From Paenibacillus sp. (GTDB lineage Bacteria; Bacteroidota; Bacteroidia; Bacteroidales; Muribaculaceae), in contig JAMPHR010000002.1 in assembly GCA_023663345.1 (NCBI GenBank), positions 383,034 to 447,033 of the forward strand: a stretch of DNA of 64,000 bases, given 5' to 3'. Numbering within the stretch: position 1 is the first letter of the stretch; the number at the start of each line of letters is the position of its first letter. The notes under the pieces are model-generated. The model was not told the DNA's origin and searched no databases. It saw only the letters and a list, made by a program, of their open reading frames with translations. Positions 1 through 64,000 of the stretch are shown piece after piece. A program made the position numbers and the translations under genes.

Positions 1-40
1 ACTATAATTTTTAACACTTTTCGCTTGCACAGGTCCTAGA

Positions 41-115
41 TTTCCCCGCCACGAGCGGCGGATGCAAATTGCCCGTCAGGGCAAAATTTGCATCCTGACG
101 CGAGGCGCGGGGAAA
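41..115. repeat. Nested inverted repeat in gene-free left edge
   Basis: Outer arms at 41-49 and 107-115 (TTTCCCCGC / GCGGGGAAA) are perfectly complementary. Inside them a perfect 10-bp pair lies at 61-70 and 85-94 (GATGCAAATT / AATTTGCATC), capped by GCCC/GGGC at 71-74 and 79-82. An asymmetric internal loop separates the two helices. An open frame across this stretch reads through the palindrome and looks non-coding. The function is unknown; a structured RNA, a mobile-element remnant or an intergenic palindrome are all possible. Confidence 0.6.
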
Positions 116-130
116 ATGAAAATGCGCCCG

Positions 131-153
131 ATAGGACGTCGAAGACGTCCTAT
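131..153. repeat. Perfect 10-bp inverted repeat
   Basis: ATAGGACGTC at 131-140 and GACGTCCTAT at 144-153 form a perfect 10-bp hairpin with a 3-nt loop. It is the second of three back-to-back palindromes in the first 310 bases. There is no U-tract on either side, so it is not an obvious terminator. Confidence 0.6.
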
Positions 154-227
154 AATCGACAACATCATGCACGGTTACAATCCTCGCCTACCGGGACCCA
201 ATATAGATCACTATAATGAAACACAAA

Positions 228-305
228 CCATCACACTCAATGATGACCTTGTGACGGAGACTCCGGATCTGCCGGACTCCGTTTTGTCATCATTGAATGT
301 GATGG
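228..305 (-). terminator. Long hairpin downstream of the GH2 gene, possible terminator
   Basis: Arms at 228-247 and 286-305 pair over 19 of 20 positions (8 bp, one C/A mismatch, 11 bp). The interior contains ACGGAG/CTCCGT (254-259, 277-282) and TCCGG/CCGGA (262-266, 272-276). It starts about 33 nt after the stop of the minus-strand beta-galactosidase gene, where a terminator is expected, but it is far longer than the other terminators of this window and has no clear U-tract. It could equally be part of the structured element to its left. Nothing else is recognisable in 306-337. Confidence 0.45.
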
Positions 306-337
306 CTTAGAAAGATATCCAAATAACTATCTACACA

Positions 338-2764
338 TTATTTCACCTGTACGGTCACCGTGGCCGGCTTAACACCGGGTGCGGTAGCCTTGAAAATCAG
401 CGTTCCTGGTGTTTTGCCACTTCGCGCTATGGCTGTGGCGGCTCCGCTGAACAACTTCATCTCTGGATTCTGGAACGGCAACAGACAGGTAGGATCACCA
501 TTGGCCGTGGCCTCGAACTCTCCGGCACCGCTCACGCTGAATTTCACCATTCGGTTGTCAGTTGGCACGATATTTCCATCCTTGTCGGCCACCTGTACGG
601 TGAAATACACCAGATCGTCACCATCGGCCTTCAGCTCATCGCGGTTGGGGGTCACTACCAGATGATGGGCCTTTCCGGCAGTACGCATCACACGCTCGGC
701 AGCCTTGTTGCCGGCCTCATCGTAGGCCACCACTTTCACCTCGCCCGGCTCATAACGTGTATCCATCCACATCAGGCGGTAACGGTTCTGATATGTCGAA
801 TCGTTCTTCTCGCGCATACCTTGGCTCTTGCCGTTGATGAACAACTCGGCCTTTGGGAAATTAGTGTAGACAAACACCGGTGTCACCTCCCCCTCACGCC
901 CCTTCCAATTCCAATGGGGAAGTATGTGCAGCGTGGTATCGGTCTCGTTCCACTTCGAGCGGTACAGATAGTAACGGTCCTTGGGAAGCGAGGCCAGGTC
1001 GATGATACCGAACACCGAACTATGGCTGGGCCAAGCATCGGTATCGTAGGGGGAAGGCTCGCCGAGATAGTCGAAACCGGTCCATACAAACTGGCCCATC
1101 ACCCAATCCTTGTCATCATCCATGGCGAAATCAATGTCGGGGGTATTGGACCACGAGCAGGTCTCGTTGTCGTAGCTGTTGGACTGATTGTCGGGATGCA
1201 TCACCACATTGCGTTCCTTGAATTCCACCGGGAAATGATACACTCCGCGCGACGACACCGTGGAGGCGGTCTCCGACCCGAGGATCATCTTCTGCGGGAG
1301 CTTGGCGTAGGCATTCTCATAATGCTGAGGCTTGTAGTTGAAGCCGGGAATGTCGAGCGCGGCGGCAAATCCGTTGTCGAGCACAGCCCTGATCTGGTCC
1401 ATGCCACATGTCACGGGGCGTGTTGGGTCGAGCTTATGCACCAGATCCTGAAGCATCACCAGCTCCTGTACACCATCGGGACCCCACTGCGAGGGCACCT
1501 CATTACCTATCGACCACATCACCACCGAAGGAGCGTTGCGGTAATGCTCCACCATATTGGTGATATCCTTCTCGGCCCAGTCATTGAACACCGAGCCATA
1601 TCCGTTGGGCGATTTAGGACGGAAACTCCAGTCGTCAAACGGCTCGATCATGAGCATCATTCCCAACTCGTCACACAGCTCTACCAGCTCGGGAGCAGGC
1701 ATATTGTGAGCGGTGCGGATGGCATTCACACCCATATCCTTGAGCAGTTCTATCTGATGTCGCAAAGCCGAACGGTTTACGGCAGCTCCGAGCGGACCGA
1801 GGTCATGATGGTTGCACACCCCCTTGAACTTGGTGGGCTCGCCATTGAGGAAGAAACCCTTCTCGGGCACATATTCGAGCGAACGTATGCCGAAACGGGT
1901 ATCGTAGCTGTCCATCACTTTGCCGTCGACACTCAGAGTGGTGCGTGCTGTATAGAGAGCCGGATTCTCAGGGCTCCACAGGTCAGGAGCGTTTACCAGG
2001 AAATTCTGGGTGAAATCCTGCCCGTTGGCATGATAGATCGAATTGTCGGTAGCCACGGTACGTCCCTTGGGATCGAGGATCACGGTATTCACATCCACCT
2101 TCTCCTTCTTGGTGGCGCCGTCGATCTTCATCTCGAGTTTCACCGAAGCATAGTCCTTACCCACACGCGGAGTGGTCACGTATGTGCCCCACGTGGGTAT
2201 ATGCAGGCGCGATGTGTTCACCACATGCACGTTGCGGTACAGTCCGGCTCCGGGATACCAGCGTGAAGCCTTCTCGAAATTCTCTAGAGCCACTTCAAGA
2301 TCGTTGGATCCGGGCACCACGGCATCATCCACATTCACATAGAACGAGTTGTAGCCATAGGGCCAGAAAGCCACCTCCTTGCCGTTGACCTTGACATGGG
2401 CATTGCTCATGGCACCGTCAAATACAAGTGTCACCGAGCGTCCGGCGGTATCGGGCACCTCAAACGTTGTGCGGTAAGTGCCCTTGCCGATGAACGGTAA
2501 TCCGCCTGTTCGGCCGGTCTTTTCAGTCTTCTCGGTCTCTCCGTTCTGCTCCACGGCCACCACCTGCAGGTCGTTGGCGCGGTCAAACGGTCCGTATATG
2601 GCCCAGTCGTGAGGCACTCTCACCGATTGCCACTCCTTGGCCTCGGCGGGAGATCCTTTCGAGAACTTCCATCCGTCATTAAGCGTAGTCACATCTCTCT
2701 GGGCCATGGCACTGAATCCCATGCAACCCATAAGAGCGATAGAAAAAGTTATTAATGGTTTCAT
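338..2764 (-). CDS. GH2 beta-galactosidase, secreted
   Basis: Glycoside hydrolase family 2 enzyme of 808 aa that releases terminal beta-linked sugars, most likely galactose. A Sec signal peptide (about residues 1-22, ending SAMAQ) points to export to the periplasm. The order is a galactose-binding-like domain (25-185), an Ig-like domain (190-295), a TIM barrel (about 300-600) and C-terminal Ig-like domains with invasin-like repeats. The catalytic acid/base is Glu422 in MWSIGNE and the nucleophile is probably Glu498 in ILGSETAS. It lies about 50 nt downstream of the GH53 galactanase and is probably its operon partner: galactanase cuts the chain and this enzyme trims the oligosaccharides. The family is certain; the substrate is inferred from the neighbour. 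Other GH2 activities such as beta-glucuronidase cannot be excluded. Confidence 0.9.
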   Translation of the reverse strand: MKPLITFSIALMGCMGFSAMAQRDVTTLNDGWKFSKGSPAEAKEWQSVRVPHDWAIYGPFDRANDLQVVAVEQNGETEKTEKTGRTGGLPFIGKGTYRTTFEVPDTAGRSVTLVFDGAMSNAHVKVNGKEVAFWPYGYNSFYVNVDDAVVPGSNDLEVALENFEKASRWYPGAGLYRNVHVVNTSRLHIPTWGTYVTTPRVGKDYASVKLEMKIDGATKKEKVDVNTVILDPKGRTVATDNSIYHANGQDFTQNFLVNAPDLWSPENPALYTARTTLSVDGKVMDSYDTRFGIRSLEYVPEKGFFLNGEPTKFKGVCNHHDLGPLGAAVNRSALRHQIELLKDMGVNAIRTAHNMPAPELVELCDELGMMLMIEPFDDWSFRPKSPNGYGSVFNDWAEKDITNMVEHYRNAPSVVMWSIGNEVPSQWGPDGVQELVMLQDLVHKLDPTRPVTCGMDQIRAVLDNGFAAALDIPGFNYKPQHYENAYAKLPQKMILGSETASTVSSRGVYHFPVEFKERNVVMHPDNQSNSYDNETCSWSNTPDIDFAMDDDKDWVMGQFVWTGFDYLGEPSPYDTDAWPSHSSVFGIIDLASLPKDRYYLYRSKWNETDTTLHILPHWNWKGREGEVTPVFVYTNFPKAELFINGKSQGMREKNDSTYQNRYRLMWMDTRYEPGEVKVVAYDEAGNKAAERVMRTAGKAHHLVVTPNRDELKADGDDLVYFTVQVADKDGNIVPTDNRMVKFSVSGAGEFEATANGDPTCLLPFQNPEMKLFSGAATAIARSGKTPGTLIFKATAPGVKPATVTVQVK

Positions 2765-2814
2765 ATATTGATGATTATATTCTTCTATTGATGATTATAT
2801 TCTTGATAATATTG

Positions 2815-3873
2815 TTACCGGTCGGTAAATGCGCTCAGTGCCCTGGTGGGACGGCCTTTGTCGAAACAGCCCTTGTCATATCCGCCGTTGTACCCTGCGG
2901 GGGCTTCAGGTTCCCAATAGAACACTCCGTCGATCAGACCTTTGCCCCACCCCTCATCCTTGAGATACTTTATCAGGTCATAAGCCTTGTCAGGCTCATT
3001 GTAAGGCATACCCACTTCACATATCATCACGGGCTTTCCATATCTAGCCGTCAGAGAGCGTGCGTTGGCAAGACAATCGCGCGCAAATTCCGGCCAATTC
3101 TCGGCCGGCCATGGATACAGCGACATCCCTATCATATCATATCGGGCATCGTGCTCCTTCAAGCGGTCAAACAGCCACGTGAATCTCTCCCCGTTATTCC
3201 CGCAATCCACATGCACTATCACATCGGCATCGGGAAACACACTTTTGGACGCGTCATATCCGGCGGTCACAAGCGAGGCGAAATTATCGGGATGCTCTGT
3301 GGCATTGCCGAGCGGAAACAACATTCCGTTGGGTGTCTCGTTACCTATTTGCACCCATTTCGGATAGATGCCTTCACGCTTCATGGCACCGAGCACATCG
3401 GTCACGTGGGTGGCCACAGCACCCTTTAGTCCGGCAATATCGAGCGAAGCCCATTCGGCGGGTGCATCCTGCTGTCCGGGATCGGCCCAGGTGTCACGGA
3501 AATGGAAATCAATCATAAGGTCAAGCCCGAGTGCCTTGGCCCGGCGAGCCTTGGCGAGAACATCCTCCTTGCCGTTCCATCCGTCAGCCGGATTCAGCCA
3601 TACACGCAATCTTATGGCATTTACGCCACAATCGTCACGAAGCAGCCTCATGCACTCCTTCTCCTCTCCGGCCGGAGTGTAGAACTTGTGCCCCTCATGT
3701 TCGAGCTGAGTGAGCCATCCCACATCGGCTCCTGCAACAAACCGCTCCTCCCTTCCGGCAGGAGATTGAGGAGAGGAAGCATCCGAGGCAGGCTCATCGG
3801 CACCACACGACGCGAAAAGGCTCAGCGAACCCATCGCAAAGGCCGCGATCATGGATAGGAATCTTGTTTTCAA
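2815..3873 (-). CDS. GH53 arabinogalactan endo-beta-1,4-galactanase, lipoprotein
   Basis: Family GH53 endo-galactanase that cleaves beta-1,4-galactan such as pectic type I arabinogalactan. GH53 signatures are visible: WVQIGNETPNG (acid/base Glu) and PVMICEVGMPYN (nucleophile Glu). The open frame runs up to 3963, but a promoter -7 box lies at 3933-3940, inside that extension, so the start must be downstream. A TTG at 3873 gives MKTRFLS followed by a hydrophobic stretch and the lipobox LFASC (Cys23), a convincing SPII signal; an ATG at 3852 is the alternative but would lack the positive n-region. The protein is about 352 aa and probably surface or periplasm anchored. It is the first gene of a two-gene operon with the GH2 enzyme; no SusC/SusD pair is next to it. 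Confidence 0.88.
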   Translation of the reverse strand: MKTRFLSMIAAFAMGSLSLFASCGADEPASDASSPQSPAGREERFVAGADVGWLTQLEHEGHKFYTPAGEEKECMRLLRDDCGVNAIRLRVWLNPADGWNGKEDVLAKARRAKALGLDLMIDFHFRDTWADPGQQDAPAEWASLDIAGLKGAVATHVTDVLGAMKREGIYPKWVQIGNETPNGMLFPLGNATEHPDNFASLVTAGYDASKSVFPDADVIVHVDCGNNGERFTWLFDRLKEHDARYDMIGMSLYPWPAENWPEFARDCLANARSLTARYGKPVMICEVGMPYNEPDKAYDLIKYLKDEGWGKGLIDGVFYWEPEAPAGYNGGYDKGCFDKGRPTRALSAFTDR

Positions 3874-3932
3874 TTGCAATAAGTGTTTGGTAGGTTTGGA
3901 AAGATTTTTCAATGATATTATCTCTGTATATA

Positions 3933-3940
3933 CAAAGTTA
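3933..3940 (-). promoter_or_regulatory. Bacteroidetes -7 promoter element for the GH53-GH2 operon
   Basis: The minus strand reads TAACTTTG, an exact match to the phylum's TAnnTTTG motif. It follows directly after the terminator of the upstream DUF4831 gene and predicts a transcript starting near 3927, which settles the GH53 start downstream of it. Confidence 0.7.
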
Positions 3941-3951
3941 CGAAAAAGACA

Positions 3952-3991
3952 TAAAAAAATCAAGCCTCCAGGACAGGCAGAGACTTGATTT
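3952..3991 (-). terminator. Intrinsic terminator of the DUF4831 gene
   Basis: On the minus strand AAATCAAG (3991-3984) pairs with CTTGATTT (3964-3957), with an inner GCCT/AGGC helix, and runs into a tract of seven T residues. It lies about 33 nt after the stop codon at 4024 and separates that gene from the galactan operon. Confidence 0.8.
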
Positions 3992-4023
3992 ATAATTTAA
4001 TAACATTTAAACCACATCGCTTA

Positions 4024-5115
4024 TCACTCACCTATTGTACCGAGTTCCCTGATAGCTCCGGTGAGCGGGTTGTAGTGTAGATAGGACGGTGATTTGCGCG
4101 AGGTGAACAGTCCAGGATCGAGGCCAAACACCACTCCATACTGGGCGATGTCGTATGTGCCCTGGGCCACTGTCTCACCGTCGTATGACACACTCACTGT
4201 TCCGGTGCCGGGTATGCGGTAAGCCACGCCACCCTTGGGGAAAGTCTTCACCTCACCCTTCTCGTTGACGGGAAGTTTTCCGCGTGTCTGTGGCGATACA
4301 GTCACATAGATAGGAGCTCCCGAGAGATCATCGGCCGGAACCAGGCCGTGAAGCACCGAGAGACGTGCCAGCACACTGCGCTCGGGACTTCCCTCAGCAG
4401 GAACCGCCACGCTGTATGTGCGCACCTCGGTAGAGGTCTGTACCGTGCCGAGGAACATAGCCGTGAGGGCATCCTCCTGGGCTGTGATCTGATCGAGGGC
4501 AAGTTGCATGGCCGCACCATCCGATGGCATGGCATCAGCCTGTCCCGAGATTATCTCACTGCGCATGTTTCTCAGCTCATATATCTTGGCGGCGGCAAGT
4601 TCGGCACGTTTGGCCGACGATTTGCTCTGTATCATCTCGGGTGTTACAGCCTGACGGGCTACAGGCAACTCAAGAATTGTTGGCTCAGCGGGCTCGGCTT
4701 CGGGAAGATCCACCTCGGGCATCGACCACTCATATTTCTCATCATTGAGCGCGATAGGGAAATTCTCATCGCTCACCATGATGAACGCACCGTTACCGTT
4801 CTTGAACGTTGCCAGGTAACGCTCGCTCTCATCGGGATAGGCTTTCTGCTCTATCACAGCATCAGTGAGGCTCCACGAGGTGGAGGGCACGAGGATAGGC
4901 TCGGCGTTCAGATACTTTTTGGCATATTGGCAAAATTCGCCCGGAGTCTTCACCGTCTTTTCGGCGGCAAGGGTCACGCGGAACGAAGTGAGGGGCAGAG
5001 TGTAGATCAGCCCGTATTCATTGGCCTTGGTGGCCGTGAGTTTGGACGTGTTCTGTGCCGATGTACCGGCTATGGCACATACACCCAGCATAATGGCTAT
5101 TAACTGTCTTTTCAT
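4024..5115 (-). CDS. DUF4831 family exported protein
   Basis: A 363-aa protein with a Sec signal peptide (about 1-20, ending AGTSAQ) and the general layout of the DUF4831 family of Bacteroidetes, whose function is unknown. The region around 150-215 is helical and charged (SAKRAELAAAKIYELRNMR), flanked by beta-rich segments. No catalytic motif is visible. A strong terminator follows it. On the upstream side 117 nt of TATACTC-rich sequence separates it from the NAD(P)HX repair gene, so it is probably transcribed alone, though I could not place its promoter. Family assignment is by recognition of overall sequence character, not by a search. Confidence 0.7.
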   Translation of the reverse strand: MKRQLIAIMLGVCAIAGTSAQNTSKLTATKANEYGLIYTLPLTSFRVTLAAEKTVKTPGEFCQYAKKYLNAEPILVPSTSWSLTDAVIEQKAYPDESERYLATFKNGNGAFIMVSDENFPIALNDEKYEWSMPEVDLPEAEPAEPTILELPVARQAVTPEMIQSKSSAKRAELAAAKIYELRNMRSEIISGQADAMPSDGAAMQLALDQITAQEDALTAMFLGTVQTSTEVRTYSVAVPAEGSPERSVLARLSVLHGLVPADDLSGAPIYVTVSPQTRGKLPVNEKGEVKTFPKGGVAYRIPGTGTVSVSYDGETVAQGTYDIAQYGVVFGLDPGLFTSRKSPSYLHYNPLTGAIRELGTIGE

Positions 5116-5131
5116 GGATTTCTGTTCTCTA

Positions 5132-5224
5132 TACTCGGTTCTCTATATTCAGTAAGAATATTTGATGACTAAAGAATACTCTGTTCTAAAATACTACTCT
5201 ATACTCTATACTTTTATACTCTAT
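5132..5224. repeat. Low-complexity CTCTATACT repeats in an intergenic gap
   Basis: The gap between the DUF4831 gene and nnrDE contains several copies of CTCTATACT or close variants (CTCTATATT, TTTATACT), the densest run being 5190-5226. On the minus strand this reads as repeated AGTATAGAG in the presumed promoter region of the DUF4831 gene. It could be slippage-derived low complexity or a phased operator. Confidence 0.5.
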
Positions 5225-5232
5225 ACTAAAAA

Positions 5233-6747
5233 TCATTCCATAATGCTCTTTATAGCCCGGCCAACAGCCTGAGCGATGTCGAGCGCGGTGGTTCCATAGT
5301 CCCCCTCGGTCTCGGCGGCAATCTCTCCGGCACGTCCGTGGATATATACGCCGGCCACTGATGCGGCCTCGGGCTTATATCCCTGGGCGAGAAGAGAAGT
5401 GATGATGCCGGTGAGCACATCGCCACTGCCGGCTGTTGCCATGGCCGGAGTGCCCGATGAGTTGAAGAACACTTTGCCGTCGGGACGCACGGTAGCCGTG
5501 TAATGCCCCTTGAGCACTATCATTATCTTATAGCGGTGGGATACCTCGATAGCCTTGAGCAGACGGGCCTCGGCCGAGGTCTGGTCGCCGAATATGCGGT
5601 CAAATTCTCTGGCATGGGGGGTGAGGATCGATCCGGGAGCTATATGGTCGAGCAATGCCTGATTCTTGGCCAGGGCATTGAGCGCGTCGGCATCGATCAC
5701 AAGCGGGCGCTTGTAGCTTTTTATAAGGGTCTCGAAAGCCCCACGGGTGGCATCGTTGGTGCCTATACCGGGGCCGACCCCTATAGCCGAGCAATTGAAT
5801 CGCGATGACATGTCGGAAATCACATACTCCTGACGGTCGGGCGAGAACAGCGCCTCGGGCACCTGACCCTGCATCACGGGATAAGCCGCACGCGCACTGT
5901 GTACAGTGAGCTTGCCCACACCGCTGCGCAATGCTCCGCGTGCAGCGAGCACGGCGGCTCCGGTCATGCCGTAGCATCCGGCAAAAAGCAGAGCATGGCC
6001 GTAATCGGCCTTGGAGGAGAACGGCTTGCGCTCCCTCAGCACCTCTCTCACCTCATCACGCTCCACATAGAAATATTTGGTGGGTGTCTCCATGATGGCG
6101 CGGTTGCTAAGCCCTATGTCGAGCACCTTCCACCGACCCACCAGATCGGCATTGTCGCTCAGGAAAAATGCCAGGCGGGGGAATTGTACTGCAAGGGTGA
6201 GAGTGGCGTGTACCACATTGCGCCCTATCACGCGGGCATTCCAGTCGCCAAACATTCCCGAGGGGACATCAATGGATATCACCGTAGCCCCCGACTCGCT
6301 GATGATGCGTGCCAGCATCATGAAACCACCCTCGAGCGGATCACGGAGTCCCGATCCAAACAGGCCGTCGATCACCAGGTGATCAGGCGTGAGGGAGGGG
6401 AGCTCGGCTCTGTCTATGATCTCCACGAGCCCCTGATAGCCGGTGGCAAGCAGTTCATGCTTGGCCTGACGGCAGTCGCGCGACAGGGAGTTGCCGTTGA
6501 AGTTGAAGAGCAATATGCGCGGATAGAATCCCGCCTCGAGCAGAAGCCGGCCAACTACCAGCGCATCGGCGCCATTGTTGCCCGACCCGGCAAATATAAC
6601 AACCGGAGTCGACGGGCTCCATCGGCCCACTATCTCACTCGCGACCCCCTCGGCTACACGGCGGATAAGCTCCTGGGAGCTCACCCCCTCCTCCTCAATG
6701 GTGACGCGGTCAATCTTACGTATATTCTCGGTGTTAAATATCTTCAT
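5233..6747 (-). CDS. nnr: Bifunctional NAD(P)H-hydrate epimerase / ADP-dependent NAD(P)HX dehydratase
   Basis: Repair enzyme that reconverts damaged hydrated NAD(P)H. The N-terminal half (about 1-215) is the epimerase (YjeF_N) with FAGSGNNGADALVVGRLL; the C-terminal half (about 225-504) is the ribokinase-like ADP-dependent dehydratase with GPGIGTNDATR, LTPHAREFDRIFG and the nucleotide-binding TAGSGDVLTGI. At 504 aa it has the usual length of the fused bacterial enzyme. It is cytosolic. An exact -7 box about 47 nt upstream supports the start at 6747. It is divergent from the GT2 gene that starts at 6866. Confidence 0.93.
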   Translation of the reverse strand: MKIFNTENIRKIDRVTIEEEGVSSQELIRRVAEGVASEIVGRWSPSTPVVIFAGSGNNGADALVVGRLLLEAGFYPRILLFNFNGNSLSRDCRQAKHELLATGYQGLVEIIDRAELPSLTPDHLVIDGLFGSGLRDPLEGGFMMLARIISESGATVISIDVPSGMFGDWNARVIGRNVVHATLTLAVQFPRLAFFLSDNADLVGRWKVLDIGLSNRAIMETPTKYFYVERDEVREVLRERKPFSSKADYGHALLFAGCYGMTGAAVLAARGALRSGVGKLTVHSARAAYPVMQGQVPEALFSPDRQEYVISDMSSRFNCSAIGVGPGIGTNDATRGAFETLIKSYKRPLVIDADALNALAKNQALLDHIAPGSILTPHAREFDRIFGDQTSAEARLLKAIEVSHRYKIMIVLKGHYTATVRPDGKVFFNSSGTPAMATAGSGDVLTGIITSLLAQGYKPEAASVAGVYIHGRAGEIAAETEGDYGTTALDIAQAVGRAIKSIME

Positions 6748-6793
6748 ACTTCAGCTGTGGACGTGTTTTTTAAGGGCAATTCATTTCTCCACA

Positions 6794-6801
6794 CAAAAGT
6801 A
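6794..6801 (-). promoter_or_regulatory. -7 promoter element for the NAD(P)HX repair gene
   Basis: The minus strand reads TACTTTTG, matching TAnnTTTG, 47 nt before the start codon of the repair enzyme. The -33 element is not clear. Confidence 0.55.
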
Positions 6802-6865
6802 CAAAACAATTCCGACTCTATTGCCCATCTGCAATATTTTTAATATAAATTTCGTTGTAAATTAC

Positions 6866-7669
6866 ATGATAAGCATATCCATCGTCACCTACCACACCCC
6901 GCTTGCCGAGCTCGACACATGCCTCAGGTCACTGGCATCACCCGCCGTGAGACGCATATATATCGTCGACAATGCAAGGCAACGTGAGGTGGAGGAATGG
7001 GCATCGGGCAAGAAGAAGATCATCTACATTCCCGCTGACAACAACGGTTACGGAGCCGGCCACAACATTGCCATGCGCCGCGAACTCGGCCTTACCGACA
7101 CCCGCTATCACCTGGTGATGAACAGCGATATGCAATTCTCGCACTCAGTCATTTCCGCAATCGTGGATTTCATGGAATCCCATCCCGATGTCGGGACACT
7201 GCAGCCCCACATGAGAGGCCGTGACGGAGAGATCCAGCATCCCTCGCGTTGCCTGCCCACCCCCGCCGACGTACTGATACGGCGTTTTCTCCCTGCGGGA
7301 TGGTTTGGCGCGATGCGTTCACGTTATCTGCTCACTCATCTCGACGATAGCCTGGCATGGGACATCCCGTCCCATCAGGGTAGTTTCATGTTTCTGAGGA
7401 AAGATGCGTTACGCGAGGTCGGACTGTTTGACGAGCGCTTCTTCATGTATGCCGAGGATATCGACCTCACCCGCCGCATCCACGCTCGCTACCGCACTAT
7501 CTATTGGCCCGGTGCCACAGTGATCCACTACCACCGGGCGGCATCCTACCATTCCGTGCGTATGCTTCTGGTGCATATAGTCAACCTCATCCGCTATTTC
7601 AATAAATGGGGATGGATATTTGATCGCGACCGTGCCGTGATAAATGCTTCGATCAGCGCCTATCGGTAG
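6866..7669 (+). CDS. GT2 family glycosyltransferase
   Basis: A 267-aa family 2 glycosyltransferase, GT-A fold, close in layout to rhamnosyltransferase-like enzymes that build cell-surface polysaccharides. The frame is open from 6575, but the domain begins at the ATG at 6866 with the canonical ISIVTYHTPLAELD. Visible motifs are the nucleotide-binding IYIVDN, the metal-site MNSDMQFS (DxD-like) and the acceptor-side AEDIDLTRRIHARYR. No membrane segment is evident. Its stop overlaps the 3' end of the convergent GT2 gene by 10 bp. Donor and acceptor sugars cannot be told from the sequence. Confidence 0.88.
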   Translation: MISISIVTYHTPLAELDTCLRSLASPAVRRIYIVDNARQREVEEWASGKKKIIYIPADNNGYGAGHNIAMRRELGLTDTRYHLVMNSDMQFSHSVISAIVDFMESHPDVGTLQPHMRGRDGEIQHPSRCLPTPADVLIRRFLPAGWFGAMRSRYLLTHLDDSLAWDIPSHQGSFMFLRKDALREVGLFDERFFMYAEDIDLTRRIHARYRTIYWPGATVIHYHRAASYHSVRMLLVHIVNLIRYFNKWGWIFDRDRAVINASISAYR

Positions 7670-8607
7670 ATGATGCGCGACAGAGTCGCCACCGCGCCCC
7701 GCCCCATGTAGCTGACCAGGCATCCAGCCTTGTTCTTCAGTCTCACCGAGGGGTCGAGCAGACATTCCAGGCGATAGGATCTTATCACCTGCCAACATTC
7801 ATCCCTCACCACGCCATAACGACGCCCGTCACGGTCATGCACCGACAGCAGACCGAAGATATTGAAACAGGCGCTCAACCGCCTGTCGCGCACACTCCGC
7901 GCAAGCTCCGGAAAGCTGTCAGCAAGCTCGATTTCCATCCTGCGGGTGACGGACAGCACATCAAGCCTCTCCTCCGAAAATGTGTTTATGAAACTGCCGG
8001 AGTTGTCACGATAGAAATACACCTTGGCATCTATGGCCACCACCTTTCGTAACCGAGGAAACAGACGGCTGAAAAATTCCAGATCCTCATACCATATCCC
8101 CTCCTTGAATCTCATGTCTCCAATGGCTCCGCGCCTGTATAGCTTACAGCACGCCGAGGTATTGATACCACGCTGATACAACCCCTCACGGGTAGCCTCC
8201 ACACCGTTCATCTCGCGCGACAGCACTCGCCCGGCAACTGGTTCCCGATTTCGGCGCGAATACTCTCCGGCCACCACATCGGTGCCGTCTCCGCCGGTGA
8301 AACCGTGCATGACCTCCAGTGCATGGGGCATCAGGCAGTCATCACTGTCAAGGAAAGTCACCCACTCGCCCGTAGACCTGTCAAGTCCGTAATTCCTGGC
8401 TTCGGATGGTCCGCCGTTAGGCTTGCTGAACACCCTGATGCGTCCGTCCTCGACCGCCAACGATTCAGCTATCCCGAGAGTACCGTCGGTTGATCCGTCA
8501 TCCACCACCAAGGCTTCCCAGTCGGTAAAAGACTGCGCAAGCACGCTCTCCAGACATTCCCGGAGATATGCTTGCGCATTATAGGCTGGGATTATTACCG
8601 AAATCAC
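7660..8607 (-). CDS. GT2 family glycosyltransferase
   Basis: A family 2 glycosyltransferase of about 315 aa. The GT-A core begins right at the chosen GTG start: VISVIIPAYN, then VVDDGSTDGT, KPNGGPSEARNYGLD and FLDSDDCLMP (the DxD metal site), followed by IWYEDLEFFSRLFP. The frame extends 17 codons upstream to an ATG at 8658, but that start would overlap the preceding DUF4923 gene and adds residues unlike the family; I prefer GTG at 8607, 22 nt after that gene's stop. It is probably the last gene of the minus-strand run from murI. It is convergent with, and overlaps by 10 bp, the other GT2 gene. Confidence 0.85.
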   Translation of the reverse strand: MISVIIPAYNAQAYLRECLESVLAQSFTDWEALVVDDGSTDGTLGIAESLAVEDGRIRVFSKPNGGPSEARNYGLDRSTGEWVTFLDSDDCLMPHALEVMHGFTGGDGTDVVAGEYSRRNREPVAGRVLSREMNGVEATREGLYQRGINTSACCKLYRRGAIGDMRFKEGIWYEDLEFFSRLFPRLRKVVAIDAKVYFYRDNSGSFINTFSEERLDVLSVTRRMEIELADSFPELARSVRDRRLSACFNIFGLLSVHDRDGRRYGVVRDECWQVIRSYRLECLLDPSVRLKNKAGCLVSYMGRGAVATLSRIIYR

Positions 8608-8629
8608 AATCCTACGGTCAAGAGATCCA

Positions 8630-9343
8630 CTATTTGGTTGTGGCCGATGAGATGGCATCCGTGCGTTTCAGATCGAATCCGGCTGTCATCCCGTCATATT
8701 TCTCAAGAATGGCCGAGGCCCCTTTGAGTGTGGAGTTGTTGGTGAGAGCGCTGATGCGGGTCATGAGGGTCATGAGTTTGGACACATCAAAGGTCAGCTC
8801 CATCGAGTTCTTGCCGTTGAGCGCGATATAAGCCTCCATTGAGCCGATGTTCACCTTCTTGAACGCCTTGAAGTGGAACAAGTATGTGCCGGTAGTCTCA
8901 TTGAATTCCACCGTGCCGTTAAGGCTCGCACGTTTGGCCTGGAATGTGAATGTGGAGTCAGTGTTGATAGTCACCACCAGACTTGTCAGACCTGCGGTCT
9001 TGTAATATGGCTCAAGTTTCTTCTCTACGCTTACCGCGGCGGCAGCGCCTCCAGCCTTGAGCAGAAAGTTATCGCTCTTGAAATTCACCGCCGGGCCCGA
9101 ATAGCTCCATGTGCCGGCAAGCTGATCTATTCCGGCCTTGGAATTTCCGAGGCCCAATGCTCCAGCCACACCAGAGAGCAGATCGCTCAATCCACCTTTC
9201 TGACCGGTAGATGCCGAGTCGGTTGTTGCGGTAGTCCGCTTCTGCCCCAATCCCTGGAGCAGATCGGAAAGTGATTGCCCCGAAGCTGACGGAGCTGTGA
9301 ACAGCAGCGCCATCAGCACCGCAATAATTGAAATCCGTTTCAT
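8630..9343 (-). CDS. DUF4923 family lipocalin-like exported protein
   Basis: A 237-aa protein with a Sec signal peptide ending PSASGQ, a Ser/Thr/Gly-rich linker (about 23-75) and a beta-rich domain starting near QLAGTWSYSGPAVNF, the pattern of DUF4923 lipocalin-like proteins in Bacteroidetes. Function is unknown; small hydrophobic ligand binding in the periplasm would be the lipocalin-based guess. It follows the PCMD lipoprotein gene by 42 nt in the same direction and is probably co-transcribed. Confidence 0.72.
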   Translation of the reverse strand: MKRISIIAVLMALLFTAPSASGQSLSDLLQGLGQKRTTATTDSASTGQKGGLSDLLSGVAGALGLGNSKAGIDQLAGTWSYSGPAVNFKSDNFLLKAGGAAAAVSVEKKLEPYYKTAGLTSLVVTINTDSTFTFQAKRASLNGTVEFNETTGTYLFHFKAFKKVNIGSMEAYIALNGKNSMELTFDVSKLMTLMTRISALTNNSTLKGASAILEKYDGMTAGFDLKRTDAISSATTK

Positions 9344-9385
9344 TTTATTAATTGTTGTCAGTTATCCAATATGATATTAATAAAT

Positions 9386-10975
9386 TCAATAATCAAAGAT
9401 GAGTTCAAAATCATCGAGCATCAGTATCGAACCATTTCCTCCGGTGAAATAATCTCCGAGAGATGACGCCGATGCTGTACACAACAGATACTTTGGCTCG
9501 CGTTGTGTTGATTTATAATCCAGTATGATCTCAAATTGAGTCCATTCCGTCACATCCTTATTCCACTCAGCTTTTCCATAGGCCACCACGTCGGGACCCT
9601 CAGGATCAAAGAGTTGTCGGTTTTTGGGATTGGTACGTATCTCAAAAGGCTGGTCGGAATCTATGAGCGCTATCCACACAATTCCCGTATCAGGTGTGCC
9701 CTTTAGCTTATCAGCATCAAAATCGGTGCTAACATTTGATATAGGAGCAGAATGATATTTGAACCATCCGCGCAAACGGGTAGGACGGAGATTCCAAGGT
9801 CTACCGAAAGATAGAATACCATTGGTCCCATCAGTTTTAACATACTCGCCGGCAAATATGTTGCCCGCGGCGAGCTTTCCTATCACACCTACACCTACAA
9901 ATCTCGTTTCGAGACATGCCGAACGGCCTTTACCGTCAGGAGTATCATCCGATGGGTATGTGTTACTGCTTCCGAGCGTGGTTGCCCCCTTATTGCCGGT
10001 ATCCCAATAACGGTCACCGTCCTTGGCCCACGGATCCCATACTTTCCCGTCAAGCCACCAATTCTCGAAATCACTGTTAGGCATCTGAGCAGTACCCTGA
10101 GTAGTGAATGACACTTCCGCGCCATAATCGGTACCGCTGTATGCACGGGCTATATACGAAGTCAAAGGCTGAAGGCCGGTAAGTCTACCTCTGAATGACC
10201 CGCCATCAACTGTGATTTGCGACTCATCGAGTTTAACCCATGATCCGGAATCCGCCTTACGATATTCAAATCCATTGCTCTTTCCGGCTTCTGCCGTACC
10301 GTAGAGCCACGCCACACAGCTCCAGGCGTCCACACGTTCAGTTGTGACACTTTCTTCCTTTGGCAATACATATATGCTCCACTTGTCTGTACGGCCATGA
10401 GCTGTCACATCCACCTCCAGCGGTCGGGTAAAGTCAACCCGCTTCCCACTTATCTCCGGAGTCATTGTTGCAACCGAAGGCCCGAGCTTTATGGACTTAA
10501 CAAGTAAATTTGCCAAGGGAGCCGAAGATGACACATAAGCGATAACCCTGCATCCGGGCACATCTATGACGGAAGTGCCGATCTGCTGTTCCACTGTGAA
10601 ATATCGTTCAATATCTTGGATTGCCGTTATAGTCCATTCGTAATCCTGATATAATGACAGATGTGTAGTTAGAGGAATACTCATGTCTATACCGTTGAGA
10701 TACATGGCCGAATCTGCCCACACACCTGTCGAGGGCGATAGAGTGAATCCGTTTACTATCACATTATTAATATCGGCACGTTCATTCAGATACACTGTCA
10801 CCTTGCGTTGCAGTGTGTCTATAGCTGTGGCGCGAAGCGAATTCTCCACCTCAAATATAGTGAAGTTCACACTTATATGAGGATAAGGGATGTTATTCTT
10901 GATACATCCCGCCAATGCGATCATGGCGATAACCGATACCGCCACCCGTTGATATATTGTACTAAATCGTGACAC
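9386..10975 (-). CDS. PCMD domain-containing surface lipoprotein
   Basis: A 529-aa lipoprotein: SPII signal with lipobox ALAGC (Cys24), two Ig-like or DUF-type beta domains (about 30-200), a fibronectin-like segment with LQPLTSYIARAYSG, then a C-terminal PCMD (putative carbohydrate metabolism) jelly-roll domain from about residue 290 (PNSDFENWWLDG) to the end. PCMD proteins are commonly surface lipoproteins of Bacteroidetes with presumed carbohydrate binding. Its start overlaps the end of the upstream barrel gene by 14 bp, so the two are translationally coupled. It resembles the large lipoprotein four genes upstream, and each is paired with a barrel gene. Confidence 0.82.
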   Translation of the reverse strand: MSRFSTIYQRVAVSVIAMIALAGCIKNNIPYPHISVNFTIFEVENSLRATAIDTLQRKVTVYLNERADINNVIVNGFTLSPSTGVWADSAMYLNGIDMSIPLTTHLSLYQDYEWTITAIQDIERYFTVEQQIGTSVIDVPGCRVIAYVSSSAPLANLLVKSIKLGPSVATMTPEISGKRVDFTRPLEVDVTAHGRTDKWSIYVLPKEESVTTERVDAWSCVAWLYGTAEAGKSNGFEYRKADSGSWVKLDESQITVDGGSFRGRLTGLQPLTSYIARAYSGTDYGAEVSFTTQGTAQMPNSDFENWWLDGKVWDPWAKDGDRYWDTGNKGATTLGSSNTYPSDDTPDGKGRSACLETRFVGVGVIGKLAAGNIFAGEYVKTDGTNGILSFGRPWNLRPTRLRGWFKYHSAPISNVSTDFDADKLKGTPDTGIVWIALIDSDQPFEIRTNPKNRQLFDPEGPDVVAYGKAEWNKDVTEWTQFEIILDYKSTQREPKYLLCTASASSLGDYFTGGNGSILMLDDFELIFDY

Positions 10976-12077
10976 CTAATCCAAAATTAATGTTGAACAG
11001 ATTAAATCGGAAATTAGCTCCGGAAGAAGTTCGTTCTCCCTCTTCTACGCCATTGGTGAGCTGCCGTTCATGCGTGACATGCAAGCCAAATACACCAAAC
11101 GATACATTGAAACACACATTGTCCATGACAAACATTGTGATACCCGGAGAGAAATTCAACCCCCACTTGGATATCATGGTCTTGGTATCCTTCATCTCTC
11201 CATCATAACTACGCTTGAACCGCGACGTGCCTCCACCAAAGGCGAGATCTATTTCATTAAACAGGGCAAAACGCTTATCGGTACCCAATCCGACATAGTT
11301 CCTATAAAATAGTGAGGCGGTAAACATCTGAGAGAAATAACTTACATCGCTGAGCGTAAAGTTTATATCATCATCGAAATCGACTGATAGTCCGCTCAGA
11401 TCTGCAATTCCACGCGAGTAGTTGAATCTCAGGCCCATCGACTGATTGTTACGGAAAAAGTAACTTACTGTAGGCTGAATTGAGTATAACTTGCCTTTGA
11501 AATTGAAGTCCTTCAATATCGACAGGATCTGCACATCGTCGGATGTGAACTCTCCATAGGATGCAGATAACCCCAGCATCCATTGTCCGCGCGGGATAAA
11601 CAGGAAGTTAAACAGTCCGCGGTCATAACGCCCGTAATTTGGAGCCTTGAGAAAAATGGGTATGGTATCACGGCCAACCACAACCCGCTCGGAAAGCAAC
11701 GCAGGATCAATCTCCGCTACAACTATCTTGCCATTATCATTGACAGGCCGCCCATAGCGAAATTTAGTATATACAGGTCGGGCGGGTATCGCTGTCGATA
11801 CAGTGTCGGCCTCCACATTACCGTTGCCGGCAACGGTTTTTACCGGAGACTCTGCCTCATTGACAGTCTTGACAGTATCGGTCTTCTCTTTGGAACCCTG
11901 CGATTTGAACACCTTTGTGATCACGGTCGTAGTGGTTACTGTCACCACTGAATCTACATCAGGAGGAAGATCTGTGGTAGATACAGTCAATCTCTGTGGA
12001 GACTCACCTCGCAATGTGGCTGCCCCCATTAGCGACATGGCAAGAAGGATGAATATGGATATTAATCGGTCAATCAT
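10962..12077 (-). CDS. Outer-membrane beta-barrel protein, with N-terminal linker
   Basis: A 371-aa exported protein: signal peptide (about 1-24), a Thr/Val-rich low-complexity region (about 30-130) and a C-terminal half of alternating amphipathic strands ending in NFGLGVTI, as expected for an outer-membrane barrel. It is clearly paralogous to the next upstream gene: FIPRGQW versus FIPKGQW, FRNYVGLG-type versus FRNYISLG, FALFNEIDLAFGGG versus FGLFNEIQLQMGGG, and similar last strands. The spacing is 12 nt to the upstream paralogue, with a 14-bp overlap into the PCMD gene. No named family is recognised; a pore or a surface-lipoprotein partner are guesses. Confidence 0.75.
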   Translation of the reverse strand: MIDRLISIFILLAMSLMGAATLRGESPQRLTVSTTDLPPDVDSVVTVTTTTVITKVFKSQGSKEKTDTVKTVNEAESPVKTVAGNGNVEADTVSTAIPARPVYTKFRYGRPVNDNGKIVVAEIDPALLSERVVVGRDTIPIFLKAPNYGRYDRGLFNFLFIPRGQWMLGLSASYGEFTSDDVQILSILKDFNFKGKLYSIQPTVSYFFRNNQSMGLRFNYSRGIADLSGLSVDFDDDINFTLSDVSYFSQMFTASLFYRNYVGLGTDKRFALFNEIDLAFGGGTSRFKRSYDGEMKDTKTMISKWGLNFSPGITMFVMDNVCFNVSFGVFGLHVTHERQLTNGVEEGERTSSGANFRFNLFNINFGLGVTI

Positions 12078-12089
12078 TTTCTCGCGGGA

Positions 12090-12830
12090 TTACAAGTAAA
12101 AAGCTACTCCAAACGAAATGGAGAACAGGTTGATTTTAAAATTGGCATGTTTGTTGGCATAATTAGCCAGATAGATCTGATCAGTCGTTGCTTTGGTCTT
12201 ATCATAGCTGAAGCCGAGCACACCGATGCTCACCTCTATTGCAGAATAATTGTTCAGAAACATCACGATACCAGGAGTCAGACCAATATCAAGCATGAAC
12301 GTCCGCGAATAAGTACCGGTAAGGTCCTCCCCTTCCCCGTTCACAATCTTGGACTGTCCGCCACCCATCTGCAACTGTATCTCATTGAACAGACCAAATC
12401 TCATAGATCGTCCAAGCGATATATAGTTGCGGAAAGATGCTGTTCCCATATAATTATGAGCAACTGAATAAAGAGTGCCAGGCTCATAGGAGGTCTCCGA
12501 GTCGATGATCACATCGCCACTGTTCAATCTTGTACGCGCACGTGCATAGGCAAACCTGCCACCAGCCGCAAGATCATCGTGGAAACAATACATCAGCATG
12601 GGACTGACTTTGAAATTATAGGTATCTCCCCCCAGATTCTCGACTATAAGGAATTTATAATTGTCGAAATCACTTTGGGAATAACTGACATTAACGCCGG
12701 TGATCCATTGGCCTTTGGGGATGAAAGATATATACTCGAGACCACGGGTGAACTTTTCCTGCCCGAAGGATGGAAGCGTGGCCGTCAGCATTATGATCAG
12801 CAATAATATGTGACGAAGCTTGTGTGGCAT
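12090..12830 (-). CDS. Outer-membrane beta-barrel protein
   Basis: A 246-aa exported protein with a signal peptide ending PSFGQ, followed at once by a barrel of about ten amphipathic strands and ending in the aromatic FGVAFYL typical of BAM substrates. It is a paralogue of the 371-aa barrel downstream and lacks that protein's N-terminal linker. It lies 101 nt after the DUF4493/PCMD lipoprotein gene. The pairing lipoprotein-barrel-barrel-lipoprotein suggests that the products act together at the cell surface. Function is unknown. Confidence 0.75.
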   Translation of the reverse strand: MPHKLRHILLLIIMLTATLPSFGQEKFTRGLEYISFIPKGQWITGVNVSYSQSDFDNYKFLIVENLGGDTYNFKVSPMLMYCFHDDLAAGGRFAYARARTRLNSGDVIIDSETSYEPGTLYSVAHNYMGTASFRNYISLGRSMRFGLFNEIQLQMGGGQSKIVNGEGEDLTGTYSRTFMLDIGLTPGIVMFLNNYSAIEVSIGVLGFSYDKTKATTDQIYLANYANKHANFKINLFSISFGVAFYL

Positions 12831-12931
12831 ACTGTGATATTTCTTGGCTTATTGGTAGTTATATATTCAATGAATAATGAGATGCTCTGATGTTTTACCT
12901 TGCTTATGGTGCCTTAAGGTTTCATAGCAAA

Positions 12932-15463
12932 CTAATATGCGAGGGTGATGTTGTCAATCCACAGGTGGCCACCTACCGAGGATGCCGACCTGGCATCAGG
13001 CACAGTGGCTACCTTGTGGCTCTCCTCCTCGATGCTTCCTATATGGCTCGATGATGAGAACATCACCTTGATGCGCTTGGCCTTCACGCCAAACATGCTG
13101 TAGTTCAACGGCACACTGAATGCCGTGTATCCCGAGGCAAGCGTAAGCCGGCCTGTCCCCGAAGCTATCACCACTTCCTGGCCGTCACTCTCTCCCAGAA
13201 TTTCCACTATTGCGAGTCCACAATCCGAACGGTCGTCATCGCATGGAATGTATCTGTAATATCCGTTGAGCGATGATGGACGTGAATTCCACGCCATGCC
13301 CTCGACATAACTTTCGGACATCGAAGCCGGGTCAAACGAATATTGGCCTAAGAACAGTTTTCCGGCTGCGCGGTAGGCAATCTCGGGCACTATCGGAGAA
13401 TAGTCGAGATAGGGCATCCCGGTCTGGGTATAGTTGGGGATAGGCTTGCCGTGCGGATCAAAGGCCACACTTGCGATCTCAACAGCAAAACTCTGGCTGA
13501 ACACCGGATCTCTCGTGAGAGCGACCGACGGTTGCATGTACCAGGTGTTATGTATATCCGAAGCCATGGCAAATGTCTTGGCATTGGTATTGGCCCACTG
13601 CTTGGGCACCTCCTGATCAATATCGGTTGAGTGTTGCCAGTTGAATATCTCCACCACGGTCTGGGAATACTTTCCTCCCGAGGGAAGTGCCTTGTATTTG
13701 ACACCGTTCTGACGATCCTCGAAATCAGCATTGGGGAGCTGAGGTATGCCCTCGGTTGTCACAGTGACTTCGGGCGTGAATACCGGATTCTCAACCCCCG
13801 ACATCATCGTGGCCTTGAACACGTAAGTAGTGTTTGGAGCCAGCCCTATCACTGAGAATATACCGCGGTCGTGCTGCTGAAGATACAGCGGAGCCTCCTG
13901 CCCGTTGATATATACTCGGATCTGCTCGGCTATGGCCTCGAGCAGATCGGGATTCTCGGCCACCACTTTCACTCCGGCCATCGTGGCGTAAGCATCAACC
14001 TCTATACGGAATGGGGGCATCTCTCTCGGCACCGACAAGGTGGCACGCACCTCCTCGCAATACAGCACCCGGGTCTCGACGGGCGCACTGCCCGACCCGA
14101 CTCCGAATGTAAGCGTGTACATACCGTCACCCTTGGGAGTGATAACCACATCTTCGACCTTTTTCCACATATCCGTGGCCTGGTCCTTTATCTCCACCTC
14201 GACATGCTCCATGAATCCCGATGCACCGCATGTGATATCCACACGGGCCAGGTTCACACCCATTGTCACGGGATATATCTTACCCACAGCGATCTCCACC
14301 GGGGTAGACCTTACATTGAGCGTCACGGGAAGCGATGATTTGCCGTCGGCCGACACGGCTACAAGCGACAACGATGACACTGCCGACTCGGGGGTCAGAT
14401 ACACAAGGCGACCGAGCAGGCGGGTATAATCAATCTCTCCTCCGTCACGACCGACCGAGAAACCGAGATCAAGCTCCCTGAGCATGGCACCCTCCTCATC
14501 CGACAGGTTGAGCAGATCGACCTCGGCAGGAAATCCATCCTCGGCCAACGGCAACGACAGCGTGGAGAGTATAACCGACGACAACGGAGCGGGGCTTGAC
14601 ACCCTGGCGATATATGGCTCCGAGGGAATATCCCCCTCGGGGAGATCATGTATGGCCGATCCGTCCCACGAGGATGTTATCACGGGAGCATCGGCGGCAA
14701 TAAACCCATCGGTCAGGACCACTGAACGCTCACCCTCAGGGCCTGTCACTGTCACCTCATCCCCCTGTGTAGTATGGGTGCAATCAACCGTCAGCCGGTG
14801 GAGCGTGGCAGGATGCGCATCCTTGATCTCGTAAGCCTGATAGTTGACCTTACGGCCATCGGCCAGCTCTATATCGAGCATCACTGAGATATGTCCCGGC
14901 TTGAGGCAAAGATACCTCTTCTCGCCGGGCACGAATCTGTGATACAGTCCACCGGTAGTGTGTACCAAAGCCGAAATGTCGCTGAACGCCCCTGTAGCCT
15001 CATCGGTGAAATCAATGACGACAAGCGCATTGGCTATCGTGAGCGTGAGGGTGGCGACATTCTCTGTATAATCCGAGATATGCACCTCGGTCTCTCCATG
15101 GAAAGCGGGAGTATCAAATCCCTCCACCATGATATTACCGCTCGTGGCCGACAGTGTGTATGCTCCGGTAAAGAAATATTGCTTCTGGGGAAAATTGTCG
15201 GCATTGTCCCAAGTGTGGGCATACTTTCCATCGACCGACTGCATGGTCAAGGCGATAGCCCCGTCAACCGGAACAAATCCCGGATCAATCTCGGCAGGCT
15301 CACCGCCATCATCACCACGGCACACCGCTACATGACTGTCGGTATCGATCACAAGCGCGAGCGTCCCGGCATTGAGGGTGCCGTCGAGACGTTCCGACGA
15401 ACACGACACGGCATAAGCGGCAAGCATAAACAGCATCAGCAGTTTAGTAACGTAGTGGTTCAT
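12932..15463 (-). CDS. DUF4493 and PCMD domain surface lipoprotein
   Basis: An 843-aa lipoprotein. The frame is open further upstream, but the ATG at 15463 gives MNHYVTKLLM and a clean lipobox AVSC (Cys21); the upstream extension overlaps murI and is not protein-like. Domains: DUF4493 (about 25-260), Ig/fibronectin-like domains (270-560) and a C-terminal PCMD jelly roll from about residue 575 (PNADFEDRQNG) to the end (LWIDNITLAY). This is a typical architecture of surface-exposed Bacteroidetes lipoproteins, presumed to bind glycans. It lies 62 nt downstream of murI in the same direction and heads the lipoprotein/barrel gene run. Confidence 0.85.
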   Translation of the reverse strand: MNHYVTKLLMLFMLAAYAVSCSSERLDGTLNAGTLALVIDTDSHVAVCRGDDGGEPAEIDPGFVPVDGAIALTMQSVDGKYAHTWDNADNFPQKQYFFTGAYTLSATSGNIMVEGFDTPAFHGETEVHISDYTENVATLTLTIANALVVIDFTDEATGAFSDISALVHTTGGLYHRFVPGEKRYLCLKPGHISVMLDIELADGRKVNYQAYEIKDAHPATLHRLTVDCTHTTQGDEVTVTGPEGERSVVLTDGFIAADAPVITSSWDGSAIHDLPEGDIPSEPYIARVSSPAPLSSVILSTLSLPLAEDGFPAEVDLLNLSDEEGAMLRELDLGFSVGRDGGEIDYTRLLGRLVYLTPESAVSSLSLVAVSADGKSSLPVTLNVRSTPVEIAVGKIYPVTMGVNLARVDITCGASGFMEHVEVEIKDQATDMWKKVEDVVITPKGDGMYTLTFGVGSGSAPVETRVLYCEEVRATLSVPREMPPFRIEVDAYATMAGVKVVAENPDLLEAIAEQIRVYINGQEAPLYLQQHDRGIFSVIGLAPNTTYVFKATMMSGVENPVFTPEVTVTTEGIPQLPNADFEDRQNGVKYKALPSGGKYSQTVVEIFNWQHSTDIDQEVPKQWANTNAKTFAMASDIHNTWYMQPSVALTRDPVFSQSFAVEIASVAFDPHGKPIPNYTQTGMPYLDYSPIVPEIAYRAAGKLFLGQYSFDPASMSESYVEGMAWNSRPSSLNGYYRYIPCDDDRSDCGLAIVEILGESDGQEVVIASGTGRLTLASGYTAFSVPLNYSMFGVKAKRIKVMFSSSSHIGSIEEESHKVATVPDARSASSVGGHLWIDNITLAY

Positions 15464-15525
15464 TGCAAAGTGTGGGAGATGGTGTGATAACGGGTATGAA
15501 TCGGTTCCGGAAGGTCGCCGGTGGC

Positions 15526-16341
15526 TTAAAGCTCGATGCGCGATGCCTTGACAGGCTCCTGCATGAACACTCCGGCCATCTCGGTAAACTTGTCGGGATG
15601 CTCGGTTGTGAGATAGGTGACCTCTCCACCCTTGGAGCAACGTTCATCCATCTCGGGGTGACGTTTCAGATAATCGGCGAGACTGTCGGCCACGAGCTTA
15701 CCCTGGGTGATGACCTTGGCACGGCCACCCACCTGACGCTCTATTTTGTCGAGCAGCAGCGGATAGTGAGTGCATCCAAGCACCACTGTGTCGATCTCGG
15801 GCTCCTCCGAGAACAGGGCCTCCACATATTTCTTCACGAAATAATCGGCCCCCTCGCTGTCATATTCCTTATTCTCCACCAGAGGCACCCACATCGGGCA
15901 GGGTACCGACACGGTACGGAACGCGGGGAAGAATTTGGCGATCTCGATGTCATAGGTACCTGACGATATGGTGCCGGGAGTGCCCAGCACGCCTATGTTT
16001 CCATTCTTGCTCACATTGCCAAGAGCCTCCACTGTGGGGATGATCACGCCAAGCACACGCTTGGAGGGGTCGATCTGAGGCAGATCCTTCTGCTGAATAC
16101 TGCGCAGAGCCTTGGCCGAGGCGGTGTTGCACGCCAGGATCACCAGTTCGCATCCGCGCTCAAAGAGGGCGCGCACTGCCTGGAGAGTGAATTCATACAC
16201 GACATCAAACGACCGGGTGCCGTAGGGCGCACGCGCATTGTCGCCAAGATAGATATAATCATACTGAGGGAGTGCCTTGCGTATCTCCTTGAGAATGGTA
16301 AGGCCTCCGTAGCCTGAGTCAAAAACGCCTATTGGTCCCAT
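15526..16341 (-). CDS. murI: Glutamate racemase
   Basis: Cytosolic racemase that makes D-glutamate for peptidoglycan. Family motifs are complete: the N-terminal GVFDSGYGGLTILKEI with the catalytic Asp, YLGDNARAPYG, the first catalytic Cys in LACNTASAKA and the second in VLGCTHYPLL. The length of 271 aa is normal. The start at 16341 places MGPIGVFDSG at the expected N-terminus. It is separated by 62 nt from the downstream lipoprotein gene, with no terminator visible between them, and is divided from the nuo block by a 167-nt gap with a hairpin. Confidence 0.96.
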   Translation of the reverse strand: MGPIGVFDSGYGGLTILKEIRKALPQYDYIYLGDNARAPYGTRSFDVVYEFTLQAVRALFERGCELVILACNTASAKALRSIQQKDLPQIDPSKRVLGVIIPTVEALGNVSKNGNIGVLGTPGTISSGTYDIEIAKFFPAFRTVSVPCPMWVPLVENKEYDSEGADYFVKKYVEALFSEEPEIDTVVLGCTHYPLLLDKIERQVGGRAKVITQGKLVADSLADYLKRHPEMDERCSKGGEVTYLTTEHPDKFTEMAGVFMQEPVKASRIEL

Positions 16342-16430
16342 TTTTGTCAGTAAATTATTAAGGGGTTATGATAAGTGAGAGGATCCACCGGGGAGTCCCG
16401 CCTCGTGTGAGGGGTGATACGAAATGATTC

Positions 16431-16470
16431 AATCTCCGGCCACAGGTACAACGTCCCAGGGCCGGAGATT
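16431..16470 (-). terminator. Hairpin downstream of nuoN, probable terminator or processing site
   Basis: AATCTCCGGCC at 16431-16441 and GGCCGGAGATT at 16460-16470 form a perfect 11-bp stem with an 18-nt loop, about 38 nt beyond the nuoN stop. There is no strong U-tract on the minus strand, so termination may be weak or the hairpin may only protect the 3' end of the long respiratory transcript. Confidence 0.55.
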
Positions 16471-16508
16471 GTTTCACTTTATATCATCACTGATCGGCAG
16501 GTCAAATT

Positions 16509-17948
16509 TCAGCCGATTGTGAGAAGATAATTGTAGAAATAGCTGATGATGCCGAGGCCGATGATACCGGCAACGCATATCCACATGCCCAGACGCTCGG
16601 AGCAAGCCGAACGGAAGGTAGCGATGGGCTGCTCGCTGTCGTTGATGAACATAGCCTTAACCACCAGCAGGTAGTAGTAGAGCGAGATGATGGTGTTGAT
16701 CAACGCGATGAGCACCAGCACATACAGTGCGGCTGACTCGGTGCCGTTCAAGGCCGATGTGAACACGAAGAACTTGCTGAAGAATCCGGCAAACGGGGGG
16801 ATACCGGCCAGCGAGAACATCGCGAGCATCATGGTGAAAGCCAGGCGGGGATTGGTCTTGTATAGGCCGTTGTAGTCGGTCATCTCAATCTTGCCGGTGG
16901 CATTCTCGATGGCTCCGATCACGCCGAAGGCGGCAAGGTTGGAGAACACATACACAAGCACGTAGAACATCAGAGCCGATACGCCCATGGCGTTGTCGCC
17001 TATCACTGCGAGCATGATATAACCGGCCTGAGAGATGGACGAGAAAGCGAGGAATCGTTTCATGTTCACCTGACGCATGGCAAAGAGGTTACCCACGGTG
17101 ATGGTGAGGATGATCAGCGCGTAGAGCATCCACTCCCAAGCCTGGGAATAAAGGGTGCCGAACACCTGGGTGAGTACCACGAGGAATGCGAAAGCTGCAG
17201 AGCCCTTGGAGATCACCGAGAGGTAGGAGGTGACCGATGTGGGGGCACCCTGATATACGTCGGCGGTCCACAGGTGGAAAGGCACAAGGGAGATCTTGAA
17301 TCCGAAACCGGCCATCACGAATGCCAGAGCCACTACCATCATCACGCCCATGTTGTTGGCGCAGAAGAGGGCGATGTCGGCATAGTAGAGCGATCCGCTC
17401 AGACCATACACATAGGAAAGACCCATGAGAAGAATTGCCGATGAGAACACGGCGGTAAGCACATACTTGATGGCGGCCTCATGGCTCTCGTAACGGTTCT
17501 TGTCGAAAGCCACCAGAGCGCACAAGGGGAGCGATGCGGTCTCAAGACCGATTATGAACATAAGGAAGTGACGGCTGGAGATCATGAAGTACATGCCCAG
17601 GAGCGTCAGCAGTATCAGTTCGTAGAACTCGCCACGGCGCACGGAAGTGAATTCCGAGTTGGCCCACTTGATCGACTGGATAAGCACGATCACCACGCCG
17701 ACATTGAGAATATTCTTAATGGCGGCCATCACGGGCGAGGTCACATACATTCCTGCAAATGCCACGGCATCGGCCTTGACCAGCGGACAGAATCCCCATA
17801 TGGTGAGCGTGAGCATCAGCACGGTCGAGATCGCCGGGAGCATACCCTGCGACTTGCGCGGTGCGAACGTGTCATAGAGGAATACTAACAGGAATACTAT
17901 CAGCAGTCCTATTTCCTGCTTTAGAGCTAAAAACTGTGAATAATCCAT
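16509..17948 (-). CDS. nuoN: NADH-quinone oxidoreductase subunit N
   Basis: Antiporter-like membrane subunit of complex I, 479 aa with about 14 hydrophobic helices. The central region LVPFHLWTADVYQGAPTSV is the conserved NuoN signature, followed by FLAFSSISQAGYIMLAVIG. It is the last gene of the nuo-atp block, 17 nt after nuoM. It contributes one proton channel in the cytoplasmic membrane. Confidence 0.95.
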   Translation of the reverse strand: MDYSQFLALKQEIGLLIVFLLVFLYDTFAPRKSQGMLPAISTVLMLTLTIWGFCPLVKADAVAFAGMYVTSPVMAAIKNILNVGVVIVLIQSIKWANSEFTSVRRGEFYELILLTLLGMYFMISSRHFLMFIIGLETASLPLCALVAFDKNRYESHEAAIKYVLTAVFSSAILLMGLSYVYGLSGSLYYADIALFCANNMGVMMVVALAFVMAGFGFKISLVPFHLWTADVYQGAPTSVTSYLSVISKGSAAFAFLVVLTQVFGTLYSQAWEWMLYALIILTITVGNLFAMRQVNMKRFLAFSSISQAGYIMLAVIGDNAMGVSALMFYVLVYVFSNLAAFGVIGAIENATGKIEMTDYNGLYKTNPRLAFTMMLAMFSLAGIPPFAGFFSKFFVFTSALNGTESAALYVLVLIALINTIISLYYYLLVVKAMFINDSEQPIATFRSACSERLGMWICVAGIIGLGIISYFYNYLLTIG

Positions 17949-17965
17949 TGCTTAATTCTTAGATA

Positions 17966-19471
17966 TTAGTGCAGGCCAAGGACAGAGAATATCTGCGGGC
18001 TGAATGTGAACTTGATAAGGTCGGAGAAGAAGTTGGGGAAGCAACCGATACCGGCCACACACACAATGAGGGTGGCGGTGGACAGACGCTCCCACCACTT
18101 GGCGTCGGTGAGCGACAGGTGATGCTGGTCGTACACGGGGCCGTAGAGAAGCTTGCCCACAACACGCAGGATGTACACGGCAGTGGTGACGATCGAGCTG
18201 CAAGCCACGATCACAAACACGCGGTGGAACAGGTCAGTGTGCTGGAACGAGCCAACGAAGATGGTCATCTCGGCCACAAAGCCCGAGAGGCCCGGCAGAC
18301 CGAGCGATGCCATACCGGCGATCACGTAGCACACCGAGAGGTAAGGCAGAATCTGCATCATACCACCCATCTCGCGGATGTCGCGGGTGTGGGTACGTCC
18401 GTAAATCATACCTATGAGGGCAAAGAAGAGGGCTGTCATGAGACCGTGAGAGAGCATCTGCATGATGGCACCGGTCATCGCTGTGGTGTTGAGCATGAGG
18501 ATGGCGAAGAGCACGAGTCCGCAGTGCGACACCGACGAGTAAGCGTTGATGTACTTGAGGTCGTTCTGCACACATGCGCTGAAGGCTCCGTACACCACCG
18601 AGATACCGGTGAGGATAATAAAGATCCATGCAAGCTCGTGGGCAGCCTGGGGCATCAGATAGATAGCCACACGGAAGCAACCGTAACCGCCAAGCTTCAT
18701 GAGCACACCGGCGTGGAGCATCGACACCGCTGTGGGGGCCGAGGCATGACCGTCGGGCGACCATGTGTGGAACGGGAACATTGCACCGAGCACGCCGAAC
18801 CCCACGAAGGTCATCGGGAAGAGGAACTTCTGCCATCCGGTCGAGATCGACTCGTTCTGTACGATCTCAAGGATGTTCCATGTGAGAGGCTGACCCTCGG
18901 GAGCCGAGTGGTAGTAGATACCGATGAGACCGAGCATCAGGAAAGCCGATCCACCCATGAGCATAAGGGTAAGCTTCATGGCCGAATAGTTCTTGTTGCC
19001 CGACCCCCACACGCCGATAAGCAGGTACATGGGGATGAGAGCCACCTCGTAGAACATAAACATGGTGAAGAGGTCCACCGAGATGAAGAAGCCATATACA
19101 CCGGTGGAGAGCAGGATGAGCCAGAGGAAGAACTCCTTGGGCTGCGGTATCTCCCATGAGGCAAAGCTACCGGTGATCATGATCACGCCGGTGAGGATGA
19201 GCATGGCGATAGAGATACCGTCCACACCCACGGCGAGGTGGATATTAAGGGGTGCAAACCATTCCCATGATCCCAGATAGAGCATGGGGGCATCGTTTCC
19301 GGCGGCGCGGAGCCCCAGATAATCAACGAGGAGCCACACCGACAGGGCTGTCAACGCCACCGAGCCTGTAACGGCCACGGCGCGGATCTGCTTGATATCG
19401 CGGCACAGGAACAACCCCAGAAGCATCACCAGGGGAATGACCACGAAATAGATTAATATATTGGAAAACAT
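17966..19471 (-). CDS. nuoM: NADH-quinone oxidoreductase subunit M
   Basis: Proton-pumping antiporter-like subunit of complex I, 501 aa. The frame is open 26 codons further, but those codons overlap the end of nuoL; the ATG at 19471, 31 nt after the nuoL stop, gives MFSNILIYFVVIPL, a normal first helix. Conserved segments are MFYEVALIPMYLLIG (with the key membrane Glu), PFHTWSPDGHASAPT and SMLHAGVLMKLGGYG (functional Lys). Confidence 0.95.
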   Translation of the reverse strand: MFSNILIYFVVIPLVMLLGLFLCRDIKQIRAVAVTGSVALTALSVWLLVDYLGLRAAGNDAPMLYLGSWEWFAPLNIHLAVGVDGISIAMLILTGVIMITGSFASWEIPQPKEFFLWLILLSTGVYGFFISVDLFTMFMFYEVALIPMYLLIGVWGSGNKNYSAMKLTLMLMGGSAFLMLGLIGIYYHSAPEGQPLTWNILEIVQNESISTGWQKFLFPMTFVGFGVLGAMFPFHTWSPDGHASAPTAVSMLHAGVLMKLGGYGCFRVAIYLMPQAAHELAWIFIILTGISVVYGAFSACVQNDLKYINAYSSVSHCGLVLFAILMLNTTAMTGAIMQMLSHGLMTALFFALIGMIYGRTHTRDIREMGGMMQILPYLSVCYVIAGMASLGLPGLSGFVAEMTIFVGSFQHTDLFHRVFVIVACSSIVTTAVYILRVVGKLLYGPVYDQHHLSLTDAKWWERLSTATLIVCVAGIGCFPNFFSDLIKFTFSPQIFSVLGLH

Positions 19472-19502
19472 ATCGTTACTGTATTTGCTACTTGTTACAT
19501 TA

Positions 19503-21476
19503 TCATCCGAGGACGCATACGGCAGTGATGATTCCCAGCAGTATAGCACCGATGAGGTACCACCATATATACATCTGCACCTTGCCGCTCTGGAATCCCT
19601 TGATGGCCACCGACGCGGCGTTGGTCACATAGGCAAGACCGTTCATGGTACCGTCGATGATGTGGCGGTCAAACCATGCGATAGGCTTGCATATACCGTC
19701 GAAAATGATGCGGCGGGTGATGAAGAGATAGATCTCGTCCCAGTAGAAGCGACGCAGGGCGGCGGTCCACAACCAGCGGCAGGAATCGGCCATGCGGGTG
19801 GGCTTGTCGTTCTTCTTCATGTAGAGGAAGGCGGCAAATCCTATAGCGATGATAGCGATACCCATGCTCATGGCAGCGATGGACCAGTCGATGTGGATAT
19901 GATACTCATGTCCGTCCCAGGTCACGAGCTCACCGAAGGGCACCCATCCGGCCACACACGACACGATGCCGAGGAACACGAGCGGGAATGCCATGCTGAG
20001 GGGTGACTCATGAGGCATGGAAGCATGATGTCCGTGAGCTTCCTGCTCCTTCACGCGGGCCGCATAGTCGGGATTGTCCCACCAGAAGATGAGGAAGTAC
20101 ATGCGGAACATGTAGAAAGCGGTCATGGCGGCAACCACTGTCATCCACACACCCCAGAAGGTGTTGTTGGCGTAGCAAGCGGTGAGGATCTCGTCCTTGG
20201 AGAAGAATCCGGCGAAAGGCCAGATACCTGCGATGGCGAGACAGCCTATCAGGAAGGTGATATGGGTGATGGGCATGTACTTTCTTAGACCGCCCATGGC
20301 TGTGTAGTTGTTGGAGTGCACGGCGTGGATCAGCGAACCTGCTCCGAGGAAGAGGAGGGCCTTGAACATCGCGTGGGTGAACAGGTGGAACATCGAGGCC
20401 ATGTAGCCGAGTCCCTCGTGGATAGCCTCGCCGTTCTTGGAAGCGACGCCGAGCGATACCATCATGAACGCGATCTGCGAGATGGTCGAGAACGCGAGGA
20501 TACGCTTGATGTCGATCTGACAGCAGGCCACCACTGCGGCATAGAACGCGGTGAGCGCGCCTACGACGGTGATGAACTGGAGAGCTGCATCCTCAAGCAT
20601 GTAGAGCGGGAAGAGACGGGCCACCAGATACACACCGGCCACAACCATGGTAGCGGCGTGGATGAGGGCCGACACGGGGGTGGGACCCTCCATAGCATCG
20701 GGAAGCCAGATGTGGAGGGGAAGCATAGCCGACTTACCCATACCGCCGGTGAAGATCAGCACCAGAGCCCATGTGAGCACCGAGGCACCCATGAATGTAG
20801 CTCCGCCAAACGACTCAAACACTCCCTGAGGATTCTGAGTCATGGGGAGGAAGTCGAGCTGCTTGGTGTAGAACGACAGGATGAGGATACCGATGAGGAA
20901 GCCGAGGTCGGCGAAACGGGTCACGATAAACGCCTTCTTACATGCGGCCACTGCCGAAGGCAATGTGTAGAAGAAGCCGATGAGAAGGAACGATGACGCA
21001 CCCACGAGCTCCCAGAAGATGTACATCTGGAAAATATTGGTAGCCACAACGAGACCGAGCATCGAGAAGCTGAACAGCGACAGGAATGCGTAGTAACGCT
21101 GGAAGCCCTTCTCGCCGTGCATATAGCCGAGCGAGTAGACATGCACCATGAACGAGATTGTGGGGATCACCACCAGCATCAGTGCCGAGATGGGATCAAG
21201 CAGGAAGCCCAGCTTGATAGCCAGCGCGGGGGTGAACTGCAGCCATGTCTGGTTGAACACGGTGTACTGCAGGCGGGTGGTGCCGTCGATAAATTCGGGA
21301 GCGCCCGAGAACCAATAGGTGAACGCTGTGTAATATGACAGGACAAGCACTGTGCCCATGCCCAGAGTGCCGAGCGTTCCGGCAAGCTTGTGGCTCATCT
21401 TCACGCCCGCAAGTCCCAGAAGCAGGAACATGAACAGCGGAATGGCCAATATAAGTACAGGAATTGTAATATCCAT
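19503..21476 (-). CDS. nuoL: NADH-quinone oxidoreductase subunit L
   Basis: The distal antiporter-like subunit of complex I, 657 aa, with 14 or more helices and the C-terminal extension containing the lateral helix. Signatures: MYIFWELVGASSFLLIGFF, LPLHIWLPDAMEGPTPVSAL and the channel segment LIHAATMVVAGVYLVAR. A His-rich loop (EQEAHGHHASMPHE) precedes the C-terminal part. Only 7 nt separate it from nuoK, so it is in the same operon. Confidence 0.96.
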   Translation of the reverse strand: MDITIPVLILAIPLFMFLLLGLAGVKMSHKLAGTLGTLGMGTVLVLSYYTAFTYWFSGAPEFIDGTTRLQYTVFNQTWLQFTPALAIKLGFLLDPISALMLVVIPTISFMVHVYSLGYMHGEKGFQRYYAFLSLFSFSMLGLVVATNIFQMYIFWELVGASSFLLIGFFYTLPSAVAACKKAFIVTRFADLGFLIGILILSFYTKQLDFLPMTQNPQGVFESFGGATFMGASVLTWALVLIFTGGMGKSAMLPLHIWLPDAMEGPTPVSALIHAATMVVAGVYLVARLFPLYMLEDAALQFITVVGALTAFYAAVVACCQIDIKRILAFSTISQIAFMMVSLGVASKNGEAIHEGLGYMASMFHLFTHAMFKALLFLGAGSLIHAVHSNNYTAMGGLRKYMPITHITFLIGCLAIAGIWPFAGFFSKDEILTACYANNTFWGVWMTVVAAMTAFYMFRMYFLIFWWDNPDYAARVKEQEAHGHHASMPHESPLSMAFPLVFLGIVSCVAGWVPFGELVTWDGHEYHIHIDWSIAAMSMGIAIIAIGFAAFLYMKKNDKPTRMADSCRWLWTAALRRFYWDEIYLFITRRIIFDGICKPIAWFDRHIIDGTMNGLAYVTNAASVAIKGFQSGKVQMYIWWYLIGAILLGIITAVCVLG

Positions 21477-21483
21477 ATCGCTA

Positions 21484-21795
21484 TTAGTGTTTCATTTGGG
21501 TTGTGTCGGCGACATCGATATTCTTGCTCACCCTGAACAGGTTGATGATGATGGCGATGGCCAGCGCTGTCTCGGCGGCCGCGATGGCGATGCCGAAGAG
21601 CGTGAACATCCAGCCGTCATTGGTGCCGGGGAACAGGTAACGGTTGAAGACGACGAAATTGATATCGACAGCGTTGAGCATCAGCTCCAGCGAGATGAGC
21701 ATCGCTATCATGTTGCGGCGGGTAAGGAAGCCGTAAACCCCGCAGCAGAACATCACCAGAGCGGGGACCAGATACCATATTAATGTTATATCCAT
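21484..21795 (-). CDS. nuoK: NADH-quinone oxidoreductase subunit K
   Basis: Small three-helix membrane subunit of complex I, 103 aa, the usual length. The conserved core MLISLELMLNAVDINFVVF contains the helix-2 Glu of the proton pathway. It lies between nuoJ (16 nt) and nuoL (7 nt). Confidence 0.94.
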   Translation of the reverse strand: MDITLIWYLVPALVMFCCGVYGFLTRRNMIAMLISLELMLNAVDINFVVFNRYLFPGTNDGWMFTLFGIAIAAAETALAIAIIINLFRVSKNIDVADTTQMKH

Positions 21796-21811
21796 AATCG
21801 TATCGGGGGGA

Positions 21812-22327
21812 TTAACGTTTGCGGGCGACCACTACGCCACCTATTATACATGCCAGGAGCAACACGCTCACTGCCTCGAAAGGCAACAGATACTGTCCGT
21901 AGCCTGTGCCGAGCATTGCGGTTCCTATCTCGTGCATGGTAGGGTTGGCCATCTCGGGTGCCGACATGAAGATGTCGGAGCAACGCGAGCACAGGGCCCA
22001 TCCACATGCTACCGCCGTGGCCACCGCACCGAGCACGCCGAGCAGACGCTTGCGCGACTCGAGACGCTGGGTGTTGTCACCGGGACGGGTTGTGAGGAGT
22101 ATCGAGAATACAAACAGCACCACGATACCGCCCGCATACACTGCGATCTGTACGGCACCCAGAAACTCATAGTCGAGCTTGAAGTAAAGCGCGGCTGTGG
22201 CAAAGAGGGTGAAGAGCAGATACGTGGCGGCGCGGAGGATCTTGCGCGTGGTGACAGTCAGCACTGAAAAGACGACAATCGACAGCGCGATTATCCAGTA
22301 AAAAATTATACTTCCTGCTGATTCCAT
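21812..22327 (-). CDS. nuoJ: NADH-quinone oxidoreductase subunit J
   Basis: Five-helix membrane subunit of complex I, 171 aa. The conserved third helix VQIAVYAGGIVVLFVFSI is clear. A His- and Asp-poor loop (residues about 85-140) separates it from the last helix, VLLLACIIGGVVVARKR. It is 15 nt after nuoI. Confidence 0.93.
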   Translation of the reverse strand: MESAGSIIFYWIIALSIVVFSVLTVTTRKILRAATYLLFTLFATAALYFKLDYEFLGAVQIAVYAGGIVVLFVFSILLTTRPGDNTQRLESRKRLLGVLGAVATAVACGWALCSRCSDIFMSAPEMANPTMHEIGTAMLGTGYGQYLLPFEAVSVLLLACIIGGVVVARKR

Positions 22328-22342
22328 ATAACTGATAATGAT

Positions 22343-23086
22343 TTAGCTGTTAGATGCGCCGTCCTGTGCGGCCTTGGCTGCCTTGAGCTGGGCTGCCTTG
22401 AGGATTGCTGCGCGGATCTTCTCGAGCTTCTCGGGATCGGATGCCGCGGCGGCCAGAGCCTTCTTCTGAGCGTCATTGAGCTCGATGCCGGCCAGGGGAT
22501 CGGCCTCGGCCTGGGCAGGTGCGCCCGATGCCGCTGCGGCCTTCTTGGCCTCGGCTGCTGCCTTGGCGGCTATCTTGGCCTCCTTTTCAGCCTGCATCTT
22601 GGCTATCTGCTCGGGAGTGGGCTTGGGCTCCTCCTTCTCGGGGAGATAATTGAGTTTTTTGACAAGCTTGTCGCGGGTGAACACTGCCTGCTCGAAGTCA
22701 TTGCTGAACTCGAGAGCGTCGGTCGGACAATTGGTTACACACAACTGGCAGAACGTACAGCTGCCCAGATCGTACATGTACTTGTCGAGCTTCTTTTTCT
22801 TCTTGCCGTCCCAAGTCTCCACCTGCTTGATGTCGAGATGGATGGTACCGTTGGGACACACGCGCTCGCAAGTGCCGCAAGCGATACACTTGTGGTTGCC
22901 CTGGTCGTCATACTTGAGCGTAAGCACTGCTCTGAAGCGGTCGGCTACAGGGAGATTCTCGCGGTTGTCGGGGTACTCCTCGGTAATCTTGGGGGTGACA
23001 AATTCCTTGCCGGTCACCGACATTCCCTTGAGAAGGCTTGCGATGCCCGAGCCGAGATTTGAGAAATAGTCTTTTACACTACCCAT
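22343..23086 (-). CDS. nuoI: NADH-quinone oxidoreductase subunit I with long Ala/Lys-rich tail
   Basis: Peripheral ferredoxin-like subunit of complex I that carries two [4Fe-4S] clusters (N6a, N6b) and passes electrons towards NuoB. Both ligand sets are complete: Cys67, 70, 73, 77 (CIACGTCERVCP) and Cys110, 113, 116, 120 (CTFCQLCVTNCP). At 247 aa it is about 90 residues longer than usual: from about residue 150 a charged, Ala/Lys/Glu-rich, predicted helical tail follows (for example AKIAAKAAAEAKKAAAAS), with a short DPLAGIELNDAQKKAL segment. It is the first nuo gene after the inserted atp operon, 30 nt downstream of atpG. The role of the tail is unknown. Confidence 0.93.
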   Translation of the reverse strand: MGSVKDYFSNLGSGIASLLKGMSVTGKEFVTPKITEEYPDNRENLPVADRFRAVLTLKYDDQGNHKCIACGTCERVCPNGTIHLDIKQVETWDGKKKKKLDKYMYDLGSCTFCQLCVTNCPTDALEFSNDFEQAVFTRDKLVKKLNYLPEKEEPKPTPEQIAKMQAEKEAKIAAKAAAEAKKAAAASGAPAQAEADPLAGIELNDAQKKALAAAASDPEKLEKIRAAILKAAQLKAAKAAQDGASNS

Positions 23087-23116
23087 GTTGAAGGATTGTA
23101 TCTATTGATTATATTT

Positions 23117-24001
23117 CTAATTTTTCACCTGGCCGCCGATGATATCGAGCAGCTCGGTGGTTATGCTCTGCTGGCGCAGCTTGTTATATTCAAGCTGCAG
23201 CTGTTCGAGCAGGTTCTTTGCATTATCGTTGGCGCTCTGCATGGCCATGATGCGGGCGGCCTGCTCCGAAGCGCGGTTTTCGGTAAACACCTCCTGCATC
23301 ACTGAGAGCAGGAACATAGGCAGCACCGACCGGAATATCGAGGCCGCATCGGGCTCGAAGATGTAAGGACGGCTCAGGGCCTTGACCCCTTCGGCCGAGA
23401 AGGTCGACGCGTCCACCGGTATATACTGCTCGTAGCGCACACGCTGGCGGCTCACGCTCTGGAAATTCATGTACAGCAGCTGCACGGTGTCCAGCTCGCC
23501 GCTCAGGAATTTCCCGGCTATCATCGAGGCAAACCCCTTGATCACGTCGCCTCCGCTCTTGGAGTTGACGTTCTCATCGTTGATCTCGGTCAAGTGAGGA
23601 TCCTGCAGCTTGGCCACAGCCTTATGGAGCTTACGGCCCACGGTGTACACCGTGAAATCCACATCCTCGCCCCACTTCTCGCGACACTCCTTGAGGCGCG
23701 CCAGCAGGTCCTTGAAGATGTTGATGTTGTAGCCGCCACACAGGCCGTCGTCCGATCCCAGTACCACTATGCCCACACGCTTCACCTCGCGCTCCTCGGT
23801 GAGAGGCGACGAGAACTCGGCATCGGCCGAGAGAAGGTTGCCGATTATGGTCTCGATCTGGCTGCGGAATGGTAATAGCCGTCGCAGATCGGCCTCGGCG
23901 CGGTGCATCTTGGCCGAAGATATCATCTTCATGGCTCCGGTGATTTTCTCACTCGAGGCCACTGAGCCGATGCGTCCTTTTAATTCGCGAAGTGTTGCCA
24001 T
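23117..24001 (-). CDS. atpG: F1 ATP synthase gamma subunit
   Basis: Central rotor shaft of F1, 294 aa. N-terminal helix MATLRELKGRIGSVASSEKIT and C-terminal helix SANDNAKNLLEQLQLEYNKL with RQQSITTELLDIIGG are the conserved coiled-coil parts; GSDDGLCGGYN lies in the Rossmann-like core. It is the last gene of the atp set, 55 nt after atpA, and nuoI follows after 30 nt with no terminator visible. Confidence 0.96.
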   Translation of the reverse strand: MATLRELKGRIGSVASSEKITGAMKMISSAKMHRAEADLRRLLPFRSQIETIIGNLLSADAEFSSPLTEEREVKRVGIVVLGSDDGLCGGYNINIFKDLLARLKECREKWGEDVDFTVYTVGRKLHKAVAKLQDPHLTEINDENVNSKSGGDVIKGFASMIAGKFLSGELDTVQLLYMNFQSVSRQRVRYEQYIPVDASTFSAEGVKALSRPYIFEPDAASIFRSVLPMFLLSVMQEVFTENRASEQAARIMAMQSANDNAKNLLEQLQLEYNKLRQQSITTELLDIIGGQVKN

Positions 24002-24056
24002 GGATTATGGGGTGATGAGACTGTTATAGTGAGAGGGGGTTGTGGGGTGTTACTTT

Positions 24057-25628
<1,572 letters not shown>

Positions 25629-25659
25629 TGGTAAGACTGATTGTAAAAGTGTGGGAAGA

Positions 25660-26205
25660 TTAGTTGCTTAATAATTTCAGGCGCAGCTCCTTGAGTTCAT
25701 TGGCCACGGAAGCGTCGAGCTTCTCGTTGTCGATGGTCACCACGAATCCGCCTATCAGGTCGGGATCCACAGCGTGGTTGTACTCCATGGTTGCATTGCC
25801 GAGATGCCGCTGTACGAGCTGCTTGAGTCGATCCTCCTCGGCCGGGGCCAGAGGGGCCGCCGAGGTGACGGTCACCAGGCGGATGTTGTGCTCACGGCGA
25901 TATATCTTAAGATAGGCCAAGGCGATGTCCCGTGCCATGTCCAGACGGTTGTTGTCGGCCAGCAGGTCCATGAAGCGCGACATTACCATGTCGGCGGCCG
26001 TGGTGCCTGATGCCGAGAAGAGTAGCTGGATCTTGTCGGCACGCGAGACAAACGGATTGCTCACGGCTTTGACAAGCGCCGGCTCGGAAGCAAAAGCGTC
26101 AGCGAGCTTCTGCATGTGACCGAACACGAGTTCTCCGCGACCGTTTTCGGTGGCGAACTCATACAGGGCCTTGGCGTAGCGATTGGGAATGAGACCTTGG
26201 TTCAT
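25660..26205 (-). CDS. atpH: F1 ATP synthase delta subunit
   Basis: Stator subunit that links F1 to the b-dimer, 181 aa. It begins [11 protein letters not shown], the typical OSCP/delta opening, and ends with [20 protein letters not shown] followed by [11 protein letters not shown], the conserved C-terminal segment. A 72-nt gap with a strong hairpin separates it from atpF. Confidence 0.94.
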
Positions 26206-26235
26206 TTCTTGAGATCGGTAGTGATGCCGGCTTCA

Positions 26236-26271
26236 CCTGACGGGCCCGTGCCTTGCATGGCGCCCGTCAGG
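26236..26271 (-). other. GC-rich hairpin inside the atp operon (atpF-atpH gap)
   Basis: CCTGACGGGC (26236-26245) and GCCCGTCAGG (26262-26271) form a perfect 10-bp stem with a 16-nt loop in the gap between atpF and atpH. No U-tract follows on the minus strand, so it is more likely an mRNA processing or stability element than a terminator. Confidence 0.6.
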
Positions 26272-26277
26272 ATGGCC

Positions 26278-26775
26278 TTAATTTTGTTTCTCGATTTCGT
26301 CGAGCAGCGAGTTCACCAACTTCTCCTGAGCCTTTTCCTCCTTCATCTGGTTGCGCACCACCTTCTGGGCGATGTCAAGAGCGAAGGTCGATACCTCGTT
26401 GCGGAATTGCTCCTGAGCGGCTTTGCGTTCCTGCTCGATTGACTGTTTGGCGTTGTCCATCACCTTCTTTGCTTCAGTCTGGGCTGCGGCGCGGGCCTCG
26501 TCGATGATCTGAGTCTTCATCTTGTCGGCTTCGCGGAGCATGTCAGCCTGCTGGCGACGGGCTTCTGCTATGTATTTATCCGCCTCTTCGCGGGCATGGT
26601 CAAGCTGTTCTTTGGCACTTTGAGCATACTCCACACCCTTGTCGATGAGGTCGGCACGGTCCGATACCCCCTTCATGATCGCCGGCCAGCCCCATCGCCA
26701 CAGGATGACGAACAGGATGGCAAACGACACGAACATCCAGAATATCAGGCCGAAATCAGGCGTGAATAGTTCCAT
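26278..26775 (-). CDS. atpF: Fo ATP synthase subunit b
   Basis: Peripheral stalk subunit, 165 aa: one N-terminal membrane helix (LIFWMFVSFAILFVILWRWG) followed by a long charged helix rich in Ala, Glu, Lys and Gln that dimerises (KEQLDHAREEADKYIAEARR). The length is normal. It is 18 nt after atpE. Confidence 0.95.
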   Translation of the reverse strand: MELFTPDFGLIFWMFVSFAILFVILWRWGWPAIMKGVSDRADLIDKGVEYAQSAKEQLDHAREEADKYIAEARRQQADMLREADKMKTQIIDEARAAAQTEAKKVMDNAKQSIEQERKAAQEQFRNEVSTFALDIAQKVVRNQMKEEKAQEKLVNSLLDEIEKQN

Positions 26776-26793
26776 AGCGGTACAGTGCCGGGA

Positions 26794-27042
26794 TTAGCCT
26801 ACGAACATTGCGAGGATGCAGACGATAACGGCGAAGAGGGCCACACCCTCGATAAGAGCCGCGATAACGATCATGTTGCTTCGGATGTCGCCGGTCGATT
26901 CAGGCTGACGGGCGATAGCCTCCATGGCCGAGCCACCGATCTTGCCGATACCGATACCGGCACCGATTGCTGCGATTGCCGCACCGATACATACTCCGAT
27001 GCCGAGTGTTCCTTCGATAGCTGCTAAAATCATTGCTAACAT
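26794..27042 (-). CDS. atpE: Fo ATP synthase subunit c
   Basis: Rotor-ring proteolipid of 82 aa with two helices and a Gly-rich first helix (GAAIAAIGAGIGIGKIG), the polar loop ARQPE and the ion-binding Glu in AALIEGVALFAVIV. The residue after Glu is Gly, not the Ser/Thr of sodium-binding rings, so proton coupling is inferred. The start could also be the second Met (27033). Confidence 0.94.
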   Translation of the reverse strand: MLAMILAAIEGTLGIGVCIGAAIAAIGAGIGIGKIGGSAMEAIARQPESTGDIRSNMIVIAALIEGVALFAVIVCILAMFVG

Positions 27043-27096
27043 AACTGTAGAATTTTGAGAGGTTATTTTTTAGAGATTATTTTTCTTGGATTATCT

Positions 27097-28227
27097 TTAA
27101 GGGTTCTGGGGCACTACGGCTTTCTCCTCGTGTCCCTCGTGATGACCCTCCTCCTGCCCGAGGGCTATGAAGAGTGTCGAGAGCATCGTGAACACGTAAG
27201 CCTGGATGAAGCTCACAAGCACGTCGATAAGAAGCATGAACACCGAGAAGATCACCGATACCACAGCCGTGGCACCGGTCACTACCGGACCCATCGCGGC
27301 AAAGATGAAGATCAGAAGCGTGAGCACGATCACGATCATGTGGCCACCCATCATGTTGGCAAACAGACGCACCGTCAGTGCTGCGGGCTTGGTGAACACT
27401 CCGAATATCTCGATTATAGGCATGATAGGCAGGGGATACTTGAGCCACCAGGGCACATCGGGGTTGAATATCTCCTTCCAGTAATGCTTTGTGGCAAACA
27501 GGTTGGTGATCACGAATGTAAGCAACGCCAGCACCAGTGTCACCGCAATGTTGCCGGTGAGGTTGGCTCCGCCGGGGAATATCACTATCAGTCCCAGCAG
27601 GTTCATTATCAGGATGAAGAAGAACACTGTGAGCAGATAGGGGGCAAATTTCTGAGCCTTGTTCTTGAGCGTGGGTTTGATCACGCCGTCATATATGAAC
27701 AGGATCACAAACTCTATGGCTCCCACCATCTTCCTCGGACCCTTCATCCCCTGGGTCTTGTGCCAGCGGGCCACCGAGAGTATGCACCAGATGCACACAA
27801 ACACTGCGATAAAGACGCCACACACATTCTTGGTGATCGAAATGTCGATGGCAGGCTTCACTTCCTTTCCGTCGATGATCTCCACCACCTTACCCTTGTA
27901 GGGGCTGTCCTTGCCGGCTATCTTGAACTCGGCATTGCCGTCGCGCCACACACCGCCGTTGGCATGGCCGGTGATTCTCGACGAGGAGAACACGTGCAGG
28001 CCGTCCGATCCCCACACTATCACGGGGAGGGGGATGCGCTTGTGATGGTTGAAAGGTACTTCCCAGCCATATCCGTCGCCGAGGTGCTCGAATATGATGC
28101 CCTGGGCGTCGATACCCTCCTTATGCTCACCATTGCCCTCCTCGGCCGTCGAGGCGAGGGTCGCTACCGGGAGCAGGAGCGCTATGAGCGCGAGAGCTAT
28201 GGTACTGAATATCTGTTTCATGGTCAT
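27097..28227 (-). CDS. atpB: Fo ATP synthase subunit a with long N-terminal exported-type extension
   Basis: Stator channel subunit of Fo, 376 aa, about 100 longer than the E. coli protein. The C-terminal 240 residues hold the conserved helices, with the essential Arg in KPAALTVRLFANMMGGHM. The extra N-terminus has a signal-peptide-like start (MTMKQIFSTIALALIALLLP) and about 110 polar residues that would lie outside the membrane; such an extension is common in Bacteroidetes AtpB. The C-terminus is rich in His and Glu (GQEEGHHEGHEEK). It follows atpC by only 9 nt. Confidence 0.95.
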   Translation of the reverse strand: MTMKQIFSTIALALIALLLPVATLASTAEEGNGEHKEGIDAQGIIFEHLGDGYGWEVPFNHHKRIPLPVIVWGSDGLHVFSSSRITGHANGGVWRDGNAEFKIAGKDSPYKGKVVEIIDGKEVKPAIDISITKNVCGVFIAVFVCIWCILSVARWHKTQGMKGPRKMVGAIEFVILFIYDGVIKPTLKNKAQKFAPYLLTVFFFILIMNLLGLIVIFPGGANLTGNIAVTLVLALLTFVITNLFATKHYWKEIFNPDVPWWLKYPLPIMPIIEIFGVFTKPAALTVRLFANMMGGHMIVIVLTLLIFIFAAMGPVVTGATAVVSVIFSVFMLLIDVLVSFIQAYVFTMLSTLFIALGQEEGHHEGHEEKAVVPQNP

Positions 28228-28236
28228 AGGGAGGGG

Positions 28237-28470
28237 TCAATAGATGCACACTGACACTATGTTGCTGTCGACATCGGCGATACCGCCCTGTATTTCCACG
28301 CTGTGCTCCCCGTCGGCCGCCGTGTAGCGCACGGTGCCTGGAGTGAGGGTAGAGATGAGCGACGCATGGCCGGGAAGCACTGTGAATGCTCCCATCGTTC
28401 CCGGGAGGTGGACCACTGTGGCCTCCCCCTGGAAGAGGATGTCTTCGGCTGAAATTATCTTGAGTGTCAT
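28237..28470 (-). CDS. atpC: F1 ATP synthase epsilon subunit, short form
   Basis: A 77-aa epsilon subunit consisting only of the N-terminal beta-sandwich (FQGEATVVHLPGTMGAFTVL, then PGHASLISTL). The C-terminal helical domain that inhibits ATP hydrolysis in many bacteria is absent, as is usual for Bacteroidetes, so that mode of control is presumably missing. It lies between atpD (52 nt) and atpB (9 nt). Confidence 0.93.
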   Translation of the reverse strand: MTLKIISAEDILFQGEATVVHLPGTMGAFTVLPGHASLISTLTPGTVRYTAADGEHSVEIQGGIADVDSNIVSVCIY

Positions 28471-28522
28471 CGGCTTGGTTTATTGAGTAGTATTGACTTG
28501 AGAGGAGTAGTCTCGTGTATTA

Positions 28523-30040
<1,518 letters not shown>

Positions 30041-30096
30041 TTATTTTGAGGTGCGCTTCCGGGCGCATCATTTTTTGGGTATGATTAAGGATTTTA

Positions 30097-31173
30097 TTAG
30101 AGGTAGAGGTTATAGGTCACCACGATGACCATCAGCACCAGGTTGAACAGGTTGATGGGCAGCAGGTACTTCCATTCAAGGGTGAGAAGCTGGTCGATAC
30201 GCAGACGGGGGAATGTCCACTTGAACCAGATGATGATGAACGACAGCGCGATGGCCTTGCCGATAAACCATATCACCGAGGGGATGTAGTTCATCACATT
30301 GTTGAAGGCATCGAATCCGGGGATGTGCAGGGGCATCCATCCGCCGAAGAACAGCAGGGCGGCCACGCCCGACACGATAAAGAGGTTAAGATACTCGGCC
30401 AGATAGAAGAATCCGAAGTGGATACCCGAATACTCGGTGTGGTATCCGGCGGTCAGCTCGCTCTCAGCCTCGGGGAGGTCAAACGGGCCACGGTTGGTCT
30501 CGGCTGTACCGGCTATCATGAAGATTACAAATGCTATTATCGCGGGGATGTGGCCCGAGAAGATGAACCACAGGTGCTCCTGGGCCATCACTATATCGGT
30601 CACATTCATCGACCCGGCTATGACCACCATGGTCACTACACACAGCCCCATCGACAGCTCGTAGCTCACCATCTGTGCGCCCGAACGGAGAGCGCCGATA
30701 AGGGTGAACTTATTATTGGACGACCATCCTGCGAGAAGTATTCCGAGCACGCCTATCGACGACACGGCCAGCAGGAAGAAGATGCCAACGTTGAAATCGA
30801 TGATCTGCAATCCGTTACCCCAGGGGAGCACCGCGAAGGCAAGCATCGAGGCGATGATCACCAGATAGGGGGCGAGGGCAAACAGGAACTTGTCGATATG
30901 GTTGAGCGAGATCAGCTCCTTGATGAGAATCTTGAACATATCGGCCACGCTCTGGAGCAAACCCCAGGGACCTACGCGGTTAGGGCCGAGACGACATTGG
31001 AAATAGGCACATACCTTACGCTCGAAGAGGATGTAGAACAGTGCGAGAACCGCATACAGGAGCATCAGCCCCACTCCTACGAGCAGACACTCGAGGGTCA
31101 CCGCAAGCCACTCGGGCATATAGCCGAGCAGGAATGAATGGATCCAGGCGGTACCTACTGATAAGTCTTGCAT
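30097..31173 (-). CDS. nuoH: NADH-quinone oxidoreductase subunit H
   Basis: Membrane subunit at the quinone-binding junction of complex I, 358 aa with about eight or nine helices. The conserved [20 protein letters not shown] and the loop [18 protein letters not shown] form the quinone-site region. It is 35 nt after nuoCD. The next gene downstream is atpD rather than nuoI, because the atp operon is placed here. Confidence 0.96.
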
Positions 31174-31208
31174 AATCTTGTGATGGATATATGATTATAT
31201 ATTTTATT

Positions 31209-32840
31209 TTATCGGTCGATATCGGGTACGATGTAGTCCATCGAACCTCCGATGGTGATGAGGTCGGCGATCTTCTGGCCACGGGTGATGTGATCCACCA
31301 CTGCGGCGGCGGGCAGACACGGGGGAGCTATCTTCAGGCGGTAAGGCATTGTCGAGCCGTCGCTCTCCAGATAGATGCCGAATGTACCGCGGCAACCCTC
31401 CACCATCTTGAACCAGTGGCCCACGGGGAGCTTGATCACCTTGGGCACCTTCACGCAGTACTCGCCCTCGGGTATGCTGTCGATCAGCTGGGCAATGATG
31501 CGGGCGCTCTGCACCATTTCCTCCATACGTACCTTGAAGCGTGCCATCGAGTCACCCTCGGTACGCACCACCTCCTCGAAATCAAGCTCGGAGTAGATGC
31601 TGTAGGGGGCACACTTGCGCACGTCGCAGGCCCAACCCGATCCACGGCCATTGGGGCCGGTCACGGCCCACGAGATTGCATCCTCGCGGGTGAGCACGCC
31701 CACATCCTCCATACGGTCGCGGGCTATCACATTGCCGGTGAATATCTTGTTGTACTCCTTGATATTGGCGGGAAGCACGTCGAGCAACTCATGCACATCC
31801 TTCACGAAGTCGGGGTGCAGATCCTGCATCACGCCTCCGATGCAGTCGTAATTGAATGTCATGCGGGCTCCGCAGGTCCTCTCCATGATGTCGAGAATCT
31901 GCTCGCGCACCCTCAGCGTGTAGAACAGCATGGTGGTGGCACCGAGGTCCATACAGTAAGTACCGATGAACAGACAGTGCGACGCGATGCGCGACAGCTC
32001 GTCCATGAGCACGCGTATCACCTGGGCACGACGCGAGATCTGGATGCCGGCTGCCTCCTCGATCAGCATACACAGACAGTGGTGATAGGGATGAGCCGAG
32101 AAGTAGTCCAGACGGTCCATAAAGTGAAGTGTCTGCGGATAGGTGTCCATCTCGCATATCTTCTCCACGCCACGGTGGATATATCCCAGATAGATGTCGA
32201 TCTTCTTGATGATCTCACCGTCAACGGCGGTGCGGAAACGGAGCACACCGTGGGTAGCGGGGTGCTGCGGGCCTATGTTCACCACGAAATCCTCGGGCTG
32301 GAACACTCGGCGCTCCTCCTTCACGATCTTGCCGTCGCGCTCCACCCAGGTATCGGTGAAGTCGGTCTGGCGCTCGTTCTCGATCGACACGGGGTTGATA
32401 TTGGGGTCATCATTGTAATCCTTGCGCAGGGGATAGCCCTTCCAGTCGATATTGAGGAACAGGCGGCGCATATCGGGATTGTTGATGAAGATGATGCCGA
32501 AGTAATCGTAGACCTCGCGCTCGTATATCGTCGCGATGTCCCACAGGTCATACACCGAGTGGATAAACGGTTTCTCACGGTCGCCGGTAGCCATCACCTT
32601 TACCGAGATGCGCTCGTTGCGGGCGGTGGAGATGAGTTCGTAGATACAGCCAAGGCCTTGCTCCTTCCAGTCCATGCCCACGATGGTGACAAGGAAGTCA
32701 AATGCCATCTCAGCGTCATGACGCAGAGCGTGAGCCAGGTCGTGCCACTGCTCGTCAGCGATCGTCACCTCAAGGATGTCGGTGCGCTCGAATGTGGCTT
32801 GGGGAAACAGCTTGGAAATCTTTTCCTGTATATTGGCCAT
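31209..32840 (-). CDS. nuoCD: NADH-quinone oxidoreductase fused subunits C and D
   Basis: A 543-aa fusion of the two peripheral complex I subunits. The NuoC part (about 1-155) has the signature IYEREVYDYFGIIFINNPDM; the NuoD part (about 165-543) has NIGPQHPATHGVLRF, with the quinone-site His, and ends with ITIGGSMDYIVPDIDR. The hydrogenase-type Cys ligands are lost, as expected for NuoD. The fusion is typical of Bacteroidetes and some Proteobacteria. It is 69 nt after nuoB. Confidence 0.96.
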   Translation of the reverse strand: MANIQEKISKLFPQATFERTDILEVTIADEQWHDLAHALRHDAEMAFDFLVTIVGMDWKEQGLGCIYELISTARNERISVKVMATGDREKPFIHSVYDLWDIATIYEREVYDYFGIIFINNPDMRRLFLNIDWKGYPLRKDYNDDPNINPVSIENERQTDFTDTWVERDGKIVKEERRVFQPEDFVVNIGPQHPATHGVLRFRTAVDGEIIKKIDIYLGYIHRGVEKICEMDTYPQTLHFMDRLDYFSAHPYHHCLCMLIEEAAGIQISRRAQVIRVLMDELSRIASHCLFIGTYCMDLGATTMLFYTLRVREQILDIMERTCGARMTFNYDCIGGVMQDLHPDFVKDVHELLDVLPANIKEYNKIFTGNVIARDRMEDVGVLTREDAISWAVTGPNGRGSGWACDVRKCAPYSIYSELDFEEVVRTEGDSMARFKVRMEEMVQSARIIAQLIDSIPEGEYCVKVPKVIKLPVGHWFKMVEGCRGTFGIYLESDGSTMPYRLKIAPPCLPAAAVVDHITRGQKIADLITIGGSMDYIVPDIDR

Positions 32841-32909
32841 TATATATAAGGTGTGATAATGATTCTACAATGGGGTGTTGGTGGATTGTGGTTTTCGGGG
32901 GGAGTGGGA

Positions 32910-33518
32910 TCAATCGTTGACCTCGGGCACCGGGTGCTCCTTCAGAAACTCCTCCTGCTTCTCCTGACGGTTCACTCCGCCGAAGAACTTCTCTACCTTG
33001 ATCTTTCTCGAGAGCTGCATGATACCGTAGATCATGGCCTCGGGACGGGGAGGACATCCGGGCACAAACACGTCGACCGGTACTATATCCTCGATGCCCA
33101 TAGCCACATGGTAGCTCTTCTTGAACGGGCCGCCCGAGATGGCACAACTGCCGCAGGCGATCACATACTTGGGCTCGGCGAGCTGGTCATACAGACGACG
33201 GAACACAGGCACCATGCGGTGTACGATGGTTCCGGCCACCATCATGAAGTCGGCCTGACGGGGCGAGGCTCGCGCCACTTCCCATCCGAAACGCGCCATG
33301 TCGTAGCGCGCGGCTCCAAGCGACACGAATTCGATGCCGCAACAACTGGTGGCGAAAGTGAGGGGCCAGATGGAGTTGGACCGCCCCCAGTTGATCAGCT
33401 GGTCAAGCTTGCCTACGATGACATTTGTGCCATTCTCCTGCAGCTCCTTGACGAGCTTTTCGATATACTCATTGTCTTTCCATGCCTCGTAGGGCATGCC
33501 TTGCGCTGTTACTTCCAT
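32910..33518 (-). CDS. nuoB: NADH-quinone oxidoreductase subunit B
   Basis: Peripheral subunit that carries the terminal [4Fe-4S] cluster N2, 202 aa. The ligands are visible in TFATSCCGIEF (adjacent Cys pair), VIACGSCAISGGPF and VPGCPPRPEA. It overlaps the end of nuoA by 10 bp. The C-terminus has an extra charged stretch (VEKFFGGVNRQEKQEEFLKE). Confidence 0.96.
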   Translation of the reverse strand: MEVTAQGMPYEAWKDNEYIEKLVKELQENGTNVIVGKLDQLINWGRSNSIWPLTFATSCCGIEFVSLGAARYDMARFGWEVARASPRQADFMMVAGTIVHRMVPVFRRLYDQLAEPKYVIACGSCAISGGPFKKSYHVAMGIEDIVPVDVFVPGCPPRPEAMIYGIMQLSRKIKVEKFFGGVNRQEKQEEFLKEHPVPEVND

Positions 33519-33877
33519 TCGAGAGCTCCTTTCCGCCAGGCATATACGAGACCCAGCACTATGATTCCAAAAAATACTGCTATCGCTGTCAGGCCCTGTG
33601 TTCCGAGCTCGTGCACACGCACTGCCCAGGGGTAGAGAAACACCGTCTCGACGTCAAACATCAGGAAGAGGATGGCAAAAAGATAATATCCCACCTTGAA
33701 CTGAGCCATCGACTCACCTCGAGTTGGGATACCACATTCGTAAGCCTCCCCTTTCTGGGGATTGAACGACCGGGGCGAAATCAGCCCGGCGAGCCAAAGA
33801 GCAACTGCCACCAGGGCCACGCCCGTACACAGGGCGACCACTGCCAAGGTTGCATTTTGAATTGCTAATGCTATCAT
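33509..33877 (-). CDS. nuoA: NADH-quinone oxidoreductase subunit A
   Basis: Small three-helix membrane subunit of complex I, 122 aa, with the conserved KGEAYECGIPTRGES loop (the Cys of the quinone-gated loop) and FDVETVFLYPWAVRV. It is the first gene of the 17.4-kb nuo-atp block, with a promoter element about 100 nt upstream. Confidence 0.95.
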   Translation of the reverse strand: MIALAIQNATLAVVALCTGVALVAVALWLAGLISPRSFNPQKGEAYECGIPTRGESMAQFKVGYYLFAILFLMFDVETVFLYPWAVRVHELGTQGLTAIAVFFGIIVLGLVYAWRKGALEWK

Positions 33878-33979
33878 ATTATGAGTTGTATCTTATTTGC
33901 AAAGGTTATTTCGCTGAGTTTCAATAACTTGAACACACGAAACATCACATCCGCCACGCGGATGCGCTGTTTCGATGTG

Positions 33980-33987
33980 CAAATATA
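33980..33987 (-). promoter_or_regulatory. -7 promoter element for the nuo-atp block
   Basis: The minus strand reads TATATTTG, matching TAnnTTTG, about 103 nt before the nuoA start. No other exact match was found between here and the nuoI start in the gaps I checked, which supports one long transcript, though internal promoters within genes were not excluded. Confidence 0.6.
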
Positions 33988-34039
33988 GAAAAATTTCTTC
34001 AATTATGTCCACTTTTACATGGACGTATTTTCAAAAATT

Positions 34040-34708
34040 TCAGAAATTATAACCGATCGACAATTGGAAGCAGTTCCACTGGTTGTCCATGAGCTCGGCT
34101 ACATCGCTCACACCCCACTGATACTGCCATCCTATCACGTAGCGGTTCTCGTGGGTATAGGACATTCCGAGACCTATTCCGGCCTGCCAGCGGTTGAAGC
34201 CCAAATTGTTCTTGCCGAACAGGTTCACCTTATCCTGCTCGTAATTTTCCATGTCGCGCATCTTCACTCCGGCCTTGCCGTATATTCCCACTCCGAAGTA
34301 AGGACCGGCAAAGATCTGGAGGTCCGAGTCAGGAGTGAAACGCAAGTGATAGGAAGCATACACGGGCACCTCGAGAAAGTTGACCGCCATCGTGCCTTTG
34401 GCCTTCATCCCCATCATGTCGTCCACCTGCTTCTCGAAGTCCACCGAAGCACCTTTCATGGTGAAATACAGGCCGGTATTGATCGAGAAACTCTTGATCA
34501 GATTCACGTCCACCGCAGCGCCGAGGGCTATGGCCTTGCGTCCGTCAAACATTCCGCTCCCCTTTCCGGCCATCGAACCGAAGTTCCAGCCCAGACGGGC
34601 TCCGAGTGTCACGGCCTGGTCGGGATCGGATCCGTCCCACAACAGCGACTGGGCGCTCGCACCTAAAGTGCTGAACAACACCAATAAGGCAAGAATTGTC
34701 TTTTTCAT
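34040..34708 (-). CDS. Outer-membrane beta-barrel protein (PorT-like family)
   Basis: A 222-aa exported protein with a signal peptide (LVLFSTLGASAQ) and an 8-strand-type barrel: opening LGARLGWNFGSM, repeated amphipathic strands, and a final strand CFQLSIGYNF ending in Phe. This is the general pattern of the small outer-membrane barrel family (PF13568 type) in Bacteroidetes. Function is unknown. It has its own promoter directly after the terminator of the speA-truA operon; no clear terminator separates it from nuoA. Confidence 0.82.
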   Translation of the reverse strand: MKKTILALLVLFSTLGASAQSLLWDGSDPDQAVTLGARLGWNFGSMAGKGSGMFDGRKAIALGAAVDVNLIKSFSINTGLYFTMKGASVDFEKQVDDMMGMKAKGTMAVNFLEVPVYASYHLRFTPDSDLQIFAGPYFGVGIYGKAGVKMRDMENYEQDKVNLFGKNNLGFNRWQAGIGLGMSYTHENRYVIGWQYQWGVSDVAELMDNQWNCFQLSIGYNF

Positions 34709-34791
34709 AATGTGATGTATGTTTTTTTGTTACTTTTTTAAGTTCTGTTCACCGGTTGCGGATTCGTTTCCATCATCGCACTACCGGTCCA

Positions 34792-34799
34792 CAAAGATA
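34792..34799 (-). promoter_or_regulatory. -7 promoter element for the small outer-membrane barrel gene
   Basis: The minus strand reads TATCTTTG (TAnnTTTG), 84 nt before the start codon at 34708 and immediately after the hairpin at 34801-34831. Confidence 0.6.
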
Positions 34800-34800
34800 G

Positions 34801-34831
34801 CAAACCGCGCGGTCAGCGACGGCGCGGTTTG
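34801..34831 (-). terminator. Hairpin after truA, probable terminator
   Basis: CAAACCGCGC (34801-34810) and GCGCGGTTTG (34822-34831) form a perfect 10-bp stem with an 11-nt loop, 27 nt after the truA stop. The downstream side runs straight into the next promoter rather than a long U-tract, so the palindrome may also act as an operator for the barrel gene. Confidence 0.6.
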
Positions 34832-34857
34832 TGTTAATAGATATTAACGTCGTTAGT

Positions 34858-35646
34858 TCATTCTTCGCTTATATTCTCCATTACGTCATGCGGAGGATAC
34901 TTCACGTCCCATAGATACAGGGCCTGGGGTGGCATCGACGTGCCGGCGGCACATCGGTCGCACCTCTCAATGATGCGGCCAAACTCCTCAACCGTGATCT
35001 TGCCACGCCCCACCTCAACCAGCGTGCCTACAACGGCCCTCACCATGTTGCGAAGGAAACGATCGGCGGTGATCACGAACACCCATCCGTCACCGTCAGC
35101 TCCCCCCACGCGGTGCCACCGCGCATGGGTCACACGGCATATATTGGTCTTGGTATCGGTATGAAGTTTGGCAAACGAAGTGAAATCGCTCGTCGTGAGC
35201 AACAATTCGGCCGCCCGGTTCATAGCCTCGAAATCGAGCGAGGCCGGAGCCTTCCAGCTCAACGGATAGAAGAACGGCGATTTTTCCGTCACGGCATAGT
35301 AATGATATGTGCGTTCCACGGCATCAAACCGCGCGTGCATCCCGTCGGGCACCCTGTACACCTCATGGATGGCTATATCGCGCCCCACCATGGCGTTGAG
35401 CGAGCCCACGAGTCTCGCGGGGTCGGCCAGCGGCGACTCCACATCGAAATGTGCCACCATCATCCTGGCATTCACGCCAGCATCGGTGCGCCCCGCACCC
35501 ACGATCTTCATCGGGATGCGCAGCACCTTGGACAGAGCCTCCTCTATCACCTCCTGCACCGTTACGGCCCCCGGCTGGCACTGCCACCCGTGATAAGGCT
35601 CGCCACGGTAACTCAGACGCATGAAATATCTCAAAACTCCTTGCAA
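34858..35646 (-). CDS. truA: tRNA pseudouridine(38-40) synthase
   Basis: Modifies positions 38-40 in the tRNA anticodon arm. A typical start (RYFMRLSYRGEPYHGWQCQPG), the catalytic Asp in GAGRTDAGVNARMMVAHF and the C-terminal FLRNMVRAVVGTLVEVGRG are all present. At 262 aa it has normal length. It starts 20 nt after speA and is probably in the same transcript. Confidence 0.95.
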   Translation of the reverse strand: MQGVLRYFMRLSYRGEPYHGWQCQPGAVTVQEVIEEALSKVLRIPMKIVGAGRTDAGVNARMMVAHFDVESPLADPARLVGSLNAMVGRDIAIHEVYRVPDGMHARFDAVERTYHYYAVTEKSPFFYPLSWKAPASLDFEAMNRAAELLLTTSDFTSFAKLHTDTKTNICRVTHARWHRVGGADGDGWVFVITADRFLRNMVRAVVGTLVEVGRGKITVEEFGRIIERCDRCAAGTSMPPQALYLWDVKYPPHDVMENISEE

Positions 35647-35666
35647 TTAACGGATTAATCTCAGCA

Positions 35667-37568
35667 TCAGTCCTTCTCGATATAGGTATAGCCGTAGAGG
35701 CCCGAGCGGTAGTTGCTTAGGAACTCCCGGCCCTCCTCAGGCGAGATCTTGCCATCCTTCATCGAAGCGGTCACCCATGCCTCCACGTTGCGCACCAGCT
35801 TCTTGGGATTGAACTGCACGTAATCGAGCACATCGGCCACAGTCTCGCCGTCGATTATGCGGTCTATCTCATAGCGGTCCTTGTACACCGAGATATGCAC
35901 GGCATTAGTGTCGCCAAACAGATTGTGCATGTCACCGAGGATCTCCTGATAGGCTCCCACCAGGAACACACCTAAATAGTAAGGCTCGCCCGGCTTCACG
36001 GTGTGCACGGGGAGAGACCCCGCGGTTACACCCGATGACGATATGTAATAGGCTATCTTGCCGTCGCTGTCACAAGTGATATCCTGTACCGTACATGTGC
36101 GGGTAGGCTTCTCATCGAGACGCGACAGAGGAATTATGGGGAATACCTGGTCGATGGCCCACGAGTCGGTCAGCGACTGGAACAGCGAGAAATTGCAGAA
36201 ATACTTGTCGGGGATCATCTTCGACACCTTGCGCAGCTCCTCTGGCGCATGGCGCATACCGTGGGCTATGTCGCCCACCTCACGGGCTATGGACCAGAAC
36301 AGCTCCTCCATCTGGGCACGTGTGCGCAAGTCCACCAAGCCGAGGCTGAACAGGTCAAGCGCCTCCTCGCGTATCTGCAAGGCATCGTGCCAGCTCTCCA
36401 GTATATTCTGCTGGTCCAAGCCATCCCATATACCGTAAAGCTCACGTATCAGCTCGTGATCATTCTCCGAAATTTCCTTATTATCTTTCCATATCGGCAA
36501 CTGGGTAGTCTCGAGCACCTCGAGCACCAGCACCGAATGGTGTGCTGTGAGCGAGCGTCCGCTCTCATTGATGATATTGGGTTGCTTCAGGCCGTTCTTC
36601 TCGCAGGCATCCACGATAGCCGACACGGCATCGTTGGCATACTCCTGGATCGAATAGTTCATTGACGAGCCCGAGGCCGAGTTGCGGGTGCCGTCGTAAT
36701 CAACGCCGAGACCTCCGCCTATGTCCATGAAATCCACCTCGAATCCCATCTGGCACAGCTGCACATAGAATTGCGTGGCCTCCCTGATGGCATTCTTGAT
36801 GAAACGTATCTTGGTGATCTGACTGCCTATATGGAAATGTATCAGCTTAAGGCAATCAGTCATCTTGTTCTTCTCCATGTAGTCGAGCGCCTCGAGCAGT
36901 TCGGCCGAGTTGAGGCCGAATTTCGACTGGTCGCCACCGCTCGTCTCCCACTTGCCCGAGCCCGACGAAGCGAGCTTGATGCGCAGTCCCACATTGGGGC
37001 GCAGATCCATGCGCCTGGCCACCTCCGAGATTATACGCAGCTCGTTGAGCTTCTCCACCACGATATATATGCGGCGTCCCATCTTCTGGGCCAGCAGGGC
37101 CAGCTCGATATAAGTCTTGTCCTTATATCCGTTGCATATTATCAAGGCATTCTCCTTGATATTGGTTGCAAGCACGGCATGGAGCTCGGGCTTGGAACCC
37201 GCCTCCAGACCGATATTGAACTTCTCGCCGTGGGTCACGATCTCCTCCACCACAGGCCTCATCTGATTCACCTTGATGGGATAGATTATATAGTTCTGTC
37301 CCTGGTAGTTATACTGCTGGGAAGCGACAGCGAAGCATCGGGATATCTTCTCGATACGGTTGTCCAGAATATCAGGGAAACGCAACAGCACCGGCGACGT
37401 TATGTCCCTCACCTGCAATTCATCCATGACCTCGCGCAGATCCACCGAAGCGTATCCCTCGCGGGGAGTCACGGCAACGTTGCCCTTGGAATTGATGGAG
37501 AAATACTGTCGTCCCCATCCCTGGATATTATACAGCTCCGCGCTGTCCTCAATGCGCCATCTTCTCAT
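35667..37568 (-). CDS. speA: Biosynthetic arginine decarboxylase
   Basis: PLP-dependent fold III decarboxylase that turns arginine into agmatine for polyamine synthesis; cytosolic. At 633 aa it has the length of the SpeA family. The PLP-lysine segment IIYPIKVNQMRPVVEEI, the FHIGSQITKI motif and the MDIGGGLGVDYDG glycine loop are clear, and the C-terminal domain has the family's YQEILGDMHNLFGDTNAVH with the metal-binding Asp. It is the first gene of an operon with truA and starts 87 nt after a -7 promoter box. Confidence 0.96.
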   Translation of the reverse strand: MRRWRIEDSAELYNIQGWGRQYFSINSKGNVAVTPREGYASVDLREVMDELQVRDITSPVLLRFPDILDNRIEKISRCFAVASQQYNYQGQNYIIYPIKVNQMRPVVEEIVTHGEKFNIGLEAGSKPELHAVLATNIKENALIICNGYKDKTYIELALLAQKMGRRIYIVVEKLNELRIISEVARRMDLRPNVGLRIKLASSGSGKWETSGGDQSKFGLNSAELLEALDYMEKNKMTDCLKLIHFHIGSQITKIRFIKNAIREATQFYVQLCQMGFEVDFMDIGGGLGVDYDGTRNSASGSSMNYSIQEYANDAVSAIVDACEKNGLKQPNIINESGRSLTAHHSVLVLEVLETTQLPIWKDNKEISENDHELIRELYGIWDGLDQQNILESWHDALQIREEALDLFSLGLVDLRTRAQMEELFWSIAREVGDIAHGMRHAPEELRKVSKMIPDKYFCNFSLFQSLTDSWAIDQVFPIIPLSRLDEKPTRTCTVQDITCDSDGKIAYYISSSGVTAGSLPVHTVKPGEPYYLGVFLVGAYQEILGDMHNLFGDTNAVHISVYKDRYEIDRIIDGETVADVLDYVQFNPKKLVRNVEAWVTASMKDGKISPEEGREFLSNYRSGLYGYTYIEKD

Positions 37569-37654
37569 CGGCTCAAATAAATCGGGAAAAATGATTAAAA
37601 AATATATTCTATCAGCAATCGCGCCGGCCGAAGCCTACCACCGCAATCAATTGG

Positions 37655-37662
37655 CAAAGTTA
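37655..37662 (-). promoter_or_regulatory. -7 promoter element for speA-truA
   Basis: The minus strand reads TAACTTTG, an exact TAnnTTTG box. The rest of the 470-nt divergent gap up to 38039 is AT-rich; apart from this box and the plus-strand promoter at 37918-37949 I see nothing definite in it. Confidence 0.65.
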
Positions 37663-37917
37663 CACATTTCCATCGTAATTTCTCCACCTTTCACCTAATT
37701 ATTATTATACATTTTCCATATTTTCACATATTTCCCCTGCTATTTTTCTACACAGATCCAGTCCTCAACCGATGCGCCAAATTGTATCACCGCTATAATT
37801 TACAGTTTCTTATTAATGTGAATACTTTTGTTTTTATAAAATGGTGATAAAACAGTCATATACCGGAGGGATGATGCGAATTTTGCATGTGATTTTGTGT
37901 AATGTTAACAATTGTGG

Positions 37918-37949
37918 TTTGCAAGTATCGTGGATAGATAGTAACTTTG
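37918..37949 (+). promoter_or_regulatory. Complete -33/-7 promoter of the TPR lipoprotein gene
   Basis: TTTG at 37918-37921, a 20-nt spacer, and TAACTTTG at 37942-37949: a full match to the Bacteroidetes housekeeping promoter. The predicted 5' leader is about 85 nt. Confidence 0.8.
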
Positions 37950-38039
37950 CCCGTAGCTTTTTACACGGCGTCAAGATGCGTATAAACTGCAAAATTACAA
38001 CATCAATTACCATAAACCATTCTCACAGTCACATTCATC

Positions 38040-39725
38040 ATGAACAAGCTATCAGGGCTCGCGCTCCTTATTGGTTCGACCGTACTCCTCACAGGATGTA
38101 ACAAGAAGATGAACCAGTTTGCAGCCGACTATTTCAGCACCAACCCCAACCCCCTCGAGGTTGTAGGCACTCATGTACCCGCTACCGTAACCGGCCATGT
38201 TCCGGCAAAATTCTTTGTCAAGAACGCTACCGTTACCGTCACCCCCGTGCTGGTGTATGGAGCCAACGAAGAGAAGGCAGCTTCAATGACCTTCCAGGGC
38301 GAGAAGGTGCGCGGCAACAATCCCGTGATCTCTTACGAGAACGGCGGTACCGTGACCATCCCCGTAAATTATGTATATCAGCCCGCCATGCAGAAGTCGG
38401 AGCTCTACCTTAACTTCGAGGTTCAGCAGAAGGGCAAGCAGTATGTGCTTCCCCGCGTGAAGGTGGCCAACGGCGTAGTAGCCACTGCCGCTCTCGCCAA
38501 CGCCGGTACCCTTACCCCCGCTACTGCCAACGATAAGTTCCAGCGCATCATCAACGAGAAGTACTCGGCCGACATCCACTTCCTGATCAACCAGGCCAAC
38601 CTCCGCAAGAGCGAGCTCGACAGCGACGAGGTGCTCCGCCTGCACCGCGACCTCCGTGCCGCCGCCGGTGATGACCGCCGTCAGATCGAGGAGATCAACA
38701 TCGAGTCATACGCTTCTCCCGAGGGTTCGCTCGATTTCAACACCAAGCTCGCCCAGAACCGTGAGACCAACACCAGCTCTTACCTGACCAAGCAGCTCAA
38801 GAAGGACAACGTGACTGAGTTCGGCGAACTTACCGCCAACTTCACCCCCGAGGACTGGGAAGGCTTCCAGAAGCTCGTTGCCGCCAGCAACATTCAGGAC
38901 AAGGATCTGATCCTGAGCGTACTCTCAATGTACAAGGATCCCGAGCAGCGCGAGCGTGAGATCCGCAACCTCTCAAGCGTATTTGACCAGCTCGCCGAGG
39001 AGATCCTGCCCCAGCTCCGCTACTCACGCATCACCGCCAGCGTGAACGTGATCGGCAAGAGCGACGATGAGCTCAACAAGGCTTTCGATACAGATCCCTC
39101 CACCCTCACCGTGGATGAGCTCCTGTACACCGCTACCCTCACCGACGACCTCAACCGCAAGAAGGCTGTCTACTCTGCAGCTACCCGCCTGTTCCCCAAC
39201 GACTACCGTGGCTACAACAACCTCGGCAAGGTGCTCTACCAGCAGGGTGACTATGACGCCGCCATGGCAAGCTTCAAGAAGGCTGCCCGCCTCGACGCCA
39301 ACGCTCCCGAGAGCCAGATGAACCAGGGTCTCGTAGCCCTCGTTAACGATGATTACCGCGCCGCCAACACCGCATTCGGCAAGGCCGCCGGTCTGAGCGA
39401 CCTCTCGCCCGCCCTCGGTCTTCTCTATCTGAAGCAAGGCGACGTGAAGGCTGCCGTGAAGGCCTTCGGTAACGACAAGAGTAACAATGCCGCTCTCGCC
39501 CAGATCCTCAACAAGGATTACAGCGCAGCCAAGAGCACTCTTGCAGCTATCCCCACTCCCGACGCTACCACCTATTACCTGATGGCAGTGCTCGGCGCAC
39601 GCACCGGCAACGAGCAGATGGTTAATTCCAACCTGCGTCAGGCCGTGAAGCTCGACCGCAACTACGCTACCCAGGCCGCCAACGACCTTGAGTTTGCCCG
39701 TTACAACATCTCGAGCGCTCTCTAA
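38040..39725 (+). CDS. TPR-repeat lipoprotein with OmpA-like segment
   Basis: A 561-aa lipoprotein with lipobox LLTGC (Cys20). After a beta-rich N-terminal domain (about 25-165) comes an OmpA-like stretch (IEEINIESYASPEGSLDFN, about 215-260) that could contact peptidoglycan, and then tetratricopeptide repeats (about 370-560; GYNNLGKVLYQQGDYDAAMA, then SFKKAARLDANAPESQMNQG). Codon use is strongly biased to C-ending codons and the promoter is near consensus, so high expression is likely (inference). Its + strand terminator lies inside the 3' end of the convergent gene. A cell-envelope structural role is a guess; no gene name can be given. Confidence 0.82.
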   Translation: MNKLSGLALLIGSTVLLTGCNKKMNQFAADYFSTNPNPLEVVGTHVPATVTGHVPAKFFVKNATVTVTPVLVYGANEEKAASMTFQGEKVRGNNPVISYENGGTVTIPVNYVYQPAMQKSELYLNFEVQQKGKQYVLPRVKVANGVVATAALANAGTLTPATANDKFQRIINEKYSADIHFLINQANLRKSELDSDEVLRLHRDLRAAAGDDRRQIEEINIESYASPEGSLDFNTKLAQNRETNTSSYLTKQLKKDNVTEFGELTANFTPEDWEGFQKLVAASNIQDKDLILSVLSMYKDPEQREREIRNLSSVFDQLAEEILPQLRYSRITASVNVIGKSDDELNKAFDTDPSTLTVDELLYTATLTDDLNRKKAVYSAATRLFPNDYRGYNNLGKVLYQQGDYDAAMASFKKAARLDANAPESQMNQGLVALVNDDYRAANTAFGKAAGLSDLSPALGLLYLKQGDVKAAVKAFGNDKSNNAALAQILNKDYSAAKSTLAAIPTPDATTYYLMAVLGARTGNEQMVNSNLRQAVKLDRNYATQAANDLEFARYNISSAL

Positions 39726-39739
39726 TCCAGAGACTCACT

Positions 39740-40465
39740 TTATCTCATATTCGCATTCTTGTCGCGCCTTGCCGCGGCGAGAATGCGTTTTTTCATGTCC
39801 CGTTCCATGGCCCGGCGCTCGCTACGGGTCATAGCGCCCTTGACGGGGGTGCCACGGAAGGTGGAGGGGTCGATGCGAAGCTCCATTATCTCGTCGGGCG
39901 ACGCACCCTCGCAAGCGGGATCGTAAATGACACATTCGCCATTCTCGATTTTTGCAGAAAGAGTGGACGGTGGACAATTGCCGGCTATTGAATCGGGGAG
40001 TTCCGCCCGGATAGCACCGTCGGCGGGAACTGCCGGGAGTGGACCGGCCATATTATCGGGATTGTCGGAGGGGACTGACGCTTCAGGAGCGGACAGGACA
40101 GGCTCATCGGAGCTGACCGGGGCCGGAGTAGACGCGTTGCGCTCCTTGCGCAAGCGGGCCCGCTCGCGAGCCTTGGCCGAACGCTCGATGGCAATGTCGA
40201 TCTCCTGGCGAAGAAATTCAAATCCACGCTGATCGGCAGGATCGGCGAGATAGAGAGCATAGTCAGTGTCGCGACTCAGATACAGCTCGAGGGAGCGCTC
40301 GATGTCGGAAGCCTTGGCGGGATTGTCGGCATAGACAAGGCGTATGCGCTGCACGAAACGGATGTAGGCCTTGCGTGAAATGGGGATACCCCACGAGGGG
40401 ACGCTGATGCGGGTCGATGCCGAGGAGACAGAGGTAGTGGTTGTGGCGGTGATGGTAGTATTCAT
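39740..40465 (-). CDS. Protein of unknown function, Ser/Thr-rich N-terminus
   Basis: About 241 aa. The frame is open to 40501, but a -7 box covers 40499-40506, so the ATG at 40465 (MNTTITATTTTSVSS) is the likely start. The N-terminal 15 residues are Thr/Ser-rich; a compact helical, Arg-rich segment follows (ISRKAYIRFVQRIRLVYADN, then RGFEFLRQEIDIAIERS), then a Pro/Ala-rich low-complexity stretch and a basic C-terminus (MKKRILAAARRDKN). No signal peptide, membrane segment or known motif is seen. It is convergent with the TPR gene, 14 nt apart. I do not recognise a family. Confidence 0.65.
   Translation of the reverse strand: MNTTITATTTTSVSSASTRISVPSWGIPISRKAYIRFVQRIRLVYADNPAKASDIERSLELYLSRDTDYALYLADPADQRGFEFLRQEIDIAIERSAKARERARLRKERNASTPAPVSSDEPVLSAPEASVPSDNPDNMAGPLPAVPADGAIRAELPDSIAGNCPPSTLSAKIENGECVIYDPACEGASPDEIMELRIDPSTFRGTPVKGAMTRSERRAMERDMKKRILAAARRDKNANMR
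39752..39793 (+). terminator. Terminator of the TPR gene, inside the convergent gene's 3' end
   Basis: CGCATTCT (39752-39759) pairs with AGAATGCG (39780-39787) and is followed by six T residues (39788-39793) on the plus strand. The hairpin lies within the last codons of the minus-strand gene ending at 39740, so coding sequence doubles as the terminator. Confidence 0.7.
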
Positions 40466-40498
40466 GGTCGATAAGTTTACGGTGATGTCGTTGTACCG

Positions 40499-40506
40499 CA
40501 AAGTTA
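40499..40506 (-). promoter_or_regulatory. -7 promoter element with overlapping palindrome
   Basis: The minus strand reads TAACTTTG. It overlaps one arm of an 8-bp inverted repeat (TTATCGCA 40504-40511 / TGCGATAA 40530-40537) that may be the terminator of the DUF3037 gene, an operator, or both. Confidence 0.6.
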
Positions 40507-40573
40507 TCGCATGATACAGCAGGAAAAGGTGCGATAATGTCGCGTTGTCAGAAAAAAAGACTGAAAACGTGCG

Positions 40574-40969
40574 CTAAGACACAGGCAGGATCAGTTCGGC
40601 GAAAAGACGGGCGAATGTGGCATCGAGGTCGGACGTGTGGCCGGGATGAGGCCGGGAGGTCTGGATACAGGCACTGCGCACAGCTGTGAGCCAACGGAAG
40701 CGTTCGTGGGCTTCGAGTGAACCGATAGGCCCCGGGCAACCACCGGCTATGCGGGTGAAGGAGTCGAGTTGGGCGCGGAGCGAATCAATCTCGACAGCCG
40801 GGCAGAAAGCCGAGATGCGGGTAGGGTCGCAATGCAAGGCCACGCGTATCCACCGCCGGCGCTTGCACATCATGATGAGGCCGACATTGATAAACTCCTC
40901 ACGTTCCACCCTGGGGAGGAAACGGATCACGGCATATTCATACAAGTGTCTTTCGGATGTCGATGGCAT
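40574..40969 (-). CDS. DUF3037 family protein
   Basis: A cytosolic protein of 131 aa with the DUF3037 opening YEYAVIRFLPRVEREEFINVG and a second conserved stretch around KRRRWIRVALHCDPTRI. The ATG at 40969 is preferred over an upstream TTG at 40996; either way it overlaps the end of the HipA-like kinase gene (32 bp with the ATG), which suggests coupled translation. DUF3037 and HipA-like kinase genes are frequent neighbours in other genomes (established); what they do together is not known to me. Confidence 0.85.
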   Translation of the reverse strand: MPSTSERHLYEYAVIRFLPRVEREEFINVGLIMMCKRRRWIRVALHCDPTRISAFCPAVEIDSLRAQLDSFTRIAGGCPGPIGSLEAHERFRWLTAVRSACIQTSRPHPGHTSDLDATFARLFAELILPVS

Positions 40970-41729
40970 GGTCAACGAATATTTTGGAGTTTTCAAGCCT
41001 TGTCTTCAAGAATCGGGAATACACGTCGCGCTGATCGGCAGGCGGAGTGTCGGGATCGGCCTGCAGGAACCAGTCGTCGGGGATGAGTGCCACCACGCTG
41101 TCGATAAGCGCCGGGGTAATGCGCTCCCTCATATAAGCGTCGGCCTCGGGCAGGCGGGACGCGAGCGGGAGCAGGGCGTGATCCTTGATGTAGGGGAACG
41201 GGGTGAGCGCGGTCCTCTCCCACCCTTGCCAGGCGTGATGGAAATAGAGCGATGCACCGTGGTCGATGAGCCACAGCTCGCGGTTCCACAGGAGCATATT
41301 GGTGTTGCGCACGGTGCGGTCCACATTGGTGAGGAAAGCGTCGAGCCACACGAGGCGCGAGGCGGTGTCGGGGTCGGTGGAGTTGACGGTCACGTCCCAG
41401 GTGAGGGCTCCGCTGAGGAAATGGAGGCCGAGATTGAGCCCGTGGCTCGCGCGGAGCAGATCCTGGATCTCCTCATCGCCCTCGGTGCGCCCGAAATCCT
41501 CGTCGAGGGTCAGGAACACCAATTCGGGCACACGCATACCTGCGGCGCTGGCTATCTCACCGCCTATCAGCTCGGCAATAAGGGCACGGGTGCCGTGACC
41601 GGCACCGCGGAACTTCACCACATATTTGAACCCGTCGTCGGCCTCGGCCAACGCGGGCAGGGAGCCGCCCTCGCGCAGAGGGGAGATGTAACGGTCGACG
41701 GCGGCCGTGCGCAATTCTATTTCAGCCAT
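40938..41729 (-). CDS. HipA-like kinase family protein
   Basis: A compact kinase-like protein of about 263 aa resembling the HipA_2 family, with the Lys-containing strand FKYVVKFRGAG, the catalytic-loop-like WLDAFLTNVDRTVRNTNMLL and the DFG-like metal site ELWLIDHGASLYFHH. It lacks the HipA N-terminal domain and a HipB-type partner, so it is probably not a classical toxin. The frame opens at 41759, but a -7 box at 41761-41768 makes the ATG at 41729 (MAEIELRTAAV) the likely start. Its 3' end overlaps the DUF3037 gene; together they form a two-gene operon. Confidence 0.82.
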   Translation of the reverse strand: MAEIELRTAAVDRYISPLREGGSLPALAEADDGFKYVVKFRGAGHGTRALIAELIGGEIASAAGMRVPELVFLTLDEDFGRTEGDEEIQDLLRASHGLNLGLHFLSGALTWDVTVNSTDPDTASRLVWLDAFLTNVDRTVRNTNMLLWNRELWLIDHGASLYFHHAWQGWERTALTPFPYIKDHALLPLASRLPEADAYMRERITPALIDSVVALIPDDWFLQADPDTPPADQRDVYSRFLKTRLENSKIFVDHAIDIRKTLV

Positions 41730-41760
41730 AAGAGTATGTCTAAAAAAATCTCTTGTCATA

Positions 41761-41768
41761 CAAATTTA
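41761..41768 (-). promoter_or_regulatory. -7 promoter element for the HipA-like/DUF3037 operon
   Basis: The minus strand reads TAAATTTG (TAnnTTTG), 32 nt before the ATG at 41729. It rules out the ATG at 41759 as the start. Confidence 0.55.
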
Positions 41769-41810
41769 CAACAAATCGGGGAGCATAATCATCAATCGGG
41801 AGCAAAAAAA

Positions 41811-41842
41811 TTGCATTTTCCGGCACAAAAATCGTATCTTTG
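41811..41842 (+). promoter_or_regulatory. Promoter for the RlmL-like gene, with a long leader
   Basis: TATCTTTG at 41835-41842 with TTG at 41811-41813 (21-nt spacer). The leader to the ATG at 42041 is about 190 nt, unusually long for this window. It holds a direct repeat CACCCTATCC (41861-41870 and 41891-41900, 30 bp apart) and a small open frame. Confidence 0.6.
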
Positions 41843-41884
41843 CAACTGAATAAGAGAATTCACCCTATCCTCCCGCTTTAAATT

Positions 41885-41986
41885 ATGGTACACCCTATCC
41901 CCATCCACCTCAACCGAGCTGTGTGCAGTCGCGTCGACATGCACCGGGCAGGCGCGTGGACGGGCTTAGCGTCATGTCAGGGCTGA
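41885..41986 (+). CDS. Possible 33-codon leader peptide
   Basis: A short open frame in the leader of the methyltransferase gene: ATG at 41885, TGA at 41984-41986, encoding MVHPIPIHLNRAVCSRVDMH and 13 further residues ending SCQG. It ends 54 nt before the main start codon. GACATG (41935-41940) and CATGTC, about 32 nt on, could pair within it. It may be a regulatory leader peptide or only chance; no homologue is known to me. Confidence 0.3.
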   Translation: MVHPIPIHLNRAVCSRVDMHRAGAWTGLASCQG

Positions 41987-42040
41987 AACAATATCTAAAT
42001 CATCATATCTCACCCCACCTTCATTAATTCTATAAGGTAT

Positions 42041-43684
42041 ATGTCACAAAAATTTGAAATGGTAGCCAAGACCCTGAAAGGCCTTGAAGAAGTGCTCGCG
42101 GAAGAGCTGCGCACCCTTGGCGCGGAGAATGTCGAGCCCGGATGCCGCATGGTGTCCTTCGAGGGGGATCTTGCCATGATGTACAGGGCCAACCTGTGTT
42201 GCCGCACCGCGCTGAGCATCCTGCGCCCCATCTACAAATTCATGGCCGCTGACCCCGACACATTGTACGAAATGGTCAAGGAATATGACTGGGGCGGGAT
42301 ACTGACGCTCGGCAAGACATTCTCGATCGACACCACCAGCCACTCCAACGAGTTTACCCACTCACGCTTCGTGACCTATCGCGTGAAGGATGCGATAGTG
42401 GACTGGTTCAAGGACCGTTTCGGCCCCGACAAGCGTCCCGGCGTGCGCCTGACCGATGCCGACGTGATGATCAACGTACATATCGACGGCACACGAGTGA
42501 CCCTGTCGCTCAACTCGTCGGGCGAGTCGCTCCACAAGCGCGGATGGCGTGTGGCCCAGACCGAGGCCCCCATTAACGAGGTGCTTGCCGCCGGCATAAT
42601 ACTCAAGAGCGGATGGCGTGGCGACTGCCCGCTGGTGGATCCCATGTGTGGCTCGGGCACATTCCTTGTCGAAGCCGCCCTCATCGCCGCCAACATCAAG
42701 CCGGGATCGTTCCGCGAGACCTGGCCTTTCCAGCAGTGGAAGGACTGGGATCCCGAACTGTTTGCCTCGGTACTGAGCGAGGGACAGGAGGAGGAACCCC
42801 GCGAACTGCCATTCAAGATATACGGCTCGGACATCTCGCCCAAGGCCATCGACATCGCCGAGCGCAATGTGATGGCTGCCGGAGTGGACGAGTACATCAA
42901 CCTGCGTGTGCGCCCGCTCCAGCAGTGGGACGAGGCTCCCGCCGGGGGCATTCCCGGTGTCATCATCACCAATCCCCCCTACGGCGAGCGCATCAACCCC
43001 GAGGATATCGAGGGACTTTACCGCATGTTCGGCACCAAGCTCAAGAGGGTGTTCTGCGGCTATCATGCATGGGTGATCTCGTCCAACGAAGATTGCCTGG
43101 CCCACATAGGTCTCACGCCTTCGGTCAAGGAGCAGTTGCAGAACGGTGGTATCGATTGCGAACTGAGAGAATACGTAAGCTTCGAAGGCTCGAAAAGCGA
43201 GTTCCGCGCCGCCGGAGGCAGCATCAAGGGGGACCGCCCGATGCGTGACGACAAGTCGCGCCGTCTGCCCCGCAAGAGCGATGCCGAATGGAGCCGCGAT
43301 GCCCGCGAGAAGGGCATGGGTGGCAAGCGTGGCGACAAGGGCGCACGCCGTGGATTGCCCAAGGATACTCCGCTGAGCGAGAAGTATCGTCCGAAGAAGG
43401 GTGGATTTGCCCGCAACGAGGAGCGTCGCCGCCGTTTCAAGGAAGAGACCGCCCGCGAGGGGGAACGCCGGTATGAACGCAAGAACCCCGAGGCACGCAA
43501 CAGCGGAGAGTTCCGCAACGAGGCCGAGGAGATCCTGGCACGCCGTCGCAATATCCATGCCCTGAAGAGTCTGGGCGAGTCTCCCAAGATGCCTTCGATC
43601 CCCTCGAGCGACGGCCCGTTCATGCGCACCCGTCGCCGTGGCTGGAAACGCCCCGACACCGATACTACGGGGGAATCCGATTAA
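42041..43684 (+). CDS. THUMP-domain class I rRNA methyltransferase with basic tail
   Basis: A 547-aa SAM-dependent RNA methyltransferase of the RlmL/YpsC type, probably making m2G in 23S rRNA. Domains: THUMP region (about 1-160, opening FEMVAKTLKGLEEVLAEEL) and Rossmann methyltransferase (about 165-390) with VDPMCGSGTFLVEAALIAA, IYGSDISPKAIDIAERN and the catalytic TNPPYGERI. From about residue 395 a 150-residue Arg/Lys/Glu-rich disordered tail follows (for example RNEERRRRFKEETAREGERR), likely an RNA-binding extension. The start at 42041 is supported by the protein beginning and by the promoter 200 nt upstream. Confidence 0.9.
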   Translation: MSQKFEMVAKTLKGLEEVLAEELRTLGAENVEPGCRMVSFEGDLAMMYRANLCCRTALSILRPIYKFMAADPDTLYEMVKEYDWGGILTLGKTFSIDTTSHSNEFTHSRFVTYRVKDAIVDWFKDRFGPDKRPGVRLTDADVMINVHIDGTRVTLSLNSSGESLHKRGWRVAQTEAPINEVLAAGIILKSGWRGDCPLVDPMCGSGTFLVEAALIAANIKPGSFRETWPFQQWKDWDPELFASVLSEGQEEEPRELPFKIYGSDISPKAIDIAERNVMAAGVDEYINLRVRPLQQWDEAPAGGIPGVIITNPPYGERINPEDIEGLYRMFGTKLKRVFCGYHAWVISSNEDCLAHIGLTPSVKEQLQNGGIDCELREYVSFEGSKSEFRAAGGSIKGDRPMRDDKSRRLPRKSDAEWSRDAREKGMGGKRGDKGARRGLPKDTPLSEKYRPKKGGFARNEERRRRFKEETAREGERRYERKNPEARNSGEFRNEAEEILARRRNIHALKSLGESPKMPSIPSSDGPFMRTRRRGWKRPDTDTTGESD

Positions 43685-43958
43685 GCAGGAGCTCAATCGG
43701 AGGTTATGGGGTCATGGAGGTTATAAGGTTATGATTTCCGGAGCTTTGTAATTCCAGACATTCTTTTTCCCGCCGGCGTTGCCGACGATGGGATCCATCC
43801 TATAAACCATACAACCCCGCCCCTCGACACTCATCCTCTTTCTCATACTATAAATGTCAATTCAAGTCAATCTCAACACCATAAAACATCCTGTGAGCAA
43901 TCAGCCCGAGAAGAGCCCTTTCAATGCGGGCGAGACACTCCAGGAAAAAACTTCACCC

Positions 43959-45251
43959 ATGACAGTACTGCTACTCGGTTCAGGCGGTCGCGAATGTGCG
44001 CTGGCCTGGAAAATAGCCCAGAGCCCCGCGCTCAAGCATCTCTACATCGCACCAGGCAACGGCGGAACAGGCGCCTACGGCGAGAATGTACAGCTTTCAC
44101 CCCTCGACTTCGAGGCCATCGAGAAATTTGTGGCCGACAAGGGGGTTGACATGATTGTGGTAGGCAACGAGGACCCGCTCGTGGCCGGAATCTACGACTA
44201 TTTCCAGGGACGCGAGGGCGCTCCGCTCATCGTGGGTCCCTCAAAGGCCGGTGCCGCTCTGGAAGGCAGCAAGGATTTCGCCAAGCAGTTCATGATGCGC
44301 CACAATATCCCCACCGCCCGCTACCGCAGCTTCACTGCCGAGACCGTGGCCGAGGGCGAGAAGTTCCTCGAGGAGCTCAAAGCCCCCTACGTGCTCAAGG
44401 CCGACGGCCTGGCTGCCGGCAAGGGTGTGCTGATCATCAATGATCTGGACGAAGCCAAAGCATCGCTCCGCGAGATGCTCTCGGGCATGTTTGGCCAGTC
44501 ATCGGCTACCGTTGTTATAGAGGAGTTCCTCAAGGGCATCGAGTGCTCGGTGTTCGTGCTCACCGACGGCAACGGCGGTTACCGCATCCTCCCCGTAGCC
44601 AAGGACTACAAGCGTATCGGCGAGGGTGATACCGGCCCCAACACCGGTGGCATGGGCGCTGTGAGCCCCGTGGCCTTTGCCGACGAGACCTTCATGAAGA
44701 AGGTGGAGGAGCGCATCATCCTCCCCACCGTCAACGGCCTCAAGGCCGAGGGGATCGTCTACCGCGGATTCATCTTCCTGGGACTCATCGAGGTAGATGG
44801 CGAGCCGATGGTGATAGAGTACAATGTGCGCATGGGCGACCCCGAGACCGAGGTAGTGATGCTCCGCATTGCATCCGACCTGCTCCCGCTCCTGCGCGGA
44901 GCCGCCGAGGGCAACCTGGGCGACATGCCTCTGGCCATAGATCCCCGCTACGCCACCACTGTGATGGTAGTATCGGGCGGATATCCCGGCTCCTACCCCA
45001 AGGGTAAGGTGATCACCGGCACTGACGATGTGAAGGATGTGACACTGTTTCACGCCGGCACCAAGCTGCTGCCCGACGGCACACTCGTGACCTCGGGTGG
45101 ACGCGTGATCGCCTGCAGTGCCTACGGCAAGGATATCGACGAAGCTCTGGCCCGCTCGTTCCGTGGCGCCACCGATGTGACCTACGAGGGAAAATATTTC
45201 CGCCGTGACATCGGAGCCGACCTCAAAGCCATCCTGAACAACAAGAAATAA
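43959..45251 (+). CDS. purD: Phosphoribosylamine-glycine ligase
   Basis: Purine synthesis ATP-grasp enzyme that joins phosphoribosylamine and glycine. The ATG at 43959 gives MTVLLLGSGGRECALAWKIA, the standard GARS start, and 430 aa; the frame is open 35 codons further to 43854 but those residues are not family-like. ATP-grasp parts: YVLKADGLAAGKGVLIIN, EEFLKGIECSVFVLTDG, the metal-binding segment YNVRMGDPETEVVMLRI and the C-terminal GGRVIACSAYGKD. No exact promoter box was found in the 170 nt upstream; it carries only short AGGTTAT repeats (43700-43730). Confidence 0.95.
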   Translation: MTVLLLGSGGRECALAWKIAQSPALKHLYIAPGNGGTGAYGENVQLSPLDFEAIEKFVADKGVDMIVVGNEDPLVAGIYDYFQGREGAPLIVGPSKAGAALEGSKDFAKQFMMRHNIPTARYRSFTAETVAEGEKFLEELKAPYVLKADGLAAGKGVLIINDLDEAKASLREMLSGMFGQSSATVVIEEFLKGIECSVFVLTDGNGGYRILPVAKDYKRIGEGDTGPNTGGMGAVSPVAFADETFMKKVEERIILPTVNGLKAEGIVYRGFIFLGLIEVDGEPMVIEYNVRMGDPETEVVMLRIASDLLPLLRGAAEGNLGDMPLAIDPRYATTVMVVSGGYPGSYPKGKVITGTDDVKDVTLFHAGTKLLPDGTLVTSGGRVIACSAYGKDIDEALARSFRGATDVTYEGKYFRRDIGADLKAILNNKK

Positions 45252-45259
45252 TCAGTTCT

Positions 45260-46207
45260 ATGACCCGGCGCGAGACACGATTCACCAATCTGCTGCGCTC
45301 ACGCGGCATAGGCTTCATCATCACAGCCGTCTCGGCATGGATGACGTGGAGATGTATCCCGTCATTCATGCCCGAGGGGCTTTTTGCCGTGATGCCCGAG
45401 CTGTCGTGGGCCGTCAACCTGGCACTGCTCATCGCTGTGGCCGGGGCTATGATAGCCGTCAACAGGCAGTTCAACCTGTTGCGCACGGTGTCGGTATTCT
45501 TCTCGGCCTATTTCCTGTTCATCACCGCATCCACACCGGTAGCCTCGACATTTGCCGGGGTCGGCCCTATGCTCGCTCTGGTGGCCATATTGGGGATGTG
45601 GATACTCTTCACCCTCTACAACGAGCGGCGTAGCGACCGGCGCATATTCCTGATATTCACCTTGCTGAGTGCGGGCACGCTGGTCGACTGGCATTTCCTC
45701 TTCTTCGTGCCTGTGTTTGTGGTGGGACTTGCCCAGATGCGCATACTGCGGTTCAAGAAAGCGATGGCCGCGCTTATAGGCCTCGTCACGCCACCGTGGA
45801 TAGTGTTTGGCCTCGGACTCATGCCCATCCCCACGCTCCCACACATCTTTTTCACGCCCCCTACCCTGCTGTTGTCGATGCCGGGAGGATGGCCGTTTCT
45901 GTGTACGGTGTTGCTCACCATCATCGTGGGATTCCTGCTCGGACTCGCCAACCTGATACGCATAATCGGCTTCAACGCCCAGGCCCGCGCATACAACGGT
46001 TTCCTCTCACTGCTCGGCATTACCACCGGAGTGCTTGCCATAGTGAATTTCACTGACCTGCAAGTGTATGTGCCGTTGCTCAATGCCTGCGTGGCCTTTC
46101 AGGTGGGACATTTCTTCCGCGCCACGGCCTCGCGTCGCGGCTATATACTCATACTCGGCCTCCTGGCCTCCTACACCGCTTTATATATATGGGCGACAGC
46201 GATATGA
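45260..46207 (+). CDS. Multi-pass inner-membrane protein of unknown function
   Basis: A 315-aa very hydrophobic protein with about nine membrane segments, separated by short basic loops (NERRSDRRIFL, QMRILRFKKAM). It starts 8 nt after the purD stop and is probably co-transcribed with it. The layout resembles uncharacterised Bacteroidetes membrane proteins; I cannot assign a function. Confidence 0.75.
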   Translation: MTRRETRFTNLLRSRGIGFIITAVSAWMTWRCIPSFMPEGLFAVMPELSWAVNLALLIAVAGAMIAVNRQFNLLRTVSVFFSAYFLFITASTPVASTFAGVGPMLALVAILGMWILFTLYNERRSDRRIFLIFTLLSAGTLVDWHFLFFVPVFVVGLAQMRILRFKKAMAALIGLVTPPWIVFGLGLMPIPTLPHIFFTPPTLLLSMPGGWPFLCTVLLTIIVGFLLGLANLIRIIGFNAQARAYNGFLSLLGITTGVLAIVNFTDLQVYVPLLNACVAFQVGHFFRATASRRGYILILGLLASYTALYIWATAI

Positions 46208-46238
46208 GGCATTTATTGCCTAAACATGGATAATGGTA

Positions 46239-46269
46239 TTGCTTTTTTATTCTTAATTCAATATCTTTG
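46239..46269 (+). promoter_or_regulatory. Promoter upstream of the structured leader
   Basis: TTG at 46239-46241, a 20-nt spacer, then TATCTTTG at 46262-46269. It would start a transcript about 300 nt before the ATG at 46580. A second, weaker box TAGCTTTG at 46346-46353 would start transcription close to 46360, just before the first stem of the structured leader. Confidence 0.6.
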
Positions 46270-46345
46270 CATCCAATACCAACAAAAAATAATAATGCCA
46301 ATGATATAAACCAGTCTATTAGGACATATTATTACATATAAGCGT

Positions 46346-46353
46346 TAGCTTTG
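46346..46353 (+). promoter_or_regulatory. Second -7 element, directly before the structured leader
   Basis: TAGCTTTG matches TAnnTTTG; there is no good -33 partner. A start near 46360 would leave only about 10 nt before the first stem at 46370. Confidence 0.4.
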
Positions 46354-46369
46354 ATCTTGTTTCTGAAAA

Positions 46370-46559
46370 TCGCCAAAATTTCATTAAGCAACCAAGAGAA
46401 AAAAGTTGATGCTCACGCCATAGGCGTGGGCTTTTACTTGTTTTGGTTGCGAGTGTTTGGCGATACTCCAGAAACAGACAAGCGGAGTCCACGCTTTTTC
46501 GTGTCCAAGCCCGTCGCCAGCACTTTTTTCATTGCCTAAGGACTCAGGCAAAATACCTG
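46370..46559 (+). ncRNA. Candidate structured leader or small RNA with alternative pairings
   Basis: Three nested perfect or near-perfect helices form one long hairpin: TCGCCAAA (46370-46377) with TTTGGCGA (46456-46463), GCAACCAA (46388-46395) with TTGGTTGC (46443-46450), and GCTCACGCC (46411-46419) with GGCGTGGGC (46423-46431). Downstream are ACTCC/GGAGT (46465-46469, 46484-46488), CACG/CGTG (46490-46493, 46500-46503), and TTGCCT/AGGCAA (46532-46537, 46546-46551). GGCGA (46459-46463) can instead pair with TCGCC at 46514-46518, and CAGG (46545-46548) with CCTG (46556-46559), so mutually exclusive folds exist. Open frames across it on both strands start at non-ATG or chance codons and look non-coding. 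It lies directly upstream of the secreted-protein gene. Confidence 0.5.
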
Positions 46560-46579
46560 AAACCACATATTTTTAAGCT

Positions 46580-47578
46580 ATGAAAATATTTAATCTAATC
46601 TTATTTATTGTGATAATGCTGTTCCCTTGTACCTCAAACGCTTACATCAAACTCGGAGGCAAGGTGGGCAAACGGTCACTAATTGAAATCGGACCGGAAC
46701 TTAAGTCAAATGACCTCGACCATTCATTCCGCTTTTCATCGTTGCCATACGGCCTAAGACTTGAAGTCTCAAGTAATGTTGCAGCTGATGAAATAGTACG
46801 TCTCAAACCTCGTGACGCCAAGAAAATGGATAAGGCACCCCTCCATATATCCACTGTTGAACCTGCCGACTTTGTAAGAGAAGAACTCAATAAATATATT
46901 CGGGAAATGGGGATAGTAATGTATGCCGATCCTAAAACCGACAGAATCCTTCGGGTGACAGTGGTACAGTTTGATGCAGGCGAACTGGAGGCTGATGCTA
47001 AGACTGTGCTCAGTTATGAAGTTGTCGATCAGGAAGGTAATGTACTCATTCCCACCCAGACCGCATCGGGATATGACAAATCACGCATGATGAAATATGA
47101 CAAAGTTCTTGCAAAATCATGTGCAAAAGCGATGTCGGCAATAGACTGGAACTCAATTGCATATCAGTTAGGCAAAACGAAAACATCCGGACAAACATCC
47201 AAACCAACGTATTCAAGCTCCCGACCCGATGAAGACCCTGTAGCCAAAGTAAAAGGCGACGGAGACACAGCATTGGAAAACACCATAATCAGATGGTACA
47301 TTCTTTCATCACCCCAAGGTGCAGATGTATCATGGCGAGTAGTATCCTCGACTTCCGATGTGAAAAATACCAACTCCAATTACATCGGCACAACTCCGTA
47401 TGAATCAACCGAGTCGTTTGATATTAAGGGACTTTCCACACAAAATGCAGGAAATGTACAGATAGAGATAACATGCGAAAAACAAGGTTATCTCACTCAA
47501 AAGAAACGGTTTAACGTGAGACAAGCCATAGATCAGAACGAAATATCGGCTAAGTTTAATCTCGTAAAGGAAGAATAA
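46580..47578 (+). CDS. Secreted protein of unknown function with PEGA-like C-terminus
   Basis: A 332-aa exported protein: Sec signal (about 1-22, ending SNAYI), a central domain (45-200) with segments such as LRLEVSSNVAADEIVRLKP and DRILRVTVVQFDAG, a Ser/Thr/Pro-rich linker (about 205-240), and a C-terminal beta domain (245-332) with SSPQGADVSWRVV, IGTTPYESTESF and KQGYLTQKKRFNV, which resembles a PEGA domain. Codons are clearly more AT-rich than in purD and pdxB on either side, a possible sign of recent acquisition. It sits behind the structured leader. Function not recognised. Confidence 0.7.
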   Translation: MKIFNLILFIVIMLFPCTSNAYIKLGGKVGKRSLIEIGPELKSNDLDHSFRFSSLPYGLRLEVSSNVAADEIVRLKPRDAKKMDKAPLHISTVEPADFVREELNKYIREMGIVMYADPKTDRILRVTVVQFDAGELEADAKTVLSYEVVDQEGNVLIPTQTASGYDKSRMMKYDKVLAKSCAKAMSAIDWNSIAYQLGKTKTSGQTSKPTYSSSRPDEDPVAKVKGDGDTALENTIIRWYILSSPQGADVSWRVVSSTSDVKNTNSNYIGTTPYESTESFDIKGLSTQNAGNVQIEITCEKQGYLTQKKRFNVRQAIDQNEISAKFNLVKEE

Positions 47579-47599
47579 TTCATACTATTATCCATAGAG

Positions 47600-47654
47600 C
47601 ATCGTTAAATCTATAGCGGAAGCCTACTCTCTATCCGCAACAGATTTAACGATG
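47600..47654 (+). terminator. AT-rich 13-bp hairpin between the secreted-protein gene and pdxB
   Basis: CATCGTTAAATCT (47600-47612) and AGATTTAACGATG (47642-47654) pair perfectly, with an inner GCGGA/TCCGC helix (47616-47620, 47634-47638). It ends 7 nt before the pdxB ATG and is followed by TTATTAT. It may terminate the upstream transcript, or control translation of pdxB if both are read through. Confidence 0.6.
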
Positions 47655-47661
47655 TTATTAT

Positions 47662-48672
47662 ATGAAGATAGTAATTGACCGTAATATTCCGTTCATAGCC
47701 ACTCCGTTGGCTGAGGTTGGCGAGGTGACAGCCCTGCCCGGTGCCGAAATCACCCCCGAGGTGATGGCTGACACAGATATATTGATCACGCGCACGCGCA
47801 CGCGATGTGACGCCTCACTGCTCGACGGGTCGAAATGCCGGTTCATAGGCACAGCCACCATCGGCACCGACCATATCGACCTCCCCTACTGCGCAGAGCG
47901 CGGTATCACCGTGGCAAACGCTCCCGGATGTAACGCCCCCGCCGTGGCCCAATGGGTGCTCGCGACGATAGACTCATGGCTGAAGCCGGGAGAATCGTTC
48001 AGCGATGTGACACTCGGAGTAATCGGAGCGGGAAATGTCGGATCAATCCTCATACGTTGGGCCAAGAGCCTGGGCATCAATGTGCTGGTCAACGACCCTC
48101 CGCTTCAGGAGCGCGAACCTGAAGCGCACGCTTATTCATCACTCGACGAGATAGCCCGCGAGTGCAACGTGATAACCGTACACACCCCACTCACCCGCAA
48201 GGGGAATCACCCCACCTATCACCTCATCGACAGCGCACTGGTGGAGCGTATGGAGCGCAAACCGCTCGTACTCAACGCCGCACGTGGCCCCGTCACCGAC
48301 ACTCAGGCACTGATACGTGGACTGGAGGAAGGCCGGATTTCGGCCGTCGGGATCGATTGCTGGGAAGGGGAGCCGGCTATTGACAGCCGTCTGCTCGACA
48401 TGGCACTCGTGGCCACCCCCCACATAGCCGGATATTCCCGGCAGGGCAAGATACGGGCCTCGCAGATGGTGCTCGATGCCCTGGGCAGTTATCTCGGAAC
48501 CGCCACTACGCTCCAGGCCGATGCTCCGGCCATAGGGGCTGTGCCCGAGACAATTACTCCCGCAATGATAGCTTATGACATCATGGCCGACACCCGCGAG
48601 CTGAAATCTACGCCCGAACTCTTTGAGTCGCTCCGCAATAATTATCATCTGCGCGAGGAGCCGGGGATGTAA
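47662..48672 (+). CDS. pdxB: Erythronate-4-phosphate dehydrogenase
   Basis: D-2-hydroxyacid dehydrogenase family enzyme of 336 aa that oxidises 4-phosphoerythronate in the DXP-dependent pyridoxal phosphate pathway. It opens MKIVIDRNIPF, typical of PdxB; the NAD-binding loop is VTLGVIGAGNVGSILIRWAK and the catalytic region includes LVLNAARGPVTDTQAL and LVATPHIAGYSRQGK. The C-terminal dimerisation part is shorter than in E. coli PdxB (about 380 aa), as in other Bacteroidetes. No promoter box is evident between the upstream hairpin and the start. Confidence 0.92.
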   Translation: MKIVIDRNIPFIATPLAEVGEVTALPGAEITPEVMADTDILITRTRTRCDASLLDGSKCRFIGTATIGTDHIDLPYCAERGITVANAPGCNAPAVAQWVLATIDSWLKPGESFSDVTLGVIGAGNVGSILIRWAKSLGINVLVNDPPLQEREPEAHAYSSLDEIARECNVITVHTPLTRKGNHPTYHLIDSALVERMERKPLVLNAARGPVTDTQALIRGLEEGRISAVGIDCWEGEPAIDSRLLDMALVATPHIAGYSRQGKIRASQMVLDALGSYLGTATTLQADAPAIGAVPETITPAMIAYDIMADTRELKSTPELFESLRNNYHLREEPGM

Positions 48673-48738
48673 AAAACGGTTTCTAAAATTCAAGGTCCTA
48701 AATTCGTGTTCTGAGGGAGTTTAATAACTCCTTCTGAA

Positions 48739-48868
48739 AAGTTTTCAACACTTTTCGGATAGTTATTAACATTCTATCTACAAGTTATTGACATTTTATT
48801 GACAAGTTATCAACATAGTGTTGACAAGTTATTGACACTTTATCGACATATTGTTGACAGTTATTGAC
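48739..48868. repeat. Array of twelve phased 11-bp repeats (iteron or DnaA-box-like)
   Basis: Twelve consecutive units of 11 bp (two of 10) fill 48739-48868 with consensus AAGTTATTGAC. Read as 9-mers they give TTATTGACA four times (48785, 48796, 48829, 48861), TTATTAACA, TTATCAACA, TTATCGACA, TTGTTGACA, GTGTTGACA, TTTTCAACA and CTATCTACA; eleven of twelve end in ACA. TTATCAACA and TTATCGACA differ from the DnaA box TTATCCACA by one base. The period of 11 bp puts the same face of the helix towards a protein at each unit. A GGAGTT/AACTCC hairpin (48716-48731) lies just before it, probably ending the pdxB transcript. The array ends 65 bp before the -33 box of the next gene. The rest of this 326-nt gap (48869-48933) shows nothing else. 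Confidence 0.75.
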
Positions 48869-48933
48869 ACCTGACAGCATACAGAGACTCATCTACTACT
48901 GCCTCAACCGACAACAAAAGCCGTGCGACTGAC

Positions 48934-48965
48934 TTTGGATAATCATAAATAAATCACTAACTTTG
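48934..48965 (+). promoter_or_regulatory. Complete -33/-7 promoter of the Panacea-domain operon
   Basis: TTTG at 48934-48937, a 20-nt spacer and TAACTTTG at 48958-48965. The predicted leader is about 27 nt to the ATG at 48999. Confidence 0.8.
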
Positions 48966-48998
48966 CGTTGTTTGATATAATATGACTCTCTCTAATAT

Positions 48999-49544
48999 AT
49001 GCGAAATATGATTGACAATAAAAACATACAGGATGTTGCAAAATATGTCGGGCTATCCTCGACTACGAAAGGATTGTCAATAAGTCCTCTCAAATTGCAG
49101 AAACTGCTCTACTATATACAGGCCTGGTTCATGGTTTTCTACGGTCGCGACAACACATTGTTCCGCGATGTGCCCCAAGCTTGGGTTAACGGGCCGGTAT
49201 ATCCCGCCATCTACCATATCTACAAGAGTAAGGCCGCTAATATGTGCGACCATCTTGACAGCTCGGTATTCTATGACGGCGACGCACTTGAAGGACTCTC
49301 CATGCTGACGCATACACTCGGATTGAACGCGGATCAGTTTGAAACAGTAGAGTCAGTAATCATGATGTATGGCAAGCAGAGTCAAAATCAGCTTATATGG
49401 CTTACCCACTCAGAATTGCCTTGGGCCTCTGCCCGTCACGGTCTTGCCCCCTTTGAGAAATCGGAGCGGGAAATATCTCTTGACACGATGTATTCCTATT
49501 ATCTGGAACGTCACACCCGCAACAGGCAGAAGCATGAAGCTTGA
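48999..49544 (+). CDS. Panacea-domain (DUF4065, SocA-like) protein, putative antitoxin
   Basis: A cytosolic protein of 181 aa with the Panacea/DUF4065 layout: SPLKLQKLLYYIQAWFMVFY, then AWVNGPVYPAIYHIYKS, and LSMLTHTLGL further on. In characterised systems this domain is the antitoxin that neutralises very diverse toxins encoded beside it (established). It starts at 48999, or at the second Met (49008). Its last codons overlap the start of the next gene by 11 bp, as expected for a coupled toxin-antitoxin operon. No separate DNA-binding domain is visible in it. Base composition is more AT-rich than in the neighbouring housekeeping genes. Confidence 0.82.
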   Translation: MRNMIDNKNIQDVAKYVGLSSTTKGLSISPLKLQKLLYYIQAWFMVFYGRDNTLFRDVPQAWVNGPVYPAIYHIYKSKAANMCDHLDSSVFYDGDALEGLSMLTHTLGLNADQFETVESVIMMYGKQSQNQLIWLTHSELPWASARHGLAPFEKSEREISLDTMYSYYLERHTRNRQKHEA

Positions 49545-50052
49545 TTTCGACGATGTCATAGAAAAAGAGGATTTCAACACAATCAACAGCCGTGAGAGGT
49601 TTGACAAGGAACTATCGGTTGATGATGTGAGGCTGTCCACTGACTTACCCATCGTGATCAGGTATGACTACGTTGATCTGGAAGATACCGATTACAATTT
49701 CTGGCAAAAGTTTACCCATGAGGATACCATGGGCTATTTTGCCAAAATGAAATTATTTGCCGGCAAGAGTATAAATAAACTTCTGACTGAGGATCGGTCT
49801 CACCATTTCCACAGAAGCGAACTCAAAGGGAATGTCCGCAAGGCTGTCAGTCGGATACTCCCGAAATCAGTTGACACAAATCAGATCGTATATCACTTCG
49901 GCCTATATGATTCTGGAGATGCCTGGGCTGACCGCAACACGGACACAAGATGCTCTCGTGTCTATTTCATGTTAGGCACATACGGACACATCTACATATT
50001 GTTCTTTGATCCATATCACGAGTTGAATCCATTGCCAAAACCGGCCCAATAA
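49534..50052 (+). CDS. Putative toxin partner of the Panacea protein, family unknown
   Basis: A 172-aa cytosolic protein. The frame is open to 49369, but the ATG at 49534, which overlaps the antitoxin stop by 11 bp, gives MKLDFDDVIEKEDFNTIN, while the upstream part lies wholly inside the antitoxin gene. The N-terminal third is acidic; the middle has a His-rich stretch DRSHHFHRSELKGNVRKA, and the C-terminus ends with a hydrophobic beta hairpin YFMLGTYGHIYILFFDPYHE. I do not recognise the family; the His-rich motif and Arg/Lys nearby could be catalytic or RNA-binding. The toxin role rests only on position and overlap. Confidence 0.6.
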   Translation: MKLDFDDVIEKEDFNTINSRERFDKELSVDDVRLSTDLPIVIRYDYVDLEDTDYNFWQKFTHEDTMGYFAKMKLFAGKSINKLLTEDRSHHFHRSELKGNVRKAVSRILPKSVDTNQIVYHFGLYDSGDAWADRNTDTRCSRVYFMLGTYGHIYILFFDPYHELNPLPKPAQ

Positions 50053-50053
50053 C

Positions 50054-50085
50054 TTTGCTTGTACAAAAATATTTTTTTAACTTTG
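50054..50085 (+). promoter_or_regulatory. Complete -33/-7 promoter of terB
   Basis: TTTG at 50054-50057, a 20-nt spacer and TAACTTTG at 50078-50085. The -33 box begins two bases after the stop codon of the putative toxin gene. A second TAACTTTG overlaps that stop codon (50050-50057). Confidence 0.8.
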
Positions 50086-50160
50086 TGATACAAATAGGTT
50101 GTTCAAATACACCTTTAAATCATAATCCATAAACTATAAACCTTATCACAGTATTTTAAA

Positions 50161-50604
50161 ATGGGACTTTTCGATAAAATTTTCAAGCAGGTTCCTGAAG
50201 AGGACAAGCTCTCCAAGCAGGAGGCATTCGCCGGTATCGCACTCGCCATGGCCGGAGCTGACGGCAGCATCTCACAGTCAGAGTGGGACGGCATTGTGAA
50301 CTATATCCGTCGTCTGCGTCTCTATGACAACTTCTCAGGCCCCGCTTTCGACAAGATGTTCGACAAGTTGTTCCGCATCCTTAAGAACCAGGGCGCAAGC
50401 GCACTCGTATCAGCCTCAGTGACAGGTCTCCCCGAGGATCTTAAGCTCACCTCATTTGCCTGTGCCGTAGATATCGCGCTCGCCGACGGTGTGCTCGAGG
50501 ATGAGGAGAAGGACATCATCAACCAACTCGCCGAGACCCTCGAGATCCCCGAACAGACTGCAATATCAATCATCGAGGTACTCATAATCAAGAACAAGGC
50601 ATAA
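50161..50604 (+). CDS. TerB family tellurite-resistance-like protein
   Basis: A 147-aa all-helical protein of the TerB family. The duplicated TerB motif is visible: ALAMAGADGSISQSEWDGIV near residue 30 and DIALADGVLEDEEKDIINQL near residue 105, each with acidic metal-binding positions. Single TerB genes are common and usually without a known link to tellurite; a stress-related metal-binding role is the family-level guess. It has its own promoter and a good terminator, so it is a single-gene unit. Confidence 0.88.
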   Translation: MGLFDKIFKQVPEEDKLSKQEAFAGIALAMAGADGSISQSEWDGIVNYIRRLRLYDNFSGPAFDKMFDKLFRILKNQGASALVSASVTGLPEDLKLTSFACAVDIALADGVLEDEEKDIINQLAETLEIPEQTAISIIEVLIIKNKA

Positions 50605-50638
50605 CGCCCTGACTCTTGACAGAAGAAACTGAATCTCC

Positions 50639-50677
50639 TGCCAGCGTGCTCAATAGCGCTGGCATGAGATATTTTTT
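50639..50677 (+). terminator. Intrinsic terminator of terB
   Basis: TGCCAGCG (50639-50646) pairs with CGCTGGCA (50657-50664) around a 10-nt loop; a run of T residues follows at 50671-50677. Confidence 0.8.
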
Positions 50678-50721
50678 TACCCGGGCGATATTATCGCATC
50701 ATAAGGGGCCTGGAGGGAGTG

Positions 50722-50729
50722 TAACTTTG
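50722..50729 (+). promoter_or_regulatory. -7 promoter element of the amidase gene
   Basis: TAACTTTG at 50722-50729, 32 nt before the ATG; no TTTG at the -33 position. Confidence 0.6.
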
Positions 50730-50760
50730 CGGTACAAATCACAACTACAAATCCACTACT

Positions 50761-51162
50761 ATGAGAAACATCACCCGTATCATCATCCACTGCACAGCCA
50801 CCCCCGCCGGACGCAACGTCACCGTGGCCGACATCGACCGATGGCACCGCGACCGCGGATTCACACAGATCGGCTACCATTATGTGATTTACACCGACGG
50901 CTCAGTCCACGAAGGTCGACCAATCGGTATAGCGGGGGCGCATTGCAGGGGATACAATGCCACGTCGATAGGCATAGTGTATGTGGGCGGACTCACGCCC
51001 GACGGGTCGACTCCGGCCGACACGCGCACCGAGGCACAGAAAACAGCCCTACGCGCCCTCGTGGCCCGACTGCGCGACCGGTATCCCTCCGCCACCGTGC
51101 ATGGCCATAGGGAATTTGCCGCCAAGGCCTGCCCCTGCTTCGATGTCAGAAAAGAATTATGA
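50761..51162 (+). CDS. N-acetylmuramoyl-L-alanine amidase, phage-lysozyme type
   Basis: A single-domain amidase_2 (T7-lysozyme-like) protein of 133 aa that cleaves the bond between N-acetylmuramic acid and the stem peptide. Zinc-ligand motifs are IIIHCTATP at the N-terminus and VHGHREFAAKACPCFD at the C-terminus; GYHYVIYTDGSVHEGRP carries the catalytic Tyr region. There is no signal peptide, as in phage endolysins, but no other phage gene is nearby; it has its own promoter and terminator. It is probably a domesticated endolysin or a gene needing a separate export route. Confidence 0.9.
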   Translation: MRNITRIIIHCTATPAGRNVTVADIDRWHRDRGFTQIGYHYVIYTDGSVHEGRPIGIAGAHCRGYNATSIGIVYVGGLTPDGSTPADTRTEAQKTALRALVARLRDRYPSATVHGHREFAAKACPCFDVRKEL

Positions 51163-51175
51163 CACACACAACACT

Positions 51176-51212
51176 ACAGCCGGCATGGTGAGAAGTTCAC
51201 CGTGCCGGCTGT
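51176..51212. terminator. Bidirectional terminator between amidase and trxA
   Basis: ACAGCCGGCA/TGCCGGCTGT plus GGTGA/TCACC form a 16-bp stem with one G-T position and a 4-5-nt loop, exactly between the two convergent genes. Confidence 0.8.
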
Positions 51213-51245
51213 GATGGTTATCGGAGATGGCGCGAGCCACCAATA

Positions 51246-51566
51246 TTACATAGCGAGGAGCTGGTCGATGCGGGCCTGAAGGTCAGCCTTCTGCTGTGCG
51301 CCTGCCATGCGGAGGCTCGAGATCTGCTCACCGTTCTTGAAGAAAAGGATGGTGGGGATCGACATGATGCGGTACTTCATGGCGAGGTCGTTCTCCTCCT
51401 CGATGTTGTACTTGCCGATCACGGCCTTGCCCTCATACTCCTGGGCGAGCTCCTCAACGATGGGAGCCATGCGCACGCAGGGACCACACCATGTGGCCCA
51501 GAAATCGATAACTACGGGCTGGCCCGATGCGATAATCTCGTGAACGTTCTGATCAGTGAAAGTCAT
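51246..51566 (-). CDS. trxA: Thioredoxin
   Basis: Cytosolic disulfide reductase of 106 aa with the active site in VVIDFWATWCGPCVRMAP (WCGPC), the cis-Pro in YRIMSIPTILFFKNGE and normal length. It is 66 nt downstream of dnaE in the same direction, with no promoter box in the gap, so it may be co-transcribed with the polymerase gene. Confidence 0.96.
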   Translation of the reverse strand: MTFTDQNVHEIIASGQPVVIDFWATWCGPCVRMAPIVEELAQEYEGKAVIGKYNIEEENDLAMKYRIMSIPTILFFKNGEQISSLRMAGAQQKADLQARIDQLLAM

Positions 51567-51632
51567 GATAGTAAAAATGTAAAAAGATTTATGAATTGGA
51601 TATGATTACGTATAGTTGATTTTGTGAAATGT

Positions 51633-54600
51633 CTATTCGTTGATTGAGTAAGATATATTCTCGCCGTCGAGGGCCTCCACGAGGTCGCGCGTGATGTGGA
51701 TGCGGCGGGCCGACGAGAGTTTCAGCGAGCGGTTGATCGACGGGTCAAACACCCTGAACGACAGTTCGCCCGAGGGATTGCCCTCGCCGGTGGATTTCTC
51801 ATTGATGATGGAGCGGAGCATGGCGTTCATCTTGCCGGCCTCCACGTCGATCACGATATTCTTGACCAGCGATCCCTTCACGCTCTCCAGGAGTTGCATG
51901 TTGGAGATGTTGAAGCGGATGTCCGAGTTGGCAAACCGTCGCTGGAACTGTCCCGATATTATTATAGGTGTGCCGGCCACGCCGAAGTTGTGGAAATCAA
52001 TGTAGGTCTGGCCAAACATCATGAATTCCACGCTTCCCGTGTAATCCTCGATCTTGAGTATGCCGAATGGGCCGGTCTTGCCCTGGCGTGTCTGGAAATC
52101 TATCACCATTCCACCGAGCTTCACGTCCATACCCTCCACCGGCTCCATCTCGGTAAAGCGTTTCACGGTGCAACCTATGCCGAAGTTCAGCTCCATGTAG
52201 TAGGGATCGAGCGGATGAGCCGAGAGATACATGCCCACGAGCTCGCGCTCCTTCTCCAGTCGTATCGCCAGCGGCCACTCGGGAGCCGGAGTCATGACGG
52301 GACGGCCCGAGGTGGAGAGGTCGGTATCGTCGCCGAAGAGCGACATGGCCGACGACATCTTGTCGTTGTGGAACGCCTGTCCGTAACGCACCAGTTGCTC
52401 GGTGAATATCTCACCCTTGGGGCTGGGAAACACGAAGTCCTCGCGCTTGAAATCGCTGTAGCTGTCAAAGGCTCCGGCGAGCACCAACGCCTCGAGCGTG
52501 CGACGGTTGACGGTGCCGGCGGGCACACGTTCTATGAAATCGTAGGGCGACTCGTATGGGCCGTTGGCATCGCGCTCGGCAATAATGGCCTTCACCACAT
52601 TCTCACCCACCCCCTTGATGGCTCCGAGTCCGAAACGGATGTCTCCGTGGGTATTCACACCGAATTCCATGTAACTCTCGTTGACATCAGGCCCGAGCAC
52701 ACGTATGTGCATACGCTTGCACTCGTCCATGAAGCCGGTGAGCTTGTTGATATCCGAGCGGTTGCGGGTGAGGATCGCGGCCATGTACTCCGAGGGGTAG
52801 TTGGCCTTGAGCCAGGCGGTCTGGAACGCCACCCACGAGTAGCATGTGGCGTGGCTCTTGTTGAAGGCGTAGGATGCAAACTTCTTCCAGTCGGCCCATA
52901 TCTTCTGGAGCACCTTGGGATCGTGGCCGTTGGCCTGGCCACCCTCCATGAACAGGGCCTCCAGCTCGTTCATCTTGTCGATGAGTTTCTTACCCATCGC
53001 CTTACGCAACGAGTCGCTCTGGCCACGGGTGAAGTTGGCCAGCAGTCGCGACAGGAGCATGACCTGCTCCTGATACACCGTCACGCCGTAAGTATCCTTG
53101 AGATACTTCTCCATGATGGGTATATCGTAGGTGATGGGGCTGCGGCCGTGCTTACGCGCGATGAAGTCAGGGATATAGTCCATGGGGCCCGGTCGGTAGA
53201 GGGCGTTCATGGCTATGAGGTCCTCGAATGTCGAGGGCTGAAGCTCGCGCAGGTATTTCTGCATACCGGCCGACTCAAACTGGAACGTACCCGTGGTGTT
53301 GCCCTTGCAGTACAGCTCGTAGGTCTTGGGGTCGGCAATGTCGATAGTGTCGATGTCCACGTCGATGCCGCGGGTCATCTTTATATTATGTATGGCCTCC
53401 TTGATGATCGAAAGGGTCTTCAGTCCCAGGAAGTCCATTTTGATAAGTCCGGTATCCTCGATGATCGAGCCTTCGTACTGGGTCACGATCATCTTGTCGT
53501 TGCCCGACGCGCCGGGATTCTTGTCGACGGCGGTAGCCACGGGCACCCAGTCGGTGATGGGGTCACGGCAGATGATCACGCCACAGGCATGAACGCCGGT
53601 GTTGCGCACATTGCCCTCCAGACGGCGGGCATACTCGAGCGTCTCGGTGATCAGCGGGTTGCGCGACGACAGTTCGGGGCCAAACTCGGGCACATACTGG
53701 TAACAGTTCTTAAGGTTGGTCTTCAATGTCTTGCCGTCAGGACCGTCGGGCATACGCTTGGGCACGAGATTGGCCAGGCGGTTGCTCTCGGGCAGAGGCA
53801 ACTGCTCCACGCGGGCCACATCCTTGATGGCCGACTTGGCGGCCATGGTACCGAAAGTGATGATGTGGGCCACCTTGTCCTCGCCATATTTCTGCGTCAC
53901 ATAGTGAAGCACCTCGGCACGGCCGTCATCGTCGAAATCCACGTCGATATCAGGGAGCGATATACGGTCGGGGTTGAGGAATCGCTCGAACAGCAGGTCA
54001 TATTTTATAGGATCGACCTGAGTGATGCCGAGACAGTAGGCCACCACACTACCGGCGGCCGATCCACGGCCCGGGCCTACCGACACGCCCAGATCGCGTC
54101 GGGCGGTGTTGATGAAGTCCTGCACGATAAGGAAGTAGCCAGGGAAACCCATGGTCTTCATTATGTACAGCTCGAAGCGTATGCGCTCCTCCAGCTCGGC
54201 GGTGAGCGGAGAGCCATAACGGCGGTCGGCACCCTCGTAGGCGAGCTTGGCCAGATAGTCGGCCTCAAATTTTATGCGGTACAGCTTGTCGTAGCCACCA
54301 AGCTTGTCGATCTTGGCCTGGGCCTTCTCGGGACTCAGCACCACGTTGCCGTTCTCATCCTGGGTGAACTCGTCAAACAGCTCCTTCTCGGTGATGCGGC
54401 TGCGGTACTCCTCCTCGGTGCCGAAATCGGCGGGAATCTCGAAGAAAGGCATGATAGGCGCATGGTCTATCGAATACACCTCAACCTTGTCGAGAATCTC
54501 CATGGTATTGCTCAGCGCCTCGGGCAGATCGGGGAATATCTCGGCCATCTCCTCCTGACTCTTGAACCATTCCTGCTTGGTGTAGCGCATACGGCTCGGA

Positions 54601-55442
54601 TCGGTCAGATAATTATTGGTCGAGATACATATCAATCGGTCGTGAGCCTCGGCATCCTCGGCGTTGATGAAGTGGGAGTCGTTGGTGGCTATGAGCTTTA
54701 TGTCATGCTTGCGGGCCAGCTCGATGAGGAAGGGGTTCACCTTCTGTTGCTCGAGATAGGTCTCGCGGTTGGCTCCGGGCAGATTGGTCTTGTGGCGCTG
54801 GAGCTCTATATAATAGTCGTCGCCGAATGTCTCCTTGAACCATTGCACCTGCTTGTCGGCCTCGTCGATGCGCCCCTGGGATATGAGCCTGGGTATCTCG
54901 CCACCGAGACACGCCGAGCACACTATCAGTCCCTCGCGATGGGCGGCCAGAGCCTTCTTGTCGGTGCGGGGATGATGGTAGAAACCCTCGGTGTGGGCCT
55001 GGGATACTATCTTAATAAGGTTCTTGTAGCCGGTGAGGTTCTTGGCGAGCACCACCAGGTGACGGCCCTTGTCGGTCTTGTCGGAGCGGTCGGTCAGATC
55101 CCCCTTGGCCACGTACATCTCACAGCCGAATATGGGCTTGAACTTCAATTTCTTCTCATACTTGGCTATCTCGGCCTCCACCTCGGGGCGCAGGGCCTCG
55201 CGCTCGCTCTCGGGAGCATCCTCCAGGCGCTTGCGTGCATCCTCTATCTTCCCCTTGTATTTTTTCTTGACCTTGCCCACATAATTGGCCAGCTCCTTGA
55301 TACCAAACATGTTGCCATGATCGGTAAGGGCAAATCCCGGCATCCCCAGGTCCATCGCCTTGTCGACAAGTCCCGTCACCGAGGCCTGTCCGTCGAGCAA
55401 TGAATACTGGCTGTGGACGTGTAGATGTATGAATTGGGTCAT
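51633..55442 (-). CDS. dnaE: DNA polymerase III alpha subunit
   Basis: Replicative polymerase of 1269 aa. The PHP domain opens FIHLHVHSQYSLLDGQA (about 1-270) with ALTDHGNMFG; the catalytic palm aspartates lie in ISLPDIDVDFDDDGR (about 490-505); SVGPGRGSAAGSVVAYCLG, GVHACGVIICRDP and the fingers region AMGKKLIDKMNELE follow, then the helix-hairpin-helix segment and the OB domain (about 1080-1180, VKLGGMVIDFQTRQGKTG). The start follows a -7 box at 55496-55503. Confidence 0.97.
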   Translation of the reverse strand: MTQFIHLHVHSQYSLLDGQASVTGLVDKAMDLGMPGFALTDHGNMFGIKELANYVGKVKKKYKGKIEDARKRLEDAPESEREALRPEVEAEIAKYEKKLKFKPIFGCEMYVAKGDLTDRSDKTDKGRHLVVLAKNLTGYKNLIKIVSQAHTEGFYHHPRTDKKALAAHREGLIVCSACLGGEIPRLISQGRIDEADKQVQWFKETFGDDYYIELQRHKTNLPGANRETYLEQQKVNPFLIELARKHDIKLIATNDSHFINAEDAEAHDRLICISTNNYLTDPSRMRYTKQEWFKSQEEMAEIFPDLPEALSNTMEILDKVEVYSIDHAPIMPFFEIPADFGTEEEYRSRITEKELFDEFTQDENGNVVLSPEKAQAKIDKLGGYDKLYRIKFEADYLAKLAYEGADRRYGSPLTAELEERIRFELYIMKTMGFPGYFLIVQDFINTARRDLGVSVGPGRGSAAGSVVAYCLGITQVDPIKYDLLFERFLNPDRISLPDIDVDFDDDGRAEVLHYVTQKYGEDKVAHIITFGTMAAKSAIKDVARVEQLPLPESNRLANLVPKRMPDGPDGKTLKTNLKNCYQYVPEFGPELSSRNPLITETLEYARRLEGNVRNTGVHACGVIICRDPITDWVPVATAVDKNPGASGNDKMIVTQYEGSIIEDTGLIKMDFLGLKTLSIIKEAIHNIKMTRGIDVDIDTIDIADPKTYELYCKGNTTGTFQFESAGMQKYLRELQPSTFEDLIAMNALYRPGPMDYIPDFIARKHGRSPITYDIPIMEKYLKDTYGVTVYQEQVMLLSRLLANFTRGQSDSLRKAMGKKLIDKMNELEALFMEGGQANGHDPKVLQKIWADWKKFASYAFNKSHATCYSWVAFQTAWLKANYPSEYMAAILTRNRSDINKLTGFMDECKRMHIRVLGPDVNESYMEFGVNTHGDIRFGLGAIKGVGENVVKAIIAERDANGPYESPYDFIERVPAGTVNRRTLEALVLAGAFDSYSDFKREDFVFPSPKGEIFTEQLVRYGQAFHNDKMSSAMSLFGDDTDLSTSGRPVMTPAPEWPLAIRLEKERELVGMYLSAHPLDPYYMELNFGIGCTVKRFTEMEPVEGMDVKLGGMVIDFQTRQGKTGPFGILKIEDYTGSVEFMMFGQTYIDFHNFGVAGTPIIISGQFQRRFANSDIRFNISNMQLLESVKGSLVKNIVIDVEAGKMNAMLRSIINEKSTGEGNPSGELSFRVFDPSINRSLKLSSARRIHITRDLVEALDGENISYSINE

Positions 55443-55495
55443 GGGTCAGAGATTTCGGATAACACTGCGGGATCATCCTCGTGGAAAATCCGACT

Positions 55496-55503
55496 CAAAG
55501 TTA
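55496..55503 (-). promoter_or_regulatory. -7 promoter element for dnaE
   Basis: The minus strand reads TAACTTTG, 54 nt before the dnaE start codon. Confidence 0.65.
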
Positions 55504-55577
55504 CACATTATTCCCATAATCCACCCTCTAAAAAATGCTAAAATTCCCATCAATCGGGCCACCGGACACCTCATCGC

Positions 55578-55608
55578 TTGAAAGCCACGGGATTTTTGCT
55601 TAATTTTG
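55578..55608 (+). promoter_or_regulatory. Promoter of the GH105 gene
   Basis: TTG at 55578-55580, a 20-nt spacer and TAATTTTG at 55601-55608. It lies inside the upstream extension of the open frame and shows that the gene starts further down, at 55707. Confidence 0.7.
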
Positions 55609-55706
55609 TCAGCACTTGCAGTCAGCCACTCCACGGGGTGGCACCCCGCGACACACCTACAGAACGATTCATCTCACGAATATTCTCACACAATCTAATC
55701 ACCATA

Positions 55707-57023
55707 ATGAAACTGTTACGACTCATCATCGCGGCCGTCCTGTTCTCGACCTTCGGGAGCATCTGCGCCGCCACCGCGTCAAGCAAACTTGAGAAACCCA
55801 AGCACTATTCCGAATGGCTCACCCGCTCCGAGATGCAGCGTGTGCCCAAGAGCTATCTGCTCGATTTCTCCGAGCGTCCCAAATGGAGCTACGTGATGGG
55901 CATCGAGCTCGAAGCCATGCTCGACACCTATCTGCGCTACGGTGGCGACGACATCAAGGACTATTGCACCGAGTACACCGACACCATGATAGCCCCCGAC
56001 GGCACCATACGTGCCTACAAGCTCCTGGACTATAACCTCGACAACGTGCGCACCGGCCATTTCGTGACCCGCATGTACCAGAACTTCCCCGAGAAGAAGA
56101 ACCTCAAGGCCATGAACACCCTCATGCGCCAACTCAACGACCAGCCCCGCACCAAGGAGGGGGTCTACTGGCACAAGGCCATCTATGCCTATCAGGTGTG
56201 GCTCGACGGCATATTCATGGGACTCCCCTTCCGCGCCCTCACCGCCACGGAATTATACTCGCCCGAGCTTGCCCGTGAGATCTATGACGATGCCGTCGAC
56301 CAGGTGAAGAGCACCTACGACCGCACCCTCGATCCTGCCACCGGCCTCAACCGCCACGCCTGGGACGAGAGCCGCGAGATGTTCTGGAGCGACAACGAGA
56401 CCGGACTGTCGCAGCACTGCTGGGGTCGTGCCCAGGGATGGTACACCATGGCCCTCGTGGAACTGCTCGACGCCATGCCCGCCGACTATGAGCGCCGTGG
56501 CGAGGTGATCGACCTGCTCACCCGCTCGTTTGACAACATCATCAAGTGGCAGGACCCCGCCACCGGAGTGTGGTACCAGGTGATGGACTCCCCCACCCGT
56601 GAGGGCAACTATCTGGAATCCACCTGCTCCTCAATGTTTGCCTACTCGCTCCTCAAGGCCGCCCGCAAGGGATGGGTCACCGATCCCAAGTATCTCGAGG
56701 CCGGCAAAAAGGCCTATGAGGGAATAATCACCAATTTCATCCGCGAGGACCCCGACGGTACCATCTCGCTCACCGACTGCTGTGCTGTGGCCGGCCTCGG
56801 CCCGGGCATAAGCGATGCGGTACTCAAGGCAGCCCCCAAGGTTAAGGAGAACAAGCGCCGTGACGGCTCCTATGCCTACTACCTGAGCGAGCCCGTCCGC
56901 GACAACGACGCCAAGGGCGTTGGCCCCTTCATCTGGGCCTCGCTCGAGATGGAGGATATGGGTTACAACGTGGACAGCTTCAAGAATAAGAAGAAAAATT
57001 CCCCCAAGGGCAAAAAGAAATAA
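55707..57023 (+). CDS. GH105 unsaturated rhamnogalacturonyl hydrolase, secreted
   Basis: A glycoside hydrolase family 105 (alpha6/alpha6 barrel) enzyme of 438 aa that removes the unsaturated sugar acid left by pectin or other polysaccharide lyases. The ATG at 55707 gives a signal peptide MKLLRLIIAAVLFSTFG, cleaved after SICA or nearby. Family landmarks: VWLDGIFMGLPF with the putative catalytic Asp, HAWDESREMFWSD, and SQHCWGRAQGWYTMALVELL. The C-terminus is very basic (KNKKKNSPKGKKK). It is a single-gene unit with promoter and terminator. Together with the galactanase operon it indicates use of pectic side chains (inference). Confidence 0.9.
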   Translation: MKLLRLIIAAVLFSTFGSICAATASSKLEKPKHYSEWLTRSEMQRVPKSYLLDFSERPKWSYVMGIELEAMLDTYLRYGGDDIKDYCTEYTDTMIAPDGTIRAYKLLDYNLDNVRTGHFVTRMYQNFPEKKNLKAMNTLMRQLNDQPRTKEGVYWHKAIYAYQVWLDGIFMGLPFRALTATELYSPELAREIYDDAVDQVKSTYDRTLDPATGLNRHAWDESREMFWSDNETGLSQHCWGRAQGWYTMALVELLDAMPADYERRGEVIDLLTRSFDNIIKWQDPATGVWYQVMDSPTREGNYLESTCSSMFAYSLLKAARKGWVTDPKYLEAGKKAYEGIITNFIREDPDGTISLTDCCAVAGLGPGISDAVLKAAPKVKENKRRDGSYAYYLSEPVRDNDAKGVGPFIWASLEMEDMGYNVDSFKNKKKNSPKGKKK

Positions 57024-57070
57024 CCTAAGCCTAAAGCGCATATAACCAATTTCTTCGCAATATAGATCAT

Positions 57071-57107
57071 AAACGGAACTGCGTCAATTAACCCGCAGTT
57101 CCGTTTT
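57071..57107 (+). terminator. Intrinsic terminator of the GH105 gene
   Basis: AAACGGAACTGC (57071-57082) pairs perfectly over 12 bp with GCAGTTCCGTTT (57095-57106) and is followed by TTG. The remaining gap to 57262 is AT-rich with nothing else recognisable. Confidence 0.8.
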
Positions 57108-57262
57108 GTATGTTTTCAAATCTAATATATCCAGTCAGGGAATATGATATAAAGAAGTACGGGCCTCTCAAAATCCTCTCAATTTGCTCTAAAGCATTAA
57201 TATTAAACACCATGCGTTTCACTCAAAAATAGACGCGATCAACTAAAATTAACCTATGCTAT

Positions 57263-57293
57263 TTTGAAAAAGTGACATTCGCAAGTATATTTG
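57263..57293 (+). promoter_or_regulatory. Promoter of the frameshifted secreted gene
   Basis: TTTG at 57263-57266, a 19-nt spacer and TATATTTG at 57286-57293, leaving a leader of about 95 nt before the ATG at 57394. Confidence 0.7.
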
Positions 57294-57331
57294 CAAAATA
57301 ACCAACCTTGCTGACATCTATTCTTAACCTT

Positions 57332-57377
57332 ATAACCGCCATTCTTTCCGACTATACCCCATAAGCATGGCGGTTAT
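57332..57377 (+). other. Hairpin in the leader of the frameshifted gene
   Basis: ATAACCGCCA (57332-57341) and TGGCGGTTAT (57368-57377) pair perfectly over 10 bp with a 26-nt loop, 16 nt before the start codon. It lies after the promoter, so it belongs to the 5' leader; a role in translation control or attenuation is possible. Confidence 0.6.
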
Positions 57378-57393
57378 CTAAAATCCATTAAAT

Positions 57394-58265
57394 ATGATTC
57401 GCCATTCTCTCTTCTTTTGTGTAATGTTTATCAGTGCGTTATGCCTGGCTAAAAGTCCGGACATTTCTTCCGTTCGGCCCAATTATAATCTTGTTCCCAT
57501 CGTTGACTATACCCCATCATATTTCAATCGCGCCATTGATAATGCGTTCAAGTTTGACGGAAACAAACAATGCTTCTTCGTGAGCAAAAAATCGGATTAT
57601 TCAACCCACTCCCCGCATATTCTCACGAATTTATACCTCAACATGTTCAATATATTGGAATCAAGGACAATGGAAGTATAAAGCTCATATCCGGAGACAT
57701 AACCTACAACAGCCTCGACTCCTTCATGACCGCCCAATTCGGCTCGATCCAAAACTTTATTGACAAGTACCTGGAGTGTGTAACTGAAGCCCTGTATTCT
57801 CCTTACAACGGGCTATATTCATTCAGCGATGACGATACCGCCCTCGATTTCCTACGCAACGACTATGTGTTCAATGCTATAAACGGGAAAGATTTCAAGT
57901 CGGTGTTTGACCGCTTCATGCAGCTGTTACGAACCGGACTAACCATTTCGCCCGGGGAAGAAACCATTCTTGAAAATGCACTTAGCGGACACTATCTAAC
58001 CGGTGATCACGACACTGCGACGTTATCCTCCGATTTCCTCGCCGGACGCGAATTACAGCTGTTTGATACAGATATGCTCCGGAAAGCCCTGACGAAAGAT
58101 GAACTCTTGGTCGTCAAAAGCATTATAAAGGAAAACGGCTCACGTTTACGATCAGCCTACAAGCATATTTCTTCTAAATATCCCAATATTGCCCCCGATA
58201 ATCACTATTACACCGATCTCGACATCTTGAAATCAATCTCTTCTCGAATTTTTAAGTTACAATAA
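57394..58265 (+). pseudogene. Secreted protein of unknown function, split by a frameshift at an A-run
   Basis: Two frames together make one protein of about 290 aa. The first (from 57394) has a signal peptide MIRHSLFFCVMFISALCLAK and runs in good frame to CFFVSKK; after the six-A run at 57586-57591 it turns to nonsense and stops at 57681. The -1 frame continues as IGLFNPLPAYSHEFIPQHVQ and runs to 58265. One extra A would restore a single frame. Causes could be a real inactivating deletion, phase variation, ribosomal slippage or a sequencing error. The C-terminal part is helical (DKYLECVTEALYSPYNG, KALTKDELLVVKSIIKE). No family is recognised. It is more AT-rich than its neighbours. Confidence 0.7.
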
Positions 58266-58362
58266 TTCCATTTGCAACAAAGATTCACCCCGAAATCGGT
58301 AAAAAAGCAAGCAAATCGGTAAGTTTTCAAAAAAATCATTATGCAGGATGGCAAATTTTGAG

Positions 58363-58370
58363 TAAATTTG
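58363..58370 (+). promoter_or_regulatory. -7 promoter element for dapA
   Basis: TAAATTTG at 58363-58370, only 16 nt before the ATG, which implies a very short leader. No matching -33 box. Confidence 0.5.
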
Positions 58371-58386
58371 CGCAAATTTTTCTTTT

Positions 58387-59274
58387 ATGGAGACCGACCG
58401 ATTACGCGGAATGGGCGTGGCCATGACCACCCCGTTCAACAACGACGAAACTATCGACTACGACACCCTCGATTTTCACATTGATTACCTGATTGAATCG
58501 GGAGCCGACTACATTGTGGCTCTCGGCACCACGGCCGAAACACCCACCTTGAGCCGTGATGAGAAAAAAGAACTGGAGAAACATATCCTCGACCGTGTGG
58601 CCGGACGCATACCGGTAGTTGTGGGCATCGGAGGCAACAACACCCGTGCTATCATCGACGAGATGGCATCGACCGAGCGTTTAGGCGAGTTCGCGGCCAT
58701 ACTCTCGGTAGTACCCTACTACAACAAGCCCACCCAGGAGGGCATGTACCGCCACTTCTCGGCCATCGCCAAGGCATCACCCATCCCGGTGATACTATAT
58801 AATATACCCGGACGCTCGGGCGTGAACATGGAGGTGGACACCATAATACGCCTCGCCCGCGAGTTTCCCGGCAAGGTAATAGGCGTGAAGGAAGCCTCGG
58901 GCAACATGGACCAGGCAGCCCTCATCATCACACGCCGTCCGCAGGGATTCCTTGTGCTGTCGGGCGACGATTCCCTTGCCCACACCATGATAGGCAAGGG
59001 TGGCGACGGAGTGATCTCGGTGCTCGGAAACGCCTATCCCCGCCAGTTCACCGAAATGATACACCGCAGTCTCGATCCCGAGCGTCACGACGATGCCACA
59101 GCCCTCCACCAGCGCTTCTCGGCATTTTATTCCCTGCTGTTCAAGGACGGCAACCCCTCGGGTATCAAATGCCTCCTCCACCACATGTTCCCCCGCTACA
59201 ACGAGGTGTTGCGCCTCCCGCTCGTACCCGTCTCCGACTCGACAAGGACGCGCATGAAGCAAGAACTTCTATAA
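58387..59274 (+). CDS. dapA: 4-hydroxy-tetrahydrodipicolinate synthase
   Basis: A TIM-barrel aldolase of 295 aa that condenses pyruvate and aspartate semialdehyde in lysine and diaminopimelate synthesis. Motifs: GMGVAMTTPFNNDETID at the start, ALGTTAETPTLSRDEKKEL, the active-site Tyr in SVVPYYNKPTQEGMYRHF and the Schiff-base Lys in VIGVKEASGNMDQA. The length is normal. It is a single-gene unit with a strong terminator behind it. Confidence 0.96.
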   Translation: METDRLRGMGVAMTTPFNNDETIDYDTLDFHIDYLIESGADYIVALGTTAETPTLSRDEKKELEKHILDRVAGRIPVVVGIGGNNTRAIIDEMASTERLGEFAAILSVVPYYNKPTQEGMYRHFSAIAKASPIPVILYNIPGRSGVNMEVDTIIRLAREFPGKVIGVKEASGNMDQAALIITRRPQGFLVLSGDDSLAHTMIGKGGDGVISVLGNAYPRQFTEMIHRSLDPERHDDATALHQRFSAFYSLLFKDGNPSGIKCLLHHMFPRYNEVLRLPLVPVSDSTRTRMKQELL

Positions 59275-59315
59275 AACTTGTATTCAAGCCTCCAAAACAG
59301 AAAGATTTTCTACAC

Positions 59316-59354
59316 ATGCCATATTCTCAAAAAACGGGAATATGGCATTTTTTT
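59316..59354 (+). terminator. Intrinsic terminator of dapA
   Basis: ATGCCATATTC (59316-59326) and GAATATGGCAT (59338-59348) form a perfect 11-bp stem followed by seven T residues. Confidence 0.88.
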
Positions 59355-59387
59355 CAGTCTAAATGATTGCTTTTTCAGTTTATTTAC

Positions 59388-59395
59388 TAATTTTG
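59388..59395 (+). promoter_or_regulatory. -7 promoter element for the glycosyltransferase-pyrC operon
   Basis: TAATTTTG at 59388-59395 with TTG at 59367-59369 (18-nt spacer), 36 nt before the chosen ATG at 59431. Confidence 0.6.
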
Positions 59396-59430
59396 CACTT
59401 TTGAACAGAGACCACAAAACTTTATCCATT

Positions 59431-60201
59431 ATGAAGGAAACGAGTCCGGCAACTCCCCGTAGCTCCGACAGCCTTGTCATCATCCCCACTTACAATGAGA
59501 AGGAGAACGTTGCGGCCATCATCGAGGCTGTGATAGCGCTGGATACCCGATTCGACATACTGATAATCGACGACAATTCCCCCGACGGTACAGCGCTGAT
59601 AGTTAAGGGACTGATGGAGAAATACTCCACCAGGCTCCACCTCATCGAGCGCCAGGGCAAACTGGGCCTCGGCACGGCCTACATAGCCGGATTCAAGTGG
59701 GCCATCGACCACGGATATGAATACGTGTGCGAGATGGATGCCGATTTCTCCCATGCCCCCGCCGATCTGCCCAAACTGCGCCAGGCCTGTGTCGACGGTG
59801 CCGACGTGGCCATAGGCTCACGCTATGTCACCGGCGTTAACGTGGTCAACTGGCCCATGGGACGCGTGCTCATGTCCTACTACGCCTCGCGATATGTGGG
59901 CGTGGTCACCGGAATGCCCGTGCGCGACGCAACAGCCGGATTTGTGTGCTACCGCCGCCGTGTGCTCGAGGCATTGCCCCTCGACAAGATCCGGTTCAAG
60001 GGCTATGCCTTCCAGATCGAAATGAAATTCCTCTCCTACAAATACGGCTTCAGAATCACCGAGGTGCCCATAGTGTTCGTCAACCGTGTGCTCGGCACCT
60101 CCAAGATGAGCTCGGGCATATTCAGCGAAGGACTTTTCGGAGTGCTCAGGCTGAAATGGAGCAGCATTTTCACCAAATACCCCGACTACAGCAAGCGATG
60201 A
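59431..60201 (+). CDS. Polyprenol monophosphomannose synthase-like GT2 glycosyltransferase
   Basis: A 256-aa GT2 enzyme of the dolichol/polyprenol-phosphate mannosyltransferase type, which loads a sugar onto a lipid carrier at the inner membrane. The frame is open from 59278, but the terminator and promoter lie within that part; the ATG at 59431 gives MKETSPATPRSSDSLVIIPT. Motifs: VIIPTYNEKENV, IIDDNSPDGTALIV, the DxD-type CEMDADFSHAP, and the acceptor-side DATAGFVCYRRRVLE. There is no C-terminal membrane domain, as in the soluble class. It overlaps pyrC by 4 bp (ATGA), so the two are coupled. Confidence 0.88.
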   Translation: MKETSPATPRSSDSLVIIPTYNEKENVAAIIEAVIALDTRFDILIIDDNSPDGTALIVKGLMEKYSTRLHLIERQGKLGLGTAYIAGFKWAIDHGYEYVCEMDADFSHAPADLPKLRQACVDGADVAIGSRYVTGVNVVNWPMGRVLMSYYASRYVGVVTGMPVRDATAGFVCYRRRVLEALPLDKIRFKGYAFQIEMKFLSYKYGFRITEVPIVFVNRVLGTSKMSSGIFSEGLFGVLRLKWSSIFTKYPDYSKR

Positions 60202-61538
60202 GCACCACACTGTACAGCAACGCGATACTGGTCAATGAAGGCTCCGCCAGGCGCGGATGGCTTCTCGTTGACGGCCCCCGGATAGCACGCATAGGCGATG
60301 GAGAGGCACCAGCCTCTATCATGGCCGACAATGTGATCAACTGCGAGGGTTCCTACCTGATACCCGGCGTGATCGATACCCACGTACATTTCCGCGACCC
60401 CGGACTCACCGAGAAGGCCGACATGGCCACCGAGAGCCGTGCGGCCGTGGCCGGTGGTGTGACCTCGTTTGTCGACATGCCCAACACCAATCCCCCCACC
60501 GTGACCATCGAGGCGCTCGAGGGAAAAATGGCAAGGGCTGCCGAGGTATCCGAGGCCAATTACGGATTCTTCATCGGCGCTACCAACAGCAATCTCGACG
60601 AGTTGCTCAACACTGACTATTCCCGCACCGCAGGCATAAAACTCTTCCTCGGCTCCTCTACCGGCAACATGCTTGTCGATGATGACACCACCCTCGGCCA
60701 ACTGTTCGCCAAGGCCCCGGCACTCATCGCCGTTCATGCCGAGGACGAGGCCGTGATCCGCGCATCACGCGAGCGACTCAAGGCCCTCCATCCCGAAGGA
60801 ATCCCCGTGGAGATGCACCCCGACGTGCGTCCGCGCGAGGCTTGTATCCGGGCCACAGCCCACGCTATAGCCCTGGCCGAGCGCACCGGTGCGAGAGTCC
60901 ACATCTGCCACATCTCCACAGCCGACGAGCTGTCGCTCATAGCCGAAGCCAAGGCCCGTGGAGTGAAGGTCACAGCCGAGACCTGTCCGCAGTATCTCAT
61001 GTTTGACCGCAACGACTTCGCCACCCTCGGGGCACGCATCAAGTGCAACCCCGCCATCAAGGAGGCGTCCGACCGCATAGCGCTCATCCGCGCCCTGCGT
61101 CCCGGCGGAGTGATCGACACCATCGCCACCGACCATGCCCCCCACCTCCCCGCCCAGAAGGAGGGCGACGCGCTCACCGCAGCCTCGGGTATGCCCATGG
61201 TGCAGTTCTCGCTCCCGGCCATGCTCGACCTCATCTCCACCGACCCCGATGCCGAGGACACCGGCATAGAGCAGGTGGTACAGCTCATGTGCCATGCCCC
61301 GGCCACCCTTCTCGGCATTGAGAAACGCGGATTCCTGCGCGAAGGCTATTTCGCCGACCTCGCCTTGGTGGCTCCCACCGGTCCGGCCGGACACCGCGTC
61401 ACCGACAGTGATGTAGCCAGCCGTTGCGGATGGACTCCCCTGGCCGGACGATCGCTGTCATGGGAGGTGAGACACGTGTCAGTCAACGGTGGCACCGGAG
61501 CCATGCCACTGACGTTCAACAACCGTTCACAATCTTAA
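60198..61538 (+). CDS. pyrC: Dihydroorotase
   Basis: Cyclic amidohydrolase of 446 aa in pyrimidine synthesis. The frame is open from 59946, but the ATG at 60198 (MSTTLYSNAILVNEG), overlapping the stop of the glycosyltransferase gene, fits the family. Zinc-site motifs are IPGVIDTHVHFRDPG, AVHAEDEAVI, VHICHIST and IATDHAPHLP; the C-terminal amidohydrolase strand has REGYFADLALVAP. The length fits the class I (longer) dihydroorotases. Confidence 0.94.
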   Translation: MSTTLYSNAILVNEGSARRGWLLVDGPRIARIGDGEAPASIMADNVINCEGSYLIPGVIDTHVHFRDPGLTEKADMATESRAAVAGGVTSFVDMPNTNPPTVTIEALEGKMARAAEVSEANYGFFIGATNSNLDELLNTDYSRTAGIKLFLGSSTGNMLVDDDTTLGQLFAKAPALIAVHAEDEAVIRASRERLKALHPEGIPVEMHPDVRPREACIRATAHAIALAERTGARVHICHISTADELSLIAEAKARGVKVTAETCPQYLMFDRNDFATLGARIKCNPAIKEASDRIALIRALRPGGVIDTIATDHAPHLPAQKEGDALTAASGMPMVQFSLPAMLDLISTDPDAEDTGIEQVVQLMCHAPATLLGIEKRGFLREGYFADLALVAPTGPAGHRVTDSDVASRCGWTPLAGRSLSWEVRHVSVNGGTGAMPLTFNNRSQS

Positions 61539-61684
61539 ATCACAATATACAATAACCTTAATAACCACAAAAATCACAAAAAAAGAGAACAATCCAACTA
61601 TCCTTAAATCATCAACAGCAACAAGCAGTAATTTTCAAAATCAACACAAAAAATCAAGTAATCTAATCAGATAAAATTCCGGTT

Positions 61685-63532
61685 ATGTTAGAAAACACAA
61701 ACGTAAAGACCCTCGACAAGGTTGTAGTACGTTTCTCGGGTGACTCGGGCGACGGTATGCAGCTTGCAGGCAACATCTTCACCAATGTTTCCGCCGGTCT
61801 GGGTAACTCTGTTTCAACCTTCCCCGACTATCCGGCCGACATGCGCCCCCCCCAGGGTTCACTCAGTGGAGTATCAGCATTCCAGGCAAGCGTAGGCAAG
61901 GGAGTCCACACCCCCGGCGACCAGTGCGATGTGCTCGTGGCCATGAACCCCGCCGCTCTCAAGCGCGGATACCAGATACTGAAACCCGGCGGCGTGATCA
62001 TCGTCGACATCGACTCGTTCAACGAAGCCGGACTGAAGAAAGCCCAGTTCGAGACCTCCGATCCTTTCACCGAGCTCGGCATCAACGCCCAGCTGATCGA
62101 GGCCCCCGTCACCTCAATGACCAAGGCAGCGCTGGCCGACAGCGGAATGGATGTAAAGGCCGTGCTCAAGTGCCGCAACATCTTTGCCCTCGGTCTCGTG
62201 TGCTGGCTCTTTGACCGTCCCATCGAAGGCGCCCTCAAGCTCCTCAAGAATAAATTTGCCAAGAAACCCGCCATCTACGAGGCCAACGCCAAGGTGATAC
62301 AGGCAGGTTACGATTACGGCCACAATATCCATGCCTCAGTCTCGACCTACCGCATCGAGAGCGACAGCGCCCGTCCCGGCGTGTACACCGACGTGAACGG
62401 CAACACCGCCACCGCCTGGGGCTTCATCCTCGCATCCGAGAAGTCGGGTCGTCCCCTCTTCCTCGGCTCCTACCCCATCACCCCCGCCACCGACATCCTC
62501 CACGAGCTTGCCAAGCGCAAGGACCTCGGCGTGAAGGCTTGCCAGATGGAGGATGAGATCGCCGGCGTATGCTCGGCCATCGGAGCCTCCTATGCAGGCG
62601 ACCTCGCCGTCACCTCGACCTCAGGCCCCGGTCTCGCCCTCAAGAGCGAGGGTATCGGCCTGGCTGTAATGGCCGAGCTTCCCCTCGTGATCGTCGACGT
62701 GCAGCGTGGCGGTCCCTCCACCGGCCTCCCCACCAAGACCGAGCAGACCGACCTCATGCAGGCCCTTTATGGCCGCAACGGTGAGTCGCCCCTCGCAGTG
62801 GTAGCCCCCGTATCGCCCACCGACTGCTTCACCATGGCATTCGAGGCATCGCGCATAGCCATCGAGCACATGACCCCCGTGATCCTCCTCACCGACGCAT
62901 TCATCGGCAACGGATCATCGGCATGGCGCATCCCCGAGGCTGAGGACTATCCCGAAATCCGCGTGCCCTATGTGCCCGAGGACAAGAAGGAATCCTGGAA
63001 GCCTTACCACCGCGATCCCGAGAGCCTGAGCCGCTACTGGGCAATCCCCGGCACCGAGGGTCTCCAGCACCGTCTCGGTGGTCTCGAGAAGGACTCCGAC
63101 ACCGGAGCCATCTCCAACGATCCCGTCAACCACGAGAAGATGGTCAACCTGCGTCGCGAGAAGATAGCCCGCATCGCCTATGACATCCCCGAGCAGGAAG
63201 TGCTCTGCGATGCCGATGCCGACACAATCCTCATCGGCTGGGGCGGTACCTACGGCCACCTCTACTCGGCAGCCGAGGAGATCAACAAGGCCGGAAAGCG
63301 CCTGGCGTTCACCCAGTTCCGCTACATCAACCCGCTCCCCAAGAACACCGCCGAGCTCCTCTCCCGCTACAAGACCGTAATCGTGGCCGAGCTCAACACT
63401 GGCATGTTCGCCGACTATCTCCAATCCAAATTCCCCAACCTCGATATCCGACGCATCAACAAGATACAGGGTCAGCCCTTCCTCGCTCAGGAAGTCGTTG
63501 ACGGCGTAAACAAAATCATGGAGGGCAAATAA
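61685..63532 (+). CDS. korA: 2-oxoacid:ferredoxin oxidoreductase alpha subunit (KorA type)
   Basis: A 615-aa fused gamma-alpha subunit of a 2-oxoacid:ferredoxin oxidoreductase, most likely acting on 2-oxoglutarate. The gamma-type domain is at 1-200 (VVRFSGDSGDGMQLAGNIF, FPDYPADMRPPQGSLSGVSA); the alpha part starts near 240 with GSYPITPATDILHELAK, then ISGVCSAIG-like and TSTSGPGLALKSEGIGLA segments; the C-terminal transketolase-like domain has LIGWGGTYGHL. The enzyme decarboxylates the oxoacid to acyl-CoA and reduces ferredoxin. The 146-nt gap before it has no exact promoter box. korB follows after 2 nt. Confidence 0.92.
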   Translation: MLENTNVKTLDKVVVRFSGDSGDGMQLAGNIFTNVSAGLGNSVSTFPDYPADMRPPQGSLSGVSAFQASVGKGVHTPGDQCDVLVAMNPAALKRGYQILKPGGVIIVDIDSFNEAGLKKAQFETSDPFTELGINAQLIEAPVTSMTKAALADSGMDVKAVLKCRNIFALGLVCWLFDRPIEGALKLLKNKFAKKPAIYEANAKVIQAGYDYGHNIHASVSTYRIESDSARPGVYTDVNGNTATAWGFILASEKSGRPLFLGSYPITPATDILHELAKRKDLGVKACQMEDEIAGVCSAIGASYAGDLAVTSTSGPGLALKSEGIGLAVMAELPLVIVDVQRGGPSTGLPTKTEQTDLMQALYGRNGESPLAVVAPVSPTDCFTMAFEASRIAIEHMTPVILLTDAFIGNGSSAWRIPEAEDYPEIRVPYVPEDKKESWKPYHRDPESLSRYWAIPGTEGLQHRLGGLEKDSDTGAISNDPVNHEKMVNLRREKIARIAYDIPEQEVLCDADADTILIGWGGTYGHLYSAAEEINKAGKRLAFTQFRYINPLPKNTAELLSRYKTVIVAELNTGMFADYLQSKFPNLDIRRINKIQGQPFLAQEVVDGVNKIMEGK

Positions 63533-63534
63533 TC

Positions 63535-64000
63535 ATGGAAGACATCAAATACACCCCCGCAAACTATAAGAGTGACCAGGCCGTTCGCTGGTGTCCCGGA
63601 TGTGGAGACCACGGCATCCTCAACACACTTCACAAGGCAATGGCAAGCGTAGGAGTTCCGCCTCACAAGATGGCTGTGATCTCGGGTATCGGTTGCTCAT
63701 CACGTCTACCCTACTACATGAACACCTATGGTTTCCACACCATCCACGGACGTGCGGCAGCCATAGCCACCGGCTTCAAGGTAGCCCGTCCCGACATGAC
63801 CGTATGGCAGATCTCGGGCGACGGCGACGGCCTCGCTATCGGCGGTAACCACTTCATCCACGCCGTGCGTCGCAATGTGGACATCAACATCCTGCTGTTC
63901 AACAACAAGATCTACGGTCTCACCAAGGGACAGTACTCCCCCACCAGCGACCGTGGCTTCGTGTCCAAGTCATCGCCCTACGGCACTACCGAGGATCCGT
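63535..64000 (+). CDS. korB: 2-oxoacid:ferredoxin oxidoreductase beta subunit, cut by the window edge
   Basis: The first 155 codons of the thiamine-diphosphate-binding beta subunit, running off the right edge. It starts MEDIKYTPANYKSDQAVRWC with the cluster-binding CPGCGDHGI, then SGIGCSSRLPYY, the HGRAAAIATGFKVARPD segment, and the TPP/Mg motif QISGDGDGLAIGGNH with LLFNNKIYGLTKGQYSPTS. It begins 2 nt after korA and forms one enzyme with it. Confidence 0.92.
   Translation, partial: MEDIKYTPANYKSDQAVRWCPGCGDHGILNTLHKAMASVGVPPHKMAVISGIGCSSRLPYYMNTYGFHTIHGRAAAIATGFKVARPDMTVWQISGDGDGLAIGGNHFIHAVRRNVDINILLFNNKIYGLTKGQYSPTSDRGFVSKSSPYGTTEDP

Follow-up and report, generated by a model that had tools for sequence, protein, structure and literature searches.

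Downstream of a pdxB-like gene, the window (the whole analysed stretch of 64,000 nucleotides) carries a dense run of short direct repeats, which raises the question of which protein occupies them and what follows from this occupation. The initial annotation had offered a DnaA-binding control or origin region, an iteron remnant of a mobile replicon, or an operator array of some other regulator.

The repeat array and its neighbours

The repeats are TTWTNNACA-like 9-mers, which lie on a single strand at a pitch of 11 bp, far above chance expectation (Table 1). While the regular array of the initial annotation was recovered, its number of twelve repeats was not: eleven units are distributed over twelve phases, the slot at 48753 contains no box, and the final step amounts to 10 bp. 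As described before, the 9-mers end in ACA, which holds true for all eleven, and all of them are located on the plus strand. The eight better boxes are spaced by 21, 22, 11, 11, 22, 11 and 21 bp. At 11 bp they are in phase with a coherence of 0.96, a value reached by 0 of 100000 random placements. The near-constant period of 11 bp was likewise reflected by TRF, which picked up the array at periods of 11, 22 and 33, and by a self-identity at lag 11 of 58/97, compared to a maximum of 46 across 40 simulated windows. In 5000 simulations of the intergenic region, an identity of 58 was never attained. Two units, TTATCAACA at 48807 and TTATCGACA at 48840, differ by one base from the DnaA box TTATCCACA, as had been noticed. 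Since no exact match to the E. coli consensus TTWTNCACA was present within the array, its boxes look weak.

Table 1. Units of the array and neighbouring features (window positions; scores refer to the box matrix described below).
Feature	Position	Strand	Remark
Array of 11 DnaA-box-like 9-mers	48742..48869	+	same orientation, pitch 11 bp
Better box TTTTCAACA	48742..48750	+	matrix score 17.1
Better box TTATTAACA	48763..48771	+	matrix score 18.7
Weak in-phase unit CTATCTACA	48774..48782	+	matrix score 4.5
Better box TTATTGACA	48785..48793	+	matrix score 15.9
Better box TTATTGACA	48796..48804	+	matrix score 12.8
Better box TTATCAACA	48807..48815	+	matrix score 18.2
Weak in-phase unit GTGTTGACA	48818..48826	+	matrix score -2.9; by matrix not a box
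Better box TTATTGACA	48829..48837	+	matrix score 15.9
Better box TTATCGACA	48840..48848	+	matrix score 12.6
Weak in-phase unit TTGTTGACA	48851..48859	+	matrix score 5.3
Better box TTATTGACA	48861..48869	+	matrix score 15.9
pdxB-like gene, left neighbour	47662..48672	+	NF001309 372 bits, under its cut-off of 434
Two overlapping terminator-like hairpins after pdxB	48709..48759		second overlaps first box
Bacteroidota promoter-pattern match	48934..48965	+	about 65 bp downstream of array
Panacea (SocA-like) domain gene	48999..49544	+	PF13274 61.7 bits, cut-off 25.7
Partner of the Panacea gene, possibly the toxin	49537..50052	+	second gene of the pair

The setting of the array agrees with the earlier description of a 326-nt gap (48673-48998), which is bordered by pdxB on the left and by the Panacea-domain gene on the right. 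On the plus strand, pdxB is followed by the hairpins, the array, the promoter match, the Panacea gene, its partner, a gene with a TerB domain and an amidase gene; beyond the amidase, the other strand carries a thioredoxin gene and then an ORF read as dnaE by inspection. The hairpins comprise an inverted repeat at 48709-48738 and a terminator-like scan match at 48733-48759, with 0.3 matches expected. Bacteroidota promoters follow the pattern TTTG - 20 nt - TAnnTTTG, and the match to it lies ahead of the Panacea pair, where a promoter had been proposed.

Compared to the Pfam result, the NCBIfam SocA model gave 51.3 bits for the Panacea gene and thus a value under its cut-off of 190. The gene belongs to a two-gene unit, as in PanAT toxin-antitoxin systems, where the partner is a toxin that becomes neutralised, and its own partner is kept beside it in the genomes G092 (74% identity) and G135 (33%). 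For the partner no Pfam, PADLOC or NCBIfam match was obtained, the best E in PHROGs being 0.22, and it is a candidate for a new toxin type. Within the family the Panacea gene is scattered, occurring in 8/149 genomes including the own one (E up to 1e-15). The loci fetched for its nearest homologues, in G092 (75%), G002 (64%) and G135 (49%), showed no box cluster. In G092 and G135 the two genes stay together although no array is present, and the array is therefore no constant companion of the Panacea pair.

In one related locus (L088) terB follows about 140 nt after pdxB and in another (L089) the amidase gene about 115 nt after it, with neither array nor Panacea gene in between. Accordingly, array and pair fill an apparent insertion of about 1.4 kb. 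A box cluster was absent from the array site in 15/15 relatives whose pdxB locus was compared (14 of the genus and one of the family; about 0.7-1.5 kb seen behind pdxB), and the array is species-specific among the relatives checked. As a consequence, selection on the array is no more than a possibility. Conservation in close strains, the lack of which the initial annotation had named as one refuting outcome, is thus literally missing at this site, while clusters of the same class recur elsewhere in the genus.

A shared box motif at the array and at a putative oriC

The own assembly is a Muribaculaceae MAG of 2.64 Mb in 22 contigs with a completeness of 86.6%. Its putative oriC was located upstream of nadA-leuS at 258988-259339 of the contig C15, which also carries the window (383034-447033) and, within it, the array at 431.8 kb. 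A query spanning the oriC region and the start of nadA gave matches in 25/27 genomes of the genus, the own included, some of which rest on the nadA part alone. In all 20 fetched loci (own included) a minus-strand box lies 12 bp after a plus-strand box, and the other boxes keep fixed offsets in most of them. The 20 loci also share an AT-rich flank with 85-89% AT between +160 and +200 relative to the anchor. At least four boxes in the 750 bp upstream of nadA were found in 41/48 genomes from other genera of the family and in 17/30 genomes of an order sample (one of the family included), the locus orientation being taken from search tables in both counts. A position far from dnaA is common for the oriC of Bacteroidetes, according to passages of a paper on Prevotella intermedia (PMC4755523).

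Since raw GC skew tracks gene direction in these genomes, third-position skew was averaged over genes of both strands. At the nadA locus of G010 it was negative on the left in 7/8 and positive on the right in 8/9 samples (3/20 not computable), and in G008 the corresponding values were 8/9 and 6/7 (4/20 not computable). The raw skew of G008 returned to negative values at 3.1 and 3.4 Mb on the 3.6-Mb contig, near the antipode of the locus at about 3.0 Mb. In G022 a switch near 816-836 kb, with exceptions on either side, partially supports the nadA locus. The own contig showed no clean switch at the putative oriC, neither in raw nor in third-position skew, which may be explained by rearrangement, islands or assembly. 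Altogether, we assign oriC to the nadA locus with high, but not full, confidence.

For a comparison with the array, a matrix was built from 130 putative-oriC boxes, which came from 19 further genomes of the genus, with the own genome held out and training scores of 11.9-18.7 (5th-95th percentile). Since the training boxes were chosen by their likeness to a DnaA-type 9-mer at fixed offsets, the matrix reports a motif common to array and oriC and not DnaA binding as such. Eight of the eleven array units scored 12.6-18.7 and three scored low (Table 1). The matrix gave nine matches in 150 bp at the array (eight on the plus and one on the minus strand), which is the densest stretch of the 582-kb contig, compared to at most three per 150 bp in five simulated contigs. 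Four or more matches per 150 bp occurred on C15 only at the array and at the putative oriC. An exact search of the own genome for TTATNNACA-N2-4-TTATNNACA gave five matches, of which three fall into the array while the other two are located at C15:259075 and C20:40214; all exact tandem boxes are thus confined to the array, the putative oriC and a tRNA-Met cluster. For this lineage the box form TTATYRACA is proposed rather than TTATNCACA. C at position 6 was found in 0/130 oriC boxes and in 3/141 clustered boxes outside the origin (own array included), compared to 37/124 background boxes on C15. The motif of the array is that of the putative oriC boxes of its lineage. Judged from this identity, DnaA very probably binds the array, and among the initial options a DnaA-binding control region is the one which the sequence comparison supports.

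The departure from the E. coli box at position 6 draws attention to the protein, for which the residue numbering of E. coli DnaA (D433 and T435) was taken from passages of PMC7561715. Profile searches with PF00308 and PF08299 found no dnaA in the own 86.6%-complete assembly, which counts against a role of DnaA here; as 25/27 genomes of the genus carry dnaA, the missing gene is probably a gap of the MAG. The recognition helix of DnaA in the order departs from that of E. coli. In the 25 DnaAs of the genus (dnaA loci L062-L086), the residue aligned with D433 is T or S throughout, while it is D in all 29 readable sequences out of 30 examined from other families of the order. In a family sample 37/50 helices were readable and two had D at this position, three of the 50 genomes being of the genus. 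A link between D433 and position 6 of the box was rejected on wider sampling of the order, since the other families have D and yet also A at position 6: upstream of nadA, the order boxes showed A in 81/105 and C in 9/105, seven of the 105 boxes belonging to a single member of the window's own family. The position of T435 is occupied by A in 25/25 sequences of the genus and 25/29 of the order, and residue 435 would fit position 6 of the box better than D433.

Related clusters and known systems

Clusters of such boxes outside the origin form a class in the genus. From pattern and blastn matches, 19 clusters were gathered in 16 genomes (own array and own tRNA-Met cluster included), of which nine adjoin tRNA-Met and three tRNA-Arg genes. 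The window's array itself is not beside a tRNA gene. One further cluster beside tRNA-Met was found in G010 in the skew sample. As a side observation, clusters adjoin tRNA-Met(CAT) in ten genomes of the genus, the own copy being located at C20:40200-40350 (L002) and the others at L126, L128, L129, L134, L135, L145, L147, L150 and L279. On the same contig, the distance from cluster to oriC was about 65 kb in G022, 425 kb in G025, 327 kb in G010 and 172 kb for the window's array.

Spacings on the same strand within the clusters pile up at 11-12, 20-23 and 31-34 bp. For 99 spacings, the own array being left out, the phasing coherence was 0.73 at 10.5 bp and 0.70-0.72 at 10, 10.8 and 11 bp, related loci not being independent. 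Because the 2- to 4-bp spacing of the search pattern favours steps of 11 to 13 bp, only the peaks at 20-23 and 31-34 bp are free of this bias. In the other clusters, no enrichment of weak boxes was seen halfway between strong ones.

Among the systems known from other bacteria, the DBCs of B. subtilis resemble the array in that several DnaA boxes of the host type are clustered in a short stretch outside oriC, where the position outside oriC rests for the array on a MAG contig and on the skew of relatives. Loss of all six DBCs causes early initiation according to passages of PMC5295017. Different from the DBCs, the array has a one-directional pitch of 11 bp and the box TTATYRACA. The datA locus of E. 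coli, which promotes hydrolysis of the ATP bound to DnaA, likewise carries DnaA boxes outside the origin, and its position downstream of a tRNA-Gly operon (passages of PMC10950094) recalls the many clusters of the genus beside tRNA genes, in contrast to the window's array. While minimal datA comprises one IHF site and four boxes, the array comprises about eleven tandem units and contains no exact match to the IHF consensus TAAnnnnTTGATW, for which reason it is not filed under datA. A single IHF match with one mismatch lies in the array (48775-48787, minus strand), the window total of such matches being 25 compared to 14.8 expected. In oriC of E. coli, weak sites separated by 2 bp become occupied in a cooperative manner, starting from strong ones, as stated in passages of PMC6070618. 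These 2-bp gaps correspond to the same geometry as the 11-bp pitch of the array; however, the E. coli arrays lie inside oriC with four sites per gap, whereas the window's array lies outside oriC and is longer.

A possible role of the array and its alternatives

Based on the motif identity with the putative oriC boxes, the phasing, the position outside oriC and the species restriction among the relatives checked, we lean towards a cluster of DnaA boxes outside oriC which would hold or sense DnaA or change its state and may touch the Panacea promoter. The eight better boxes, which are separated by one or two helical turns and face the same side of the DNA, would be bound by DnaA, and binding would spread from there in a cooperative manner to some of the degenerate units in phase with them, resulting in a one-directional filament of up to about eleven DnaA protomers. 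By analogy with the B. subtilis DBCs and E. coli datA, the filament would leave less DnaA available to oriC, and the occupied array may also affect the neighbouring promoter. Counted against this reading are the lack of the array at its site in the relatives, the dnaA gene missing from the assembly, the three low-scoring units, the other clusters without midway weak boxes, the lack of a clean skew switch at the putative oriC of C15 and the dependence of the 172 kb on a MAG contig.

It is also conceivable, if unlikely, that the array is mainly a DnaA-responsive operator, which switches the Panacea operon with the DnaA level or the replication state. The short distance between the end of the array and the good promoter match, about 65 bp, would suit such a role, as would the joint presence of array and pair in one insertion, and DnaA acts as a transcription factor at some B. 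subtilis promoters (passages of PMC4447404). However, the Panacea homologues in G092, G002 and G135 do without a box cluster in the fetched loci, and 12/19 clusters outside the origin adjoin tRNA genes.

Improbable is an operator of another regulator or nucleoid protein, which would also occupy the clusters at oriC and tRNA-Met, so that the nadA boxes would not be DnaA boxes. While the deviation of position 6 from the E. coli box could be read in this way, the boxes keep TT-T--ACA and a fixed layout at a locus with a skew switch, and the recognition helix of the order's DnaA differs from that of E. coli as well. On the basis of the sequences, an additional regulator appears not to be needed for the array.

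A passive, functionless tandem duplication of a 22-bp unit would account for the 4.0 copies with 75% matches which TRF reported at this period, and the array is not conserved at its site. Nonetheless, eight units hold TT and ACA while the other positions vary, and the genus contains further clusters with this phasing, which makes a mere duplication quite improbable. Even less can be said for a mobile replicon which has integrated here and whose iterons a plasmid Rep protein would bind. Phased direct repeats are common to array and plasmid iterons, and those of the array lie within a species-specific insertion, but no Rep family was found among the seven neighbouring products (Pfam, 46.6-51.6 kb), plasmids gave no match and phages one weak match, and the motif equals that of the chromosomal putative oriC; this part of the initial annotation is therefore very improbable. 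Finally, the array as chromosomal or second origin can practically be dismissed, since the own copy of oriC lies 172 kb away and since, despite more tandem boxes than the putative oriC of C15, the array shows neither the conserved layout nor the AT-rich flank of the nadA locus (flanks of 65% and 62% AT, and a 40-bp AT peak of 80% inside the array compared to 92.5% beside oriC), no cluster at its site in relatives, and neither a skew switch nor the skew minimum that had been proposed as a check, on a contig that is itself noisy.

Returning to the array as a DnaA-box cluster outside oriC, a more far-reaching version may be considered, which we regard as speculative and rather unlikely. A DnaA filament on the array would tie the SocA-like Panacea pair to the replication cycle, with the DnaA-ATP level or replication arrest switching the pair, and the genus would more widely employ one-way DnaA arrays with helical phasing as regulatory modules appearing at new sites. 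SocB, the toxin partner of the Panacea antitoxin SocA, is an inhibitor of replication (passages of PMC8832971).

DnaA-box clusters outside the origin are already known. Among the open-access papers searched, with subscription papers mostly outside, no description was found of a dense, one-directional array with helical phasing and this form of box, nor of non-origin DnaA-box clusters in Muribaculaceae, and none of these papers combined 'DnaA box' with 'Muribaculaceae'. The timing of replication initiation in Bacteroidota is little documented in the literature searched. An oriC locus, the box form TTATYRACA and phased non-origin clusters are now proposed from sequence for Muribaculaceae, a major family of the mouse gut, which opens DnaA titration or control in these bacteria to direct tests. 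Running in one direction, the dense array would furthermore lend itself naturally to the assembly of DnaA filaments on double-stranded DNA.

Some minor observations concern the searches for further clusters. A stretch of G008 with four matrix matches (L302) was dropped, as the part inspected contained no strict-pattern box. A triple-box scan of viral contigs gave at least 120 stretches and was too unspecific to use. In two genomes (L091, and L184 in G025) pdxB and the tRNA-Met cluster are about 10 kb apart, and on C90 of G014 about 47 kb; based on these three genomes, a box cluster in the vicinity of the pdxB region is frequent.
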